Shown: positions 1-64,000 of the stretch, piece after piece | Layout: the number at the start of each line of letters is the position of its first letter | Numbering within the stretch: the first letter of the stretch is position 1 | Source: Chitinophaga pinensis | Lineage (GTDB): Bacteria > Bacteroidota > Bacteroidia > Flavobacteriales_D > Crocinitomicaceae | Direction of reading: 5' to 3' | Assembly: GCA_945863605.1 (NCBI GenBank) | Contig: CAMAZP010000001.1 | Location: forward strand, 256,478-320,477 | DNA length: 64,000 bases | Translations under genes and position numbers: made by a program | The notes under the pieces: generated by a model | Database searches by the model: none | What the model was told of the DNA's origin: nothing | Seen by the model: the letters and a program-made list of their open reading frames with translations, nothing else

Positions 1-3000
1 ATAATAACCCTTACACAACCCATAGCAGCGCTAGCTTTGACGATGAGTGTAAACAATGTCGCTTGTTTTGGTAATTCAACAGGAGCTGTTGATTTATCCG
101 TTTCAGGAGGCACAGGACCTTATAGTTACTTATGGTCAAACTCAGCGGGTACTCAAGATTTGAACAACCTTACAGCTGGAAATTATTCTGTTACTGTTAC
201 TGACAACAAAGGCTGTGTTCAAACGCTTTCTACTCTCATTACTGAACCCGCGGGACCACTTACATCTATACTTTCCGCGACTAATATTGCTTGTTTTGGC
301 AATGCGAGTGGCGCCATAGACCTCACTCCAAGCGGCGGGACACCACCTTACACTTACCTTTGGTCAACTACTGCTTCTTCCCAAGATTTGAATGGTCTAC
401 TACCTGGTATTTACAACGTCAACATCAAAGATGCAAACAATTGTACTTCGACCAATTCTGCGACTTTAACACAACCCATTGCAGCCCTTAACGCAACAGC
501 CACTTCGATCAATCCAAGCTGTTTTGGCACAACAAATGGAAGCGTTGATGTCACCGTTAGCGGTGGAACAGCACCTTATTTTTATGCGTGGTCGAATACC
601 GCCACTACTCAAGATTTAAGCTTTGTAGGCGCAGGAACTTACAATTTAGTTATTACCGATTCACAAGGTTGTACTTTCAATATTCAGCGTGTTTTAGGAC
701 AGCCAGCTCCAAATGGAATTAGCTTGAGCCCAACTGCTGTTTTATGTTACGGAGATAGTACTGGTGGTATTAATTTAAGTGTTTCAGGTGGAACTGCACC
801 TTATACCTATTCTTGGTCAACTAGCGATACAACTCAAAATATAAGTAACCTAAACGCAGGTTCATATTCCGTTACTGTTACTGATGCTCAAAGTTGTCAA
901 ATAAATGGTACTGCAACAGTTATTCAACCAAGTGCTCCTTTAGTTATTTTTGAAACACATCTTGATGCTTTGTGTGTTGGAGCTCAACAAGGATCTATTG
1001 ACTTAACTGTCATGGGCGGTACAGGAAATTACATTTATCAGTGGACCAATAATGAAACAACCGAGGATATTACAAACCTTGTTGCAGGAACTTACTCAGT
1101 TACAGTTACGGACGATAATAATTGCCAAGATACAAGCTCAATTACGATTTTAGACCCATCTAATACGATGGTTTTGTCAGAAACCCACACAAACGTTACG
1201 TGTTTTGGAGTGGATAATGGAACTGTTAATTTAAATGTAATTGGAGGGGCAGGGAATTACACTTATTTATGGAGCAACAATGCTACGACACAAGATATTT
1301 CGAATCTTGCTGCTACTAATTATTTTGTTACTGTTACTGATGGAAATAATTGTCAGTCTTTTATTTCAACTTTAATAACTACTCCACTATTACCCCTAAG
1401 TATAACAGGATTTAGAACAGATATTAGTTGTTTCGGTGAAGCATCTGGTAGCATAACACTTACTACTTTTGGAGGAACACAACCATACAATTACACATGG
1501 AATACTGGAGCAACAACTGAGGATTTGATTGGATTGAATCAAGGTGTTTATACCTTGATTGTAAATGATATGAATAACTGTATAGCTAACTATAGTACGA
1601 CAATTTATGAACCACTAGATTTAGTAATTGGTCAAGCCGTAACATCTGTTAGTTGTATAAATGGAAATGATGGTGCAATTGATATGACACCTGCTGGAGG
1701 AATTACACCTTACACCTATCAATGGAGCAACAACCAAATTACCCAAGACATTAGCGGACTTGTGGCAGGGACTTACCAAATTATTTTACGTGATTTTAAT
1801 AATTGCTTGGATACATTAGATATCACAGTGAGCGAACCTGCAGCAGCGATTGGTTTGTTTGAAGTTCATAATGATATAAGTTGTTTTGGAGGAAGTAATG
1901 GAAGCATCTTCGTTGCCGCAAATGGAGGAAATTTGAATTTCACGTATGCTTGGAGCAATGGTTCGACGGGTAATGTGATCAATAATTTGGTCGTAGGAAC
2001 TTATACCGTTACTGTAACTGATATTAAAAATTGCACGAATACTTTCTCTATTCCAATTTCACAACCTATTTCACCACTTATGCTTTCAGCTTCTACGACC
2101 TCGGTTTTGTGTCATGGAGAAAGTACAGGTTCAGCAACCGTAACCGCAAGTGGTGGAACGCCGAACTACACCTACTTATGGAACAATTCGTCCACGCAAG
2201 CCACAGCAACAAATCTTACTCAAGGACTATATTCCGTTGTGGTAAAAGACGCAAATAATTGTGAAAAAACAACTTCAATTCAAGTAACGCAACCAACACC
2301 ACTATCTACACAGACAGACTCTTTAGATGTCCTTTGTTTTGGCGATTCAACGGGTCGCGTACGCACCATACCGCAAGGAGGAGTAGGGAATTACACTTAT
2401 AGTTGGACCTCAAGTAGTCACCCAATCATCACAACGATAATGCCTTCTAACTTGTCGATTGTTAACAATTTACCTGCAGGAATTTATACGGTTGAAGTGA
2501 GAGATGGTAACCAATGTTTAGTTGTTGATTCAACCGTGATTAATCAACCAGATACTGCTATTTTACTTTCAATTACTCAAATCGATAATCTGTGTTTTGG
2601 TGATTCTTTGGGAAGTATTCAGGTCACTACTACAGGTGGAACAGCTCCTTATGTTTACAATTGGTCAACTAATGAAACAACTGAAGATATTGATTCATTA
2701 GGAGTTGGGAATTACTTTTTAACAGTAAATGATAACAATAATTGTATTGAAGCAATAAGCACCACAATCTCTTCGCCAACGCAACTTACTGAAACAAATG
2801 TAATCACAAATGTCAACTGTTTTGGAGAAAATAATGGTGCGATTGACCTAACGATAACTGGTGGTGTTTCACCTTATATTTACCTTTGGAACACAGGCGA
2901 TACTACCCAAGACATTGATTCTTTAATTGCTGGAACATATACTATTGATGTGCTTGATTCCAATAATTGTTTAGCGATTTTTAGTTTTACAGTGACTGAA

Positions 3001-4722
3001 CCACCACTTTTAACACTCGCGCTTACACAAGTTAACGTGGCTTGTTTTGGAGCAAGTACCGCTTCTATTGATCTAAACGTAACAGGCGGAACAACACCTT
3101 ACAACTATACGTGGAATAATTCACAATTCATAGAAGACATCAGCGGTTTACCAATCGGAACATATGAGGTAATTGTTGCTGATCAACACAATTGTACGGA
3201 TAGTATTTCAACTACAATTACCCAACCACAAGCACCAATTGCACTATCAGAAACACACTTAGATATCTTGTGTCATGCAGCTTCAACAGGTGCAATAGAT
3301 GTCGAAGTAACAGGTGGAACACCTAGCTTAACATCTGGCTATACTTACAATTGGAACAATGGATTTGCGTTCACTCAAGATATAGCAATTCTCCCCTTTG
3401 GAACCTATAAATTAATTGTAAGTGACAGCTTAAATTGTGTGGATTCCATTGAAGTAATTCTAACTCAACCACAAGCACCTATTGATATTCAGTATCTTGT
3501 GCAAAATGTACTTTGCTTCAGCGATTCAACAGGACATATCACTGCAACGATTACAGGCGGAACCTCACCGTACACTTTCTTATGGAACACAAACGATTCC
3601 GTGAGTCTATACATTGATTCCTTGCCAATTGGAACTTATACACTCACAGTAACAGATACCAATAATTGTGTATATGCTGAAAATGTAAGTGTCACTCAAC
3701 CGGTCGCTCCTTTATTTGCAACTTATACAGCTATTCAACCACAATGTTTTGGTTACAGCAACGGACAATTGATAGCAAATCCAATAGGAGGAACAGCGCC
3801 ATATAGCTTTGTTTGGAGTAATGGTGACACAAATCAAACCAACGATTCTATTCCAAAAGGAACTTACAACCTTACCGTTACAGATGCAAACGGTTGTAGC
3901 TTTGACACGTTGTGTGTTTTGGACGAACCGCCACTTTTAAGTGTTTCTTTCGATGCTGACATTATCTTGGGTTGTAGTCCTTTACAAGTTACCTTTACGA
4001 ATACTTCGGAGACTAATATCGCATGCCAATGGCAATTTGGAGATGGTAACACATACAATTTATGTGACAGTGTAGTGAATATTTACCAAGCTGGTGGAAA
4101 TTATGATGTAACCTTGACAGTGACAGATATCAATAGTTGTTCGAACTTTGTGACATATGATGATTTTATTACTGTTTATCAGTCACCAACAGCAGAAATT
4201 TTAGCTGACCCAACATATTTATTTGCCGGAAACGACCAAACAACCATCACCAATCTAAGTGTGGGAGCAGAATTTTATATCTGGAATATGGGTGACAACC
4301 CTGTGAATCATTACTATTTCGAACCAGGGAATTACACATATACAGCCAATCTTTCAGATACATTTATGATCACTTTGATTGCGATTTCGAGTGATAATTG
4401 TCCAGATACGGCTTACCAACAAATTATTTTTGATAATGATCCATTTTATTATGCACCGAATACCTTTATTCCTGATGACAATAGTTTAAATGATGTTTGG
4501 AATGTTGTTTTCTCAAGTCCAGAGGATGTTAAGAAATATAAAATGCAAATTTTTGACCGTTGGGGAGAATTGATCTTTGAAACTACAAACATCTACCAAG
4601 GTTGGGAAGGAACGTATAGAAATAATCATTGTCAAGTTGGTACTTACGTATGGAAATTGACTTTTTCTTGGGATGATTACCGAACTTTCCAAAAGATTGG
4701 ACACGTAAATTTATTAAGGTAA
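1..4722 (+). CDS. Giant SprB-repeat surface adhesin, 5'-truncated by window edge, with PKD domain and T9SS type-B (gliding motility-associated) C-terminal domain
   Basis: Reading frame is open from base 1 (IITLTQPIAALALTMSV...). About 17 units of the form CFGxxxGxIDLTVSGGTxPYxYxWSNxxTTQDIxxLxAGTYxVTVTDxNxC...TQP, then GCSPLQVTFTNTSE...WQFGDG (PKD-like), then YAPNTFIPDDNSLNDVW...FDRWGELIFET...GWEGTYRN...GTYVWKLTF (CHU_C/type-B CTD). Confidence 0.92.
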   Translation: MITLTQPIAALALTMSVNNVACFGNSTGAVDLSVSGGTGPYSYLWSNSAGTQDLNNLTAGNYSVTVTDNKGCVQTLSTLITEPAGPLTSILSATNIACFGNASGAIDLTPSGGTPPYTYLWSTTASSQDLNGLLPGIYNVNIKDANNCTSTNSATLTQPIAALNATATSINPSCFGTTNGSVDVTVSGGTAPYFYAWSNTATTQDLSFVGAGTYNLVITDSQGCTFNIQRVLGQPAPNGISLSPTAVLCYGDSTGGINLSVSGGTAPYTYSWSTSDTTQNISNLNAGSYSVTVTDAQSCQINGTATVIQPSAPLVIFETHLDALCVGAQQGSIDLTVMGGTGNYIYQWTNNETTEDITNLVAGTYSVTVTDDNNCQDTSSITILDPSNTMVLSETHTNVTCFGVDNGTVNLNVIGGAGNYTYLWSNNATTQDISNLAATNYFVTVTDGNNCQSFISTLITTPLLPLSITGFRTDISCFGEASGSITLTTFGGTQPYNYTWNTGATTEDLIGLNQGVYTLIVNDMNNCIANYSTTIYEPLDLVIGQAVTSVSCINGNDGAIDMTPAGGITPYTYQWSNNQITQDISGLVAGTYQIILRDFNNCLDTLDITVSEPAAAIGLFEVHNDISCFGGSNGSIFVAANGGNLNFTYAWSNGSTGNVINNLVVGTYTVTVTDIKNCTNTFSIPISQPISPLMLSASTTSVLCHGESTGSATVTASGGTPNYTYLWNNSSTQATATNLTQGLYSVVVKDANNCEKTTSIQVTQPTPLSTQTDSLDVLCFGDSTGRVRTIPQGGVGNYTYSWTSSSHPIITTIMPSNLSIVNNLPAGIYTVEVRDGNQCLVVDSTVINQPDTAILLSITQIDNLCFGDSLGSIQVTTTGGTAPYVYNWSTNETTEDIDSLGVGNYFLTVNDNNNCIEAISTTISSPTQLTETNVITNVNCFGENNGAIDLTITGGVSPYIYLWNTGDTTQDIDSLIAGTYTIDVLDSNNCLAIFSFTVTEPPLLTLALTQVNVACFGASTASIDLNVTGGTTPYNYTWNNSQFIEDISGLPIGTYEVIVADQHNCTDSISTTITQPQAPIALSETHLDILCHAASTGAIDVEVTGGTPSLTSGYTYNWNNGFAFTQDIAILPFGTYKLIVSDSLNCVDSIEVILTQPQAPIDIQYLVQNVLCFSDSTGHITATITGGTSPYTFLWNTNDSVSLYIDSLPIGTYTLTVTDTNNCVYAENVSVTQPVAPLFATYTAIQPQCFGYSNGQLIANPIGGTAPYSFVWSNGDTNQTNDSIPKGTYNLTVTDANGCSFDTLCVLDEPPLLSVSFDADIILGCSPLQVTFTNTSETNIACQWQFGDGNTYNLCDSVVNIYQAGGNYDVTLTVTDINSCSNFVTYDDFITVYQSPTAEILADPTYLFAGNDQTTITNLSVGAEFYIWNMGDNPVNHYYFEPGNYTYTANLSDTFMITLIAISSDNCPDTAYQQIIFDNDPFYYAPNTFIPDDNSLNDVWNVVFSSPEDVKKYKMQIFDRWGELIFETTNIYQGWEGTYRNNHCQVGTYVWKLTFSWDDYRTFQKIGHVNLLR
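37..3930 (+). repeat. Tandem protein-coding SprB repeats (~78-80 aa units, ~17 copies)
   Basis: Recurring C-F-G...GG-T-x-P-Y-x-Y-x-W...G-T-Y...TD-x-N-x-C pattern; copies diverged at DNA level. Confidence 0.9.
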
Positions 4723-4733
4723 GTTTTGATAAT

Positions 4734-4765
4734 AAAAAAAGCCAACATAAATGGATTATATTGGC
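4734..4765 (-). terminator. Rho-independent terminator downstream of tRNA-Lys
   Basis: On minus strand GCCAATATAA-TCCAT-TTATGTTGGC followed by TTTTTTT; 10-bp stem with one wobble pair. Confidence 0.75.
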
Positions 4766-4773
4766 TCTAGGAG

Positions 4774-4846
4774 TGATTTCGCTGGGATTCGAACCCAGGG
4801 CCCATACATTAAAAGTGTATTGCTCTACCAGCTGAGCTACGAAATC
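4774..4846 (-). tRNA. tRNA-Lys (anticodon UUU)
   Basis: Minus strand GATTTCGTAGCTCAGCTGGTAGAGCAATACACTTTTAATGTATGGGCCCTGGGTTCGAATCCCAGCGAAATCA; 7-bp acceptor stem, T-loop GTTCGAATC, anticodon loop CTTTTAA. Confidence 0.95.
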
Positions 4847-4938
4847 GTTTTAGCGGGTGCAAAGTTACTTTATTATTCTAATTCTACAAGTAAAATTTAA
4901 TTATTTTTGTTTATAAGTTTAAAATTTATTTTAAGTTA

Positions 4939-5493
4939 TTGAAAATCAGATTGAATTTGGAAAAAGATAAACATATTTTTTTAATAGGATTCATGGGAAG
5001 TGGAAAAACTTCCTTGGGTAAACTTGTTGCTAAAAATTTTAAATTAGAATTTATTGATACAGATAGGTTTATTGAAAAACAAGAAAATTCGAAAATTCAA
5101 GAAATTTTTGATGAAAAGGGAGAAAATTATTTTCGAAAATTGGAACATGAATTTATCTTGAATTTACCTCAATTTATAAAGCCTACAGTATTTTCAACAG
5201 GTGGAGGTATGCCAATTTATAATGATAATCTCTCCATAATGAAAAAACATGGAATAGTTGTTTTTTTAGATATTACAATTGGAAAATTACATTCTAGATT
5301 AAAAAATGATAAAAAGAGACCGTTACTTCAAGTTGATGAAAATCTTTACGAATTTATTACAAGAGAATTTAACGTACGTTTACCAATTTATTCTCAAGCA
5401 CATATCATTGAAGATGCAGGGATAAAAAAAAATGAAATTGTTGTAAATTTGCTATCTAAAATTAATTCATTCAAGTTTTCAAATGAATCTTGA
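4939..5493 (+). CDS. aroK: Shikimate kinase
   Basis: IFLIGFMGSGKTSLGKLVA Walker A, FIDTDRFIE, FSTGGGMP, LKNDKKRPLL; start appears to be TTG. Confidence 0.9.
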   Translation: MKIRLNLEKDKHIFLIGFMGSGKTSLGKLVAKNFKLEFIDTDRFIEKQENSKIQEIFDEKGENYFRKLEHEFILNLPQFIKPTVFSTGGGMPIYNDNLSIMKKHGIVVFLDITIGKLHSRLKNDKKRPLLQVDENLYEFITREFNVRLPIYSQAHIIEDAGIKKNEIVVNLLSKINSFKFSNES

Positions 5494-5559
5494 ATTAAAT
5501 AAAAACAGCTAATATAAAATGAGTCGGTAAAAAATAAATTAGCTTTCTTAATTTCTACT

Positions 5560-5567
5560 TACTTTTG
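5560..5567 (+). promoter_or_regulatory. Candidate Bacteroidota -7 element (TACTTTTG) for mtaB
   Basis: Matches TAnnTTTG; lies 8 bp upstream of the ATG at 5575. Confidence 0.35.
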
Positions 5568-5574
5568 TAGTTGA

Positions 5575-6897
5575 ATGAATCAGTTTAAAAAAGTAGCATT
5601 TTATACCCTTGGTTGCAAGTTGAATTTTTCAGAAACTTCAACGATTTCTCGCTTATTTGAGGAAGCAGGTTTTGCGAAAGTAGAATTTGAAGAAACCCCA
5701 GATGTGTATGTCATTAACACCTGTTCGGTTACTGAAAATGCAGACAAAAAGTGCAAACAATTAGTGAAACGTGCACAGAAAATCAATCCTGAATCTTTTA
5801 TTGTTATTGTCGGATGTTATGCACAATTGAAACCAGAAGAAATTGCAAAAATACATGGAGTTGATTTGGTACTTGGTGCCAATGAAAAATTTAACATATT
5901 AAAGCACTTAGAAAATAAAAATTCAAAACTTGAAATCACTGAAGTTTCTTTTGATAATATCAAGAATACCAAAGAATTCGTACCTTCCTATTCTATTGGT
6001 GACCGTACACGTTCATTTCTAAAAGTACAAGACGGTTGTGATTACTTTTGCTCGTTTTGTACCATTCCATTAGCGAGAGGAAAGAGTAGAAATGCTTCAG
6101 TTGCTGAAACGGTTTTAGAAGCAGAAAAAATTGCTAAAACTGCTGTTAAAGAAGTCGTTCTTACTGGTGTAAATATTGGCGATTTTGGTCAAGGAGAAGG
6201 AGAAAATTTCTTTGATTTAATTAAAGAATTAGATAACATAGATGGAATTGACCGTTTTCGGATTTCATCCATAGAACCCAACTTACTTTCAAACGAAATC
6301 ATTGATTTTTGCTTGAAAGATTCAAAAAGATTTGTTCCCCATTTTCATATTCCATTACAATCAGGTAGCGATCGATTACTCAAGTTAATGCGTAGAAAAT
6401 ATGAACGTGCTTTGTATGCTCAGCGCGTGATTCAAATCAAATCCATACGTCCTGATGCATGTATTGGAGTAGACGTAATCGTTGGTTTTCCTGGTGAAAC
6501 TGATGAAGATTTTATGGACAGTGTAAACTTTTTGAAAGATTTGGATGTTAGCTACTTACACGTATTTACCTATTCTGAACGTGCAAACACAGGTGCACCA
6601 AAATTAGGTGAAAAAGTACCTATGGAAGTTCGTCGCGAAAGAAGCAAACAATTACATCTGTTGTCAGACAGAAAGAAACGTCAATTCTACACCGAAAATA
6701 GTGGAACGGAACGAACTGTACTCTTTGAACACGAAGAAGATGAAGGAATTATGTATGGTTTTACAGAGAATTATATCAAAGTGAAATTTCCATATCAGCA
6801 AGAATTAACCAATACATTTCAGAAAATTCGCCTTACAGAAATCGATAGAGATGGAATTATGAAATGTGAATTAATAGAAAATTTAGTTACAATTTAG
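5575..6897 (+). CDS. mtaB: tRNA (N6-L-threonylcarbamoyladenosine(37)-C2)-methylthiotransferase MtaB
   Basis: YTLGCKLNFSET, NTCSVTENADKKCKQ, QDGCDYFCSFCTIPLARGKSRN radical-SAM CxxxCxxC, HIPLQSGSDRLLKLMRRKY. Confidence 0.92.
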   Translation: MNQFKKVAFYTLGCKLNFSETSTISRLFEEAGFAKVEFEETPDVYVINTCSVTENADKKCKQLVKRAQKINPESFIVIVGCYAQLKPEEIAKIHGVDLVLGANEKFNILKHLENKNSKLEITEVSFDNIKNTKEFVPSYSIGDRTRSFLKVQDGCDYFCSFCTIPLARGKSRNASVAETVLEAEKIAKTAVKEVVLTGVNIGDFGQGEGENFFDLIKELDNIDGIDRFRISSIEPNLLSNEIIDFCLKDSKRFVPHFHIPLQSGSDRLLKLMRRKYERALYAQRVIQIKSIRPDACIGVDVIVGFPGETDEDFMDSVNFLKDLDVSYLHVFTYSERANTGAPKLGEKVPMEVRRERSKQLHLLSDRKKRQFYTENSGTERTVLFEHEEDEGIMYGFTENYIKVKFPYQQELTNTFQKIRLTEIDRDGIMKCELIENLVTI

Positions 6898-6901
6898 AAA
6901 A

Positions 6902-7333
6902 ATGAAGCCAATTTATATTACACGAAGAGAGACCTTTAACGCTGCACATAAATTATGGCGAGAAGAATGGTCACCTGAGAAAAATTATGAAGTTTTCGGA
7001 AAATGTTCCAACAATAATTGGCATGGACACAACTTTCAACTATTTGTGACAGTGAAAGGAATTCCAAATGAAGAAACGGGGTTTGTGATTAACTTAAAAA
7101 CATTAAGTAAAATACTGAAGGAAAAAGTAATTGAGGAAATCGATCACAAAAATTTGAATTTAGATGTTCCATTCTTAAAAGGAATAATGGCATCAACAGA
7201 AAATATAGCGATTGCGATTTGGGATTTAATTGAAGAAGATGTTCGTCAGAATGGTGGTGAATTGGCTCATATCAGAATCATCGAAACGGAAAATAATTTT
7301 GTAGATTATTACGGAGGAAAAGAGCCGTTTTAA
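6902..7333 (+). CDS. 6-carboxytetrahydropterin synthase / 6-pyruvoyltetrahydropterin synthase family
   Basis: FNAAHKL, GKCSNNNWHGHNFQLFVTVKG, DHKNLNLDVPFLKGIMASTENIA, ETENNFVDY. Confidence 0.88.
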   Translation: MKPIYITRRETFNAAHKLWREEWSPEKNYEVFGKCSNNNWHGHNFQLFVTVKGIPNEETGFVINLKTLSKILKEKVIEEIDHKNLNLDVPFLKGIMASTENIAIAIWDLIEEDVRQNGGELAHIRIIETENNFVDYYGGKEPF

Positions 7334-7362
7334 GTTGTAATTCAAACTAAAAAAAAACAATT

Positions 7363-7929
7363 TTGGAAAATAAAATATTAGAAGAGAATTACCTTTCAAT
7401 CATCAAAGCCTTGGGTGAAAATCCAGAGCGCGAAGGTTTACTAAAAACCCCTGAACGTGTTGCTAAAGCGATGCAATTCCTAACAAATGGTTACGATATA
7501 AATCCCGATGATTTAATCAATCAAGCGATATTTCACGAAGAATATTCTGAAATGGTGTTAGTGAAATCTATTGAGGTTTATTCCCTTTGTGAGCACCACA
7601 TGTTGCCATTTTTTGGTAAAGCGCATATTGCCTATATTCCTGATGGAAAAATTGTTGGTTTGAGTAAAATCCCACGAGTAGTGGATGCGTATTCAAGACG
7701 TTTACAAGTGCAAGAACGTTTGACAATTGAAATAAGAGATTGTATTCAGCGTACCTTGGAACCAAAAGGTGTGGCAGTTGTGATTGAATGTTCACACATG
7801 TGTATGCAAATGCGTGGCGTACAAAAACAAAATTCTGTAACAACTACAAGCGCATTTACTGGTCTTTTCCTAGAAAACGATGCAACACGTAAAGAATTTA
7901 TTAATTTGATTCAAGCGAAATTGCATTAG
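7363..7929 (+). CDS. folE: GTP cyclohydrolase I
   Basis: [79 protein letters not shown] start. Confidence 0.95.
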
Positions 7930-7953
7930 TTGTTTTAAAAAGCAGTTTAAAAA

Positions 7954-8412
7954 TTATTGTATACTTAAAATCTCTGTCGATTTTCCATTAAAAAGGATAC
8001 ATTCACCTTTCGTTTTTCCTAAAAGCAACTCTCCAATTGGCGCTTTTGGATTGATGGCAAAAATTGAAAAACTTTCCATTTTGATGGTGCCAATTCCAAC
8101 AGAGAAATAATACCAACCATTATTTGTTTCTACTAAACTGCCTAAACCAATTTTAGTATGAGAGGTTGTAGGATTAATTTTTTGTAAATTTTCTTGAATC
8201 GTCAATAATTCATTGATTTGTTTAGTCAATTTTTCTTGTTCTAACTGCGCCATTGCAACGCCTGTTTCGTGCTTATCACCAGCTGAATTTTTAGAATCAT
8301 TTCGAGATGCAGCATCAAACATTTCTTGAAGAATCGATTTTAAATTTCTAATTCTCAGATTTACTTCGTTACAAACGTTTTGGTAAACTATTTTTTTATT
8401 TAAAACTGACAT
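7954..8412 (-). CDS. GreA/GreB-family (C-terminal domain) protein
   Basis: Coiled N-terminal half with SAGDKHETGVAMAQLEQE, then IGLGSLVETNNGWYYFSVGIG...INPKAPIGELLLGKTKGE. Confidence 0.65.
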   Translation of the reverse strand: MSVLNKKIVYQNVCNEVNLRIRNLKSILQEMFDAASRNDSKNSAGDKHETGVAMAQLEQEKLTKQINELLTIQENLQKINPTTSHTKIGLGSLVETNNGWYYFSVGIGTIKMESFSIFAINPKAPIGELLLGKTKGECILFNGKSTEILSIQ

Positions 8413-8577
8413 TTATTTATGTTTTGTTTATCAAATTATGATTATCGGTTGATTACAAAGTAAACGAATATTGAAGAGAGTTAGAAAATTTATAGTTTAA
8501 TTCATAGTTATATTTCAAAGTAACAATTATCTCTAATTTTACATTTTCGTTTTAAAGTATCAAAAGCAAAATTTTCA

Positions 8578-10683
8578 ATGGTTTCTTATATTCAAGCTAA
8601 CTCTAATCTTTCAGAAAAATCAATTGTAAATACACTTCAATTATTGAATGAAGGAGCAACAGTTCCTTTTATTGCGCGCTATCGCAAGGAAATGACTGGT
8701 GGTTTGGATGAAGTGGAAATTGCTTTGATTCGCGATCTTGGAAAGAAATACGATGAGTTAATTGCTCGACAGCAAACGATTTTAAATTCGATTGAAGAAC
8801 AAGGAAAATTAACTCCTGAATTAAAAGAAAAAATCACTACTTGTTTAGATGCTATCATTCTGGAAGACATTTACTTACCTTATAAACAGAAACGTCAAAC
8901 AAAAGGGGATAAAGCGAAGAAATTAGGTTTAGAGCCTTTAGCAAAAATGATTATGTCGCAGCGTGGTGGAGATCCGTTTTCAATGGCTGATAAATTTGTG
9001 AAGGGAGATGTAGAAGATGAAAAAATGGCTATTGATGGTGCAAAAGATATTATTGCTGAATGGATCAATGAAAATGGTGCAGCTCGCGCAAAAATTCGTT
9101 ATTTGTTCCAACGAAAGTCTTTGTTAGCCTCAAAAATGGTGAAAGGTAAAGAAGAAGAAGGTGCAAAATACCGCGATTATTTCGACTTTTCAGAACCTTT
9201 GTATAAATGTGCTTCTCATCGCTTATTAGCTTTGGTTCGTGCTGAACGTGAAGGTTTTATTTCCTTAAAAGCACAACCCGACCAAGCGGAAGCGATTGAA
9301 TCTTTAGAACGCTTTTTTGTGAAAGGAAATGACGCTTGTGCAACAATTGTGGGTGAAGCGTGTAAAGAATCTTACAAACGTTTGATGTGTCCTTCGCTTG
9401 AAAATGAAATTTTGAGTGAAGCCAAAGAAAAAGCGGATAAAGAAGCGATTAAGATTTTTACGACGAATTTACGCCAATTACTTTTAGCGCCACCTTTGGG
9501 TTCAAAGCGAATTTTGGCAATTGACCCGGGATTTAGAACGGGTTGTAAAGTAGTGTGCATTGATGAATCAGGAGATTTGTTAATGAATCAAACGATATAC
9601 CCACATCCACCGCAAAATGAAAGTTCGGCCGCAAAATCAAAAATTGCACAGTTTGTACAAGCGTATAAAATTCAAGCGATTGCGATTGGCGATGGAACAG
9701 CAGGTCGAGAAACGGAAGCCTTAATTAAACAAATTCGTTTCGACCGCGAAGTCGAGGTATTTGTGGTGCGTGAAGATGGTGCTTCGATTTATTCTGCTAG
9801 TCCAATTGCTCGCAAGGAATTCCCAACGTATGATGTTACTGTTCGTGGTTCTGTTTCCATTGGTCGACGTTTGATGGATCCATTGGCGGAATTGGTGAAA
9901 ATTGACCCAAAATCAATAGGAGTGGGGCAATATCAGCACGAAGTCAATCAAAATTTATTGAAAGATGCATTGGATGATGTAGTTATTTCGTGTGTAAACT
10001 CAGTAGGAGTGGATTTGAATACAGCCTCGCCTTATTTATTGAGTTACGTTTCTGGCTTGGGACCAACTTTAGCAGAAAATATTGTTGCATATCGTACTGA
10101 AAATGGTGGAATTCGCTCGCGTGAAGAATTGAAAAAAGTGAAACGTTTAGGTGAAAAAGCATACGAACAAGCAGCTGGATTTTTGCGCGTAAGAAACTCA
10201 GAAAATCCGTTAGATAATTCAGCGGTACATCCTGAAAGTTATAAAGTGGTGCAGTCAATGGCGAGGAAATTACAAGTGGATTTAAAGACTTTAATTGGCA
10301 ATGATGATTTATTGAAAGAAATAAAGAAAATTGATTTTCAGGAAATTGATTCCTACACATTTGATGACATCATAAAAGAGCTTAAAAAACCAGGACGCGA
10401 CCCACGAAAAAAAGCGAAAGTTTTGGAGTTTGATTCTTCCATTCGAACGATGGACGATTTGAGAATTGGAATGATTCTACCTGGAATTGTTACAAATGTA
10501 ACTGCTTTTGGAGCTTTTGTAAACATTGGAATCAAAGAAAATGGCTTGATTCACAAATCGAATTTAGCAGAAACCTACGTCGAAGATCCAGCACAGTTTA
10601 TTTCTTTACACGAACACGTTTCTGTTCAGGTTTTAGAGATTGATGCAAGTAGAAAACGAGTAGGGTTGAAGCGGGTGAAGTAA
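8578..10683 (+). CDS. tex: Tex family S1 RNA-binding transcription accessory protein
   Basis: LLNEGATVPFIARYRKEMTGGLDE, LAIDPGFRTGCKVVCID (YqgF-like), VNSVGVDLNTASPYLLSYVSGLGPTLAENIV (HhH), C-terminal S1 GMILPGIVTNVTAFGAFVNIG. Confidence 0.96.
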   Translation: MVSYIQANSNLSEKSIVNTLQLLNEGATVPFIARYRKEMTGGLDEVEIALIRDLGKKYDELIARQQTILNSIEEQGKLTPELKEKITTCLDAIILEDIYLPYKQKRQTKGDKAKKLGLEPLAKMIMSQRGGDPFSMADKFVKGDVEDEKMAIDGAKDIIAEWINENGAARAKIRYLFQRKSLLASKMVKGKEEEGAKYRDYFDFSEPLYKCASHRLLALVRAEREGFISLKAQPDQAEAIESLERFFVKGNDACATIVGEACKESYKRLMCPSLENEILSEAKEKADKEAIKIFTTNLRQLLLAPPLGSKRILAIDPGFRTGCKVVCIDESGDLLMNQTIYPHPPQNESSAAKSKIAQFVQAYKIQAIAIGDGTAGRETEALIKQIRFDREVEVFVVREDGASIYSASPIARKEFPTYDVTVRGSVSIGRRLMDPLAELVKIDPKSIGVGQYQHEVNQNLLKDALDDVVISCVNSVGVDLNTASPYLLSYVSGLGPTLAENIVAYRTENGGIRSREELKKVKRLGEKAYEQAAGFLRVRNSENPLDNSAVHPESYKVVQSMARKLQVDLKTLIGNDDLLKEIKKIDFQEIDSYTFDDIIKELKKPGRDPRKKAKVLEFDSSIRTMDDLRIGMILPGIVTNVTAFGAFVNIGIKENGLIHKSNLAETYVEDPAQFISLHEHVSVQVLEIDASRKRVGLKRVK

Positions 10684-10710
10684 AAAGTTAGAATTTATTA
10701 AGAAATTTAA

Positions 10711-11082
10711 ATGGAAAATTCCAAATCGCCTTATGATAGCTTGAAATTCAAAACGATTGATGAATATCACGATTTTCAAGCTCCTGAAATTCAACTAAAA
10801 TTACAAGAACTTAGAGAAATCATAAAAGAATCTTTGGTCGATTGTGAAGAGGTAATAAGTTATAATATGCCTGCTTTCAAGAAAAAAAAAGTTATAGTTT
10901 ACTATGCTGCAAATAAACATCATATTGGTTTTTACCCAACACCGACACCAATTATTGAATTTCAAAAAGAATTATTGCCTTACAAAACTTCAAAAGGAGC
11001 AATTCAATTCCCATTAAATGAGCCACTTCCAAAAGAATTGATTCAACGAATTGTAAAATTTAGGGACAATGAAGTTCGTTAA
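10711..11082 (+). CDS. DUF1801 / YdhG-like protein
   Basis: SYNMPAFKKKKVIVYYAANKHHIGFYPTP, SKGAIQFPLNEPLPKELIQRIVKFR. Confidence 0.8.
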   Translation: MENSKSPYDSLKFKTIDEYHDFQAPEIQLKLQELREIIKESLVDCEEVISYNMPAFKKKKVIVYYAANKHHIGFYPTPTPIIEFQKELLPYKTSKGAIQFPLNEPLPKELIQRIVKFRDNEVR

Positions 11083-11139
11083 TTCAATTTCCGTCTGAAC
11101 TAATATGTTATTAATACGTTATATTTAATTAAAACAAAT

Positions 11140-11751
11140 ATGGATAAATTTGATTTATTAAATAGCACGCTACTAAATACGATGACTTATCAAGCGTATT
11201 TTAAGCTTACTGAAGAACTACTTGGTGAAGGAAAAACAACTGGTCCCAATCAAACTGAAGATTATGTTCATTACACGAATTTGAATTTTCACAGAATGAA
11301 AAGATTGTATAAAACTGTAACCATCAATTCTGAATTAGCAACTCAAATTCAATCAATTACACTCCCTCAAACTTGGCTTGTGATATCTGAAGCTTGGTGT
11401 GGAGATGCAGCTCAAAATGTTCCAATTCTTCAAAAAATGGCTGATTTATCTCAAAATGTGGAGCTAAAAATAATTTTGAGAGATGAGAATTTAGAGTTAA
11501 TGGATTTGTATTTAACAAACGGTGGACGTTCAATTCCAAAGTTAATAGCATTGGATAATTCAACTCAAAATGAGTTATTCACTTGGGGCCCAAGACCTTC
11601 AACTATTCAAAAAGTGATGAATGAACTTAAAGCGGAGAATGTTAGTCAAATAAGTGAAATTGTTGAGAAAATTCAAATTGCTTACAATGCAGATAAAAGT
11701 CAATCTATTCAAAATGAGTTTCTACAATTACTAACAGAAAAAAATAATTAA
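11140..11751 (+). CDS. Thioredoxin-family protein
   Basis: TWLVISEAWCGDAAQNVPILQKMA, LRDENLELMDLYLTNGGRSIPKLIALD. Confidence 0.75.
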   Translation: MDKFDLLNSTLLNTMTYQAYFKLTEELLGEGKTTGPNQTEDYVHYTNLNFHRMKRLYKTVTINSELATQIQSITLPQTWLVISEAWCGDAAQNVPILQKMADLSQNVELKIILRDENLELMDLYLTNGGRSIPKLIALDNSTQNELFTWGPRPSTIQKVMNELKAENVSQISEIVEKIQIAYNADKSQSIQNEFLQLLTEKNN

Positions 11752-11753
11752 TT

Positions 11754-12182
11754 ATGCAAAATTACAAGAATCACCTGCGATTAAATCCTGCTCATCATTT
11801 TATCTTAATTCCAATTGTTGCAACCCTATTTATTTGGAGTATTGTTTACTTTTTTCAAAGTGAAAATGGGTTTACAGAAAAAATAATCTTTATACTTTTT
11901 AGCATTAGTCTCATTATTGTTTCAATGATTACGAGAGTTTACGCACTCAAAAATCAAGATCGTATCATTCGATTGGAAATGCGCCAACGCTATTTTGAAT
12001 TAACTGGAAAATCATTCAATGACAAGGAAAAACAATTACGACTTGGTCAAATAATAGCTTTACGTTTTGCTTCAAATGTTGAGCTTTTGGAATTAATTGA
12101 AAAATCGATTAAAGATAATTTAACGAATAAAGAAATCAAATTAGCAGTAAAAGATTGGCAAGCAGATACAAATAGAATATAG
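11754..12182 (+). CDS. Small membrane protein (DUF6526-like)
   Basis: Two predicted TM segments, then RVYALKNQDRIIRLEMRQRYFELTGKSF...LGQIIALRFASNVELLEL. Confidence 0.6.
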   Translation: MQNYKNHLRLNPAHHFILIPIVATLFIWSIVYFFQSENGFTEKIIFILFSISLIIVSMITRVYALKNQDRIIRLEMRQRYFELTGKSFNDKEKQLRLGQIIALRFASNVELLELIEKSIKDNLTNKEIKLAVKDWQADTNRI

Positions 12183-12190
12183 ACATTACA

Positions 12191-13351
12191 CTATTTCTCA
12201 TTTAATAAACCAATTGCTATCTTCATTCGAATGATTCTTTTCACAGAAGCATCAGCTTTGAGCTTGAAATTTTTATCTTTTCTGTAAGCACTCAGCAATT
12301 CGTCATGCGATTTCTTAACATCTAAAGGCATTAATAAAATATCACAACCTGCGTTGATTGCTTTAAATGAAGCTTGAGGAACACTTGCGACACCACCCAT
12401 ATTCATTGCGTCAGTTACAATTAGTCCTTCAAACTGTAGACTATCACGTAAAAGATTTGTCACAATTTTTTCAGAACAAGTTGAGGGTAGACCTTCAGTG
12501 TCGAATTTTTTATTGTTCACTACGGCAATATGAGCTACCATAATTGACAAAACACCATTATCAATTAATTCTGGATAATTTTTGACTTCCTTCATCTCAC
12601 CATCAATTGATTGTAAAGAGTGATGCGTGTCGCCTGAAACTAATCCATGTCCGGGGAAATGTTTAGCAGTGGCAATTATATTGTTTTTTTGAGTGATTTG
12701 GATAAATTCGTCAGACCATGGAATTAAATTTTCGGCGATTGCTCCAAAACCTCGGTAACCGACTGTTTTATTGGCTGACATATCTACAACAGGCGCAAAA
12801 TTATAATTGATTCCAATTGCATTTAAGTCAGTAGAAATCGTTTGAGCAACCATTGAAACTTCTTCAATAGAATTTACTTCATTTGCTTTTTTAACTTGAG
12901 TTGAACCTGTAATTTTACGGTTAACTAAACTTGGTTCAGCGTCAGCACTGTAAAGAAATGGTAAGTTTCCAATTTTTTTATTGCTTGTTTCAAAGTCCTT
13001 AATCCAAGTTGTGAATTCTTCTTTAGTCCCATTTAACATCAGAACACCACCTATTAATCGCTCTTTAATGTATTGATCAATTTGGTCTTTGGTCTTTCCT
13101 AAACGTCCAACTGCAGGCATGATTAATTGAGCGATTCTTGCAGTATCATCCAATTCTTTAAAAATGCGATCTACTTCTTTGTCAAGTTCTTTATTTTCGG
13201 TTAAAAAATCTGAAAGTGCAAAATTGATTTTTGAAATTGGTTGTTTGATTACTTTTTTTACTTCTTTAGTTGGACTTTGTGCGCAACTATGGAATAACAT
13301 TGAACTTAAAACAACAACTGATATTAATTTGAACATAATTTTTTTATTCAA
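12191..13351 (-). CDS. Glycoside hydrolase family 3 (beta-N-acetylhexosaminidase-like) lipoprotein
   Basis: Lipobox SMLFHSCAQS; NYNFAPVVDM, ATAKHFPGHGLVSGDTHHSLQ, GLIVTDAMNMGGV. Confidence 0.88.
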   Translation of the reverse strand: MNKKIMFKLISVVVLSSMLFHSCAQSPTKEVKKVIKQPISKINFALSDFLTENKELDKEVDRIFKELDDTARIAQLIMPAVGRLGKTKDQIDQYIKERLIGGVLMLNGTKEEFTTWIKDFETSNKKIGNLPFLYSADAEPSLVNRKITGSTQVKKANEVNSIEEVSMVAQTISTDLNAIGINYNFAPVVDMSANKTVGYRGFGAIAENLIPWSDEFIQITQKNNIIATAKHFPGHGLVSGDTHHSLQSIDGEMKEVKNYPELIDNGVLSIMVAHIAVVNNKKFDTEGLPSTCSEKIVTNLLRDSLQFEGLIVTDAMNMGGVASVPQASFKAINAGCDILLMPLDVKKSHDELLSAYRKDKNFKLKADASVKRIIRMKIAIGLLNEK

Positions 13352-13446
13352 AACTAATTACTTTATAAGGTAAAAAATTAGTTGATTATTAAATTAACTA
13401 ATATTAAAAAGTTGAAAACTGATAGTAGTATCTTTTTACAATCAAC

Positions 13447-14130
13447 TCAATACAAGTCTTTTCTATATCCAACGTTAAATGTAAAAAACAATTGAGAATA
13501 TAATTGAGAAAAGGACGCTGTTTGATTGTTAGCTTTTCCGAAAAGAGCATACTGCCCATTAATATCAAAATAAAAAGTTCCAGTAGCAGGAATTGTGTAT
13601 TTAAGTCCTCCTTGAAGTCCTGCCGCAATACTTATTATGTTTCCTTTATCTTGTTCATTGGGAGAAGTGATATAATTTGGTTCCCATTGAAATACACCTG
13701 TAACATCACTTTTTTCATAATCTCTTTTTACTGTATTAAAAAACAACATGAAATTAGTGCCACCATATAGTGAAAAACCATTGTCATAATCGTTCCCCAA
13801 ATATCTTCTTGTTCCACCTTCAATCGTAAAATAACTAGTCTTTGAAACATAATTTACAGAAAGCACATTAGGTGTTGTCGTAACATCAACAGCCGTTACA
13901 TATGTGGAATACTTATCATCTTCTTTTTGAGGGAAATAATATCCAACTCGACCATAAAAAGTAACATCATTGCTTCTTGGCAATTCAATTCCACCATGGA
14001 AACCAAAAAATGGTTTAGGAACAGTAAATCCTTTTAAAACTCCAGTTCCTGCATTAATACTAATTTGAGAAATTGATTGAAAGGACAATACAATCATTAA
14101 AAAAGCAACCGAAAGTTTCATATTTTTCAT
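13447..14130 (-). CDS. Secreted/outer-membrane beta-barrel-like hypothetical protein
   Basis: Signal peptide MKNMKLSVAFLMIVLSFQSISQ; alternating amphipathic strands and C-terminal aromatic residue. Confidence 0.6.
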   Translation of the reverse strand: MKNMKLSVAFLMIVLSFQSISQISINAGTGVLKGFTVPKPFFGFHGGIELPRSNDVTFYGRVGYYFPQKEDDKYSTYVTAVDVTTTPNVLSVNYVSKTSYFTIEGGTRRYLGNDYDNGFSLYGGTNFMLFFNTVKRDYEKSDVTGVFQWEPNYITSPNEQDKGNIISIAAGLQGGLKYTIPATGTFYFDINGQYALFGKANNQTASFSQLYSQLFFTFNVGYRKDLY

Positions 14131-14645
14131 TTTAATTTAAAATTTGGACAATCATTTTTGTGAGCTCCTGGTAAAATCGTTATGCTCATTAAAAATTCAT
14201 TCACAATTTCTTTGCCAACAAATTTAAAGTTCTTTTTAAATAATTTTACCCAATCTTCTAAAGTAATTTCACCTTGAAGTTTCAACCAATTATAAAAAGA
14301 ACCATTTTCTTCAACAATTTTAATTACTTGTTTAGCATTATTGATAACAGCATTAATCTTTAATTTGTTTCGTATAATCCCTTTGTTTTGTAATAATTCT
14401 TCAATTTTATAATCATCGTACATGGCGATTTTGTAAAAGTTATAATTATCAAAAGCTACAAGAAATACATCTTGTTTCTTTAAAATGGTTTCCCAAGAAA
14501 GACCTGCTTGATTAATTTCTAGAATTAATCGGCCAAATAATTCAAAGTCATCTGTCAATTCAACTCCATAAAATTTATCATGGTAAACTCTATGAACATT
14601 GTCAATCGGTAAATTTTTACAAAAATCACAATAAGACATAATCAA
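14127..14645 (-). CDS. tag: DNA-3-methyladenine glycosylase I
   Basis: YHDKFYGVELTDDFELFGRLILEINQAGLSWETILKKQ...FDNYNFYKIA...RNKLKINAVINNAK; 4-nt overlap with the following gene. Confidence 0.88.
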   Translation of the reverse strand: MIMSYCDFCKNLPIDNVHRVYHDKFYGVELTDDFELFGRLILEINQAGLSWETILKKQDVFLVAFDNYNFYKIAMYDDYKIEELLQNKGIIRNKLKINAVINNAKQVIKIVEENGSFYNWLKLQGEITLEDWVKLFKKNFKFVGKEIVNEFLMSITILPGAHKNDCPNFKLK

Positions 14646-14680
14646 ATATATGCTTATTATTTTGATTTAGAAATATTTAC

Positions 14681-14688
14681 TATTTTTG
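14681..14688 (+). promoter_or_regulatory. Candidate -7 element TATTTTTG upstream of the 14703 gene
   Basis: TAnnTTTG match with TTTG 16 bp upstream (14661-14664). Confidence 0.3.
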
Positions 14689-14702
14689 TTTTAATAATTA
14701 AT

Positions 14703-15668
14703 GTGAAAAAACAACACTTTTTTTCTTTTGTTTTAGCAACGCTGTCTTTTGTAGCTGCAAAATCCCTTGAAGAAGTAGGGGTAGAAAATTATTATTACCA
14801 AAAAGCTACAAATTTTTATAAAGAAGATGGGTATTTTGACTTAATCCATCCTACAGAGGTAAATGTACTACCGATGGGGGTTTCGTCTTTTTCTGATTTA
14901 ACCTCAATGGATTCAACACATCTTGTTGGTATTGTGCCCAATAGTGGTGAAGTTGTTTTTTTAGATTTAATAGATTATTCGATTTCTAGCAAACTTTCTT
15001 TAGGAAGCGATCACAAATTTGTTGCTATTTCGAAAATAGATTCAACCTTAATCCTAATGGATTCTGAAAGTAAAGTACATTTTTTACTACCTCCTTATGA
15101 CGTAAATTCATTCGCATCTTCCAATAACACTAAAGAAAATTTCAATTCAGTTGGAATCTGTTTGCATCAATCTACAAAAAGGCTTTTTCTTATTTCTGAA
15201 GTTCAAGAAAAAGAAGAAGGTCAATTTTCTAGTTTTTTGTATGCTTTTAATTTGAATAAAAATCAATTGAGAGATGAACCAATATTTGAGATTAATTCTA
15301 CTGATATTGAAACATTTGCATTAAACAACAATTTATCGCTTCCCATTACTTTTGTCACAAATTCTGGTGATACAATTCAGGGTTTAGATTTTAACCCATC
15401 GGCAATTGCTGTTCACCCAAAAACGAATGAAATTTATATTCTTTCTTCAACTGATAGAAGCCTAATTGTTTACAATCAATTTGGAGAAATAGTTAATTAT
15501 ACAACGCTCGATTCATCGATTTTCCCAAGACCTTCTGGTATGACATTTCAAGAAAATGGAGACTTGTTAATTTCAAATTCAGAATTATTAAATCCTTCAA
15601 TAGTCAAGTTGAAATGGAACAAATTGTATCAATCACTTGAAGGTCATGGTTTAATTTTCGGACGTTAA
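14703..15668 (+). CDS. SdiA-regulated-like / beta-propeller hypothetical protein
   Basis: Signal-like N-terminus; DLTSMDSTHLVGIVPNSGEVVFLDL, LDFNPSAIAVHPKTNEIYILSSTDRSLIVYN, FPRPSGMTFQENGDLLISNS; GTG start. Confidence 0.6.
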   Translation: MKKQHFFSFVLATLSFVAAKSLEEVGVENYYYQKATNFYKEDGYFDLIHPTEVNVLPMGVSSFSDLTSMDSTHLVGIVPNSGEVVFLDLIDYSISSKLSLGSDHKFVAISKIDSTLILMDSESKVHFLLPPYDVNSFASSNNTKENFNSVGICLHQSTKRLFLISEVQEKEEGQFSSFLYAFNLNKNQLRDEPIFEINSTDIETFALNNNLSLPITFVTNSGDTIQGLDFNPSAIAVHPKTNEIYILSSTDRSLIVYNQFGEIVNYTTLDSSIFPRPSGMTFQENGDLLISNSELLNPSIVKLKWNKLYQSLEGHGLIFGR

Positions 15669-15840
15669 TTTTTTTACAAGCATTAAATTCGTGTAAATTA
15701 AAGCAATTCGTTTCTAAATTTATCTATAAGTCACTAGCAGCTTTTTTAGACATTTATTCTTCAATTTATTTCAATTTATATCCTTTAAATATGTTAGCTC
15801 GTACAAGAACTAACACCTTTTCTCTCCACCAATAATTTAT

Positions 15841-15848
15841 TAACTTTG
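15841..15848 (+). promoter_or_regulatory. Candidate -7 element TAACTTTG for pheT
   Basis: TAnnTTTG match 21 bp upstream of ATG. Confidence 0.35.
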
Positions 15849-15869
15849 CTACCACTTTAAAAATCACTC

Positions 15870-18305
15870 ATGAAAATCTCTTTCAATTGGCTTAAAAATT
15901 ACGTTTCAACTGAACTAAATATTGATGAAATTTCTAAAATCCTAACTGATACTGGCTTAGAAGTGGAAGGGGTTGAAAAAATGGAAGCAGTACAAGGCGG
16001 ATTAGACGGCGTTGTGATTGGTAAAGTTTTGACTTGCGAAAAACATCCCGATGCTGACAAATTAAAAGTTACTACTGTCGATATTGGCACAGAAATCTTA
16101 CAAATTGTTTGTGGCGCTTTAAATGTTGCCGCTGGACAAAAAGTAGTTGTTGCCACTGTTGGTTGCACTTTGTATCCGAAGCCAGATGAAGCTTTCAAAA
16201 TTAAAGCAGCAAAAATTAGAGGTGTTGAATCTTTCGGAATGTTGTGCGCTGAAGATGAACTAGGTTTAGGAACTTCGCACGCAGGAATTTTAGTTTTACC
16301 TGATCATATCGAAACAGGTTCATCTGCAGCGAGTTATTTTGATTTAGAAGACGATTTTCAAATAGAAATAGGATTAACTCCAAACCGTTCTGACGCAATG
16401 GGACACATTGGTGTGGCTCGAGATTTAGTAGCTTATTTTAATTTTCACCAAGGAAAAAATTCCTCAATCGTTTGGCCAGCAACCAAAGAATTAAAGGCTG
16501 AAAACACACATTTACCAATAAAAATATCTGTTGAAGATATAGCTAATTGCGACCGCTATTGTGGGGTGACAATTGCCAACGTGAAAGTGCAAGCTTCTCC
16601 AGAATGGTTGCAAAAAAGATTGCGCGCAGTTGGACTTTCTCCAATCAATAATGTGGTTGATGTTACCAATTTTGTGATGCGTGAATTAGGAACACCTTTG
16701 CACGCTTTTGATGTTGAGAAATTGAATGGTAAAATCGTTGTCAAAAAAGCAATTGAAGGGCAAGTTTTCAAAACGTTAGACGGCGTTGAAAGAACCTTGA
16801 AAGGAGAAGAGTTGATGATTACAAATGGTACTGAAAATTTGTGTATCGCAGGTGCTTTCGGTGGCGCAGATTCTGGAATCAATGAGCAAACTCAAGATGT
16901 ATTCTTGGAATCAGCTATATTTAATGCTGTTTCTGTTAGAAAAACGGCCAAAATTCACGGTTTAAATACCGATGCAAGTTTTCGTTTCGAACGTGGTGTT
17001 GACCCAGAATTAACACTTTATGCATTGCGTCGTGCGGCTCATTTGATACAAGAAATTGCAGGTGGAGAAATTGCAATGGACGAAAAGGATTTACTAATCA
17101 ATCCAGTTTCTAAGCGAGTAATAACCGTAAATCTAAACAAAATCAATCGTTTAATTGGAAGTGAAATTTCAAAAGAAGCAGTTGTTCAAATCCTAGAGAA
17201 TTTGGACTTTAAGATTTTGACATCAACTGAATTAGACTTAGAAATTGAAATTCCAAGTTACAGAACAGATGTTCACCGTGAAGCTGATGTTACAGAAGAA
17301 ATTCTGCGTATTTATGGCTTCAATTTAGTACCAATTCCTGAAAAATGGAATATTTCTTTACCGATTTCTGAAGCTATAAATGCTGACAAACTTCAAGCTA
17401 CAATTGCTGAGTTTTTGGTTGGAAAAGGATTCAACGAGGCTTTGAATAATTCATTGACAAAAGGAGTTTATGTAGAAAAATTAGGCGGAGAAACGTTAAA
17501 AGTCGAACATCAAGTGGAAATGTTAAATCCCTTGAGTCAAGATTTAAATGTGTTGAGACAAACTTTGCTTTTTGGTTTGATGGAAAACATTCAACACAAC
17601 CAAAACCGTCAGTATCCGAATGTTAAATTATTTGAATATGGTAAAACTTATTTCAAATATGCGTCAGGATTCAATGAGCAACGCACGATTTCATTCGTAC
17701 TAACGGGTTCAAAATCAGAAGAATCTTGGAATAATACATCAGAAACAGTATCCTACTTTACCTTAAAAGGAATCATTATTTCTCTTTTAAATCGTTTGGG
17801 ATTAACGTCTAATATCCAGGAAAAATCGTTAGAAAGTGATTTGTTTCAAGATGCTGAAAAAATCGAAATCTTCAAAAAATCAATTGTAGAGATTGGAATA
17901 GTTTCGTCCAAGATTCAAAAATACTTTGACGTTAAAAATCCTGTTTACTTCGCTTCGATTGATTTTGATGTATTGTTAGATACCTTGAAAACAGTTAAAA
18001 TCAAATTCAAAGATTTACCGAAAGCTTTTGCTATTAGACGTGATTTTTCATTGTTAGTGAATAAGGAAACAAAATTCTCGGAATTAGAGACTGCTGCAAG
18101 AAAAAGTGAGAAAAAATTGCTTCAAAGTGTGAATTTATTTGATGTTTACGAAGGTGACAAATTGGAAGCTGGCAAGAAATCGTATGCACTTTCATTTATT
18201 CTACAAGATGGTGACCGTACCTTAAATGATCAAGAAATTGACAAAGCAATGGAGTTAATCCGCTTAGGTATTGAGAAGGAAACGGGGGCAGTTTTGAGAG
18301 GATAA
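15870..18305 (+). CDS. pheT: Phenylalanine--tRNA ligase beta subunit
   Basis: MKISFNWLKNYVSTELNIDEI, GLTPNRSDAMGHIGVARDL, VVDVTNFVMRELGTPLHAFD, C-terminal FDX-ACB domain. Confidence 0.97.
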   Translation: MKISFNWLKNYVSTELNIDEISKILTDTGLEVEGVEKMEAVQGGLDGVVIGKVLTCEKHPDADKLKVTTVDIGTEILQIVCGALNVAAGQKVVVATVGCTLYPKPDEAFKIKAAKIRGVESFGMLCAEDELGLGTSHAGILVLPDHIETGSSAASYFDLEDDFQIEIGLTPNRSDAMGHIGVARDLVAYFNFHQGKNSSIVWPATKELKAENTHLPIKISVEDIANCDRYCGVTIANVKVQASPEWLQKRLRAVGLSPINNVVDVTNFVMRELGTPLHAFDVEKLNGKIVVKKAIEGQVFKTLDGVERTLKGEELMITNGTENLCIAGAFGGADSGINEQTQDVFLESAIFNAVSVRKTAKIHGLNTDASFRFERGVDPELTLYALRRAAHLIQEIAGGEIAMDEKDLLINPVSKRVITVNLNKINRLIGSEISKEAVVQILENLDFKILTSTELDLEIEIPSYRTDVHREADVTEEILRIYGFNLVPIPEKWNISLPISEAINADKLQATIAEFLVGKGFNEALNNSLTKGVYVEKLGGETLKVEHQVEMLNPLSQDLNVLRQTLLFGLMENIQHNQNRQYPNVKLFEYGKTYFKYASGFNEQRTISFVLTGSKSEESWNNTSETVSYFTLKGIIISLLNRLGLTSNIQEKSLESDLFQDAEKIEIFKKSIVEIGIVSSKIQKYFDVKNPVYFASIDFDVLLDTLKTVKIKFKDLPKAFAIRRDFSLLVNKETKFSELETAARKSEKKLLQSVNLFDVYEGDKLEAGKKSYALSFILQDGDRTLNDQEIDKAMELIRLGIEKETGAVLRG

Positions 18306-18309
18306 TCTA

Positions 18310-19548
18310 TTAATATTTCTTCATAATAACTGAAGCAATATGTCCACCAAAACCAAAGGTATTACTCATTGCATAATTCACTTCTTTTGCGCTTGCTTTA
18401 CCAAGTGGAAAGTCAAATAATTCAGCAAATTCAGGTTCGATTGTTTCGGTGTTAATCGTTGGAGGAATTAATCCCGTTTCTAAGGCTTTCACACAAGCAA
18501 TTGCTTCAATGGCTCCGGCTGCACCTAACAAGTGACCGGTCATCGATTTAGTAGCTGAAATGGATACTTTAGAATTCGTTCCAAAAACTGTTCTTGCTGC
18601 AATCAATTCTGAAATATCACCTTGTGGAGTGGAAGTTGCATGCATATTCACATACTCGATTTGATCTGCAGAAATACCTGCCTCGCGCAATGCTTCATTC
18701 ATTCCTAAAACAGCACCAGCTCCTTCGGGATGAGTCCCTGTCAAATGATAAGCATCAGCTGCCATTCCACCACCAACAATTTCTCCTAGAATAATTGCGC
18801 CACGTTTCATTGCGTGTTCATATTCCTCTAAAATCAATGCACCTGCACCTTCTCCCATCACAAAACCATCGCGTGAAATATCAAATGGTCGAGAAGCAGT
18901 TTCAGGAGAATCATTTCTTGTTGAAAGAGCCTTCGCAGAAGAAAAACCACCAATTGACGCCTCGTTAATTGCAGCTTCTGATCCACCTGTCACTATCATA
19001 TCCGCTTTGTCCCATTTGATATAGTTGAAAGCTTCAATTATTGCTGTGTTAGAGGTCGCACAAGCTGAAACAGGGCAGAAGTTAACTCCCCTTAAACCAT
19101 ATTTTATGGAAATTATACCAGATGCAATATCAACTAATATGCGAGGAATAAAATAAGGCGTAAAACGAGGAGTTCCATCACCAACACAATACTCTTTCAT
19201 TTGGTCTTGAAAGGTTTGAATTCCACCATTACCAGAACCCCAAATAACGCCAATTCTATCTTTGTTTAAGGTTTCAAAATCAATTCCAGCATGGGTAACT
19301 GCTTCTTCTACAGCAACTAAAGCATATTGTGAGAATTTATCGTATTTACGTATTTCTTTTGAATCGAAATGGTCTAATTCATTGTAACCTTTCAATTCAC
19401 AAGCAAATTTAGCTTTGAATTTTTCTGTGTCAAATTTGGTAATTGACGCAGCACCACTTTTACCTTCTATCAAAGCATTCCAAAATTCCTCTAAATTATT
19501 TCCAATTGGAGTCAAAGCCCCCATTCCCGTTACTACAACTCTTCTCAT
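18310..19548 (-). CDS. fabF: Beta-ketoacyl-ACP synthase II
   Basis: RRVVVTGMGALTPIGNN, PVSACATSN, NMHATSTPQGD, KSMTGHLLGAAGAIEAI, NTFGFGGHI. Confidence 0.96.
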   Translation of the reverse strand: MRRVVVTGMGALTPIGNNLEEFWNALIEGKSGAASITKFDTEKFKAKFACELKGYNELDHFDSKEIRKYDKFSQYALVAVEEAVTHAGIDFETLNKDRIGVIWGSGNGGIQTFQDQMKEYCVGDGTPRFTPYFIPRILVDIASGIISIKYGLRGVNFCPVSACATSNTAIIEAFNYIKWDKADMIVTGGSEAAINEASIGGFSSAKALSTRNDSPETASRPFDISRDGFVMGEGAGALILEEYEHAMKRGAIILGEIVGGGMAADAYHLTGTHPEGAGAVLGMNEALREAGISADQIEYVNMHATSTPQGDISELIAARTVFGTNSKVSISATKSMTGHLLGAAGAIEAIACVKALETGLIPPTINTETIEPEFAELFDFPLGKASAKEVNYAMSNTFGFGGHIASVIMKKY

Positions 19549-21137
19549 TTATCTAATTTAATTGAATTATACTCTTTTGAATTGATGACATTTATTGCGC
19601 GTTGCAAAATTTCATTTGAATCATTGTAGACTTGGAAAAATTCATTCACACCCCATAAATCTTGCGCTAAATTCGCTTTCAATCGCAACTGAATCAATTT
19701 TTTACTTACTTCATAATCCTTTTCAACGAACTCTAATTTTGGATTTTCCTTTTTAACGTAATCGAAAAATGTTTGCATAAATACTTCGTCACACTTGAAA
19801 TTTTGTTTAAATGAATCGAATGTCGGATATTTGGCTTTCAATTGTTCACGCTGATCAGTCAAGTATCTAAATGGAAAAGAATTTATGTAACCGCCTTGAA
19901 ACAAATCACTTAAATAGTCGGAATTTTCAGTTGTATCTAATGGAACAAAGAAGTCTGGCATAATTCCACCTCCTGCATAAACTGTTCTGTTTGTTTTTAA
20001 GGTTTTGAATAACAAAGAATCCGGCATTTTAATGGAATCCGCGTGGATAAATTCGCCGTTTAGAAAACGTTGTGTTAGGTCTTTTTTATACATTGCAGGA
20101 TCATCATAAGGTTTTTGAATAAATCGACCTGCTGGCGTATAATATCTTGCGATTGTTAAACGAATTTCAGAACCATCACTCAAAGGCATCGGACGTTGAA
20201 CCAAACCTTTACCAAACGTTCGACGACCAACAACTAAACCTCTGTCCCAGTCTTGGATTGCACCTGAAAGAATTTCACTTGCACTTGCGGAATATTCGTC
20301 CGTTAACAAGATTAGTTTTCCATCTTCAAATAATCCTTTTTTACCAGCTTTTAAATTACTTCTCGGTTGAGCACGACCTTCAGAATAAACAATTAATTTG
20401 TCGCCAGAAAGAAATTCATCCGCTAATTTATGAGCAGCATCCAATAATCCACCACCATTACCTTGTAAATCAAAAATTAAGTTTTTCATTCCTTTGGCTT
20501 TTAACGCAACCATTGCAGTATGAACTTCTTCAACTGTTGTTCTTGAAAAACTATTCAAACGAATATATCCCGTTTCTTTGTCAATCATATAATGAGCATC
20601 AACTGAATAAACAGGAATTTTATCACGCGTAATATTGAAAACCAAGTTTTCTTTTTGCGAGCGTCTTTTAACTTCCAATAGTACTTTAGTCCCTAGTTCT
20701 CCCATTAATTTAGTACGAACATCATTGTTTTTCAATCCTATACCAGCAATTGTTTTTCCATCAACGCCCACAATCTGATCTCCAGGTAAAATACCTAATT
20801 TCTCACTTGGTCCACCAGGAATAGTAGCAACAACATTCAATGTGTCTTTCATTATCTGAAAGCGAATACCAACACCAACAAAACTTCCGTTAATTGAAGT
20901 TTGTGCCTCACTCAATTCTTCAGCAGGAATATAAGTTGAATGGGGATCAAGTTTTTCCAACATTGCAATTATCGCTGTTTCTGTCAACTCTTTACCTTTA
21001 ACTGGGTCGACGTAAAAACGAGTGACATTATCCATTACTTCGTCAAATTTTTGAGAAGTACTTCTTTCGCTTGGGTCAAATTGTGCAAATAGGGAACTTG
21101 ATAATAATATAGAGCTAACAAAAAGAATTTTTTTCAT
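19545..21137 (-). CDS. C-terminal processing peptidase, S41 family with PDZ domain
   Basis: LEKLDPHSTYIPAEE, GPSEKLGILPGDQIVGVDGKTI, YIRLNSFSRTTVEEV, DLQGNGGGLLDAAHKLADEF, DEYSASASEILSGAIQDWDRG, GKGLVQ. Likely start at 21137 (MKKILFVSS). Confidence 0.93.
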   Translation of the reverse strand: MKKILFVSSILLSSSLFAQFDPSERSTSQKFDEVMDNVTRFYVDPVKGKELTETAIIAMLEKLDPHSTYIPAEELSEAQTSINGSFVGVGIRFQIMKDTLNVVATIPGGPSEKLGILPGDQIVGVDGKTIAGIGLKNNDVRTKLMGELGTKVLLEVKRRSQKENLVFNITRDKIPVYSVDAHYMIDKETGYIRLNSFSRTTVEEVHTAMVALKAKGMKNLIFDLQGNGGGLLDAAHKLADEFLSGDKLIVYSEGRAQPRSNLKAGKKGLFEDGKLILLTDEYSASASEILSGAIQDWDRGLVVGRRTFGKGLVQRPMPLSDGSEIRLTIARYYTPAGRFIQKPYDDPAMYKKDLTQRFLNGEFIHADSIKMPDSLLFKTLKTNRTVYAGGGIMPDFFVPLDTTENSDYLSDLFQGGYINSFPFRYLTDQREQLKAKYPTFDSFKQNFKCDEVFMQTFFDYVKKENPKLEFVEKDYEVSKKLIQLRLKANLAQDLWGVNEFFQVYNDSNEILQRAINVINSKEYNSIKLDK

Positions 21138-21442
21138 AAACAATTTTTAGAAATGTAAACCTAAGAAACGCATTCAATATAAAATCGTGCCTTTATTCAA
21201 ATATAATCCGTTTTTGTGAATACTTAACTATTTTATCTTTCAATGAAATAATTTTTAACCGTTCAGTTTGAATAAGAGAACCATCATAACTTTAACTATT
21301 TAATTGTAGATATTAGTTTTTGAAAATTATAGATTTCTGTTGATTATCTATAAATTTATTAACATTAAAATAATTATTGCTTTGAAATATAAATGGTTAT
21401 TTATGAATTTTAAAAAATTAAAAATGGAAATCGGTTAGTCAA

Positions 21443-21814
21443 TTATCTTTCAAAATGAATAAAGTTAATTTCAGAAATATTTTTAAAATCAGTGTCAGCA
21501 GAAATAAAAGGAATACCTAAATATAAACTTGTTGAAACTATCAGACAGTCTGGCAATTTTAAACGATTTGTTTTTCTTATTTGTATTGTGATTTCTTTTA
21601 TTTCATCACTAATACCATAAATGTGACATTCAGATAAAAATCCCTTAATTACTTTTTCTTCTTCGATTTTTAATCCTTTGAAACTTAATATTTCAATTTC
21701 TGTTATAATTGAAACACATAAATTTTTACCGTTTAGAAAATGAGCCAATGTTCTGTCTCCATTCAATAAGTAAAGTACGATATTAGTATCAAGGAAAATT
21801 CTATTTCCATTCAT
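21443..21814 (-). CDS. PIN-domain toxin (VapC-like)
   Basis: RIFLDTNIVLYLLNGD, ITEIEILSF, KLPDCLIVSTSLYLGIPFISADTDF. Confidence 0.85.
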   Translation of the reverse strand: MNGNRIFLDTNIVLYLLNGDRTLAHFLNGKNLCVSIITEIEILSFKGLKIEEEKVIKGFLSECHIYGISDEIKEITIQIRKTNRLKLPDCLIVSTSLYLGIPFISADTDFKNISEINFIHFER

Positions 21815-21968
21815 TTCTTAGCTCCTTTTGTATTTCAAGTGGATCTTTGTCTAATTGAATTTTTCCACAATATTTTAAAGTGTCAACGCCTTTTTTATTT
21901 GAGTTTATTTGCTTTGTTATTTTTTGAATTTCAACCTTTGAGGATCCTTTTTTTAATGTAGTTACCAT
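21801..21968 (-). CDS. Putative VapB-like antitoxin, 55 aa
   Basis: Own translation of the minus strand: MVTTLKKGSSKVEIQKITKQINSNKKGVDTLKYCGKIQLDKDPLEIQKELRNEWK*; overlaps the toxin start by 14 nt; below the ORF-track length cutoff. Confidence 0.75.
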   Translation of the reverse strand: MVTTLKKGSSKVEIQKITKQINSNKKGVDTLKYCGKIQLDKDPLEIQKELRNEWK

Positions 21969-22035
21969 ATTATAAATATTTAATTGAAATTAAACTTAAT
22001 AATTGAAATATCAAAATAATTATTCAACTTAATTA

Positions 22036-22329
22036 TCACCTTTCTTCCAACTCGTCAATTTCAACGGTTGGACCTCCCTGACAGATGCTCGGAGCTCCTG
22101 TTTCATGGTATTTTACCCACACTTTTTGTCCGTCGATAATTGAAACAGTAGATGAAAAACTGAATAAATTTCCTGGTTCAATTGCATCGCCATTTTCCAA
22201 CACAATCTGCATTCCGCAACCATCAAATCCAGTGTAGTCTCTTATTATAGCTTTAGTCATTCCTTTGTTTGATTTGGAACAGCTGAAAATGAGGAAACTA
22301 AGAGCGGAGAATAGTATAATTTTTTTCAT
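22036..22329 (-). CDS. Small putative lipoprotein
   Basis: MKKIILFSALSFLIFSCSKS lipobox; 97 aa. Confidence 0.65.
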   Translation of the reverse strand: MKKIILFSALSFLIFSCSKSNKGMTKAIIRDYTGFDGCGMQIVLENGDAIEPGNLFSFSSTVSIIDGQKVWVKYHETGAPSICQGGPTVEIDELEER

Positions 22330-22472
22330 ATCATAACGTTTTATTGGATAAAGTTAATTGTTTTACCTTTTACTTATAACTGGTTTTTTGATAAGTTATT
22401 TTTTCGAATCAAAATCCTTCTCTTCTTCCTATTAAAATCAATATCTTTACAGACTAAAATTGAGTAAAAGAT

Positions 22473-23819
22473 ATGTTTGAGAATCTTACAGAAAAGTTTG
22501 AACGCGCGTTTAAAGTATTAAAAGGTCACGGTCAAATTACAGAAATAAACGTAGCAGAAACCTTAAAGGAGGTGAGAAGAGCATTGTTAGATGCCGATGT
22601 TAATTTCAATACTGCAAAGAATTTTACGAATACAGTAAAAGAAAAAGCACTTGGTCGCGATGTTTTGAAGTCTGTTTCTCCTGGGCAATTGATGATTAAG
22701 ATTTGCCACGAAGAGTTGGTGGAGTTGATGGGTGGAAATGAATCAGAGGTTAATCTTAAAGGCAATCCAGCGATTATCTTGATGTCAGGTTTGCAAGGTT
22801 CTGGAAAAACAACATTCACTGGAAAATTAGGAAACTATTTAAAAAACAAAAAAGGGAAGAAAGTATTATTAGTTGCTTGTGACGTTTATCGTCCTGCTGC
22901 GATTGACCAATTACACGTATTAGGTGAACAATTAGACATCGAAGTATATTCAAATAAAGAAGATAAAAATCCTGTAAGCATTGCAACAGCTGCTATCAAT
23001 CACGCAAAAAGTAAATCATTTAACGTGGTGATTGTCGATACAGCGGGTCGTTTGGCGATTGATGAACAAATGATGGACGAAATTGCGAAAGTGAAAGCGG
23101 CCATCAATCCAAGTGAGACCTTGTTCGTTGTGGATTCAATGACAGGACAGGATGCAGTAAATACAGCAAAAGCTTTCAACGAAAAAATCAATTTTGACGG
23201 AGTTGTTCTAACAAAATTAGATGGTGATACAAGAGGTGGTGCTGCTTTATCCATTAAAGCAATCGTAAACAAACCAATCAAATTTGTCGGTACAGGTGAG
23301 AAAATGGACGCATTAGATGTGTTCTATCCTTCTCGTATGGCGGACAGAATCTTGGGGATGGGTGACGTTGTTTCCTTAGTAGAGCGTGCTCAAGAGCAAT
23401 TCGACGAGGAAGAAGCGCGCAAGTTGCAAAAGAAAATTATGAAGGATCAATTTGACTTCAATGATTTCTTAGCCCAATTGCAACAGATTAAAAAAATGGG
23501 TAACGTAAAAGATTTAATGGGAATGATTCCAGGAATGGGAAAAGCAATTAAGGATGTTGATGTGCCTGATGATGCGTTTAAAGGTGTTGAGGCAATTATC
23601 TTATCCATGACTCCAAAGGAAAGAGCTAATCCTGCTTTGTTAAATACTTCTCGTAAAAATAGAATTGCAAAAGGAAGTGGTACCAATATTCAAGAAGTTA
23701 ACAAACTAATCAAACAGTTTGAAGATATGCGAAAAATGATGAAAATGATGAGTAATCCACGCAATATGATGGGAATGATGAGTAAACTTAAAGGCATGGG
23801 TGGTATGCCAGGAATGTAA
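22473..23819 (+). CDS. ffh: Signal recognition particle protein Ffh
   Basis: MSGLQGSGKTTFTGKLG, VACDVYRPAAIDQL, VDTAGRLAID, LTKLDGDTRGGAAL, C-terminal Met-rich M domain. Confidence 0.98.
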   Translation: MFENLTEKFERAFKVLKGHGQITEINVAETLKEVRRALLDADVNFNTAKNFTNTVKEKALGRDVLKSVSPGQLMIKICHEELVELMGGNESEVNLKGNPAIILMSGLQGSGKTTFTGKLGNYLKNKKGKKVLLVACDVYRPAAIDQLHVLGEQLDIEVYSNKEDKNPVSIATAAINHAKSKSFNVVIVDTAGRLAIDEQMMDEIAKVKAAINPSETLFVVDSMTGQDAVNTAKAFNEKINFDGVVLTKLDGDTRGGAALSIKAIVNKPIKFVGTGEKMDALDVFYPSRMADRILGMGDVVSLVERAQEQFDEEEARKLQKKIMKDQFDFNDFLAQLQQIKKMGNVKDLMGMIPGMGKAIKDVDVPDDAFKGVEAIILSMTPKERANPALLNTSRKNRIAKGSGTNIQEVNKLIKQFEDMRKMMKMMSNPRNMMGMMSKLKGMGGMPGM

Positions 23820-23820
23820 G

Positions 23821-24765
23821 ATGGAGGAATTCGATTTATATCCTGAAAAACCAATTATTGAAAAAGTTAAAGTTCAAAGTAACTGGGGGCTAACCGCCTT
23901 TACAATTGTTTTATTTGGTGGGACATTTTTACTTGTTTACTCTGAGGAAATTCGATTCGTGCTTTTTTTAATTGCTGTACTTCTAATTCATGAATTGGGG
24001 CATTATTTTTCGATGAAGAAATTTAATTACGAGAATGTAAGAATGTTGTTTATTCCACTCATGGGTGCATTTGTACAAGGGAGTAAAGAAAAATATTCAC
24101 AACGTCAAAGTTTTATAGTTGTTGCTTTAGGTCCATATCCGGGGATTATTATTGGTGCCATTTTATTAGTTCTTTCATCAAAATATCAATCTGATTGGAT
24201 GATAGAATGGAGTTTTTTATTCTTGTTCATTAATATAATAAATCTCATTCCAATCGATCCTTTAGATGGTGGACAACTTTTTAAATTGTTGATGAAAAAA
24301 AATCGCGACTTATTTTTGATGATTTTCGCATTGATTTCATCCCTTGTTTTAATTGGTTTTGGATGGCTAATCGATAGTTGGGTAATGATTGTTTTTGGCT
24401 TCTTTATGGGAATTAGGGTTCGAGGAATACAGCGCAATTACCACATTCGAAAGGAATTAGATGAAGAGGGTATAAATTATAACACCACTTATGATGAGCT
24501 TTCTAATAGGGATTATTTGTTGATTAAGAACATTCTTTTGAAGGAAATACCGTCATTGTCTAAATATAAAGAATTACAAGGGAAAATTAATGATGATGTT
24601 ATGGCTTCACATGTTAATTCAGTTTTGTTAGCTCCAGTTAGGCAAGACGCATCTTTAGCATTCAAGGTTTTCATGGTAATAAGTTGGATGTTTTTAATAT
24701 TTCTACCTTTCTTATTATTATTTTTTGTGAATCTTAATTTCGATTGGTATTTTGAAATGCTGTAA
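23821..24765 (+). CDS. M50-family site-2 protease-like membrane protein
   Basis: LLIHELGHYFSMKK (HExxH) and NLIPIDPLDGGQLF (second motif); starts 1 nt after the ffh stop (ORF track start 23800 lies inside ffh). Confidence 0.8.
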   Translation: MEEFDLYPEKPIIEKVKVQSNWGLTAFTIVLFGGTFLLVYSEEIRFVLFLIAVLLIHELGHYFSMKKFNYENVRMLFIPLMGAFVQGSKEKYSQRQSFIVVALGPYPGIIIGAILLVLSSKYQSDWMIEWSFLFLFINIINLIPIDPLDGGQLFKLLMKKNRDLFLMIFALISSLVLIGFGWLIDSWVMIVFGFFMGIRVRGIQRNYHIRKELDEEGINYNTTYDELSNRDYLLIKNILLKEIPSLSKYKELQGKINDDVMASHVNSVLLAPVRQDASLAFKVFMVISWMFLIFLPFLLLFFVNLNFDWYFEML

Positions 24766-24810
24766 TTTTCAGAAATATTTTTTGGTACAGTCATTGTCAA
24801 AGCCGACAAC

Positions 24811-25509
24811 ATGAAGTTTTTTTTCTTTTTAATCGTTTTTTCACCATTTGTTTATTTCGCTCAATGTGACAAAGTTTTTGTTTCGGGTAGGGTAGTAGAC
24901 ACCTTGCGACCTCAGAGTTTTTATAATTTAATGGTTATTAATCGCTCAACAGGGAGAGGGATTTTTGGACAGCCAGATGGTTATTTTTCTGTTTATGTTA
25001 GGCCAAATGATAAAATTGCACTTTCCACGAAGGAATATCCGATTTATGAATTTAAAGCCAAACCTGATTCTAATTGTCAATGCCAAGTGATTGCATATAT
25101 TGAAAAATTACCGCAGCAAGTTCAAGAAGTGGTAGTTAAACCCTTAAAAACGTTAGAGCAAATCAAAGAAGAAAGAAAGAATTTAGTCTTAAGAGAAACA
25201 CGTCAAGTTACTGGAATAGAAGCATTTCAAAGCCCAATCACGGCATTATATCAAGCGTTTTCAAAGAAAGAACAAAACAAACGTTGGATTGCTGAACAGA
25301 AGTATAAAGATGATCAACGTCAAGTGGTTAAAGAATTGTTACGTCTTTACGTTGCATATGAAATCATTGAAATGGAAGAAGCTGAATTTGATGATTTCAT
25401 TATTTTCTTAAATGCAGATCCTGATTTCTTAAAAACTGCTGCCGAGATGGAATTAGTGCTTTTCATCAAAGACAAATTTGAACATTTCAAGATGATTAGA
25501 AAAAAATAG
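24811..25509 (+). CDS. Secreted protein with carboxypeptidase-regulatory-like domain
   Basis: Signal peptide; VFVSGRVVDTLRPQSFYNLMVINRSTGRGIFGQPDGYFSVYVRPND. Confidence 0.6.
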   Translation: MKFFFFLIVFSPFVYFAQCDKVFVSGRVVDTLRPQSFYNLMVINRSTGRGIFGQPDGYFSVYVRPNDKIALSTKEYPIYEFKAKPDSNCQCQVIAYIEKLPQQVQEVVVKPLKTLEQIKEERKNLVLRETRQVTGIEAFQSPITALYQAFSKKEQNKRWIAEQKYKDDQRQVVKELLRLYVAYEIIEMEEAEFDDFIIFLNADPDFLKTAAEMELVLFIKDKFEHFKMIRKK

Positions 25510-25514
25510 ATCTT

Positions 25515-26192
25515 TCATAGCTGTTCTATTAATTTCATAACCCATTCAACTTGTTCTTCTCGATTTAAGTTTGTGTTATCTAAAACAATTGCATCTTCTA
25601 CTTGAATTAGTGGACTTTCAGCTCTAGTAGAATCAATAAAATCTCGTTCTTTCAAGTTTTTTGCAACTTCATCAAATGAACTTGTAATCCCTTTATTTTT
25701 GAGTTCGTCCAATCTTCGTTGTATTCTAATTTTAGTATCTGCGGTTACAAATAATTTCAAATCTGCTCGTGGAAAAACAACTGAAGCAATGTCTCTACCG
25801 TCCATAATAATTCCGCCTTTTTCACCCATTTTTTGTTGTTCTGCTACTAATTTTTGACGAACGTCTTTAATTGTAGCAATTTTTGAAACCACATTCGCAA
25901 CTGCATTTTCACGGATTTCAGTTGAAACATTTCGGTTATTCAAAAACAAAAGTGATTGTTGATCGATTGTTTTGAATTCAAGTTGAATATGATTTAGGTT
26001 TTCAATGATTCGATCCACCAAAGGCTCAGCATCAATAATTAATTCATTTTCTAGGCAGTAGAGTGCTACTCCACGATACATCGCACCCGAATCGATAAAA
26101 ATGTAATCTAATTTTTTTGCTAAATCTTTTGCTAAGGTGCTTTTTCCACAGGCTGAAAAACCGTCAATTGCTATAGTTAGTTTTTTTTTCAT
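25515..26192 (-). CDS. cmk: Cytidylate kinase
   Basis: LTIAIDGFSACGKSTLAKDLA, FIDSGAMYRGVALYCLE, GGIIMDGRDIASVVFPRADLKLFVTA, LDNTNLNREEQV. Confidence 0.96.
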   Translation of the reverse strand: MKKKLTIAIDGFSACGKSTLAKDLAKKLDYIFIDSGAMYRGVALYCLENELIIDAEPLVDRIIENLNHIQLEFKTIDQQSLLFLNNRNVSTEIRENAVANVVSKIATIKDVRQKLVAEQQKMGEKGGIIMDGRDIASVVFPRADLKLFVTADTKIRIQRRLDELKNKGITSSFDEVAKNLKERDFIDSTRAESPLIQVEDAIVLDNTNLNREEQVEWVMKLIEQL

Positions 26193-26308
26193 ATTAAAAT
26201 ATTAATATCAAAATTATTATAAAAACAGATGATTGATTGAACCCAAATTCACTACTGTATAAATTCATTTTAAAACTAAATTTAAAAGTTGATTTTGATT
26301 GAACCTAT

Positions 26309-28639
26309 TTATTTTAATTCTTTTTCAAATAATTCAAAAATCCTTCTGTATTCATCAAACCAAGAATAACTTTCAGTGAAGCTATGTTGTTCAATTGGAT
26401 AAACAGCCATTTCCCAGTTCGTTTTACCCAATTCAATCAATCGTTGGTTAAGTCTTACAACATCTTGAAATTGAACGTTATCATCTACCATTCCGTGTAA
26501 AATTAACAAGGGATTTTTAAGATTTTCAGCAAAATTGATTGGTGAACTTTTGCGATATGCTTCTGGATCAGTTTCAGGATAATTTAAAATATTACTAGTA
26601 TATTCATGGTTGTAATGTGCCCAATCAGTAACAGAACGTAAAGCTGCACCACATTTAAATTCATCTGGAGTAGTGAAAAGTCCCATCAAAGTAATAAATC
26701 CACCGTAAGAACCTCCATAAATTCCAACGCGTTTTGGGTCTATTTTGTGATTTTCAACCAAGAACTTTTTTGCATCTATAAAATCTTGTAAATCGCGACC
26801 ACCCATGTGACGATAAATAGCTGTACGATAAGCTCTTCCATATCCTTCACTCGCACGGTAATCGACATCTAAAACAGTATAACCTAAATCAGTTAATAAG
26901 TTATGGAACATATATTCTCTGAAATAAAGACTCCAGTACTTATGTGCATTTTGTAGATAACCCGCTCCATGAACAAATAAAACAGCAGCGCCATTTTTTT
27001 TCATTGCTTCCGGTTCATAAATTCGGGCATAAACAGGAATTCCATCTGAACCATTGAAAGTAATTACGGGTGGATTTCTCCATTTGTAGGCATTGAATTG
27101 AGTTGTTGTTGAATAAGTAAGTTGTTTTTGCTCTACTATTGCTTTTGGAGAATTTTTAGTAACATAAATTTCCCAAGGTTGATTGCTTGAAGAGTAACGA
27201 ACAGCCAAGGATTTTTCATCCGGAGAAATGGCAACATCAAAGTACCCATCACCTGTCAAAATGGGAGTCATTTTTTTTGTGGCAATATCAAAGTGATAAA
27301 AATTTCGGTTTCCTGGATGGGATTGATTACTTGTAATGTAAAATATTCTCTTATCAGCTGAGAGTTGAACCGAATGAATTTCAAAATTACCTTTCGTTAA
27401 TTGTATTTTTTTGTTTTCAATTATATCATACAAATACAAGTGAGAATAGCCATCTTCCTCTGATTGAAAATAAAAAGTTTTTCCATCTTCCAACCAATCT
27501 AAAGTGCCAATTTCTGAATTCCAAGAACCAATTCCAGGGCCGCCAATCCAAGCTTCATCGTGTTGATGTTCGAGTTCTTTAATGGTCGCTTTTTCAAGGT
27601 TTACCATTACAATCCAACGATCTTTATTGTCAGAACTACGAATGTCGCACAAAGCTTGCGAACTATTTTTAGCAAAAACTAGTGGGTGAACAAATAGCGA
27701 ACGATCCTTGTCAAAGTTTGGATTGTTAAAATCAGTAAGATAAGTAGGTTTTGTTCTAATTCCTGTCAAATGAGAAAAATCAATTTTTATCAATGTATCT
27801 CGCTCTAAATTAAACAAATACAACTCTTGATTCGGTTCGTTTTGACTAACTTTCGAACGTGCTTTTTGTTCTTTTGTGTAGCCATCAGCTGTAATAAATT
27901 GAGTGACACTTGTAGGTTTTTCTTTACTTGAATGGAAAGAAGTAAAGGAAATATGCTTTCCTGAAGGATCAATTTGTAATTCGCTTATCGAACCATTTCC
28001 AATAAATTGTTCTTTTGGAAACGGAAAGCTAGTGAGTTTATCTTTAATAGAATACCATTCATTTTTCTTGTTTTTATCTTTAATATATTGAAACAATTCA
28101 GTTTGCTGTTTCATTAAATAAGTGGAATCTGCCTTCTCAATTTGCGCTTCTTCATTTTTAAAGTTTGTTATTTGAATTAATGATTTTCCGGACCATATAA
28201 ATAAATTATGACCCATTTGAAAAGCAATTTTGTTCGGGTCGTTTAATCTCTGAATATTAAACAATTGCTCAGAATACTGAAAAATTACTTGTTGAGTATT
28301 TGTTTTTTTGGAATATGTAATTAACGTATTTCCAGGTGAATAAAATTGTTCAGAATACAATCTTTGCTTAGCATCGTAATTTACTAAAGCTGGGTAATTC
28401 TTTGCCTCTACTTTTTGAATATTTCCAGATAATAAATTATAGGAATAAGTTGAGTTACCGGGTTCTTTGTCTTTGTTCCATTCAAAATAAATCGATTTCC
28501 CATCAGCAGACCAACGTTGATAATCGGGAAGATAACCGACAAATTCGTGTCCTTTCATAATTTCTTTTAAATCCAGTTGTGAAAAAATTACGAGAGATAA
28601 ATTACAAATAATAAAAGTAACAAGGAAACGATTAAACAT
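26309..28639 (-). CDS. S9-family prolyl oligopeptidase / dipeptidyl-peptidase IV-like
   Basis: RVGIYGGSYGGFITLMGL (GxSxGG), VDDNVQFQDVVRL, HSFTESYSW; signal peptide. Confidence 0.92.
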   Translation of the reverse strand: MFNRFLVTFIICNLSLVIFSQLDLKEIMKGHEFVGYLPDYQRWSADGKSIYFEWNKDKEPGNSTYSYNLLSGNIQKVEAKNYPALVNYDAKQRLYSEQFYSPGNTLITYSKKTNTQQVIFQYSEQLFNIQRLNDPNKIAFQMGHNLFIWSGKSLIQITNFKNEEAQIEKADSTYLMKQQTELFQYIKDKNKKNEWYSIKDKLTSFPFPKEQFIGNGSISELQIDPSGKHISFTSFHSSKEKPTSVTQFITADGYTKEQKARSKVSQNEPNQELYLFNLERDTLIKIDFSHLTGIRTKPTYLTDFNNPNFDKDRSLFVHPLVFAKNSSQALCDIRSSDNKDRWIVMVNLEKATIKELEHQHDEAWIGGPGIGSWNSEIGTLDWLEDGKTFYFQSEEDGYSHLYLYDIIENKKIQLTKGNFEIHSVQLSADKRIFYITSNQSHPGNRNFYHFDIATKKMTPILTGDGYFDVAISPDEKSLAVRYSSSNQPWEIYVTKNSPKAIVEQKQLTYSTTTQFNAYKWRNPPVITFNGSDGIPVYARIYEPEAMKKNGAAVLFVHGAGYLQNAHKYWSLYFREYMFHNLLTDLGYTVLDVDYRASEGYGRAYRTAIYRHMGGRDLQDFIDAKKFLVENHKIDPKRVGIYGGSYGGFITLMGLFTTPDEFKCGAALRSVTDWAHYNHEYTSNILNYPETDPEAYRKSSPINFAENLKNPLLILHGMVDDNVQFQDVVRLNQRLIELGKTNWEMAVYPIEQHSFTESYSWFDEYRRIFELFEKELK

Positions 28640-28662
28640 AATCTGTATAGTTTAATGAACAA

Positions 28663-29073
28663 TTATGAACCAGGAATTTCAGCTCCATGAGGATCTACTT
28701 TAGGAAAATTTAAAAATGCATCTAATCGATCAATTAATTTATCTGATTTGATATGTTCCAGTTGTTCAGCAATTTCGTGCACTTCATCATCTTCAAATTT
28801 TAGTATATCGTGCAGAAAGGTTTCCCAAATACGGTGTTTTCTGATTATTAATAGTGCACGAGTTCTGCCAACATCTGTTAAAGAAATTTTACCGTAGCGA
28901 ACTTGTTCTATTAATAATTTATCTTTTAGTTTTTTCAACATATCGTTTGCAGAGGCTGGACGCACATTTAAATATTTCGCTAATTGATTGGTGCCAGTAA
29001 CTTCCTGCTCATTTCCATCTGATGTTAGATGTAGTAATGCTTTTAAGTAATTTTCTTCTGTTTGGGTTAACAT
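28663..29073 (-). CDS. DtxR-family metal-dependent transcriptional regulator
   Basis: LTQTEENYLKALLHL, NQLAKYLNVRPASANDMLKKLKDKLLIEQVRYGKISLTDVGR, HRIWETFLHDIL, DPHGAEIP. Confidence 0.88.
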   Translation of the reverse strand: MLTQTEENYLKALLHLTSDGNEQEVTGTNQLAKYLNVRPASANDMLKKLKDKLLIEQVRYGKISLTDVGRTRALLIIRKHRIWETFLHDILKFEDDEVHEIAEQLEHIKSDKLIDRLDAFLNFPKVDPHGAEIPGS

Positions 29074-29130
29074 AATTGTAAAAATAGAAATTTGAACTTA
29101 AAAACTCTTGTAATTTAATTTCTAAGACAT

Positions 29131-29165
29131 AAAAAAAGACGTACAAAATAAATTGAACGTCTTTT
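29131..29165 (-). terminator. Rho-independent terminator of the nusB-DUF1573-yajC gene set
   Basis: Minus strand AAAAGACGT-loop-ACGTCTTTTTTT. Confidence 0.7.
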
Positions 29166-29180
29166 GGATATTTATTCTAT

Positions 29181-29459
29181 TTACTTAACTCCGATTTGAT
29201 CTTCTGTATTTTGAGCAATTGCCGATTTTTCTAATCTGAATTTAGATCCCTCTGTTTGAATTAAAACAGTTGTATCAGCAATTTCCAATATTTTGCCATG
29301 AATACCACCAATCGTTACAATTTTATCACCTGCCTTTAAATTTTCTCTAAACTTCTTAAGCTCTTTTTGCTTTTTCATTTGAGGTCTAATCATAAAGAAA
29401 TAGAAAACTACTACCATAAGTACTAGCATTAATATACTTTGCATACCTTGTCCGCCCAT
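29181..29459 (-). CDS. yajC: Preprotein translocase subunit YajC
   Basis: VVFYFFMIRPQMKKQKELKKFRENLKAGDKIVTIGGIHGKI. Confidence 0.95.
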   Translation of the reverse strand: MGGQGMQSILMLVLMVVVFYFFMIRPQMKKQKELKKFRENLKAGDKIVTIGGIHGKILEIADTTVLIQTEGSKFRLEKSAIAQNTEDQIGVK

Positions 29460-29478
29460 AATTTTGTTTTTTTAATTA

Positions 29479-29868
29479 TTATTTTATTGTTGCTTTAATC
29501 TCTAAAACAGTAACATTAGGTTCCGTGTTTGTCATAATTGTTACTGATTTATTCACTCTGCTTGTAGTTAAATTATCTGTTTTAACTTGAGCAATAATTT
29601 CTCCAGTTTCTCCTGGTTGAATGGGTTCTGTTGGTTTTTCTGCAACCGTGCAAGAGCAAGAGGGACGTACTTCACCAAATACCAAAGGATAATCTCCAGT
29701 GTTTTTGATTTTAAATTTTGCGTTAATTACTTCGCCTTTAATAACTTTTCCAGCATTGTAAACTGGATTCAACTCCATGGTTGTTTTTTGACCAACTTTA
29801 ATATTTTGCTCTTCTCCACAAGAAGCTAGCGCTAAAATTAGTAAACTTAATAGGAATGTTTTTTTCAT
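29479..29868 (-). CDS. DUF1573 lipoprotein
   Basis: Lipobox LALASCGE; AKFKIKNTGDYPLVFGEVRPSCSCTVAEKPTEPIQPGETGEI. Confidence 0.9.
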   Translation of the reverse strand: MKKTFLLSLLILALASCGEEQNIKVGQKTTMELNPVYNAGKVIKGEVINAKFKIKNTGDYPLVFGEVRPSCSCTVAEKPTEPIQPGETGEIIAQVKTDNLTTSRVNKSVTIMTNTEPNVTVLEIKATIK

Positions 29869-29933
29869 TTTTTTAGGGATATTATGACATTAGGAATTTA
29901 AAACTTTAGGAAATTAGGACTTTAAGAAATTTA

Positions 29934-30011
29934 AATCAATTGATTTAGAGAATGAAAATTAATAATATGCAATTTGTAATTTTCCAATTTGCAATTCATT
30001 TTTTCATTCTC
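29934..30011. repeat. Palindrome plus long imperfect inverted repeat in the nusB-DUF1573 spacer
   Basis: AAATCAATTGATTT (29934-29947), then GAGAATGAAAA (29948-29958) paired with TTTTCATTCTC (30001-30011). Confidence 0.7.
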
Positions 30012-30957
30012 AATTCAATAACCCTCTTCCAATTTTTATTATTTTATTTTCTTTAGTTAATTTATCTATTGCTTTATCTAGTATTCCGTTTACAAACAAA
30101 TTACTTTTTGGAGTACTGTAAAATTTTGAAATCTCAATGTATTCATTTAAGGTAACTTTTGTTGGTATGCTTGAACAAGTTTGTAATTCAGTAATCCCCA
30201 TTTTAAGTAGGAACATGTCCATTTTAGCAATTCTATCCAATTCCCAATTTTGAGCTAATTCCACGATTAAAGCTTCGTTTTCTTTGTCCATTTCAATTGT
30301 TTTACGCACAAGATTAACAATAAATTCTTTTTCATCGTCATCTTCTTTGTATAGGGGTAAAACAGTAAAATCTTGCTCTTCTTTTGCTAATTTCATTGTT
30401 TTTAGTACCATTGAACAACACAAATCTATATCATCTTGCCAAAAAATACTTTTCTCTTCAAAAAAGTTAATCAGTAACTCAGAATTTGCAATTTCAATTC
30501 TAAATAACTGTATAGCAAATGCTTTGTCTTCATCAAAACCTTCATTACCATTTTTCATGAATTCAAAAAACGTCTCGCTTTCCATAATTTGGATATACAT
30601 TTTGCGAAACATCTCTTGCGACTCAACGCCCATCCAATTTACTTTTCGTTTCTCAGATAGTTTGCGTAATTCTGAACAATCCTCCAATTGCTGAATCAAA
30701 TTGTTCTCAACAAACTTTAGGTTTGGATTCAAATCCTCAGAAGTTGGTCGCATTTTACGTTTACGTTCTTCTATCTTGTTATTTGCAGCTGTTTTCACTT
30801 CTGGGAGCGTCAACAATAAATACAAATAAAGGTCATACATCTTTTCAACAGAGTGGAGTAACTCATTTTGAGCTTTTAATACATCCTTTTCACCTGCCTG
30901 AAAAAAGGCATAAAGAATTTGTAGGACTTTAATCCTTAAATGTCGTCTGTTTAACAT
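30010..30957 (-). CDS. nusB: Transcription antitermination factor NusB
   Basis: MLNRRHLRIKVLQILYAF, WELDRIAKMDMFLLKMGITEL, KVTLNEYIEISKFYSTPKSNLFVNGILDK. Confidence 0.92.
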   Translation of the reverse strand: MLNRRHLRIKVLQILYAFFQAGEKDVLKAQNELLHSVEKMYDLYLYLLLTLPEVKTAANNKIEERKRKMRPTSEDLNPNLKFVENNLIQQLEDCSELRKLSEKRKVNWMGVESQEMFRKMYIQIMESETFFEFMKNGNEGFDEDKAFAIQLFRIEIANSELLINFFEEKSIFWQDDIDLCCSMVLKTMKLAKEEQDFTVLPLYKEDDDEKEFIVNLVRKTIEMDKENEALIVELAQNWELDRIAKMDMFLLKMGITELQTCSSIPTKVTLNEYIEISKFYSTPKSNLFVNGILDKAIDKLTKENKIIKIGRGLLN

Positions 30958-30965
30958 GTTTTGAT

Positions 30966-32063
30966 TTACATAGGTAATTTTACACGACCGATTGATTCGA
31001 TTCGCTCCTCAGCCATTCTATTTGCTATTTGATAAGTAGGAACATTCTCGTCATTTGAACGCTTTACAATATCGAAAATAGTTGTGTAAATATCCTCCGC
31101 TTTTTGGTGAGCCCATTCAGCTGACAACCCTTTAACTTCTGAAAAACAATTGATAACACCACCAGCATTCAAAGTGAAATCTGGAGCATAAATAATTCCT
31201 TTTTTCATTACATCAACACCGTGTTTTCCTTCAACTTTTAATTGATTATTGGCAGCACCTGCGATAATTGAACATTTCATACGCTCTAAAGTATCGTCAT
31301 TTACCGTTGCTCCTAAAGCACATGGAGCGTAAATATCCATATCAACATCATAGATTTCATCTAAACCAACAACTTCAGCTCCATACGTTTTTGAAATATG
31401 CGCCAATACATCATTATTAATATCTGAAATATAAATATGAGCATTCTCTTGTGCTAAATGTTTTACTAAGTATTCTCCAACATGACCAACTCCTTGAACT
31501 GCGATTTTTTTACCTTCTAAGGAATCAGATCCAAACTGATGTTTTGCACATGCTTTCATCCCCATGTATGTACCGTAAGCAGTAACAGGAGACGGATCAC
31601 CACTTTTTCCAGGTAAACCCACAACATGATTTGTTTCCATACTTACCCAATTCATATCGATTGGAGAAACACCCACATCTTCAGCAGTAATATATTTCCC
31701 AGCTAAACTGTTAACGAATTTTCCAAATCTTCTGAAAAGTGCTTCTGATTTAATTGCTTTTGCATCTCCAATGATAACCGCTTTACCACCACCAAGATTC
31801 AATCCTGAGATTGCGTTTTTATAAGTCATTCCGCGTGACAAACGCAACACATCATTTAAAGCTTCCATTTCGTTTTGGTAAGCCCAAATTCTTGTTCCGC
31901 CAAGTGCAGGACCTAAGATTGTGTTGTGAACTGCGATTATAGCTTTCAAGCCAGTTGCCTCGTCGTTGCAAAAAAGTATTTGCTCGTGACCCATGTTAGC
32001 CATTTGACTGATGACAGGATTATCTGTTAAGTCGGATGCGGAAAGGATTTTAATTTCAGACAT
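30966..32063 (-). CDS. Glu/Leu/Phe/Val dehydrogenase
   Basis: GPALGGTRIW, LSRGMTYKNAISGLNLGGGKAVI, VQGVGHVGEYLVKHLA, APCALGATVN. Likely start MSEIKILSASD at 32063 (ORF-track start 32117). Confidence 0.93.
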   Translation of the reverse strand: MSEIKILSASDLTDNPVISQMANMGHEQILFCNDEATGLKAIIAVHNTILGPALGGTRIWAYQNEMEALNDVLRLSRGMTYKNAISGLNLGGGKAVIIGDAKAIKSEALFRRFGKFVNSLAGKYITAEDVGVSPIDMNWVSMETNHVVGLPGKSGDPSPVTAYGTYMGMKACAKHQFGSDSLEGKKIAVQGVGHVGEYLVKHLAQENAHIYISDINNDVLAHISKTYGAEVVGLDEIYDVDMDIYAPCALGATVNDDTLERMKCSIIAGAANNQLKVEGKHGVDVMKKGIIYAPDFTLNAGGVINCFSEVKGLSAEWAHQKAEDIYTTIFDIVKRSNDENVPTYQIANRMAEERIESIGRVKLPM

Positions 32064-32147
32064 GTTTTCTTTTTCGTTCGTTAACTTAAGATTTGAATGG
32101 TTACATTTGCAACTCAAATAATCAAGTGCAAAATTAGAAAATAATCG

Positions 32148-33896
32148 ATGAAGTCACTGCAATACCTCAATAAATATTTTGTCAAATACAAATGGCATTT
32201 TTTGCTAGGTATACTTTTCACGATTATCAGTAATTACTTTGGCGTGCGAATGCCATTGTATGTCAAAGCTACAGTTGACAACTTAATGGGAACTAAGTCA
32301 ATAAATAGTATAAACGATGCACTTTGGCTTTCACTTCAAATCGGGGGTATTTACATATTACTTTCTGTTGGTAAAGGTTTTTTCTTGTTTTTAATGCGTC
32401 AAACAATCATAGTGATGTCTCGATTAATTGAGTTTGATTTGAAAAATGAGATATACATACATTATCAGAAATTAGATTTAGCATTTTTTAAAAGAAATGC
32501 GACCGGAGATTTGATGAATCGTATTTCTGAAGATGTCAGCCAAGTGAGGATGTATCTAGGGCCAGGTATCATGTACACAATTAATTTAATAGTTTTGGTT
32601 GCAATGATTGTTACACAAATGGTTAAAATCAGTTCAACTTTGACCTTTTTTGTTCTTCTACCACTTCCTCTCATGTCTTTTTTGATTTATTGGGTTTCTT
32701 CTAAAATGAATCAAATGAGTACAAAAGTTCAAGAAGAACAATCGCGATTATCAACGATAGCACAAGAAACCTTTGCTGGTATCCGAGTGATTAAAGCATA
32801 CAATCGAGACCAAGAGGTTTTTGATAAATTTGAATCCTCAGCAAATGAATATAAATCAAGAAGTATGAAATTGGTACTAATCAACGCTTTGTTTATGCCA
32901 ACGATTATTTTCTTAATTGGAATAAGTACTTTGGTTGCTATTTACTTAGGTGGATTAATGACTTATGATAAACAAATATCTTTAGGTGATATAGTGGCTT
33001 TTATTTTCTTTGTCAATAATTTAACTTGGCCATTTGCAAGTATTGGGTGGGTTACATCAATTATTCAACGTGCTGCAGCATCACAGGAAAGGATTAATGA
33101 ATTTCTAGAAACAGAACCTGAAATTACAAATCCTACTTCATCTGAATTTATTTTTGATGGAAGAATCGAATTTAAAAACGTCACATTTACTTATCCAAAT
33201 ACTGGAATTACAGCCATTCATAATTTAAGTTTTTCCATAAACAAAGGTGATACTTTGGCAATTGTTGGTAAAACTGGTTGTGGAAAATCTACTATTTTAA
33301 ATCTTTTAATGCGTCAATATGATTGTGAGTCAGGTCAAATTTTAATTAACGGTACTGATGTTAAAAAAATTAATATCGATGCTTTAAGAGAACAAAGTGG
33401 TGTTGTTCCTCAAGATGTTTTTTTATTTTCTGACTCAATTAGAAATAACCTAATTTTTGGATTGAAAAAAAACAAAGTTGAATTGGATTTTTTAATTGAA
33501 GTAACAAAAAAATCGCATGTTTATCACAATATTAAAGAATTTCCTCACCAATTTGATACGCTTTTGGGTGAACGTGGAGTTAATTTAAGTGGTGGTCAAA
33601 AACAACGTTTAAGTATCGCTAGAGCTTTAATTAGAAATCCAAAATTTTTACTATTAGATGATTGTTTGTCAGCAGTTGACACTGAGACAGAAGAAATTAT
33701 ACTTAGGAATTTAAATCAAGATGCGAAAAATAGAACTTCTATTATTGTAAGTCACCGAATTTCAACCATTCGAAACGCCAATCACATTTTGGTACTTGAA
33801 AAGGGCGAAATTGTTGAATCTGGTACTCATCAATCTTTAATGGAATTAAACAGTATTTACAGTGAAATGTATAACAAGCAACTCAGTGAAAATTAA
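32148..33896 (+). CDS. ABC transporter, fused permease/ATPase
   Basis: Six-TM exporter fold; VGKTGCGKSTILNLL, LSGGQKQRLSIARALIRNPKFLLLDDCLSAVD. Confidence 0.96.
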   Translation: MKSLQYLNKYFVKYKWHFLLGILFTIISNYFGVRMPLYVKATVDNLMGTKSINSINDALWLSLQIGGIYILLSVGKGFFLFLMRQTIIVMSRLIEFDLKNEIYIHYQKLDLAFFKRNATGDLMNRISEDVSQVRMYLGPGIMYTINLIVLVAMIVTQMVKISSTLTFFVLLPLPLMSFLIYWVSSKMNQMSTKVQEEQSRLSTIAQETFAGIRVIKAYNRDQEVFDKFESSANEYKSRSMKLVLINALFMPTIIFLIGISTLVAIYLGGLMTYDKQISLGDIVAFIFFVNNLTWPFASIGWVTSIIQRAAASQERINEFLETEPEITNPTSSEFIFDGRIEFKNVTFTYPNTGITAIHNLSFSINKGDTLAIVGKTGCGKSTILNLLMRQYDCESGQILINGTDVKKINIDALREQSGVVPQDVFLFSDSIRNNLIFGLKKNKVELDFLIEVTKKSHVYHNIKEFPHQFDTLLGERGVNLSGGQKQRLSIARALIRNPKFLLLDDCLSAVDTETEEIILRNLNQDAKNRTSIIVSHRISTIRNANHILVLEKGEIVESGTHQSLMELNSIYSEMYNKQLSEN

Positions 33897-33918
33897 TTAT
33901 TTTTAGTTTGGCAAAAAA

Positions 33919-34365
33919 TCACTTTACATCCCAAACTTTCATTTCAAAATAAAGAATAGAATTTTGTGGAATATCCTCTAGTTTATGGTTTCCATATCCC
34001 AATTGTGGTGGAATTATCATCACAACTTCAGAACCTTTTTTACAAGACATTAAAGTTTCTTTCCATCCACCAATTAAGCTTTTCACCGCAAAAGTTAACG
34101 GTTTTTTGGTGTAATCAAAAATGCGCCCATTCAATAATTTTCCTTTGTAGGAAATAGAAACACTATCTGTATATTGAATCAATCTTCCTTCACCTTCTTT
34201 TGTAATTTTAAAATACAAACCTGAGGGAGAAGCATCTAAATCGAGTTTATTTTTTTTGATATACTTTTGAATTTCTTTATCAAACCCTTCGATTTCTTGG
34301 TCGGAATAAGTTTTACATGAGGTAAAAACAAATAGTAGGGAGGCGATTAATAGCAATATTTTCAT
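33919..34365 (-). CDS. FKBP-type peptidyl-prolyl isomerase lipoprotein
   Basis: Lipobox LLFVFTSCKT; VSISYKGKLLNGRIFDYT...GWKETLMSCKKGSEVVMIIPPQLGYG. Confidence 0.9.
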   Translation of the reverse strand: MKILLLIASLLFVFTSCKTYSDQEIEGFDKEIQKYIKKNKLDLDASPSGLYFKITKEGEGRLIQYTDSVSISYKGKLLNGRIFDYTKKPLTFAVKSLIGGWKETLMSCKKGSEVVMIIPPQLGYGNHKLEDIPQNSILYFEMKVWDVK

Positions 34366-35222
34366 TATAATTTTATTGGTGTTAGCGTATATCCTTTTTT
34401 AATTAGTAATTCAATAACACCTTCCGGTCCAGCTAGGTGGGCAGCTCCAACAGCGAAGAAAACGCTTTTATTGTCCATCATTTTTTCCATTTGAGGAATC
34501 CATTTTTGGTTTCTGTCTTCTAAGAATGCACGTGAGTTATTAATTGGAGAATCACTTTCTTTTTTCATGAAAGTGTACAAATCATCAAGGTTTTGAGAAA
34601 GATATATTTTTTGCATTTCTTGAAATGAACTTTTAGCATGTGCTTCATCTCTTAATGAACTCATTACCATTTCAGTCTGTTCTTTTTTAGTTAAACTAGT
34701 GAACAGTTCTAATTGTTCAGTGACTGATTCTAGTCCTTCGATTACTTTCTTGTTGAGTTTGGCCAAGTTCTCAAATTCTTTTTCGTAGGATTTGGCGTTT
34801 TCAGGTAAACTGCTTTGTAATAAAAATTGTAGCAGTAGGAATGGTTTTGCTTTATTTAAATTCGTATTGAATTGTTCTTTATTCATCAACAGCGATTTCT
34901 CTGCCCATCTATAAATGGAATCCATTTGTGCAGTAGAAAAATAATCAGTTAAAGTTTCATTTTTCAAAAATAACGCGTCTGGGGATAAATCTGGATCATT
35001 CACATTAGAAATTTCCATGCAAAGTTCATCTGATTTTAAGAGTATTTTCTCTAGTTTTTTAGGAAAATAAAACAATTTTGAATCCATTAAATGCATTGTT
35101 CCATAAAGGTAAGATGTCGTTTTTCCGTCTTTAGATTTCACTTCCCAAAGTAGCGCGTTTTTTGTTACTTGTCCAACTAAATAATGGGAAAAAACGATAA
35201 ATAAAAAAAGTAAACGAAACAT
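34365..35222 (-). CDS. TraB/GumN family protein
   Basis: NALLWEVKSKDGKTTSYLYGTMHLMDSKLF, LLKSDELCMEIS, FFAVGAAHLAGPEGVIELLIKKGY. Confidence 0.92.
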   Translation of the reverse strand: MFRLLFLFIVFSHYLVGQVTKNALLWEVKSKDGKTTSYLYGTMHLMDSKLFYFPKKLEKILLKSDELCMEISNVNDPDLSPDALFLKNETLTDYFSTAQMDSIYRWAEKSLLMNKEQFNTNLNKAKPFLLLQFLLQSSLPENAKSYEKEFENLAKLNKKVIEGLESVTEQLELFTSLTKKEQTEMVMSSLRDEAHAKSSFQEMQKIYLSQNLDDLYTFMKKESDSPINNSRAFLEDRNQKWIPQMEKMMDNKSVFFAVGAAHLAGPEGVIELLIKKGYTLTPIKL

Positions 35223-35223
35223 A

Positions 35224-35934
35224 CTATAGAGATAAATGTGCTAAATAGTGATTATCTTGCTCCATTATTCGCGTGCATTTGAATCCAATTTTCGTAGCTA
35301 TATCGTGCATTGTATCATAATCAACATACAGCCATTCGAACCAATCTCCTGTAGTTTTTTTATAGTGCATTTGAAACTTAAAATTACCGTAGTATTCTGT
35401 GTTTAAATCAATCCAAAGAGCCCCATCTTCATCTTCGTACAAATATTTCACATCTGATGAATCAAAAATGATTTGTCCCCTTGAATTCAATAGTTTTTTA
35501 GCTTTTAAAAGTGTTTTTTCTAAATTAGACAGGCGTCCTGCAATTCCAATACCGTTCATTAACATGAGAATTGTATCAAATTTTTCTGTGCTTTCGAATT
35601 TTTCAAAACTAGAATGAATAACATTTATTCCAGATTCTTTCAGATAAGTTACTGCTCCTATTGAAGAATCAATCGCTGTAACTTTATGTCCTTTTTTAAT
35701 CAATTCATGACAGTGGATTCCGGCTCCAGCTCCTACATCTAGAACGTTACCTTTACACAAAGTTAGGGCACGTTTTTCAATGTCAGGCATTTCTTTATAT
35801 GTTCTAAAAAGCACTTCAACTGGAATAATATCATCATCGCACAAGTCAGAACTCACAATAATATCTAACGGTTTGCGATTGGATGCGTAGTCAATAATCG
35901 CATCACCAATTGGGTCGACAGAAATTTTTGTCAT
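35224..35934 (-). CDS. Class I SAM-dependent methyltransferase
   Basis: GNVLDVGAGAGIHCHELIKKGHKVTAIDSS, FDTILMLMNGIGIAGRLSNLEKTL. Confidence 0.92.
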   Translation of the reverse strand: MTKISVDPIGDAIIDYASNRKPLDIIVSSDLCDDDIIPVEVLFRTYKEMPDIEKRALTLCKGNVLDVGAGAGIHCHELIKKGHKVTAIDSSIGAVTYLKESGINVIHSSFEKFESTEKFDTILMLMNGIGIAGRLSNLEKTLLKAKKLLNSRGQIIFDSSDVKYLYEDEDGALWIDLNTEYYGNFKFQMHYKKTTGDWFEWLYVDYDTMHDIATKIGFKCTRIMEQDNHYLAHLSL

Positions 35935-35935
35935 A

Positions 35936-36499
35936 TTAATATTCGTACTCGTTAAAGTCAGTTAAATCATCATCCGAATAATCGTCTTCAAATTCATCCA
36001 AACCAAGTTCATCGTCTTCTTCATCAATCAAACTTTCGTCATTGGTTGAAGCGAATAATTCATCATCCATGATTTTTTTAGAATCTTCTGAAGGTGCTGT
36101 TCCCATGGATAATAAAAGCTCAGGAGTTTCAGGCTCATTGCGATCAAAACCAATTAATTCAATTAAGAAAATCCACATTCGCATAAAATCATAAACCAAA
36201 ATAAACTTTTGGTCTGGTTCTTCCAAGAAATCTTTAATGGTGGCATTTTTCATCGTAGAGGCAGGAGCATCCAATGAATCATCATCATATGTCATATCCA
36301 TTAAGTTGATTTCATGACCTTTATCCCAATCGTCATTTGAAACATAAATACTTGCCATTTGATCTCCTTTGAAATTAAAGGATTTTAAAATAGCATTATA
36401 TAACGATTCAAAATTATCCATATCAGAAATTAAAATATCTCTAACTACTTCCTCTTTCTTTTCTGAATCGAGTAAAACTCTAAATTTTAGTCCTGGCAT
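35936..36499 (-). CDS. pRiA4b ORF-3-like family protein with acidic C-terminus
   Basis: LKFRVLLDSEKKEEVVRDILISDMDNFESLYNAILKSFNFKGDQMASIYVSNDDWDKG; EDDELGLDEFEDDYSDDDLTDFNEYEY tail. Confidence 0.8.
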   Translation of the reverse strand: MPGLKFRVLLDSEKKEEVVRDILISDMDNFESLYNAILKSFNFKGDQMASIYVSNDDWDKGHEINLMDMTYDDDSLDAPASTMKNATIKDFLEEPDQKFILVYDFMRMWIFLIELIGFDRNEPETPELLLSMGTAPSEDSKKIMDDELFASTNDESLIDEEDDELGLDEFEDDYSDDDLTDFNEYEY

Positions 36500-36601
36500 A
36501 TTATTGATTTTTCAATCTGTGTAAAATTAAAATTAATATCTGTAAAGTTGAAAGTTGAGAAAGGAAAGATGAGATTATACGTTTAAAATTAGCTACTTTT
36601 A

Positions 36602-38029
36602 TTAATCACATTTTTTAAATCCTAGACTTTCTCCTAATTTCAACATTAATTCATAGGCTTGTTCTAGCGAATTTTCTATTTGACCATCCAATATTGCCTC
36701 CTTTATTGAGGATTTAATAATTCCAATTTCAGCGCAAGGATGAAGATTAAAAGTTTTCATTATCAGTTCACCACTAACTGGAGGTTGGAAATTTCTGATT
36801 CTATCTTTTTCTTCTACAACTTTAAGCTTTTTTGCAACTAATTCAAAGTTATTTTTGTATTTTTTTACTTTAAATTCATTTTTAGAGGTGATGTCTGCAT
36901 TACACAACATCATTAAATCATCAATATCATCTCCTGCCTCACTCAATAATCTACGAATAGCAGAGTCAGTCACAAAACCTTTAACAAGAGCAATTGGACG
37001 TAAATGAAGACGTACTAATTTTTGAACATATCTCATTTTATTATCCAAAGGTAATTTTAAGTTTTTAAAAATTTTAGGAACCATTCGAGCTCCTAAGTCT
37101 TCATGGCCGTGGAAGGTCCAACCGATTTCTGTATCAAATCTTTTCGTAGGTGGTTTTGCAATATCATGTAAAATAGCTGCCCATCTCAACCATAAATCGT
37201 CAGTATGTAAAGCTATATTATCTAAAACTTCCAGTGTATGCAAGAAATTGTCTTTATGTGCTTTACCATCAATAATATCTATTCCTTGAAGTGCCGTCAT
37301 TTCTGGAAAGATGTGCCCTAGTAATTGGGTTGATTGTAATAATTTAAACCCACGTGATGGTGTTTTAGTTAAAATAATTTTATTGAGTTCATCTGCAATA
37401 CGTTCTTTTGAAATAATTTCTATTCGAGCAGATTGACTTAATATAGCTTCCAAACTATTTATCTCAATTTTAAAGTTTAATCTTGTTGCAAAACGAATAG
37501 CTCTTAACATTCGAAGTGGATCATCACTATAAGTGATTTCAGGATCAAGTGGTGTTCGAATAATTCCTTTTTTCAAATCATCAATACCATTAAATGGATC
37601 GATTAAATCTCCAAAATTTGAAGGATGTAAGCTGAGAGCTAAAGCATTAATAGTAAAATCTCTTCTATTTTGATCGTCTTTTAAAGTTCCTAATTGGGTA
37701 ATTGGTTTACGCGAATCATGCTTATAAGACTCTTTTCGAGCTCCTACAAATTCTACATCAATGTCTTTATATCGAAAATGAGCTGTTCCATAAGTTTTGA
37801 AGACACTTATTTTTTTTACTTTTAGGATGCTTCCAACATTTTTTGCTAATTCAGGACCGTCACCGACAACAACGATGTCAATATCTTTGGAGGGATTTTC
37901 TAATAAAAGATCTCTTACGAAACCTCCGATTACATATGCTTCGAGATTTTTTTCTCCAATATATTTGGAAATAACTTTAAATACGGGATGCTTTAGAGTT
38001 TGTGCGTAATTAGTTAACATTAAAAACAA
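36602..38029 (-). CDS. CCA tRNA nucleotidyltransferase / poly(A) polymerase family with HD domain
   Basis: AYVIGGFVRDLLLENPSKDIDIVVVGDGP, RRDFTINALALSL, DPLRMLRAIRFATRLNF, WAAILHDIAKPPTK. Confidence 0.94.
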   Translation of the reverse strand: MFLMLTNYAQTLKHPVFKVISKYIGEKNLEAYVIGGFVRDLLLENPSKDIDIVVVGDGPELAKNVGSILKVKKISVFKTYGTAHFRYKDIDVEFVGARKESYKHDSRKPITQLGTLKDDQNRRDFTINALALSLHPSNFGDLIDPFNGIDDLKKGIIRTPLDPEITYSDDPLRMLRAIRFATRLNFKIEINSLEAILSQSARIEIISKERIADELNKIILTKTPSRGFKLLQSTQLLGHIFPEMTALQGIDIIDGKAHKDNFLHTLEVLDNIALHTDDLWLRWAAILHDIAKPPTKRFDTEIGWTFHGHEDLGARMVPKIFKNLKLPLDNKMRYVQKLVRLHLRPIALVKGFVTDSAIRRLLSEAGDDIDDLMMLCNADITSKNEFKVKKYKNNFELVAKKLKVVEEKDRIRNFQPPVSGELIMKTFNLHPCAEIGIIKSSIKEAILDGQIENSLEQAYELMLKLGESLGFKKCD

Positions 38030-38062
38030 AGATATTACTTTGAAATGAAAGATAAATTAATC

Positions 38063-38665
38063 TTAATCTTCTTCATCATCGAAATCTTCTTCGTCTTTTC
38101 GTTTGTAAGAAAATAAATCAAGGTCATCTAAATCTTCATCATCAAAAAACTTTTTTTCTTTTCCGCTTTTTTTGAAAGCATCCATTTTAGGCTTTTTGCT
38201 TCTTGAATCAGAATCATTCGTCTTTTTATCTTTATCCTTGTCTTTGTTAATTTTTTTCTTTGGCTCAATTAAAGGAACATCTAAGATCGGAGAAATAATG
38301 TTTGGATCTCTGAAACTAGTATTTGTATTTACCTCAGATTTTGGATCTCTTTGTTCTCTTTGTTCTCTCGGCTTTTGATTAAAATCTGAATTAGAAGTTC
38401 TTGGACTAGGAGTACGATTTTCTCGTTGTTCGGCTTCTTTGACAGCAATTGGTCTACCATTTATATGATGACCATCTAGTGCTTTTATAGCATTCATCGC
38501 TTCGTTTCTGTCAGACATCTCTACAAATGCAAATCCTCTAGATTTACCTGTTTCTCTGTCAGTTGCAACATTTGCTTTAATTACTTTCCCATGTTGGGCA
38601 AACAAATCTCTTAATTGTTCGCTAGAAAAACCAAAATCTAATTTGGCTACAAAAATACTGGTCAT
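38063..38665 (-). CDS. RRM-domain RNA-binding protein with long charged low-complexity tail
   Basis: IFVAKLDFGFSSEQLRDLFAQHGKV, SRGFAFVEMSDRNEAMNAIKALDGHHINGRPIAVKEA; tail KKKINKDKDKDKK...FFDDEDLDDLDLF...DEEDFDDEED. Confidence 0.92.
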   Translation of the reverse strand: MTSIFVAKLDFGFSSEQLRDLFAQHGKVIKANVATDRETGKSRGFAFVEMSDRNEAMNAIKALDGHHINGRPIAVKEAEQRENRTPSPRTSNSDFNQKPREQREQRDPKSEVNTNTSFRDPNIISPILDVPLIEPKKKINKDKDKDKKTNDSDSRSKKPKMDAFKKSGKEKKFFDDEDLDDLDLFSYKRKDEEDFDDEED

Positions 38666-38860
38666 AAATGAATAAAAACGTCTATTTTATTGATTGGATA
38701 CTACTTAACGCCTCGAAATTAGAATAAAAATTTAAAATAACATATATATAAATTTAAAATATTTTAAAGAATAATTAAAATAGTAGAAAATAACATAATT
38801 CTGTTGGTGGAAAATAACAAAAATCAAAGAAAATAAATATTTTTAAACTCATATTTTTTA

Positions 38861-38868
38861 TAATTTTG
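38861..38868 (+). promoter_or_regulatory. Candidate -7 element TAATTTTG upstream of the DUF1987/SiaC gene
   Basis: TAnnTTTG match 16 bp before ATG, in a very AT-rich divergent spacer. Confidence 0.35.
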
Positions 38869-38883
38869 TCACTATAAATTAAA

Positions 38884-39273
38884 ATGGAAGATTTACTAAT
38901 TAACTCAACTTTAACAACTCCAAGAATCTCTTTTTCAAAAGATGGATTAATGGAAATAATAGGTAAATCTATCCCAGATGCTGAATCAAATTTTTGGAGT
39001 TTAGTAAGCGAATGGTTTAGAATATATATGTTTAGTCCTGCTACAAAGACAACATTTAAACTTCAAATAGATTATTTAAATACTTCCTCATCAAAAGAAA
39101 TCCTACATTTATTGTATCGGTTGAATGAACTTAAAGACAGAGGCCTTGAAGCAGAAGTAATTTGGTTATTCAATTTGAATGATATTGATATGCAAGAAGT
39201 AGGTAAAGATTACGAACATATGGTAAAAGTTCCTTTTTCATTTTTAAAAATAAATGAGTCCGTATTGATTTAA
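38884..39273 (+). CDS. SiaC-family (DUF1987) regulatory phosphoprotein
   Basis: TPRISFSKDGLMEIIGKSIPDAESNFWSLVSEWFRIYMFSPATKTTFKLQIDYLNTSSSKEILHLLYRLNEL. Confidence 0.85.
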   Translation: MEDLLINSTLTTPRISFSKDGLMEIIGKSIPDAESNFWSLVSEWFRIYMFSPATKTTFKLQIDYLNTSSSKEILHLLYRLNELKDRGLEAEVIWLFNLNDIDMQEVGKDYEHMVKVPFSFLKINESVLI

Positions 39274-39316
39274 AAAATGCAAATTATCTCATTACTTCAA
39301 AATTAAAAATAAAAAA

Positions 39317-39805
39317 TTGTTATTTAACGATACAAATTCATTGGAAGAGGCAAAAGTTCAATTCGAACAAACTAAAAAAATCTTCAGGAAGTGGAAACAA
39401 ACTAAACCTAAAGATTTAGATCAAAAATTTCACAAAGAACATATATCAGAGTTCAAAAAAACAGATTGTTTAACTTGTGCTAATTGTTGCAAGACTACAA
39501 GTCCAATTTTTCGTGACGCAGATGTCAGAAGGATTGCTAAATATATGAAAGTTAAAGAGTCCCAGTTTATTCAAAGTTATTTAAAGATTGATGAAGATAG
39601 TGATTATGTGCTACAAAAATCACCCTGTGCTTTTTTGGGAGCAGATAACAAATGTAGCATTTACGAAATCCGTCCTTTAGCTTGCAGAGAATACCCACAT
39701 ACAGATAGAAAAAATATGTATCAAATATTGGAGCTTACTACAGAAAATACACTCATATGTCCAGCAGTTGCTCGTATGGTAAAAAGAATCACGGAAACAA
39801 AATAA
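39317..39805 (+). CDS. YkgJ-family cysteine-cluster protein
   Basis: DCLTCANCCKTTSPIFRDADVRRIAKYM, SPCAFLGADNKCSIYEIRPLACREYPH; TTG start. Confidence 0.88.
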   Translation: MLFNDTNSLEEAKVQFEQTKKIFRKWKQTKPKDLDQKFHKEHISEFKKTDCLTCANCCKTTSPIFRDADVRRIAKYMKVKESQFIQSYLKIDEDSDYVLQKSPCAFLGADNKCSIYEIRPLACREYPHTDRKNMYQILELTTENTLICPAVARMVKRITETK

Positions 39806-39880
39806 TTTTTTGAATTATAAATTTCACTACAAAATCTGTTTACTCTTCCTATTTTGTTTTAATTTAGATTCAAATTTCAA

Positions 39881-40534
39881 GTGATGTTTAAATTTATATT
39901 TCCAATCTTATTTTTGAGTTCACAAAATTTAGTAGCACAAAATTCTGCAGGAATCTATAAAATTAAATTTGCTATCGATCAAGATTTGGTAAATGAAGTA
40001 AGAGTAAAATTTGTAGGTGAAACATCTCCTAATAATTTCAACAATATAATTAATTTTCCAAATAATTTGATTGATTCAATTCAAAATTTGATAACAATAA
40101 CCGTTGCTAAGCAATTGTCAGCAAGAACTTCAATTTTCTATAAAAAAAACAGGAAAGGTCAAGATGTGAAAAGCCATGGGTCTTTTTCAAATTTAAAAGG
40201 AATGCCTTTAAATCGTTTGAAAAAAGCAATTTTATCAGAGGAAAAAGATTATTATGTTCGTGTTCGAATAAATTACAGTGGAAGGCGAGGTATCGGAACC
40301 TCATTTTTAGGAACATCTGTCACAAATATTCGTCCTGTAGTAACGATGAAAATTGTAGGATTCAACGTTGAGAAAAGGCGTGTTTACGCCAAAAAAGTAA
40401 GGATTAGTGATTTCTCTAAACTTCGTGCTGTAGAAAATACTATTGGTAACGTGACTGTTAGGAGATCAGAAGTGATATCACCAGTTGAAATTTATCAAAT
40501 GTTACAACGAACAGTTCAAGAATATGATAAGTAA
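39881..40534 (+). CDS. Secreted hypothetical protein
   Basis: N-terminal signal peptide (FKFIFPILFLSSQNLVAQ); 217 aa; no recognised family. Confidence 0.6.
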   Translation: MMFKFIFPILFLSSQNLVAQNSAGIYKIKFAIDQDLVNEVRVKFVGETSPNNFNNIINFPNNLIDSIQNLITITVAKQLSARTSIFYKKNRKGQDVKSHGSFSNLKGMPLNRLKKAILSEEKDYYVRVRINYSGRRGIGTSFLGTSVTNIRPVVTMKIVGFNVEKRRVYAKKVRISDFSKLRAVENTIGNVTVRRSEVISPVEIYQMLQRTVQEYDK

Positions 40535-40556
40535 TTTTATTAATTTTAAAATCTAA

Positions 40557-40964
40557 ATGGATAAAATACACATTCGTATCGGGAGCGCGATTGATAATCA
40601 ATTAGTCATTGAAAATAGTGGAGTAGATGCCTATCATCTAGAATTATTTTCAGATTCAGAGGGAAATGTTTTTATTACAGATTTGAATACTAAAAACGGC
40701 ACTTTTGTTAATGGACGTTTATTAAATGGGTTTACAATACTACAATTTGGTGACAAGGTCGTTCTTGGTCAACATCATTTGTTCAGGTGGGAAGCATACA
40801 TTAACAAAAAGTCAAACTTAGTTAATTCAGAAAAATCTGATCATCAAAAAGAAAAGGTGCTTGTTTATTCAACGGCGCAACATAAAAAAATTAACAAACA
40901 ACTAATTGTAATATATACTTTAATTATTATCGTACTGTTCATGATAGGTATTGTAATTGATTAA
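40557..40964 (+). CDS. FHA-domain protein with C-terminal transmembrane helix
   Basis: IRIGSAIDNQLVIENSGVDAYHLELF...VFITDLNTKNGTFVNGRLL...LQFGDKVVLGQ; C-terminal QLIVIYTLIIIVLFMIGIVID. Confidence 0.88.
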   Translation: MDKIHIRIGSAIDNQLVIENSGVDAYHLELFSDSEGNVFITDLNTKNGTFVNGRLLNGFTILQFGDKVVLGQHHLFRWEAYINKKSNLVNSEKSDHQKEKVLVYSTAQHKKINKQLIVIYTLIIIVLFMIGIVID

Positions 40965-41103
40965 AATTCTGCTGATTTATTAACACTTACTTTATAAATT
41001 TTTCAGAACAGAAAAAAATATTTTTTAATAAATTTATCTAATTTACAGATTTTATTTGTAATATTGCACCCCAATTAAATAAGAGTTGGCTTAAAATAAT
41101 ATC

Positions 41104-41460
41104 ATGGACTTAATTAGACAAATTCAGAAAGATCTTCTTGAAGCAAAAGAATTACCAACTTTTGGAGCTGGTGACACAATTATAGTTTCTTACAAAATTG
41201 TTGAAGGAACAAAAGAGCGTATTCAGCAATTTCAAGGTGTTGTTTTACAGCGTAGAGGTTGTGGCAATACAGAAACTTTCACTGTTCGTAAAATGTCAGG
41301 TAATATTGGAGTAGAGCGTATTTTCCCTGTAACTTCTCCTTTTATAGATAAAATAACAATCGTCAAACACGGTGCTGTTCGAAGAGCTCGTATTTTCTAT
41401 TTCCGTGAAAGAACTGGTAAATCTGCTCGTATTCGTGAGAAAAAACATTTTGCTAAATAA
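41104..41460 (+). CDS. rplS: 50S ribosomal protein L19
   Basis: [69 protein letters not shown]. Confidence 0.98.
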
Positions 41461-41478
41461 TTTTAGTAATCAATATGT

Positions 41479-41506
41479 AAAGGACACTTCGGTGTCCTTT
41501 TTTTTT
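41479..41506 (+). terminator. Rho-independent terminator of rplS
   Basis: AAAGGACAC-TTCG-GTGTCCTTT then TTTTTT. Confidence 0.92.
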
Positions 41507-41532
41507 GTCTAAACTTTACTTAAAAGAATATC

Positions 41533-41567
41533 AAAAAAAAAATGTCCGACATTACTGTCGGACATTT
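41533..41567 (-). terminator. Rho-independent terminator of gdhA
   Basis: AATGTCCGACA-TTAC-TGTCGGACATT; minus-strand T-tract from the A-run at 41533-41542. Confidence 0.9.
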
Positions 41568-41587
41568 CAATCATTATCAATTAAGAT

Positions 41588-42985
<1,398 letters not shown>

Positions 42986-43121
42986 TTAAATGTTTTTTCA
43001 TTTATGCAACCAAAATCTTTCTAAACAGCTTAAACATTATTTAACTTGTATTTTATTTTTTCTTAACTTCAGCAACTTTTTAATTTGTTGTACGTTTTTA
43101 ATATATTGAATTTTAAAAAAA

Positions 43122-45782
43122 ATGAAAAACCTGAAAATTGTAATCACATTATTATTGTTAATCAGTTCAAAATTCTTGTTCTCACAGAATGTAACTTTAT
43201 GTTTAGGCCAAGATGCTACTGTTTGTCCTGGTCAAACAGTTACAATAAATGATTGTAATAGCGTCGGTGGAGGAGGTAGCGCAGGAAATGCTCAATATTC
43301 TGTTACAAACATACCTTACACTCCAGATCCATTTAATCAAGGAACACCAATCACTCTATCTGATGATGCTGTTTCTCCAGTTCAAAATATTGGGTTTTCA
43401 TTTTGTTTTTTCGGAAATACTTACACTCAATTTTACATCGGAAGTAATGGTTGGATTGGATTTTCAGCTGGTCAAAGCACTGCATTTACCTCAGCATCAA
43501 TCCCAAGTGGAGCTGCAAATGTTCCTAAAAACTGCATCATGGCTCCATGGCAAGATTGGCATCCAGGAACCGGTGGTAATGGTCCATATGTAAGATACCA
43601 AGTTCTAGGAACTGCTCCAAATAGACGACTAGTTGTTTCTTGGAATAATTGTCCTATGTTTTCTTGTACAACAACTTATGGAACATTTCAAATAGTACTT
43701 TTTGAATCAACAAATAACATTGAAACTAGAATGCAAAATAAACCTAATTGTACAGGTTGGGCTGGTGGAACTGCAGTTCATGGTTTGCATAATTTAGCTG
43801 GTAACGCAGCTGTTGTAGTTCCAGGCAGAAATTCAACACAATGGACAACAACAAATAACGCGTGGCGTTTTGTACCACAGGTTACATGGGGTAATACGTT
43901 AGGTCAAACTTTCCCATACAATGGTGGTGTTTTAAATGTAAATCCAGTTCCTCCAGGAACAACTGGATATTTTCTAAAATCAGGTTGCTCTGCAAGTGGA
44001 ACTGGAAATGCAATTTCAGATACTACTTGGATAACAGTTGCCAATCCATCAGCTAGCGTAAATGCTGTATCAGATTTTTGTACTCAAAGTTTAGGTTCAG
44101 TTACAGCTGTACCTGGAGCCGGTTCCATAGCTCCTTATACCTATTCTTGGTCACCTAATGGTGCTACAACAGCTACTGTTAGTAATCTTGGTGCAGGAAC
44201 CTATACTGTAAATATTGTAGACGGAAATGGGTGTACTGCTTCAGGAAGTGGAACTGTTGGAGATAGTCCAGTATTATTTAGCATAGCGTCAACACTTATT
44301 TCTTGTGGTGGTGGAAATGATGGGACTGCAACAGCAAGTGCAACACCAACAAGTCCATTAGTAACTTATCTGTGGAGTGATGGACAGACAACTCAAACAG
44401 CGATTGGATTAGTTGCTGGTACTTATACGTGTACAATTTCTGCAGGAGCAGGTTGCTCTGATATTTTATCGGTAAACGTAACTGAAATTCCTCCTCTACA
44501 AGCATCTATAACCAACCAAACAAATGTGACTTGTAATTCAGCTTTAAATGGTACCGCTACGGTATCAGCATCGTTTGGAACTTTACCTTATTCTTACACG
44601 TGGTCTGGTTCAGTTGGTGTAGCAAGCGCTGTAACAGATTTACCTGCTGGTCAAAATACAGTTACAGTAACCGATGCTAACGGATGTACAGTCAACTTAA
44701 ATTTCTCCTTAACTCAACCCAATGCTTTGTCAATTATTCAACATACTCCAGATACATTAATTTGTGCTAATTCAATTATTAGCTTGAGTGCTATGGGAAT
44801 CGGTGGTTCTTCAGCTTACACTTACACATGGACAGAAAACGGAATTCCAATCGGTACGGGTAATTCAATCATAGTAACTCCTGTAGGTACTGTAAATAAT
44901 TATTGCATTACATTATCTGAACAATGTGGTTCACCTGAAGATCAAGAGTGTTTTACAGTTACCAATCCAACCCAAATTTTTCCGACAGTTGTACCTGACA
45001 AACTAAAAGATTGTGAGCCTGGTAATTTTATTTTTACAAATACATCTAATTTACCAAGTGAAATTGCAACGACAAATTACACATTTTCAAATAGCTCAAG
45101 CTATACGATGAATGGTTCACAATTACTCAATGCTACTTTTCCAAATGTTGGTATTTATGATGTTACTATGACAGTGACTTCTGTTTACGGATGTGTTTAC
45201 GATACAATAATTAACTCAATAATTGAGGTCACCCCAGATCCAATTGCTAACTTTAATTTTTCAAACAACCCTACAACATGGTTTGAGACTACTGTTCAAA
45301 CCTTTGATAGCTCTATTGGTGATGTTGTAAATTGGCAGTGGATTTGTCAAGATGCTCAAAGCGTTAGTTCTAATGGCAATAGTGCTACTCTTATTTTTCC
45401 TGAAGGAATAGCAGGGGTTTATCCTGTCTCACTTGTAGTTACAACTCCAGAGGGATGTATTGACAGTACAACCATTGACCTTAGTATTATTCCTGATGTT
45501 ATTATGTATATTCCAAATTCATTTACTCCTGATGGAGATGAACATAATCAGACGTGGAAATTTTATATTGAAGGTATTGATTATTTAAATTTCAAAGTAG
45601 AAATTTTCAATCGATGGGGGCAATTAATTTGGGAATCAAATGATGCTAGAGCTGAATGGGATGGAACATATAATAATAATAAAATAGTAAAAGAAGGTAT
45701 TTATACTTGGAAAATTTCATATAAAGAATTAAATACAGATGGTAGAAAATTGCATACAGGATATATTAATGTATTGAGATAA
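43122..45782 (+). CDS. Secreted surface protein with SprB-like repeats and T9SS type-B (gliding motility-associated) C-terminal domain
   Basis: Signal peptide LKIVITLLLLISSKFLFSQ; repeats such as PYTYSWSPNGATTATVSNLGAGTYTVNIVDGNGC; C-terminal YIPNSFTPDGDEHNQTWKF...FNRWGQLIWES...EWDGTYNN...GIYTWKISY. Confidence 0.93.
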   Translation: MKNLKIVITLLLLISSKFLFSQNVTLCLGQDATVCPGQTVTINDCNSVGGGGSAGNAQYSVTNIPYTPDPFNQGTPITLSDDAVSPVQNIGFSFCFFGNTYTQFYIGSNGWIGFSAGQSTAFTSASIPSGAANVPKNCIMAPWQDWHPGTGGNGPYVRYQVLGTAPNRRLVVSWNNCPMFSCTTTYGTFQIVLFESTNNIETRMQNKPNCTGWAGGTAVHGLHNLAGNAAVVVPGRNSTQWTTTNNAWRFVPQVTWGNTLGQTFPYNGGVLNVNPVPPGTTGYFLKSGCSASGTGNAISDTTWITVANPSASVNAVSDFCTQSLGSVTAVPGAGSIAPYTYSWSPNGATTATVSNLGAGTYTVNIVDGNGCTASGSGTVGDSPVLFSIASTLISCGGGNDGTATASATPTSPLVTYLWSDGQTTQTAIGLVAGTYTCTISAGAGCSDILSVNVTEIPPLQASITNQTNVTCNSALNGTATVSASFGTLPYSYTWSGSVGVASAVTDLPAGQNTVTVTDANGCTVNLNFSLTQPNALSIIQHTPDTLICANSIISLSAMGIGGSSAYTYTWTENGIPIGTGNSIIVTPVGTVNNYCITLSEQCGSPEDQECFTVTNPTQIFPTVVPDKLKDCEPGNFIFTNTSNLPSEIATTNYTFSNSSSYTMNGSQLLNATFPNVGIYDVTMTVTSVYGCVYDTIINSIIEVTPDPIANFNFSNNPTTWFETTVQTFDSSIGDVVNWQWICQDAQSVSSNGNSATLIFPEGIAGVYPVSLVVTTPEGCIDSTTIDLSIIPDVIMYIPNSFTPDGDEHNQTWKFYIEGIDYLNFKVEIFNRWGQLIWESNDARAEWDGTYNNNKIVKEGIYTWKISYKELNTDGRKLHTGYINVLR

Positions 45783-45800
45783 GACATCTAAACTTTAATA

Positions 45801-45846
45801 AACGCATCAAATATTCTAGCATGAATGTTGATGCGTTTCTTTTTTA
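45801..45846 (+). terminator. Rho-independent terminator downstream of the T9SS surface protein
   Basis: AAACGCATCAA...TTGATGCGTTT then CTTTTTT. Confidence 0.8.
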
Positions 45847-45872
45847 TCTTAATTTTATAAAAATATTTAACT

Positions 45873-46616
45873 ATGAAATTGACGATTATATTTGTTCCAA
45901 TTCTACTATTATCTCTAGTTTCTTGTGATGTCTTGAACCAAGCAGCAGGAGCTTTAACAACCCCTTCCACAAGTGGTCAAACAACAATGCCTAAGCTAAC
46001 TAACGACGAAGTAATCTCTGGTTTGAGAGAAGCACTTTCGGTAGGCATTAAAAACTCCGTAAATCTCACATCGGTTACTGATGGTTTTTTGAAAAATGAT
46101 GCAATTCGTCTACCATTCCCTCCTGATGCCATTAAAGTTAAAGAAAAAGCGTTAGAATGGAACCTTAATGGTCAAGTTGAGAAATTCGAAACAACATTAA
46201 ATCGTGCTGCTGAGGAAGCTACAAAAGAGGCTTTGCCTATTTTTATAGATGCGATTAAAAATATGAGTGTTCAGGATGGTTTTGCGATTTTAAATGGTGG
46301 TGATGGTGCTGCTACGAAATTTTTAAAAGAACAAACTACATCAAAATTGATAACAGCATTTGCACCAAAAGTGAAAGAGGCAACTTCACGAGTAAAATTA
46401 ACTGAATATTGGAATCCAATAATCAATAAGTATAATGGGGCGATGACAATTTCGGGAGGACAAAAACTTAACCCAGACTTGGATGCCTATATAACAGAGT
46501 TAGCAATTAAAGGATTGTTTCAAATGGTTGAAAAAGAAGAGAATAAAATTCGTAAAGATCCTGCGGCTCGAGTAACAGATATTTTGACAAAAGTTTTTGG
46601 TAGTTTAACAAATTAA
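45873..46616 (+). CDS. DUF4197 lipoprotein
   Basis: Lipobox LLLSLVSCDV; GLREALSVGIKNSVNLTSVTDGFLKNDAIRLPFPP. Confidence 0.88.
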   Translation: MKLTIIFVPILLLSLVSCDVLNQAAGALTTPSTSGQTTMPKLTNDEVISGLREALSVGIKNSVNLTSVTDGFLKNDAIRLPFPPDAIKVKEKALEWNLNGQVEKFETTLNRAAEEATKEALPIFIDAIKNMSVQDGFAILNGGDGAATKFLKEQTTSKLITAFAPKVKEATSRVKLTEYWNPIINKYNGAMTISGGQKLNPDLDAYITELAIKGLFQMVEKEENKIRKDPAARVTDILTKVFGSLTN

Positions 46617-46617
46617 T

Positions 46618-47487
46618 ATGCTAAAACATTTTCCAGCAACTGATTTAGTTTTAAATAATAAAAAACAAGTTTATCATTTAGGACTTTCACCTAAAAACCT
46701 AGCAACAAAAGTAATTGTAGTTGGTGATCAAGATAGGGTAGGCTTGATTTCTAAGTTCTTTGATTCGATTGAACATCAATCACAGCACCGTGAATTTACT
46801 TGCCACACAGGTATTTATCAAGGTAAAAGAATTTCTGTTTTATCAACAGGAATTGGAACAGACAACATTGATATTGTAGTGAATGAACTAGATGCTTTGG
46901 TAAATATTGATTTAGATAATCGAATTGAAAAAGAGTCTAAAACAGAACTCGAAATTATTCGAATTGGTACTTGCGGTATAGTACAATCTCATATTCCGAT
47001 TCATTCTTACATCTTATCCTCTCACGCTTTAGGTTTAGATAACATTGCTCATTTCTATGAAATCCCATTTGACCAAAAAGAATTATTGTTAGGAGAAAAG
47101 ATTCAAAACCATATTGGTTTACCTTCCAAAATAATTCCTTATTTGATTTCAGCGGATTCAGAACTAACGAATCGTTTAGCTTCAGAATCAACACATCAAG
47201 GGATTACGATTACAAGTTCTGGATTTTATGGACCACAAGGACGAAATTTAAGAATACCAACCTATGCTTCTGAAATTCATAATCTTTTAAGCTCATTTGA
47301 AGGCGACGGACTTAAAATTTTAAATTTTGAAATGGAAAGTTCTGCATTGTTTGCTTTAGGTAAAGCTTTAGGACATAAATGCACTACAATATGTTTGGGA
47401 GTTGCAAATAGACCTAATTACGAATTTTCGAAAGGATATAACAAAGAAATGAATGGATTAATTGAATACGTTTTAGATCGAATCTAA
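46618..47487 (+). CDS. Nucleoside (uridine-like) phosphorylase
   Basis: KVIVVGDQDRVGLISKFFD, VLSTGIGTDNIDIVVNELDALVNIDL, IRIGTCGIVQ, LNFEMESSALFALGKALGH. Confidence 0.9.
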   Translation: MLKHFPATDLVLNNKKQVYHLGLSPKNLATKVIVVGDQDRVGLISKFFDSIEHQSQHREFTCHTGIYQGKRISVLSTGIGTDNIDIVVNELDALVNIDLDNRIEKESKTELEIIRIGTCGIVQSHIPIHSYILSSHALGLDNIAHFYEIPFDQKELLLGEKIQNHIGLPSKIIPYLISADSELTNRLASESTHQGITITSSGFYGPQGRNLRIPTYASEIHNLLSSFEGDGLKILNFEMESSALFALGKALGHKCTTICLGVANRPNYEFSKGYNKEMNGLIEYVLDRI

Positions 47488-47488
47488 T

Positions 47489-48007
47489 TTATTTTATTTG
47501 CTTTTCAATTGCCAAATGTAAATTCACACCTCTTAATTGTCCACCTTGTGCAACAATTTTTCCTTCCCCATCGATAAGAAATCCAGAAGGAATAGAGGAA
47601 ACATTATAGGCTGCAGAAGCTTTTCCTTCTTTGTCCCAACCATGATATTTCCAAATCAATTTGTCAGTTTTAATTGCTTCCTTCCAAGCTTTTTCATCAC
47701 GATCTAATGAAACACTATAAACTTCAAATCCTTTTGCGTTTTTGAATTTTGTGTTCTTATATTTCAAATAAGCTTCAACAACATTTGGATTTTCTTTCCT
47801 ACAAGGTCCACACCATGACGCCCAAAAGTCTATCAATACTAGTTTTCCGCGAAGTTTTGATAGTTTCACAACTTTACCACTAGGTGAAATTAATTCGATT
47901 TCTGGAGCAGTGTCAACTTTTAGTTCTGTTCTGGGATTCCGCATGCAAACTGAAATGCAACCTAGAATAATAATTATACTGAGCGTTATAAAAAATTGCT
48001 TTTTCAT
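47489..48007 (-). CDS. TlpA-family thiol:disulfide oxidoreductase
   Basis: LRGKLVLIDFWASWCGPCRKENPNVVEAY; N-terminal signal/lipobox-like region. Confidence 0.93.
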   Translation of the reverse strand: MKKQFFITLSIIIILGCISVCMRNPRTELKVDTAPEIELISPSGKVVKLSKLRGKLVLIDFWASWCGPCRKENPNVVEAYLKYKNTKFKNAKGFEVYSVSLDRDEKAWKEAIKTDKLIWKYHGWDKEGKASAAYNVSSIPSGFLIDGEGKIVAQGGQLRGVNLHLAIEKQIK

Positions 48008-49314
48008 TATCCGATTCTTCTAATATCAGCGCCAATATTTCGTAATCTCATTTCAATGTCTTGGTAACCACGGTCGATTTGTTCGATGTTTTCAATTACG
48101 CTTTTGCCTGTTGCAGAAAGTGCTGCTATCAATAAGGATACTCCTGCACGAATATCTGGAGAAGTCATTGTAATCCCTTTTAAACTGTGCTCACGATTTA
48201 ATCCGATTACAGTTGCCCTATGTGGATCACATAAAATGATTTGAGCCCCCATATCAATTAGTTTATCGACAAAAAACAATCTAGATTCAAACATTTTTTG
48301 ATGAATTAAAACAGAACCTTTCGCTTGTGTTGCCACCACTAAAATAATAGAAAGTAAATCTGGAGTAAAGCCAGGCCAAGGTGCATCGTAAATCGTTAAA
48401 ATCGACCCGTCAATAAATGTGTCAATTTCGTATTTTTCTTGTGATGGAATATAGATATCGTCTCCTCTTCTTTCTAGTTTTATTCCTAATCTTCTGAAAA
48501 CATTTGGAATAATTCCAAGGTTCTCCCAGCTTACATCCTTGATTGTTATTTCAGATTGAGTCATAGCCGCCAAACCTATAAAGCTTCCAATTTCAATCAT
48601 ATCTGGAAGAATACGATGAAAACAACCTTTCAATTCTTTAACACCTTCAATGATTAATAAATTTGAGCTAATTCCGGAGATTTTTGCCCCCATAGAATTT
48701 AACATTTTACATAACTGTTGAATATATGGTTCACAAGCTGCATTGTAAAAAGTTGTAGTTCCTTCTGCCATAACAGCTGCCATTAAAACATTAGCAGTAC
48801 CAGTTACAGAAGCTTCATCCAAGTGAATGTAGGCTCCTTTTAAATGTTCAGCTTCGACGGAATAAAAGTGTTCACCAGCATCATAATTGAATTTAGCACC
48901 TAATAAAGCAAAACCTTCAAAGTGAGTGTCTAATCGGCGTCTTCCAATTTTATCTCCTCCAGGTTTAGGAATAAAACCTTTTCCGAAACGTGCCAAAAGC
49001 GGTCCAACAATCATAATAGAACCACGTAGAGCAGAAGCTCTTTTTTTGAAGTCTTCTGTTTCTAAATATGATAAGTCAATTTCTTTTGCTTGAAAAATAT
49101 AAGTACCCTTTTCTACCTTTTCAATTTTAACTCCCATCGTTTGAAGTAAAGCCATCAATTTATTTACATCGACAATGTCAGGGATATTAGAAATCGTCAC
49201 TTTTTCTTCGGTTAAAAGAGGGGCACATAAAACTTGAAGTGCTTCGTTTTTTGCACCTTGAGGATATAATTCCCCTTTTAAAGGTTTTCCACCATAAATT
49301 TCAAATGAAGCCAT
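48007..49314 (-). CDS. murA: UDP-N-acetylglucosamine 1-carboxyvinyltransferase
   Basis: FEIYGGKPLKGELYPQGAKNEALQVLCAPLLTEEKVTISNIPDI, RASALRGSIMIVGPLLARFG, GDKIGRRRLDTHFEGF. Start MASFEIYGG at 49314 preferred over 49407. Confidence 0.96.
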   Translation of the reverse strand: MASFEIYGGKPLKGELYPQGAKNEALQVLCAPLLTEEKVTISNIPDIVDVNKLMALLQTMGVKIEKVEKGTYIFQAKEIDLSYLETEDFKKRASALRGSIMIVGPLLARFGKGFIPKPGGDKIGRRRLDTHFEGFALLGAKFNYDAGEHFYSVEAEHLKGAYIHLDEASVTGTANVLMAAVMAEGTTTFYNAACEPYIQQLCKMLNSMGAKISGISSNLLIIEGVKELKGCFHRILPDMIEIGSFIGLAAMTQSEITIKDVSWENLGIIPNVFRRLGIKLERRGDDIYIPSQEKYEIDTFIDGSILTIYDAPWPGFTPDLLSIILVVATQAKGSVLIHQKMFESRLFFVDKLIDMGAQIILCDPHRATVIGLNREHSLKGITMTSPDIRAGVSLLIAALSATGKSVIENIEQIDRGYQDIEMRLRNIGADIRRIG

Positions 49315-49315
49315 A

Positions 49316-49969
49316 TTATTGCTTTTTGAATTTTTGTTTTTGATTTTGGTTTTGTTTCTGTTTGAAATTCGATTTTTTACCAAATTTCTTATTGTTATTT
49401 TGTCCAATTCCCATCGAACGTAGAATTGTATTAGTATTTACTAATTCATCTGGTTTTTCAAGAATTAGCTCACCGTCTGACAATTCTTTTAAATGGCCTG
49501 CAATAACATTATTTTCAACAGCATCATTGTTGTGAGAAAGATATTGCTTTTTCATAAAATTTGCCATTGACGTTTTCAGATATTCTTTTTCGTTTGGATC
49601 TTCTGTTGACTTAGCAGTTTCAAGGATTTTTGGAGTGTATTTTCCGTAATGCCCGTATTTGATATTACTTTTTGGATATTCCATCCATTCTGGTTTTTCA
49701 TTTAAAACTTCTGGTTTCGGAATTTCGTAAGGTGTGTCAACATCTAAATCGAAATTAGCCATTACGAATAAATGCGTCCAAAGTTTATGTCTGTAATCAT
49801 CAACATCACGTAAATGTGGATTTAATTGTCCCATTACTTCAATGATTGCTTGTACTGCTCTGTTTCTCTCAGATCGATCAGCCAGTTCTTTAGCATGTGC
49901 AATCATGTTTTGCACATTTCTGCCATACTCTGGAAGAATCAGGTGATTTCTAGTAGTGTTGTATTCCAT
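49316..49969 (-). CDS. DUF4290 protein with basic low-complexity tail
   Basis: MEYNTTRNHLILPEYGRNVQNMIAHAKELADRSERNRAVQAIIEVMGQLNPHLRDVDDYRHKLWTHLF; tail FGKKSNFKQKQNQNQKQKFKKQ. Confidence 0.92.
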   Translation of the reverse strand: MEYNTTRNHLILPEYGRNVQNMIAHAKELADRSERNRAVQAIIEVMGQLNPHLRDVDDYRHKLWTHLFVMANFDLDVDTPYEIPKPEVLNEKPEWMEYPKSNIKYGHYGKYTPKILETAKSTEDPNEKEYLKTSMANFMKKQYLSHNNDAVENNVIAGHLKELSDGELILEKPDELVNTNTILRSMGIGQNNNKKFGKKSNFKQKQNQNQKQKFKKQ

Positions 49970-49970
49970 T

Positions 49971-52208
49971 TTAGTTTTCTAAATGTTTTGCTAACGCATT
50001 ATCATAAATTTCTTTTGCTTCTGATATAAAACCATAAGGTAATTCATCAACTTGCAGTTTTCCTTTGGTGACATGCCCTAGTAAGGTTAAATTTACTCCT
50101 GTTTCCACCATATATTCTAAGAATTCTTCTTCTTTTTCCTCTGTAACTGTAACTAATACCCTACCTTGACCTTCACCGAATAAAAATGCATCTTCGCGTA
50201 CTTCAGAGTCAGTTACAATATCAAATCCCAATTCTCTTGGCATTGACATTTCAACCAAAGTTACATATAATCCACCGTCGGCAACATCATGAACAGCATT
50301 TACTAAGTTATGTTCAATCAAACCTTTAACGGCATTTTGCATTTCATATTCTTTTTGCAAATCAAAATAAGGTGCTGGCGATGCTTTTATTCCGTGGTAA
50401 GTTGCTAAATATTCAGAGGATGCAATATCTTCAATATAATCTCCAATTAAGAAAATCAAGTCACCTTTTTGTTTAAAGTCTAAGGTCATTACTTTATCCT
50501 TGTTAGGTACAATTCCAATCATACCAATCGTTGGAGTAGGGAACACTGGAACTTCAACTCCGTTCATAGAAGTTTGATTGTAGAAAGAAACATTTCCACC
50601 AGTCACTGGCGTTTCAAATTTCAAACAAGCTGCTGACATTCCTTTTATTGCCCCAACGAATTGCCAATAAGATTCTGGATTGTATGGATTTCCAAAATTT
50701 AAACAGTTTGTAATTGCGCTTGGAATTCCTCCAGCACAGACTATATTTCTTGCCGCTTCAGAAACAGCAATCATTGTTCCAACTTCTGGATCAGCATTGA
50801 CATATCTAGAATTACAATCAACAGTCATTGCTAGCGCTTTATTTGTCCCTTTTATATTTACAACTCCTGCATCTGAAGGGCGATTCGTTGTCATATTTTT
50901 TGTTCCAACCATTGAATCATATTGCTCATACACCCAACGTTTTGATGCAATGTTTGGAAACCCTAACAACTTAAATCCAACTTCTTTTAAATTCTCAGGC
51001 ATTTTAACAGAATCAATTGAGAACTTCTTAAATTCTTGGTAATAAGCTGGTTCTTTGTATTCTCGTTTATATTGTGGTGCACCACCTCCAAGAACTAACG
51101 ACTGACAAGGCAAATCTCCAACCATTTCGCCATTCATAAAATAACGTACGCGATCAGAATCAGTCACTACACCGATTTCCGCAGCGTGTAAATCCCATTT
51201 GTCAAAAATATCTTTCACTAAAGATTCTTTTCCTTTTTCAACAACGACCAACATTCTTTCTTGTGATTCGGAAAGTAAAATCTCGTAAGGTAACATATTG
51301 TCTTGTCGTGTTGGAACTTTGTCTAAATGAATATCCATTCCTACATTTCCAGCTGCGCTCATTTCATTTGTAGAACAAGTAATTCCGGCCGCTCCCATAT
51401 CTTGCATACCACGAATACAATCCGTTCCTGCCAATTCCATAGTTGCTTCTAAAAGCAATTTCTCCATAAACGGATCTCCAACTTGAACTGAAGGTAAGTC
51501 ATTTACCGAATCTTCAGTAATATCTTTAGACGCGAAGGCAGCTCCTGCGATTCCGTCTTTACCAGTTGCAGAACCTACTATAAATACTGGATTACCTGGA
51601 CCTTTTGCTGTTGCAGAAATCATTTTTTTGGTATCAATAATTCCGGCAGAAAAAGCATTTACTAACGGATTCGTGTTGTAAGAATCATCAAAAAACACCT
51701 CACCGCCAACTATTGGAATACCAAAAGCGTTTCCATAATCGCCAATTCCTTTTGTAACACCTTTCACAAGCCATTTTGTACGAGCTAAATCAATGTTTCC
51801 AAAACGCAATGAATTCAGCTGAGCTATAGGACGTGCACCCATTGTGAAAATGTCGCGATTGATACCTCCAACTCCAGTCGCAGCACCTTGATAAGGTTCT
51901 AAAGCACTAGGATGATTGTGCGATTCAATTTTGAAAACACAACCCAAACCGTCCCCAATATCAACTAGTCCAGCATTTTCTTCACCTGCTTTAACCAACA
52001 TGTGAGGACCCTCTTTAGGTAAAGTTTTTAACCATAAAATAGAATTTTTGTAAGAACAATGTTCCGACCACATTACTGAATAAACAGCTGTTTCCGTAAA
52101 ATTTGGGGTTCTACCTAAAATTTCTTTAATCATTTCAAACTCGTCTGCTCTTAGTCCTAAATCAATTGCCTGCTCGAGTGTTGCTTCTTTTTGAAGTGTG
52201 CTTTCCAT
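49971..52208 (-). CDS. purL: Phosphoribosylformylglycinamidine synthase, small-type PurL
   Basis: [44 protein letters not shown], ~745 aa without PurQ domain. Start MESTLQKE at 52208 likely. Confidence 0.96.
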
Positions 52209-52372
52209 TCTAAAATTTTTCAAAGCAAAAGTAAGCATTAATTAAAGAAATGAATAACCATGTAATTGCTATTTACACTAATTTTTTAACATTGAATGAT
52301 TGAAAAAATAGCGTGTTTTTAAGGAAAAAAATCTTGTTTTAGTTGAGGTTTATATTGCGCTATTTTTTTCAT

Positions 52373-52380
52373 TAATTTTG
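52373..52380 (+). promoter_or_regulatory. Candidate -7 element TAATTTTG for lpdA
   Basis: TAnnTTTG match 18 bp before ATG 52399. Confidence 0.35.
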
Positions 52381-52398
52381 TATCATAAAATTAAAATT

Positions 52399-53790
52399 AT
52401 GAATTACGATATTATTGTTGTTGGTAGCGGACCAGGCGGATATGTAACTGCAATACGCGCTTCTCAATTAGGATTGAAAACAGCTATTGTTGAGCGTGAA
52501 GAGCTTGGTGGTATTTGTTTAAATTGGGGTTGTATTCCAACTAAAGCATTGTTAAAATCTGCCAACGTTTTTGAATATATTTCGCATGCAGCTGATTACG
52601 GAATCACTGTAAATGGAGCAACAGCTGACTTTTCAGGAATGGTTAAAAGAAGTCGTGATGTTGCAAACGGAATGAGCAATGGTATTCAATATTTAATGAA
52701 AAAAAATAAAATTGATGTTCTCAAAGGCAATGGTGTTATCAAAGCAGGTAAAAAAGTTGTTGTAACAGATGAAGCTGGAACAACAACTGAATATACTGCT
52801 TCTAAAGGAGTTATCATTGCAACAGGAGCTCGTTCAAGAGAATTACCTAACCTACCTCAAGATGGTAAAAAAATTATTGGTTACCGTCAAGCAATGACTT
52901 TAGAAACGCAACCAAAAAGATTAGTAGTTGTTGGTTCAGGTGCTATCGGAGTTGAGTTTGCTTATTTTTACAATGCAATCGGAACAGAAGTAACAGTTGT
53001 TGAATATTTACCAAATATTGTTCCTGTAGAAGATGAGGAAGTATCAAAACAATTGGAAAAATCGTTCAAAAAATCGGGTATTAAAGTAATGACAAATGCC
53101 TCTGTTGAGTCGGTTGACACAAAAGGTACAGGTTGTGTGGTTACTATTAAAACTGCAAAAGGAGAAGAGAAAATAGAATGTGATGTTGTTCTTTCTGCTG
53201 TTGGAATTCAAGCAAACCTTGAAAATATTGGTTTAGAAGAAGTAGGAATTGTAGTAGATAAAGGTCGTATTTTAGTGAACGATTACTACCAAACAAATAT
53301 TCCTGGTTTCTATGCAATCGGAGATGTTGTTCCGGGTCCTGCCTTGGCACACGTTGCATCAGCAGAGGGGATTATTTGTGTAGAAAAAATTGCTGGTCAC
53401 CATCCAGAGCCATTGAATTATGGTAATATTCCTGGTTGTACGTATTGTTCGCCTGAGGTTGCATCTGTTGGAATGACAGAAAAAGCGGCTAAAGAAGCTG
53501 GTTATGAAATTAAAGTTGGAAAATTCCCATTTTCTGCTTCAGGTAAAGCGAGCGCAGCTGGTGCAAAAGATGGTTTTGTTAAGTTAATTTTCGATGCGAA
53601 ATACGGTGAACTTTTAGGAGGACACATGATTGGTGCAAATGTTACAGAAATGGTGGCAGAATTAGTTGCAGTTCGAAAACTAGAGACAACAGGTGAAGAA
53701 TTGATTAAAACGGTCCATCCACATCCTACAATGTCAGAAGCAATTATGGAAGCAGCAGCAGCAGCTTATGGTGAAGTAATTCACTTGTAA
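52399..53790 (+). CDS. lpdA: Dihydrolipoyl dehydrogenase
   Basis: DIIVVGSGPGGYVTAIRASQLGLKTAIVEREELGGICLNWGCIPTKALL; C-terminal HPHPTMSEAIMEAAA. Confidence 0.97.
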   Translation: MNYDIIVVGSGPGGYVTAIRASQLGLKTAIVEREELGGICLNWGCIPTKALLKSANVFEYISHAADYGITVNGATADFSGMVKRSRDVANGMSNGIQYLMKKNKIDVLKGNGVIKAGKKVVVTDEAGTTTEYTASKGVIIATGARSRELPNLPQDGKKIIGYRQAMTLETQPKRLVVVGSGAIGVEFAYFYNAIGTEVTVVEYLPNIVPVEDEEVSKQLEKSFKKSGIKVMTNASVESVDTKGTGCVVTIKTAKGEEKIECDVVLSAVGIQANLENIGLEEVGIVVDKGRILVNDYYQTNIPGFYAIGDVVPGPALAHVASAEGIICVEKIAGHHPEPLNYGNIPGCTYCSPEVASVGMTEKAAKEAGYEIKVGKFPFSASGKASAAGAKDGFVKLIFDAKYGELLGGHMIGANVTEMVAELVAVRKLETTGEELIKTVHPHPTMSEAIMEAAAAAYGEVIHL

Positions 53791-53827
53791 AATCAAATAA
53801 AATCGTAGGTTTTTCCTGTAAGTAAAT

Positions 53828-53870
53828 AAAACAAAGAAGGAGATCGAAAGGCCTCCTTCTTTGTTTTATT
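53828..53870. terminator. Apparent bidirectional terminator between lpdA and the polysaccharide cluster
   Basis: AAAACAAAGAAGGAG-loop-CTCCTTCTTTGTTTT with flanking A and T runs. Confidence 0.8.
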
Positions 53871-53895
53871 AAATTGCTTTAAAGTAGTTTTAAAC

Positions 53896-54654
53896 TTATT
53901 TTCTTATTGAAATCAAAAGTCTTTTCACCAAATTTTTAACATTTTGATTGAATAATTCAATAAACCATTTTATAAAATGATTATTCCATCTTTGTGGGTG
54001 AAACGTAAACATGATTTGATTTGGTAATTTATTTTGATTGAATGCTGTTATAATTTCATTAGTTTCGGTAAACTTTTGAGTAAATGATGAATTTACTTTA
54101 TCTCTCACACTAAATTTTTCACTATTCCAGGTTCTTCCCGTATCAGTTAAATAAAAAACTTTATCGAAATCTGTATCAAAATAGGGTTCAGCAATAATCC
54201 CAAGTAATTTATAATCATTTGTTTTCCATAAATCTTTATTATCGTATTTAGATAAAGGACTTCCATGCATACAAATCGTTGAAACAGGGGCAAGTTTTCT
54301 TAGTAGCTCTAAGTTTTTAGTAAAATCTTTGATGGCTAAATTTAGATTTCCATTAGTAGTTGTTATATTTTCATAATGATAGCCGATTTCGTGACCTAAA
54401 GAACTAATTTTTTTTATGATTGTATCGTCCCAACTTACTTTAACTGCTCGAAAATAATATACACCTTTTATTCCTAATTCTGCTTGTATTTCTGCAAAAC
54501 ACAATGAATTTTCGGGATTTAAATCAACATCATGACGTAAGATTATTACTTTATTCTTTGGTTGAATTATGAAATCGTTGTAGGTCTGAAATTCATACCC
54601 TGCATTTTTCATTGAGAGAAGTAATGATTTATATTTATGAACTGTAAAATCCAT
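53896..54654 (-). CDS. Polysaccharide deacetylase-like protein
   Basis: KVIILRHDVDLNPENSLCFAEIQAELGIKGVYYFR (RHDVD motif), LGHEIGYHYE, CMHGSPLS, FTFHPQRW. Confidence 0.75.
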   Translation of the reverse strand: MDFTVHKYKSLLLSMKNAGYEFQTYNDFIIQPKNKVIILRHDVDLNPENSLCFAEIQAELGIKGVYYFRAVKVSWDDTIIKKISSLGHEIGYHYENITTTNGNLNLAIKDFTKNLELLRKLAPVSTICMHGSPLSKYDNKDLWKTNDYKLLGIIAEPYFDTDFDKVFYLTDTGRTWNSEKFSVRDKVNSSFTQKFTETNEIITAFNQNKLPNQIMFTFHPQRWNNHFIKWFIELFNQNVKNLVKRLLISIRK

Positions 54655-55736
54655 TATTTAAATTTGTTTTGAAAAGTAATATCTTGTGCAATTATTTGTT
54701 TTGATTTTGGAAATTCTTCAATGTACCATGTCAAGAAACTGGAAGCATCGATTTTATCGGCGAAATAAGTAGCTAATTTAATTTGCATAGTTGATTTTAA
54801 ATTGGGGTTGCTCAATAATTCTACGCCTTTTTCAATTGCTTTTACTTGATCCTCAACGTTACTTTTATAAGAATAGAATAGTTCATATTTCATTAAATCC
54901 AAAGCATTACCCGACCAGTTATCGTTCAAGAAAATTGCAGGAGTGCCCAAAACAGAACTTTCAGCTGCCATGGATGCTCCTTCTCCAAAGAAAAGCGATG
55001 AATGATAAAGTGCATCGTGCATTTTATCAAAAGGGATTTTTATACGATGCTTTTCAATTTCTTCAGGCAAGCTTCCTTCAGCAGAAATGAAGACCTTTGC
55101 ATATTTGGAGAATTCTTTAACGGCTTTAACTTTGTTATCATCATTAAAACCATGTAATCCTTTATCATGATAGGCTTCCCAACTTACAAATCTTAAAATT
55201 ACAAACTTTTCATCTTTTGAAATTTTCAAGTAATCGTAAATGGAATCGTTTGGACGAAAGTGATTTGGATGTAAGTAAAACAACTCAATATTACTGTTAA
55301 TTCGAACCTGGTCTTTCCGCAAATCTCTTTTAAAAGTGGTAGACGTAATTAAAGAATCTAAGAACTTAGTAAATATTGAGTCATAAATCCCAGAAATTTC
55401 AGTATCGGCGAGTGCAATATGTCTTTTTCCTAAAAGTTTTCCTGCAATAGCTGCAAAAGGTGAAACACGGGAAACAATAAAATCAACTTTTTCTTTTCGA
55501 ATAATTTTAAATATGATAGCGGAGTTAACGAAAAGAGTATTTAACTTAGAGATAAATCCTTTCGTTGGTCGAGTAATTTCGTAAGCTTTAATTCCATATA
55601 AATCTAACAATTCAAAACTTATATCTTTTTTACTTGAAACCCAAACTACCTTATGACCTTTAGCTTCGAGTAATTGCTTTACAATTCTAAAGTTATGTAT
55701 TTGAGCTGGATGCCCTGTTACGAAAAGTACTGTCAT
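54654..55736 (-). CDS. DUF354 family (nucleotide-sugar epimerase/glycosyltransferase-like fold)
   Basis: VLFVTGHPAQIHNFRIVKQLLEAKGHKVVWVSSKKD, ALADTEIS, FFGEGASMAAESSVLGTPAIFLN. Confidence 0.85.
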   Translation of the reverse strand: MTVLFVTGHPAQIHNFRIVKQLLEAKGHKVVWVSSKKDISFELLDLYGIKAYEITRPTKGFISKLNTLFVNSAIIFKIIRKEKVDFIVSRVSPFAAIAGKLLGKRHIALADTEISGIYDSIFTKFLDSLITSTTFKRDLRKDQVRINSNIELFYLHPNHFRPNDSIYDYLKISKDEKFVILRFVSWEAYHDKGLHGFNDDNKVKAVKEFSKYAKVFISAEGSLPEEIEKHRIKIPFDKMHDALYHSSLFFGEGASMAAESSVLGTPAIFLNDNWSGNALDLMKYELFYSYKSNVEDQVKAIEKGVELLSNPNLKSTMQIKLATYFADKIDASSFLTWYIEEFPKSKQIIAQDITFQNKFK

Positions 55737-56896
55737 CTGGACTTAAATATTTTAAATAGAAGAATGAAATACATGAATCCAGGTTTTTGATCTCCTTTTT
55801 GAAAAAGTGCGTTTATTTTCTTTTTAGGTATGTTTTCAAATATAGATTTTAATTTAATACGTCTCAAAAGAAGACCTTTAATTCCAAAAAATATATTCGT
55901 AATTGGATTGAACCAAATTGTACCGATTTCGTAATTTTTTAATTCTTGTATTTCAACGCCATTAACATATTCATAAGCGATTTTAGCATAATTTACACCA
56001 CAAGCTTTCGCAAGGCCAATCCAAAGCCAAGATCTCGCATTGATTTCAATTAATTTATACTTATTATCTCTTATGTCTAAAAGGTATTCTATTTCACAAA
56101 TTCCAGTATAATTGAGCGTTTTCATTAGTTTTTTTGAAGGTTGAAGCAATTCTGATTTTTCTATACTTTCTGCTAATGTTGCGGTTCCAAAACGGAGTGG
56201 GTGTTCTCGTAGTTTTATTCCAATCCAATGTGCTTTAATTTTACCTTTAATGGAAAAACAGGTAAATGAAATTGTTTTGTTTTCTTCGCTGAATGGAAGA
56301 ATTTCTTGTGTAAATGTTTCCTTCAATGGAATTTTACTTTCTAAATTTTGAAGATTATATTTAAGTTCCTCCTTTGTATTCGAGAGTAAAACTTTAGTTT
56401 TTGTTTTTTTGTAAAAACTTAACCCGTTATTTCCTTTAGTTATCAATGGGAAATTTAATTTGACTTTGTCGCAATCAGAAAGTGAATTGTAGGTTTCGTA
56501 TAACGGATAATCTACACCAATTTCATGCGCAATTTTCAATAATTCAACTTTATTATAAATTTTCAAAACTGTTTCTAAATCTTCAGTAATTAGTTTGAAA
56601 TGATGATTGAGTTTTTCTTTGTTTTTAGAGATTGAATAAACAGCATGATCATTTGATGGTAACAATAACCATTTTTGGAGATTGTGTTTTTCAGAAAATT
56701 GAATTAAAAAATCGATAAAAAGCTCATTATCGAAAGCAGGACAAATTTCAAAATTTTGACAGTATTTTGAGTAACGAGCCACACAATCAGATGTATCAAT
56801 TACCCAAACAGGAATTCCTTGTTCTCCTAGAGCGCGAACATTCGACAGACCTTGAACATGTCCTTCAATAATTATTACACCAGGTTTAGTATCCAT
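55733..56896 (-). CDS. ATP-grasp protein (COG3919/CarB-like)
   Basis: GVIIIEGHVQGLSNVRALGEQGIPVWVIDTSDCVARYSKYC, FPLITKGNNGLSFYKKT, GICEIEYLLDIRDNKYKLIEINARSWLWIGLAKACGVNY. Confidence 0.85.
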   Translation of the reverse strand: MDTKPGVIIIEGHVQGLSNVRALGEQGIPVWVIDTSDCVARYSKYCQNFEICPAFDNELFIDFLIQFSEKHNLQKWLLLPSNDHAVYSISKNKEKLNHHFKLITEDLETVLKIYNKVELLKIAHEIGVDYPLYETYNSLSDCDKVKLNFPLITKGNNGLSFYKKTKTKVLLSNTKEELKYNLQNLESKIPLKETFTQEILPFSEENKTISFTCFSIKGKIKAHWIGIKLREHPLRFGTATLAESIEKSELLQPSKKLMKTLNYTGICEIEYLLDIRDNKYKLIEINARSWLWIGLAKACGVNYAKIAYEYVNGVEIQELKNYEIGTIWFNPITNIFFGIKGLLLRRIKLKSIFENIPKKKINALFQKGDQKPGFMYFILLFKIFKSR

Positions 56897-57839
56897 AAAT
56901 TTTAATTATTCGATTTGCTATGGATTGAGCATCAAGTTGTAATTCTATGATTTTTTCTAATCCTCTCGTGTATTTATTTTCTTTGTTAAATTCCAACACT
57001 TTAAGAATGCAATCAGCAATTATTTCAGCATCGAAATTAGTTACAAAACAGCCTTCTACATTTTCTAAAAGCCATGCAATATCTCCGACATTGGTTGCTA
57101 CAATTGGGCGATTACAAGCCATGGATTCTTTAATAATGTTAGGCGAACCCTCCCATTTTGAGGTCAGTAAAATGCAGGCGGAGGATTTAATTTCCTTAAT
57201 GATTTCAGCATGTTCAATATTGTAAACAACTATTAAATCTATTGTTGGCACTACTTTTTTTACTATATCTACTGCTTTTCTGGCTAGCTCAAAATTCTTT
57301 GATTCTCTTGAAGGATCAGCCGCAAATAAGATTTTGTTTTCAATAGTTTCCTCTTGATTATAGAATTTTTGAATTTGCACGCCATTTGGAATGACTTTGA
57401 ACTTTTTTAATCCAAGGAGAATTGCCATTTGTTGACTTTTTACAATTGTCACAAACCATAAATTTTTTGAAAAATAGATCGTAAGTTTTCTTTTCCAACC
57501 CTTCATTTGGGCATCACTTCCCATGAGTGAAACTACTAATTTTGGACGGTTTTTAAAAATCAATAAAATAGCTAAACTAGTAGCAAAAGCAGTAAGTGAA
57601 TAATGTGCATGTACAATTTTAACCTTTTCTTTTTTTATTGATTTATATATAGGTATAACTGCATTTAAGTAGCCTAAAATACCCTTTTGTGAAATAATTG
57701 AATAGCTAATATTTATTCCTTTATCAATCAAACTATCTGCTTGATTTTTCACAATGACACTTGGTTTTCCTTGTGATTTATTTCCACTACAAACAAATAA
57801 TACTTTCAAACTAGCTTCTTGTTTTTTGGTAAAGTTCAA
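56886..57839 (-). CDS. Glycosyltransferase family 4-like
   Basis: KVLFVCSGNKSQGKPSVIVKNQADSL, VHAHYSLTAF, VIPNGVQIQKF, LLTSKWEGSPNIIKESMACNRPIVATNVGDIAWLL. Confidence 0.92.
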   Translation of the reverse strand: MNFTKKQEASLKVLFVCSGNKSQGKPSVIVKNQADSLIDKGINISYSIISQKGILGYLNAVIPIYKSIKKEKVKIVHAHYSLTAFATSLAILLIFKNRPKLVVSLMGSDAQMKGWKRKLTIYFSKNLWFVTIVKSQQMAILLGLKKFKVIPNGVQIQKFYNQEETIENKILFAADPSRESKNFELARKAVDIVKKVVPTIDLIVVYNIEHAEIIKEIKSSACILLTSKWEGSPNIIKESMACNRPIVATNVGDIAWLLENVEGCFVTNFDAEIIADCILKVLEFNKENKYTRGLEKIIELQLDAQSIANRIIKIYGY

Positions 57840-58863
57840 TTGCTGACTGTAATCTTAAATCGTAGGATTCATTGGTATTAAAATCACCAGCTTCAAATTT
57901 CCATCTACCATTTTCAAATAAATACCTACCAATACAATCATCTACTTTCATTTGATAAGCATCTGATTGACCGAAAATACATTGCATTTCATTCACTAGA
58001 TAACCTTTTGGGGATTCAAAAACATCAACAGCTTGAGAATAAAAATGATGTTTATCAGTGATGACTTTCACAAAGTCTAATAACGCTAAAGGTGGATTTC
58101 CATAATCTTTCAATAATGAACCACTTGTCATGTTGCCAAGCATCAGTTTTTTATGTGCGAAAAAAGAATCTCCCATCCGTACTACGCGCCATTCAAATGT
58201 ATGTGGAATATATTCTTGAAACAAAACGAAGTCTTTTTGAACATCTAGGGCCCTTGCTTTGTAAACATCAAATTTTTTAAACAAGGTTTTAGGATTAGAA
58301 AGTAAACGGATTCCTCTTTGTAATATACGCCCTTTTTTCAGATTTGGGCCGACCCTTTTTGTTGCTCCCTTACCAGAAAATGTAGATTGAATATAACTAG
58401 TTAATTCTTGTTTTGTATCAACAATAACCACCCCACTACCAGAAGCACCAATATTTGTTTTTGCTACAATAGGAAACTTAATTGTATTTGAATTTACCCA
58501 ATCTAGCGCTTCCATTTCGAAATAAAAAACAGAAGTTTTAGGATGTGGGATTTTATTCGCTTTTAACCAATAGGAAAAGTATTTTTTATTTTCATAAATC
58601 AATACTTCTTTAAGGGATGGAAAACAAAAATAGTTGGATTCATTGCACAGAATTTCCAATCGTTCATCATAAAGAATTTTGAAAGTTGAAGTTAATCCTG
58701 CGGGTTTAGTTAGTAAAATATTGGGTTTATAATTTTCTATAAGCTCAAGCCAATTTGCTTTACTCACATCAACAACTATAAATTCAAGATTTAATTTTTC
58801 ACAGGCAATTTTCCATTTCTGTTCAGATCCCTCAATTTCATTTGTTAAGATTACAAATTTCAC
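57811..58863 (-). CDS. RimK/COG0189-type ATP-grasp protein
   Basis: KFPIVAKTNIGASGSGVVIVDT, VLFQEYIPHTFEWRVVRMGDSFFAHKKLMLG, YLVNEMQCIFGQSD. Confidence 0.82.
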   Translation of the reverse strand: MKFVILTNEIEGSEQKWKIACEKLNLEFIVVDVSKANWLELIENYKPNILLTKPAGLTSTFKILYDERLEILCNESNYFCFPSLKEVLIYENKKYFSYWLKANKIPHPKTSVFYFEMEALDWVNSNTIKFPIVAKTNIGASGSGVVIVDTKQELTSYIQSTFSGKGATKRVGPNLKKGRILQRGIRLLSNPKTLFKKFDVYKARALDVQKDFVLFQEYIPHTFEWRVVRMGDSFFAHKKLMLGNMTSGSLLKDYGNPPLALLDFVKVITDKHHFYSQAVDVFESPKGYLVNEMQCIFGQSDAYQMKVDDCIGRYLFENGRWKFEAGDFNTNESYDLRLQSAIELYQKTRS

Positions 58864-60134
58864 GGTAGTAGCTTGTTTTTGTTTATTAAATCAAAATAAA
58901 ATGGGTTTGAGAATTTGTGCCAAAATCCTTCATTATTTTTGAGTTCAATTGAATTCAATTGTGTAAAATACAATTCTTTATCATAAATAGTCCAAATTTC
59001 ATCAGAAATTTCTTGTGATTTTTCTTTTATTAATTCAATAAACCATTCGTCATAGGAGAATGATGGATAGTTTTTAATTTTTTTAATATATTTCTGCCAG
59101 ATCCTTTTAGTGATATAATTCAAATTCCCTTTTAAAAAATCTTTTGGTGCATAGCCATTTGACAATTCTATATCGAGTAGGGCAGGGTAGAACACAGAGA
59201 TTAACTGGCAGTATAATTTTGGGTGTTCTAAAAAGCTAACTTTTTTATTCAATTTCCGCATAAAATGATGCTGGGATAGTGTCAGTTTTTCTAAATATGA
59301 AGATTGCATATAAACTGGCACTACTTTTTCTACAAATTTAGTATAAATTCTAATGTCCTGATTGTGGTGTATTTTACCAATAAGTTCGTTTACAAAGTAT
59401 AATTTATTACGATTTTTATCCTCAGTCATCCAAGGTAAGGAATTAATCTTAGCTTTCAAGCTTGCAATTTCCGATTCATTTAAATGAATAAAATACCTCT
59501 TTAGTTGATTTTTTAAATTCTCATCAAAAGACAATTTATTCTCATTAAAATATTCAAAAAAAGGAGATGAAAAATAATCATTGTAGGAAAGTCCTCTAAT
59601 GTTTTCTCCACCCAAATGACCGGTAAATAGTACTTTTAATGGATGTTTTTCTGTTAATTCTGAAATTGCAGCAGTACGATGCGCTCTGTGAAAATGTGCA
59701 TTTCCGTTATCTAAAACGATTGTCTTATTGCTCCAATGCATGTACCATTCCTTAGTTGGAGTTACATTTGCAAAATTGTAGAAAGTTAAACCTAAGTTTT
59801 CGCATATAGTTCTTGCAATTTGAATGTCGCGATTTTTCTCATTTCCATAAGTGAAGCATATAGGTTTGATTCCTAGATGTAAGAGCGCTGCTAAAATTAC
59901 TCTTGAGTCAAAGCCACCTGTTAGCGTTAATCCAATTTCTTTGTGATTAATGTTATTGGTGTTTTCTTTTATAATTGTTAAAATTTCTTGACTGATTTCT
60001 ATTTCAGTAACTGAGATTGGTTGTTGAAGATTGCTCCATAATTTATCAGTAAAATGAAATTTTTCATTTAAAACTTCAATTACATTGTGATGAAAAAGAC
60101 TGAATAATGCGTTATTAAGTTTGTTTTGCAGCAC
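58860..60134 (-). CDS. Asparagine synthase-like protein lacking the N-terminal glutaminase domain
   Basis: IGLTLTGGFDSRVILAALLHLGIKPICFTYGNEKNRDIQIARTICENLGLTFYNF (PP-loop SGGxDS-like); no Met-Cys Ntn start. Confidence 0.8.
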   Translation of the reverse strand: MLQNKLNNALFSLFHHNVIEVLNEKFHFTDKLWSNLQQPISVTEIEISQEILTIIKENTNNINHKEIGLTLTGGFDSRVILAALLHLGIKPICFTYGNEKNRDIQIARTICENLGLTFYNFANVTPTKEWYMHWSNKTIVLDNGNAHFHRAHRTAAISELTEKHPLKVLFTGHLGGENIRGLSYNDYFSSPFFEYFNENKLSFDENLKNQLKRYFIHLNESEIASLKAKINSLPWMTEDKNRNKLYFVNELIGKIHHNQDIRIYTKFVEKVVPVYMQSSYLEKLTLSQHHFMRKLNKKVSFLEHPKLYCQLISVFYPALLDIELSNGYAPKDFLKGNLNYITKRIWQKYIKKIKNYPSFSYDEWFIELIKEKSQEISDEIWTIYDKELYFTQLNSIELKNNEGFWHKFSNPFYFDLINKNKLLP

Positions 60135-61353
60135 TTTTTTGAAGAGATTTAATTTTTATTAATGATATTGACAAACCAATCAGTGATCCAAGATTAAGAA
60201 GAATATATCCTCTGTGATTAACCCCTTGCATAGTTCCTCCAATTGATAAAAATGCTTGAACAGCAATTAGTGAAATTGAGGTTGCAAAAATTTCTTTTGA
60301 TAATTGATCTTTACCAAGTATTTTTTTGTAGTGATTCTGTCTAAAAATTATTTTAACATATACACTGAGAAATAATATTAGTCCAACAATACCTGCACCA
60401 CCAAGCATATTAGAATAATCCACATGCAGCATTCTTTGTCTGCCTAAGAAATCTTTTTTTAAAAAAACATTGTATCCAAAAAATATTCGATTTAGACTAT
60501 TAAATGTTTGTTCTAGTGTGAATTTTAATTCTAATAGTCTACCTTCCGATTCGTTTTCTTGCAATTGATCAACCGTCATTGATACTCTATTTTGTCTTGA
60601 TTCAAATCTCTTCTCAATTATTGGGAAATAATAGGTTGAAGTAAGAAATAAAAGTAAAATCACCACTGGTAAACTTTTAATAATTCTTGTTTTATAAGGT
60701 GTTAGTAACGAATAAAATAAAAATCCAAAGCTCATAGCTAAAATTGCTGATCTTTTCATTCCGATAATAATTGTTATAATACCAATAAGTAATGCTATAA
60801 TCCCTAATGTCCAATATTTTTTATTTGATTCAATTCTCAAATAAAGTGGTAATGAAATAATGAAGATTGCAATTGATTTTGTTATGTTAACACCAGATTC
60901 ACCAAAGTAAATAGAGTCGTCTTGATAACTTTGTTTTCCGATACCAACTACATTTGAAATAGCAAAATAAATAATAATAATAATTAAACTAATAAGAAAA
61001 GAACGTTGTATAAGTAAAAATTTTATTGGACTCGTAACAAAATGAAAACCAAGCAAGAACATTAAGCTTGATATGGCAAATTTATTGAATATGTAGAGTG
61101 AAGTGGAAGGTTCATCTGAAAACCAACATAGAATAAATATATAGAAAGTATAAAACATCAGTAGATTAGTATCTTGATGTCTTCTGTATTTATTGAATAG
61201 AAACCACAATAAGAAAAATGTTAAAATTACTCCCCTGATTACACCTGGATTTAACGACCCTGAAAAAAATGGAGTTGCAATAGATGACAAAACATTCAGG
61301 ATGGGAATGAATAGAAAAAAATAAAAAACAATATTTACTTTTTCCTTATTCAT
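60115..61353 (-). CDS. O-antigen polymerase/ligase-like membrane protein
   Basis: Multiple TM helices; HVDYSNMLGGAGIVGLILFLSVYV near the C-terminus; cluster context. Confidence 0.75.
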   Translation of the reverse strand: MNKEKVNIVFYFFLFIPILNVLSSIATPFFSGSLNPGVIRGVILTFFLLWFLFNKYRRHQDTNLLMFYTFYIFILCWFSDEPSTSLYIFNKFAISSLMFLLGFHFVTSPIKFLLIQRSFLISLIIIIIYFAISNVVGIGKQSYQDDSIYFGESGVNITKSIAIFIISLPLYLRIESNKKYWTLGIIALLIGIITIIIGMKRSAILAMSFGFLFYSLLTPYKTRIIKSLPVVILLLFLTSTYYFPIIEKRFESRQNRVSMTVDQLQENESEGRLLELKFTLEQTFNSLNRIFFGYNVFLKKDFLGRQRMLHVDYSNMLGGAGIVGLILFLSVYVKIIFRQNHYKKILGKDQLSKEIFATSISLIAVQAFLSIGGTMQGVNHRGYILLNLGSLIGLSISLIKIKSLQKSAAKQT

Positions 61354-62389
61354 TTATATTTGAAGTATTAAGGAATCTATTATTTTTATTTGAAAGATTT
61401 TTCACAAAATCATAAACATTTAAAATTTTTTTTATTGGAAAATTGATTAAATAACTTTCGTCAAATTGCCAATAATCATATTTGAAAATCAAATTTTTAT
61501 CCATAATTGCAATATTATATAAAGCTGATGAATAAAAAGAAGCAAATATTATTGGTTTTTCAATTTGCTCATCAAATAAAATACATTCTAAAGGTTTATT
61601 AAATGATTTAGTAAGCCAGTTTTTTGGAATATAATCCAAAGTAGTTGAACGATGAGGTAAATAGTAGCAGGTATAATTTTGACTGTTGTAATAATTAAAA
61701 ATTGAGTTTATTAATTTTATATAATTTTCTTTACTCATCATTTTTTGAAAAACTAATGGTTGACCCACAAAATAAACAATCTTACTTAAAGTACCGATTT
61801 TAAATTGTTTACTTAAATAATCATAACTGTGTAATTCTAGGTTTTTTGAACTTTGTTGCAAGTCAAAATTTGTAAAAAAATGTATTCTTTCCCAATTAAT
61901 TTTGTAATTTAATCTGAGAACAATACGTTCAATTTTACCTAGTTTACTGCTTAATAAAGACGATTTTATAGCTTGAACATCTGAATTATGAATGAAATCA
62001 ATTGAAGCAAATCCATCATCTAAAATGTAAAAATTTGATTTTTTTTTATAAAATAGATAAAAAAACCAATTTGAATTAATATTTCCCCAAAAAATAAAGT
62101 CTTTGTTTTCGATAGTTAATAGTATTTTATCAATTTTTAGTTTTCGGTTGAAAATATAAAACAAGTTGAAAATTGGTAAATTTTTTTTTGATACAAATTC
62201 TTTCCATGGGTAGGAGATACTAGTCCATAAATTAGGATGTATTATGGCTTCAATTTGAGAAATAGTACGATGAAAGTCACTCAGAATAATTAAATGCTGA
62301 GCTGATTGACTAAATTTTTTTGTTTGACGAGCTTCTACAGCATTTAAATATTGTAATGGTGTTCTGACAAAGTAAAAATTAGCATTCAT
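61346..62389 (-). CDS. Putative glycosyltransferase of GT52/polysialyltransferase-like type
   Basis: N-terminal NFYFVRTPLQYLNAVEARQ resembles sialyl-/polysialyltransferase-like starts; YYLPHRSTT; cluster context. Confidence 0.45.
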   Translation of the reverse strand: MNANFYFVRTPLQYLNAVEARQTKKFSQSAQHLIILSDFHRTISQIEAIIHPNLWTSISYPWKEFVSKKNLPIFNLFYIFNRKLKIDKILLTIENKDFIFWGNINSNWFFYLFYKKKSNFYILDDGFASIDFIHNSDVQAIKSSLLSSKLGKIERIVLRLNYKINWERIHFFTNFDLQQSSKNLELHSYDYLSKQFKIGTLSKIVYFVGQPLVFQKMMSKENYIKLINSIFNYYNSQNYTCYYLPHRSTTLDYIPKNWLTKSFNKPLECILFDEQIEKPIIFASFYSSALYNIAIMDKNLIFKYDYWQFDESYLINFPIKKILNVYDFVKNLSNKNNRFLNTSNINE

Positions 62390-62452
62390 TGTAATTATAT
62401 TAATTCATTTCAAAATAAGATAGGAAGTTAAAGAATTTATAATCTAACTCAA

Positions 62453-63925
62453 CTAGTCTATATAAGTTCTGTTCAGATTGATTCTTTTACTTATTATATT
62501 TTTTAAATCTTTGATAATATCTAAAATATATATCATTCCTTCATTTTTTAAAAACCAATTTATTGAGATGTAAATTAAAATGAATGCTAGCGAAAAAGCA
62601 ATTCGAATTGCAAGTAATTTGATTTCAAGTAATTCAAAAATAATAAATCCAGGTAACAGTGGAATAAAACCAATTAGGAAGAGTTTAAAGTGTTTTTGTA
62701 TGGATAAATTTGAGTGTTTTTTTAACATAATAAAATTTAGGAAAGTATCAATGAATTTTGAAATCACCCATGTGACAGTAAACCAAAATATTCCGAAATA
62801 AATTGCAAAAATGAAAGGTATGAGACCAATTAATTTTTTACCAAATCCGTAATAAAAATTCTCTTTCGCTTTACCTTTACTCATCATTGCATTCCACATT
62901 AACGAATTTAATGGTAAAGTGCAACTAGCTATTATTAGTATCTGAAAAATGGGAATTGAATTACTCCATTTTTCTCCAAATAATATTAAAATTATATCTG
63001 ATCCCATGAAAAATAGAATTCCAGTTATAATAAAACTTAAAAAAGATATTACAGAAAACATTCTAAAATATATTCTTTCATAATTTTCAGGATCATTTTG
63101 AAGTTTACTCAGAACGGGAAACAAGACACGTATTATAGAAGATGATGTATATTTAGTTACCTGATCAACAAGAGAAGAGGACCTTGTGTAGTAACCAACA
63201 CTAATTGGAGAGAAAATTGTTGCTAAAAGTAAAACATCTAAGCGCATAAAAATATTGTTTAATATTCTTTCAAAAAACGCAAATAAACTATATCCCATTA
63301 ATTTTTTTATTTCAGAATATGAAAATTGTAACTTTGGTTTCCATGTAGAGGTTGACCATAGTAAAATGGTACCAATTAAAGCAAATGAGAGTGTTTGTAA
63401 AACCAAACTAAAAACCCCCATTCCATTATACGCTCCGATAATCCCCAATGTCCCACTAATTGCAGATGCAACAAATGTTCTTAGCGTTACAGCTTTAAAA
63501 TTTAGATTCTTGTTTAAAATAACATTTTGAACTCTATTGAAAGAATTGAAAATAAATATTAGTGACAACCACCTAACAAGTGTTGTTACTTCCTGATTTC
63601 CATAAAAATTACCAATTAAAGGTGCAAATAAGTAAGTTATAATTGTTAAGATTATGCCTGCAAAAATGTTAAAAACAAAAATAGAATTGTAAGTTAATGG
63701 TGTATTGTTCTCACGTTGTATTAAAGCAGATGAAAATCCAATATCAATAAAAACAGAAGCGATACTTATAAATGCCATAGCCATTGCAATCAAACCAAAT
63801 TGCTCAGGTCCAAGTAATCTTGCTAAAAATATTGAAACAATAAATGTGTTGCTCTGTGTAAAAAGTCGTCCAAATAAATCCCATGAAAATGCATTTACGG
63901 ATTTATTTTTAACTGATTTTTCCAT
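62453..63925 (-). CDS. Polysaccharide flippase (MOP/Wzx-WzxC family)
   Basis: FSWDLFGRLFTQSNTFIVSIFLARLLGPEQFGLIAMAMAFISIASVFIDIGFSSALIQR; ~12-14 TM helices. Confidence 0.93.
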   Translation of the reverse strand: MEKSVKNKSVNAFSWDLFGRLFTQSNTFIVSIFLARLLGPEQFGLIAMAMAFISIASVFIDIGFSSALIQRENNTPLTYNSIFVFNIFAGIILTIITYLFAPLIGNFYGNQEVTTLVRWLSLIFIFNSFNRVQNVILNKNLNFKAVTLRTFVASAISGTLGIIGAYNGMGVFSLVLQTLSFALIGTILLWSTSTWKPKLQFSYSEIKKLMGYSLFAFFERILNNIFMRLDVLLLATIFSPISVGYYTRSSSLVDQVTKYTSSSIIRVLFPVLSKLQNDPENYERIYFRMFSVISFLSFIITGILFFMGSDIILILFGEKWSNSIPIFQILIIASCTLPLNSLMWNAMMSKGKAKENFYYGFGKKLIGLIPFIFAIYFGIFWFTVTWVISKFIDTFLNFIMLKKHSNLSIQKHFKLFLIGFIPLLPGFIIFELLEIKLLAIRIAFSLAFILIYISINWFLKNEGMIYILDIIKDLKNIISKRINLNRTYID

Positions 63926-64000
63926 TTTTACTTTTCAAAATGAATTCACAAAAATCCCAGTCCAATTGTTCATCTAAATCAATTGAATCAAAAGTTGACA
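63909..64000 (-). CDS. C-terminal fragment of a CDS truncated by the right window edge
   Basis: Minus-strand frame ...STFDSIDLDEQLDWDFCEFILKSKNGKIS* open to the edge; overlaps the flippase start by 17 nt, like other overlaps in the cluster. Confidence 0.45.
   Translation of the reverse strand, partial: STFDSIDLDEQLDWDFCEFILKSKNGKIS

Follow-up and report, generated by a model that had tools for sequence, protein, structure and literature searches.

What does a surface glycan locus make when it encodes three proteins with ATP-dependent ligase folds? The locus in question occupies the right-hand end of the window (the whole 64,000-nucleotide stretch of DNA analysed here), and the initial annotation had suggested that its polymer may carry amino-acid or other amide substituents. 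Our reading, to which we give about an even chance, is that the locus, which varies between species, directs a Wzx/Wzy-dependent surface glycan (an O-antigen, capsule or O-glycan) with a nonulosonic acid in its repeat unit and carries a conserved six-gene 'amide module'.

The nine minus-strand genes of the locus are all present where they had been placed (Table 1), and the overlaps at 55733–55736, 56886–56896, 58860–58863, 60115–60134 and 61346–61353 agree with the ORF table and recur in orthologous loci. The 29 nt overlap of g4 with g5 (57811–57839) is also given by the ORF table but hinges on a TTG further upstream. In two orthologues the start corresponds to an internal TTG ('LKVLFVCSGNK'), and in two others it lies at this point or no more than one residue from it; g4 probably starts about 30 nt later than listed, i.e. 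about 1 nt past the g5 stop. Family searches bore out the earlier assignments of Wzx (strongly), GT4, both ATP-grasp proteins, g3 and g5 (PF02786, 2.5e-6; PF08443, 6e-6), and the asparagine synthase, for which the PF00733 match is just above the cut-off. The Wzy assignment is weaker, with related matches under the curated cut-offs, the DUF354 match falls below its cut-off and the deacetylase can be retained only as a divergent CE4-like protein, with no Pfam match in the family search. The PF07388 family is matched by two of five orthologues of g8 (best E 3.7e-8), which is a candidate nonulosonic acid transferase. No initiating phosphoglycosyltransferase was found in the locus. The inverted repeat downstream of g1, with a loop too long for the terminator scanner used, is likely to be a bidirectional terminator that separates the locus from the converging gene at 52378–53790.

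Table 1. Features of the glycan locus, with coordinates given as positions in the window.
Feature	Position	Strand	Evidence
CMP-nonulosonate cytidylyltransferase gene, 3' end (STFDSIDLDEQLDWDFCEFILKSKNGKIS*)	63909..64000	-	tail aligns to L010/L011 CMP-transferases
g9, Wzx-type flippase, 490 aa	62453..63925	-	PF13440 E 5e-80, 269 bits; NF058658 221 bits (below its 720 cut-off)
g8, putative glycosyltransferase, polysialyltransferase-like, 347 aa	61346..62389	-	PF07388 20.1 bits (cut-off 23.3)
g7, Wzy-like polymerase, 412 aa	60115..61353	-	TIGR03097 5e-8; PF04932 25.0 bits vs cut-off 31.7
g6, asparagine-synthase-like PP-loop protein without glutaminase domain, 424 aa	58860..60134	-	PF00733 2e-4; Foldseek 1ct9 E 1e-5
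g5, RimK/LysX-like ATP-grasp ligase, 350 aa	57811..58863	-	Foldseek ArgX 3vpb E 3.5e-16
g4, GT4 glycosyltransferase, 317 aa as listed	56886..57839	-	PF13692 1e-11
g3, CarB/PRK12767-like ATP-grasp, 387 aa	55733..56896	-	CPSase large subunit 1bxr E 1.6e-12
g2, DUF354-like GT-B-type protein, candidate glycosyltransferase, 360 aa	54654..55736	-	PF04007 below cut-off; profile match MurG 7d1i E 5e-4
g1, divergent CE4-type deacetylase-like protein, 252 aa	53896..54654	-	RHDVD and HEIGYH motifs; PgdA 2c1g E 2e-4
15 bp perfect inverted repeat, loop 10	53828..53867	.	read from sequence

The initial annotation had seen no nucleotide-sugar enzyme and concluded that the locus probably continues past the right edge, which proved correct: the end of the contig coincides exactly with the end of the window and the missing genes lie on contig C34 of the same genome. 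This contig encodes a UDP-sugar epimerase, NeuD, NeuB, NeuC, a CBS-nucleotidyltransferase and a CMP-sugar transferase. These nonulosonic acid genes form the left half of the operon that the window lacks: the gene that closes the window with its 3' end is cut off at the end of C34 (5' part, C34:25024–25616). Alignment to the CMP-transferases of the homologous loci L010 and L011, which are complete and carry the same genes with no break, indicates that about 26 nt of the split gene are absent between the contigs. The NeuB-type synthase and the NeuC-type 2-epimerase score above their cut-offs (TIGR03569, 470.9 bits versus 399.65; TIGR03568, 305.9 bits versus 235.9), and the L010 orthologue of the cytidylyltransferase matches PF02348 with 88.1 bits and TIGR03584 under the cut-off. 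The presence of NeuB, NeuC, NeuD and the CMP-transferase therefore marks a nonulosonic acid (sialic/legionaminic-type) Wzx/Wzy glycan locus. Family membership shows that the C34 genes supply a sugar of the CMP-nonulosonic acid class.

As in legionaminic/sialic acid O-antigen or O-glycan loci, a complete nonulosonic acid gene set is joined to Wzx, Wzy and glycosyltransferases, and in the relatives G136 and G127, and only there, LegC is also found at the locus. The present locus differs in that the six-gene module follows and LegC lies elsewhere (over the cut-off at C1:186813). LegC is adjoined by a PF02719-type dehydratase. Legionaminic acid was rejected as a certain product, given this position of LegC and the lack of a LegB match over the cut-off in the whole genome.

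The conserved-neighbourhood search across Bacteroidota that had been proposed as a check recovered the block g6-g5-g4-g3-g2-g1 (AsnB-like, RimK-like, GT4, CarB-like ATP-grasp, DUF354 and deacetylase-like). It is collinear in five close loci from different genomes, and its gene order is therefore far beyond chance; it reappears partly shuffled in four distant Bacteroidota genomes (G304, G332, G214 and G271). Among 396 genomes of the phylum, strong members of the g5 and g6 families co-occur in five of six (Fisher p 4.5e-10, relatedness ignored), with the two genes adjacent in four and one gene apart in G271. Not every distant locus holds all of the module genes, as illustrated by G359, in which the AsnB-like gene is missing. 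Because glycan loci often contain ATP-grasp and AsnB-like genes, the association may partly reflect a shared setting and not a single pathway. Two distant module loci also encode an enzyme of the PS-decarboxylase family, members of which can act on amino-acid-derived groups.

These distant loci also bear on which sugar would be modified. Legionaminic acid in Campylobacter occurs in N-acyl or glutamyl variants, and in five loci the module shares an operon with NeuC and the CMP-transferase, as might be expected if the ligases decorated the nonulosonic acid itself. We regard this as very improbable: the module loci of G304, G332, G214, G271, G359 and Lewinella contain no NeuB, NeuC or CMP-transferase in the 6–21 kb examined in each. 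Since NeuB and NeuC are not seen in these stretches, the nonulosonic acid is probably not the sugar that bears the amide.

Single-sequence PDB searches with g5 and g6 were uninformative, and folds were assigned from profiles and fold searches. The AlphaFold model of g5 resembles ArgX, LysX and RimK (Foldseek probability 1.00 for ArgX); of its metal ligands D280 and E292 are invariant, and the expected Asn is replaced by an invariant Gln (Q294). In g3, which matches the large subunit of carbamoyl-phosphate synthetase, the ligands E270, E284 and N286 are all invariant. Degenerate active sites had been named at the outset as an argument against ligase activity; g3 shows no such loss, g5 shows the single exchange and g6 keeps its PP-loop but has TGHLGGE where SGEGSDE is expected. 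In the deacetylase-like g1, RHDVD and both His residues of HEIGYH are invariant, the first His of the CE4 HxxxH motif is kept and the second is not, and no signal peptide is apparent by eye.

The AlphaFold model of g6 has the asparagine synthetase fold and the PP-loop is retained (TGGFDSR for SGGxDS), but the N-terminal Ntn glutaminase domain is absent altogether and an invariant Gly stands in place of the Asp of SGEGSDE, which we take to be the second metal-binding position. These motifs were compared by eye on invariant columns, as a profile–profile alignment to canonical AsnB was misaligned in the C-terminal half. Without a glutaminase and with the TGHLGGE motif, g6 is therefore no ordinary glutamine-dependent amidotransferase; its altered features could reflect the use of another amine nucleophile or a loss of activity. 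Longer g6 relatives keep an Ntn-type domain from which the catalytic N-terminal Cys is gone, and in distant loci the g5-like gene has an intact glutamine-dependent AsnB as its partner, so that the loci hold a series from intact to glutaminase-dead to domain lost.

The invariant Gly implies that adenylation could be lost. With the missing domain, the weak Pfam scores and the CE4 metal His missing from g1, this would fit a g6 (and perhaps a g1) that is repurposed or inactive, with only the ATP-grasps acting or the group performing other chemistry. We consider this fairly unlikely, as g6 still adjoins g5 in most module loci and the TGGxD, HRAHR, GGE and HxxQD positions are invariant in ten diverse members with identities as low as 24%, a pattern that resembles selection for function and not decay. 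It is also unlikely that the products are primary amides (uronamides) formed from ammonia, as by WbpS-type amidotransferases, and not amino-acid amides. AsnB-like WbpS yields a glucuronamide in Porphyromonas gingivalis (PMC7468200), the present genome encodes UDP-sugar dehydrogenases, and glutaminase-less ammonia-dependent synthetases exist, for example NAD synthetase, itself a fold match of g6. Yet the module lineage has lost the ammonia source that AsnB retains in the distant loci, and the neighbouring ATP-grasp ligases suggest larger nucleophiles.

Other known systems offer partial parallels. In the glutaminase-dead relatives of asparagine synthetase (beta-lactam synthetase, carbapenam synthetase and lasso peptide cyclase) the nucleophile is an amine other than ammonia. 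These are among the fold and profile matches of the g6 family and likewise have the fold without glutamine hydrolysis; g6 differs in lacking the whole N-terminal domain, in the TGHLGGE motif and in its glycan-locus setting. The AsnO/Ngg pair (TIGR03104/TIGR03103) similarly places the gene of an AsnB-like enzyme beside that of an amide-forming ATP-grasp ligase, but its product, NAGGN, is a free osmolyte dipeptide and no glycan, and TIGR03104, with a cut-off of 570 bits, gives a module relative no more than 44.7 bits. The exopolysaccharide loci of the XrtA/PEP-CTERM type (TIGR03108 amidotransferase, deacetylase and FemAB) also unite an AsnB-like enzyme, a deacetylase and a polymerase, and g7 matches TIGR03097 below its cut-off; by contrast, no exosortase occurs in the module loci examined, g6 does not match TIGR03108 and its long relatives do so only far below the cut-off.

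A further parallel comes from the type IX secretion system (T9SS). The P. gingivalis linking sugar, a 2-N-seryl-3-N-acetylglucuronamide, is made with the deacetylase VimE, the aminoacyl transferase VimA, AsnB-like WbpS, Wbp enzymes and the glycosyltransferase VimF (PMC7468200, PMC13086638), and Prevotella intermedia has an N-alanyl sugar without VimA or VimE, by a route given as unknown (PMC11969387). The module could accordingly make such an aminoacyl linking sugar, with an ATP-grasp ligase taking over from FemAB-type VimA and g6 from WbpS. Both precedents speak for this, as do PorU and, on contig C15, an uninterrupted run of WbpA/B/E-like genes with one for a NeuD-like acetyltransferase in the window genome, the lack of a FemAB match there, Lewinella loci in which RimK, GT4, deacetylase, FemAB and DUF354 genes lie side by side, and the presence of PorU in all six phylum genomes with strong g5. 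However, with PorU in 65% of the genomes sampled from the phylum, six of six is not significant, and PorU is also present in G022, the one module-less congener checked. The module is sporadic (high-score g6 orthologues in two of 149 other genomes of the family), yet WbpB occurs in 11 of the 12 same-genus genomes examined, module-less ones included, and distant g5-like genes stand beside canonical AsnB in a family whose listed members are without PorU. We therefore find this role quite improbable.

Membership in the Wbp/Vim pathway itself was rejected: the logic is shared, but the distribution of the module and the lack of a FemAB match argue against it. The Lewinella FemAB query, which matches its own genome, found no VimA-type protein in the window genome or its relatives, although a more divergent VimA could escape it. 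Relative to that pathway in P. gingivalis and Tannerella forsythia (PMC7468200), the locus has in common a deacetylase-type enzyme, an aminoacyl-forming enzyme, an AsnB-like enzyme, a glycosyltransferase, sugar amide chemistry and a Bacteroidota host. It differs in having two ATP-grasp ligases and no FemAB/VimA-type gene found, in an AsnB-like protein without glutaminase and in the placement of the module within a Wzx/Wzy nonulosonic acid locus of sporadic occurrence.

We return to the amide module of a Wzx/Wzy glycan locus. Here the TviC-like epimerase, NeuD, NeuB, NeuC, CBS-nucleotidyltransferase and CMP-transferase would supply CMP-nonulosonic acid, and g8, g4 and g2 would transfer the sugars. 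The g1 protein would take the N-acetyl group off a sugar other than the nonulosonic acid, and g5 and/or g3 would pass through an acyl phosphate to an amide, for which an amino acid is the likeliest partner, as their fold and metal-ligand residues suggest. With its glutaminase missing, g6 would turn a carboxylate into an acyl-adenylate and couple an amine other than glutamine-derived ammonia; Wzx would flip the unit and Wzy polymerise it. The chemistry of g1, g5, g3 and g6 comprises the uncertain steps. Decoration of a surface sugar with amides by the module is plausible because both ATP-grasps keep nearly all metal-ligand positions and g6 keeps its PP-loop. The amide substituents first suggested for this polymer are partly supported: three ATP-dependent ligase-fold proteins belong to a conserved module, but one of them, g6, lacks a glutaminase and has an altered motif. 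A bolder and rather unlikely extension is that surface sugars are aminoacylated independently of tRNA in scattered Bacteroidota, the deacetylase-type enzyme, the two ATP-grasps and the glutaminase-less AsnB relative acting in sequence on one glycan sugar and ATP-grasp chemistry doing the work of FemAB-type VimA in Porphyromonas.

The cluster type is ordinary; the six-gene block is without description in the mainly open-access literature searched on ATP-grasp, asparagine synthase and polysaccharide. Should the module act in the proposed way, amide-decorated surface glycans of Bacteroidota would become accessible to genetics, and it would furnish candidate enzymes for aminoacyl-sugar chemistry without known genes, such as that of the N-alanyl linking sugar of P. 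intermedia (PMC11969387). The AsnB series across these loci is a natural experiment on a change of nitrogen donor in an amidotransferase.

The nine minus-strand genes and overlaps described in the initial annotation are present in the ORF table, and family searches recovered the families claimed: Wzx (g9; strong), Wzy (g7; weaker), GT4 (g4), an asparagine-synthase-like protein (g6), a DUF354-like protein (g2), two ATP-grasp proteins from different subfamilies (g5 and g3) and a divergent deacetylase-like protein (g1). The g2 protein also matches MurG weakly, which is consistent with a putative GT-B transferase. The 29 nt g4/g5 overlap is probably the product of an upstream TTG start, because g4 orthologues begin at, or within one residue of, an internal site approximately 30 nt downstream of the listed start. 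The G+C content of the locus is 28.5%, compared with 33.4% for the remainder of the window, and a perfect inverted repeat separates it from a convergent gene (see table).

The locus had been expected to continue past the right edge, and it does: the final base of the window is the final base of contig C1 and the remaining genes are on contig C34. Two public MAGs contain the homologous locus in full (L010 and L011), and beyond the equivalent point these loci encode NeuB and NeuC together with a CBS-domain nucleotidyltransferase and a CMP-sugar transferase. Used as a query against the window's own genome, this stretch matched the right end of C34, which stops inside the CMP-transferase gene; the 3' end of the same gene makes up the window's final 92 bases, and alignment to L010 and L011 gives a gap of approximately 26 nt. 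Upstream, C34 carries NeuD and a TviC-like epimerase. This gene set, with NeuB and NeuC scoring above curated cut-offs, therefore makes the assignment as a nonulosonic-acid glycan locus well supported.

In two congeners (G136 and G127) the locus itself includes LegC and a PF02719-type dehydratase, resembling legionaminic acid synthesis. Because LegC in the window genome lies elsewhere on C1, outside the glycan locus, and no LegB scored above cut-off in that genome, legionaminic acid is one candidate for the sugar made here. This distant LegC, itself above cut-off, adjoins a PF02719-related dehydratase (41% identical to its L071 counterpart), and G544 and G545 likewise have a LegC above cut-off that lies apart from the locus. 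A NusG-like gene lies just upstream of the G136 locus, an arrangement known from UpxY-regulated capsule loci of Bacteroides; the ORFs listed ahead of the locus on C34 include none of this type. In L011 a protein with a T9SS sorting domain directly adjoins the locus end, and L021 has a gene of similar size in the same place.

The block g6-g5-g4-g3-g2-g1 is collinear in five loci (the window, L010, L011, L020 from G136 and L021 from G127); what lies between Wzx and g8 differs from locus to locus, and includes aminotransferases, sulfotransferases, acetyltransferases and GT2. Phylum-wide searches found all six gene types in G304, G332, G214 and G271, where the DUF354 and GT4 genes are in some cases weak matches or out of order, and a further member without the AsnB-like gene in G359. 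Strong g5 and strong g6 occur together in five of six genomes, among 396 (Fisher p = 4.5e-10, relatedness ignored); they are adjacent in four of these five, with one gene between them in G271. Since no NeuB, NeuC or CMP-transferase occurs in the fetched stretches of the distant module loci, the block is not tied to the nonulosonic acid genes and probably acts on a different sugar. Two of the distant loci contain a PS-decarboxylase-family gene adjoining the ATP-grasp and DUF354 genes. Three share a two-domain oxidoreductase (Zn-ADH and GFO/IDH/MocA, ~710 residues) followed by a ~390-residue protein, whose family has no convincing Pfam match and is also present in L069.

The predicted model of g6 (mean pLDDT 86) is closest in fold to asparagine synthetase B (1ct9, E = 1e-5), followed by beta-lactam and carbapenam synthetases. 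The PP-loop is kept (TGGFDSR) and the N-terminal glutaminase domain is absent; longer relatives (562-578 residues) keep an Ntn-like domain in which the catalytic Cys is missing. The SGEGSDE-type motif reads TGHLGGE. Its Asp, which we take to be metal-binding by analogy with AsnB and beta-lactam synthetase, is replaced by Gly in all ten family members, in which the HRAHR and HxxQD residues are also invariant. The AsnB/RimK-like pairing is wider than the module: in still more distant glycan loci a canonical, glutaminase-intact AsnB gene (630-634 residues) lies directly upstream of, and overlaps, a distant RimK-like ATP-grasp gene. This pairing suggests, tentatively given how distant the homology of these g5-like genes is, a series from intact through dead to lost glutaminase. 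The g5 model (pLDDT 85) matches ArgX/LysX/RimK (E = 3.5e-16), with D280 and E292 invariant and an invariant Gln where Asn is usual. The g3 protein matches CPSase, with E270, E284 and N286 invariant, and g1 keeps RHDVD and the first, not the second, metal His of CE4 enzymes.

In the Wbp/Vim pathway a deacetylase, an aminoacyl transferase, the AsnB-like WbpS and a glycosyltransferase yield an aminoacyl uronamide, the attachment point of secreted proteins (PMC7468200, PMC13086638); P. intermedia instead has an N-alanyl sugar, whose route of synthesis PMC11969387 gives as unknown. The module might be a T9SS linking-sugar pathway of this type, as the window genome encodes the sortase PorU and, in one contiguous set, WbpA/B/E-like enzymes and a NeuD-like acetyltransferase. 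However, strong g6 orthologues occur in only two other family genomes of those sampled, whereas 11 of the 12 same-genus genomes examined have a WbpB homologue, and PorU was found in G022, the sole module-less congener checked. A Lewinella query for FemAB, the family of the VimA transferase, has no match in the window genome, but neither module-negative nor module-positive congeners gave one, so the absence of FemAB has no specific link to the module. We therefore hold the linking-sugar explanation as a minority rival.

Coordinates of the locus and associated features
Feature	Coordinates	Remark
Nine-gene locus	53896-63925	window, minus strand
Perfect inverted repeat, 15 bp	53828-53867	between locus and convergent gene 52378-53790
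AsnB/RimK-like pair	L016:8073-10981, L087:6136-9047, L090:6204-9115, L098:6723-9625	
WbpA/WbpB/WbpE-like set and NeuD-like acetyltransferase	L112:10254-16609	own contig C15:8000-27999
LegC and PF02719-related dehydratase	C1:185494-187895	L083:7495-9896
NusG-like gene	L071:7769-8299	
T9SS sorting-domain protein	L011:15043-17256	
Gene of similar size	L021:1137-3359	
PS-decarboxylase-family gene	L066:4216-5025, L067:13711-14529	
Two-domain oxidoreductase (followed by the ~390-residue protein)	L066:8388-10511, L067:9214-11340, L068:8885-11023	

The locus type is already known; no description of the six-gene module was found in the papers searched. Of the amide-decorated glycan proposed in the initial annotation, a conserved module with ligase folds stands, and the amide chemistry is one that we infer from the folds, key residues and gene neighbourhood. 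On balance, the evidence best supports a variable locus for a nonulosonic-acid surface glycan, whose conserved module would attach a substituent, most likely derived from an amino acid, by an amide bond to a different, non-nonulosonic sugar before flipping.
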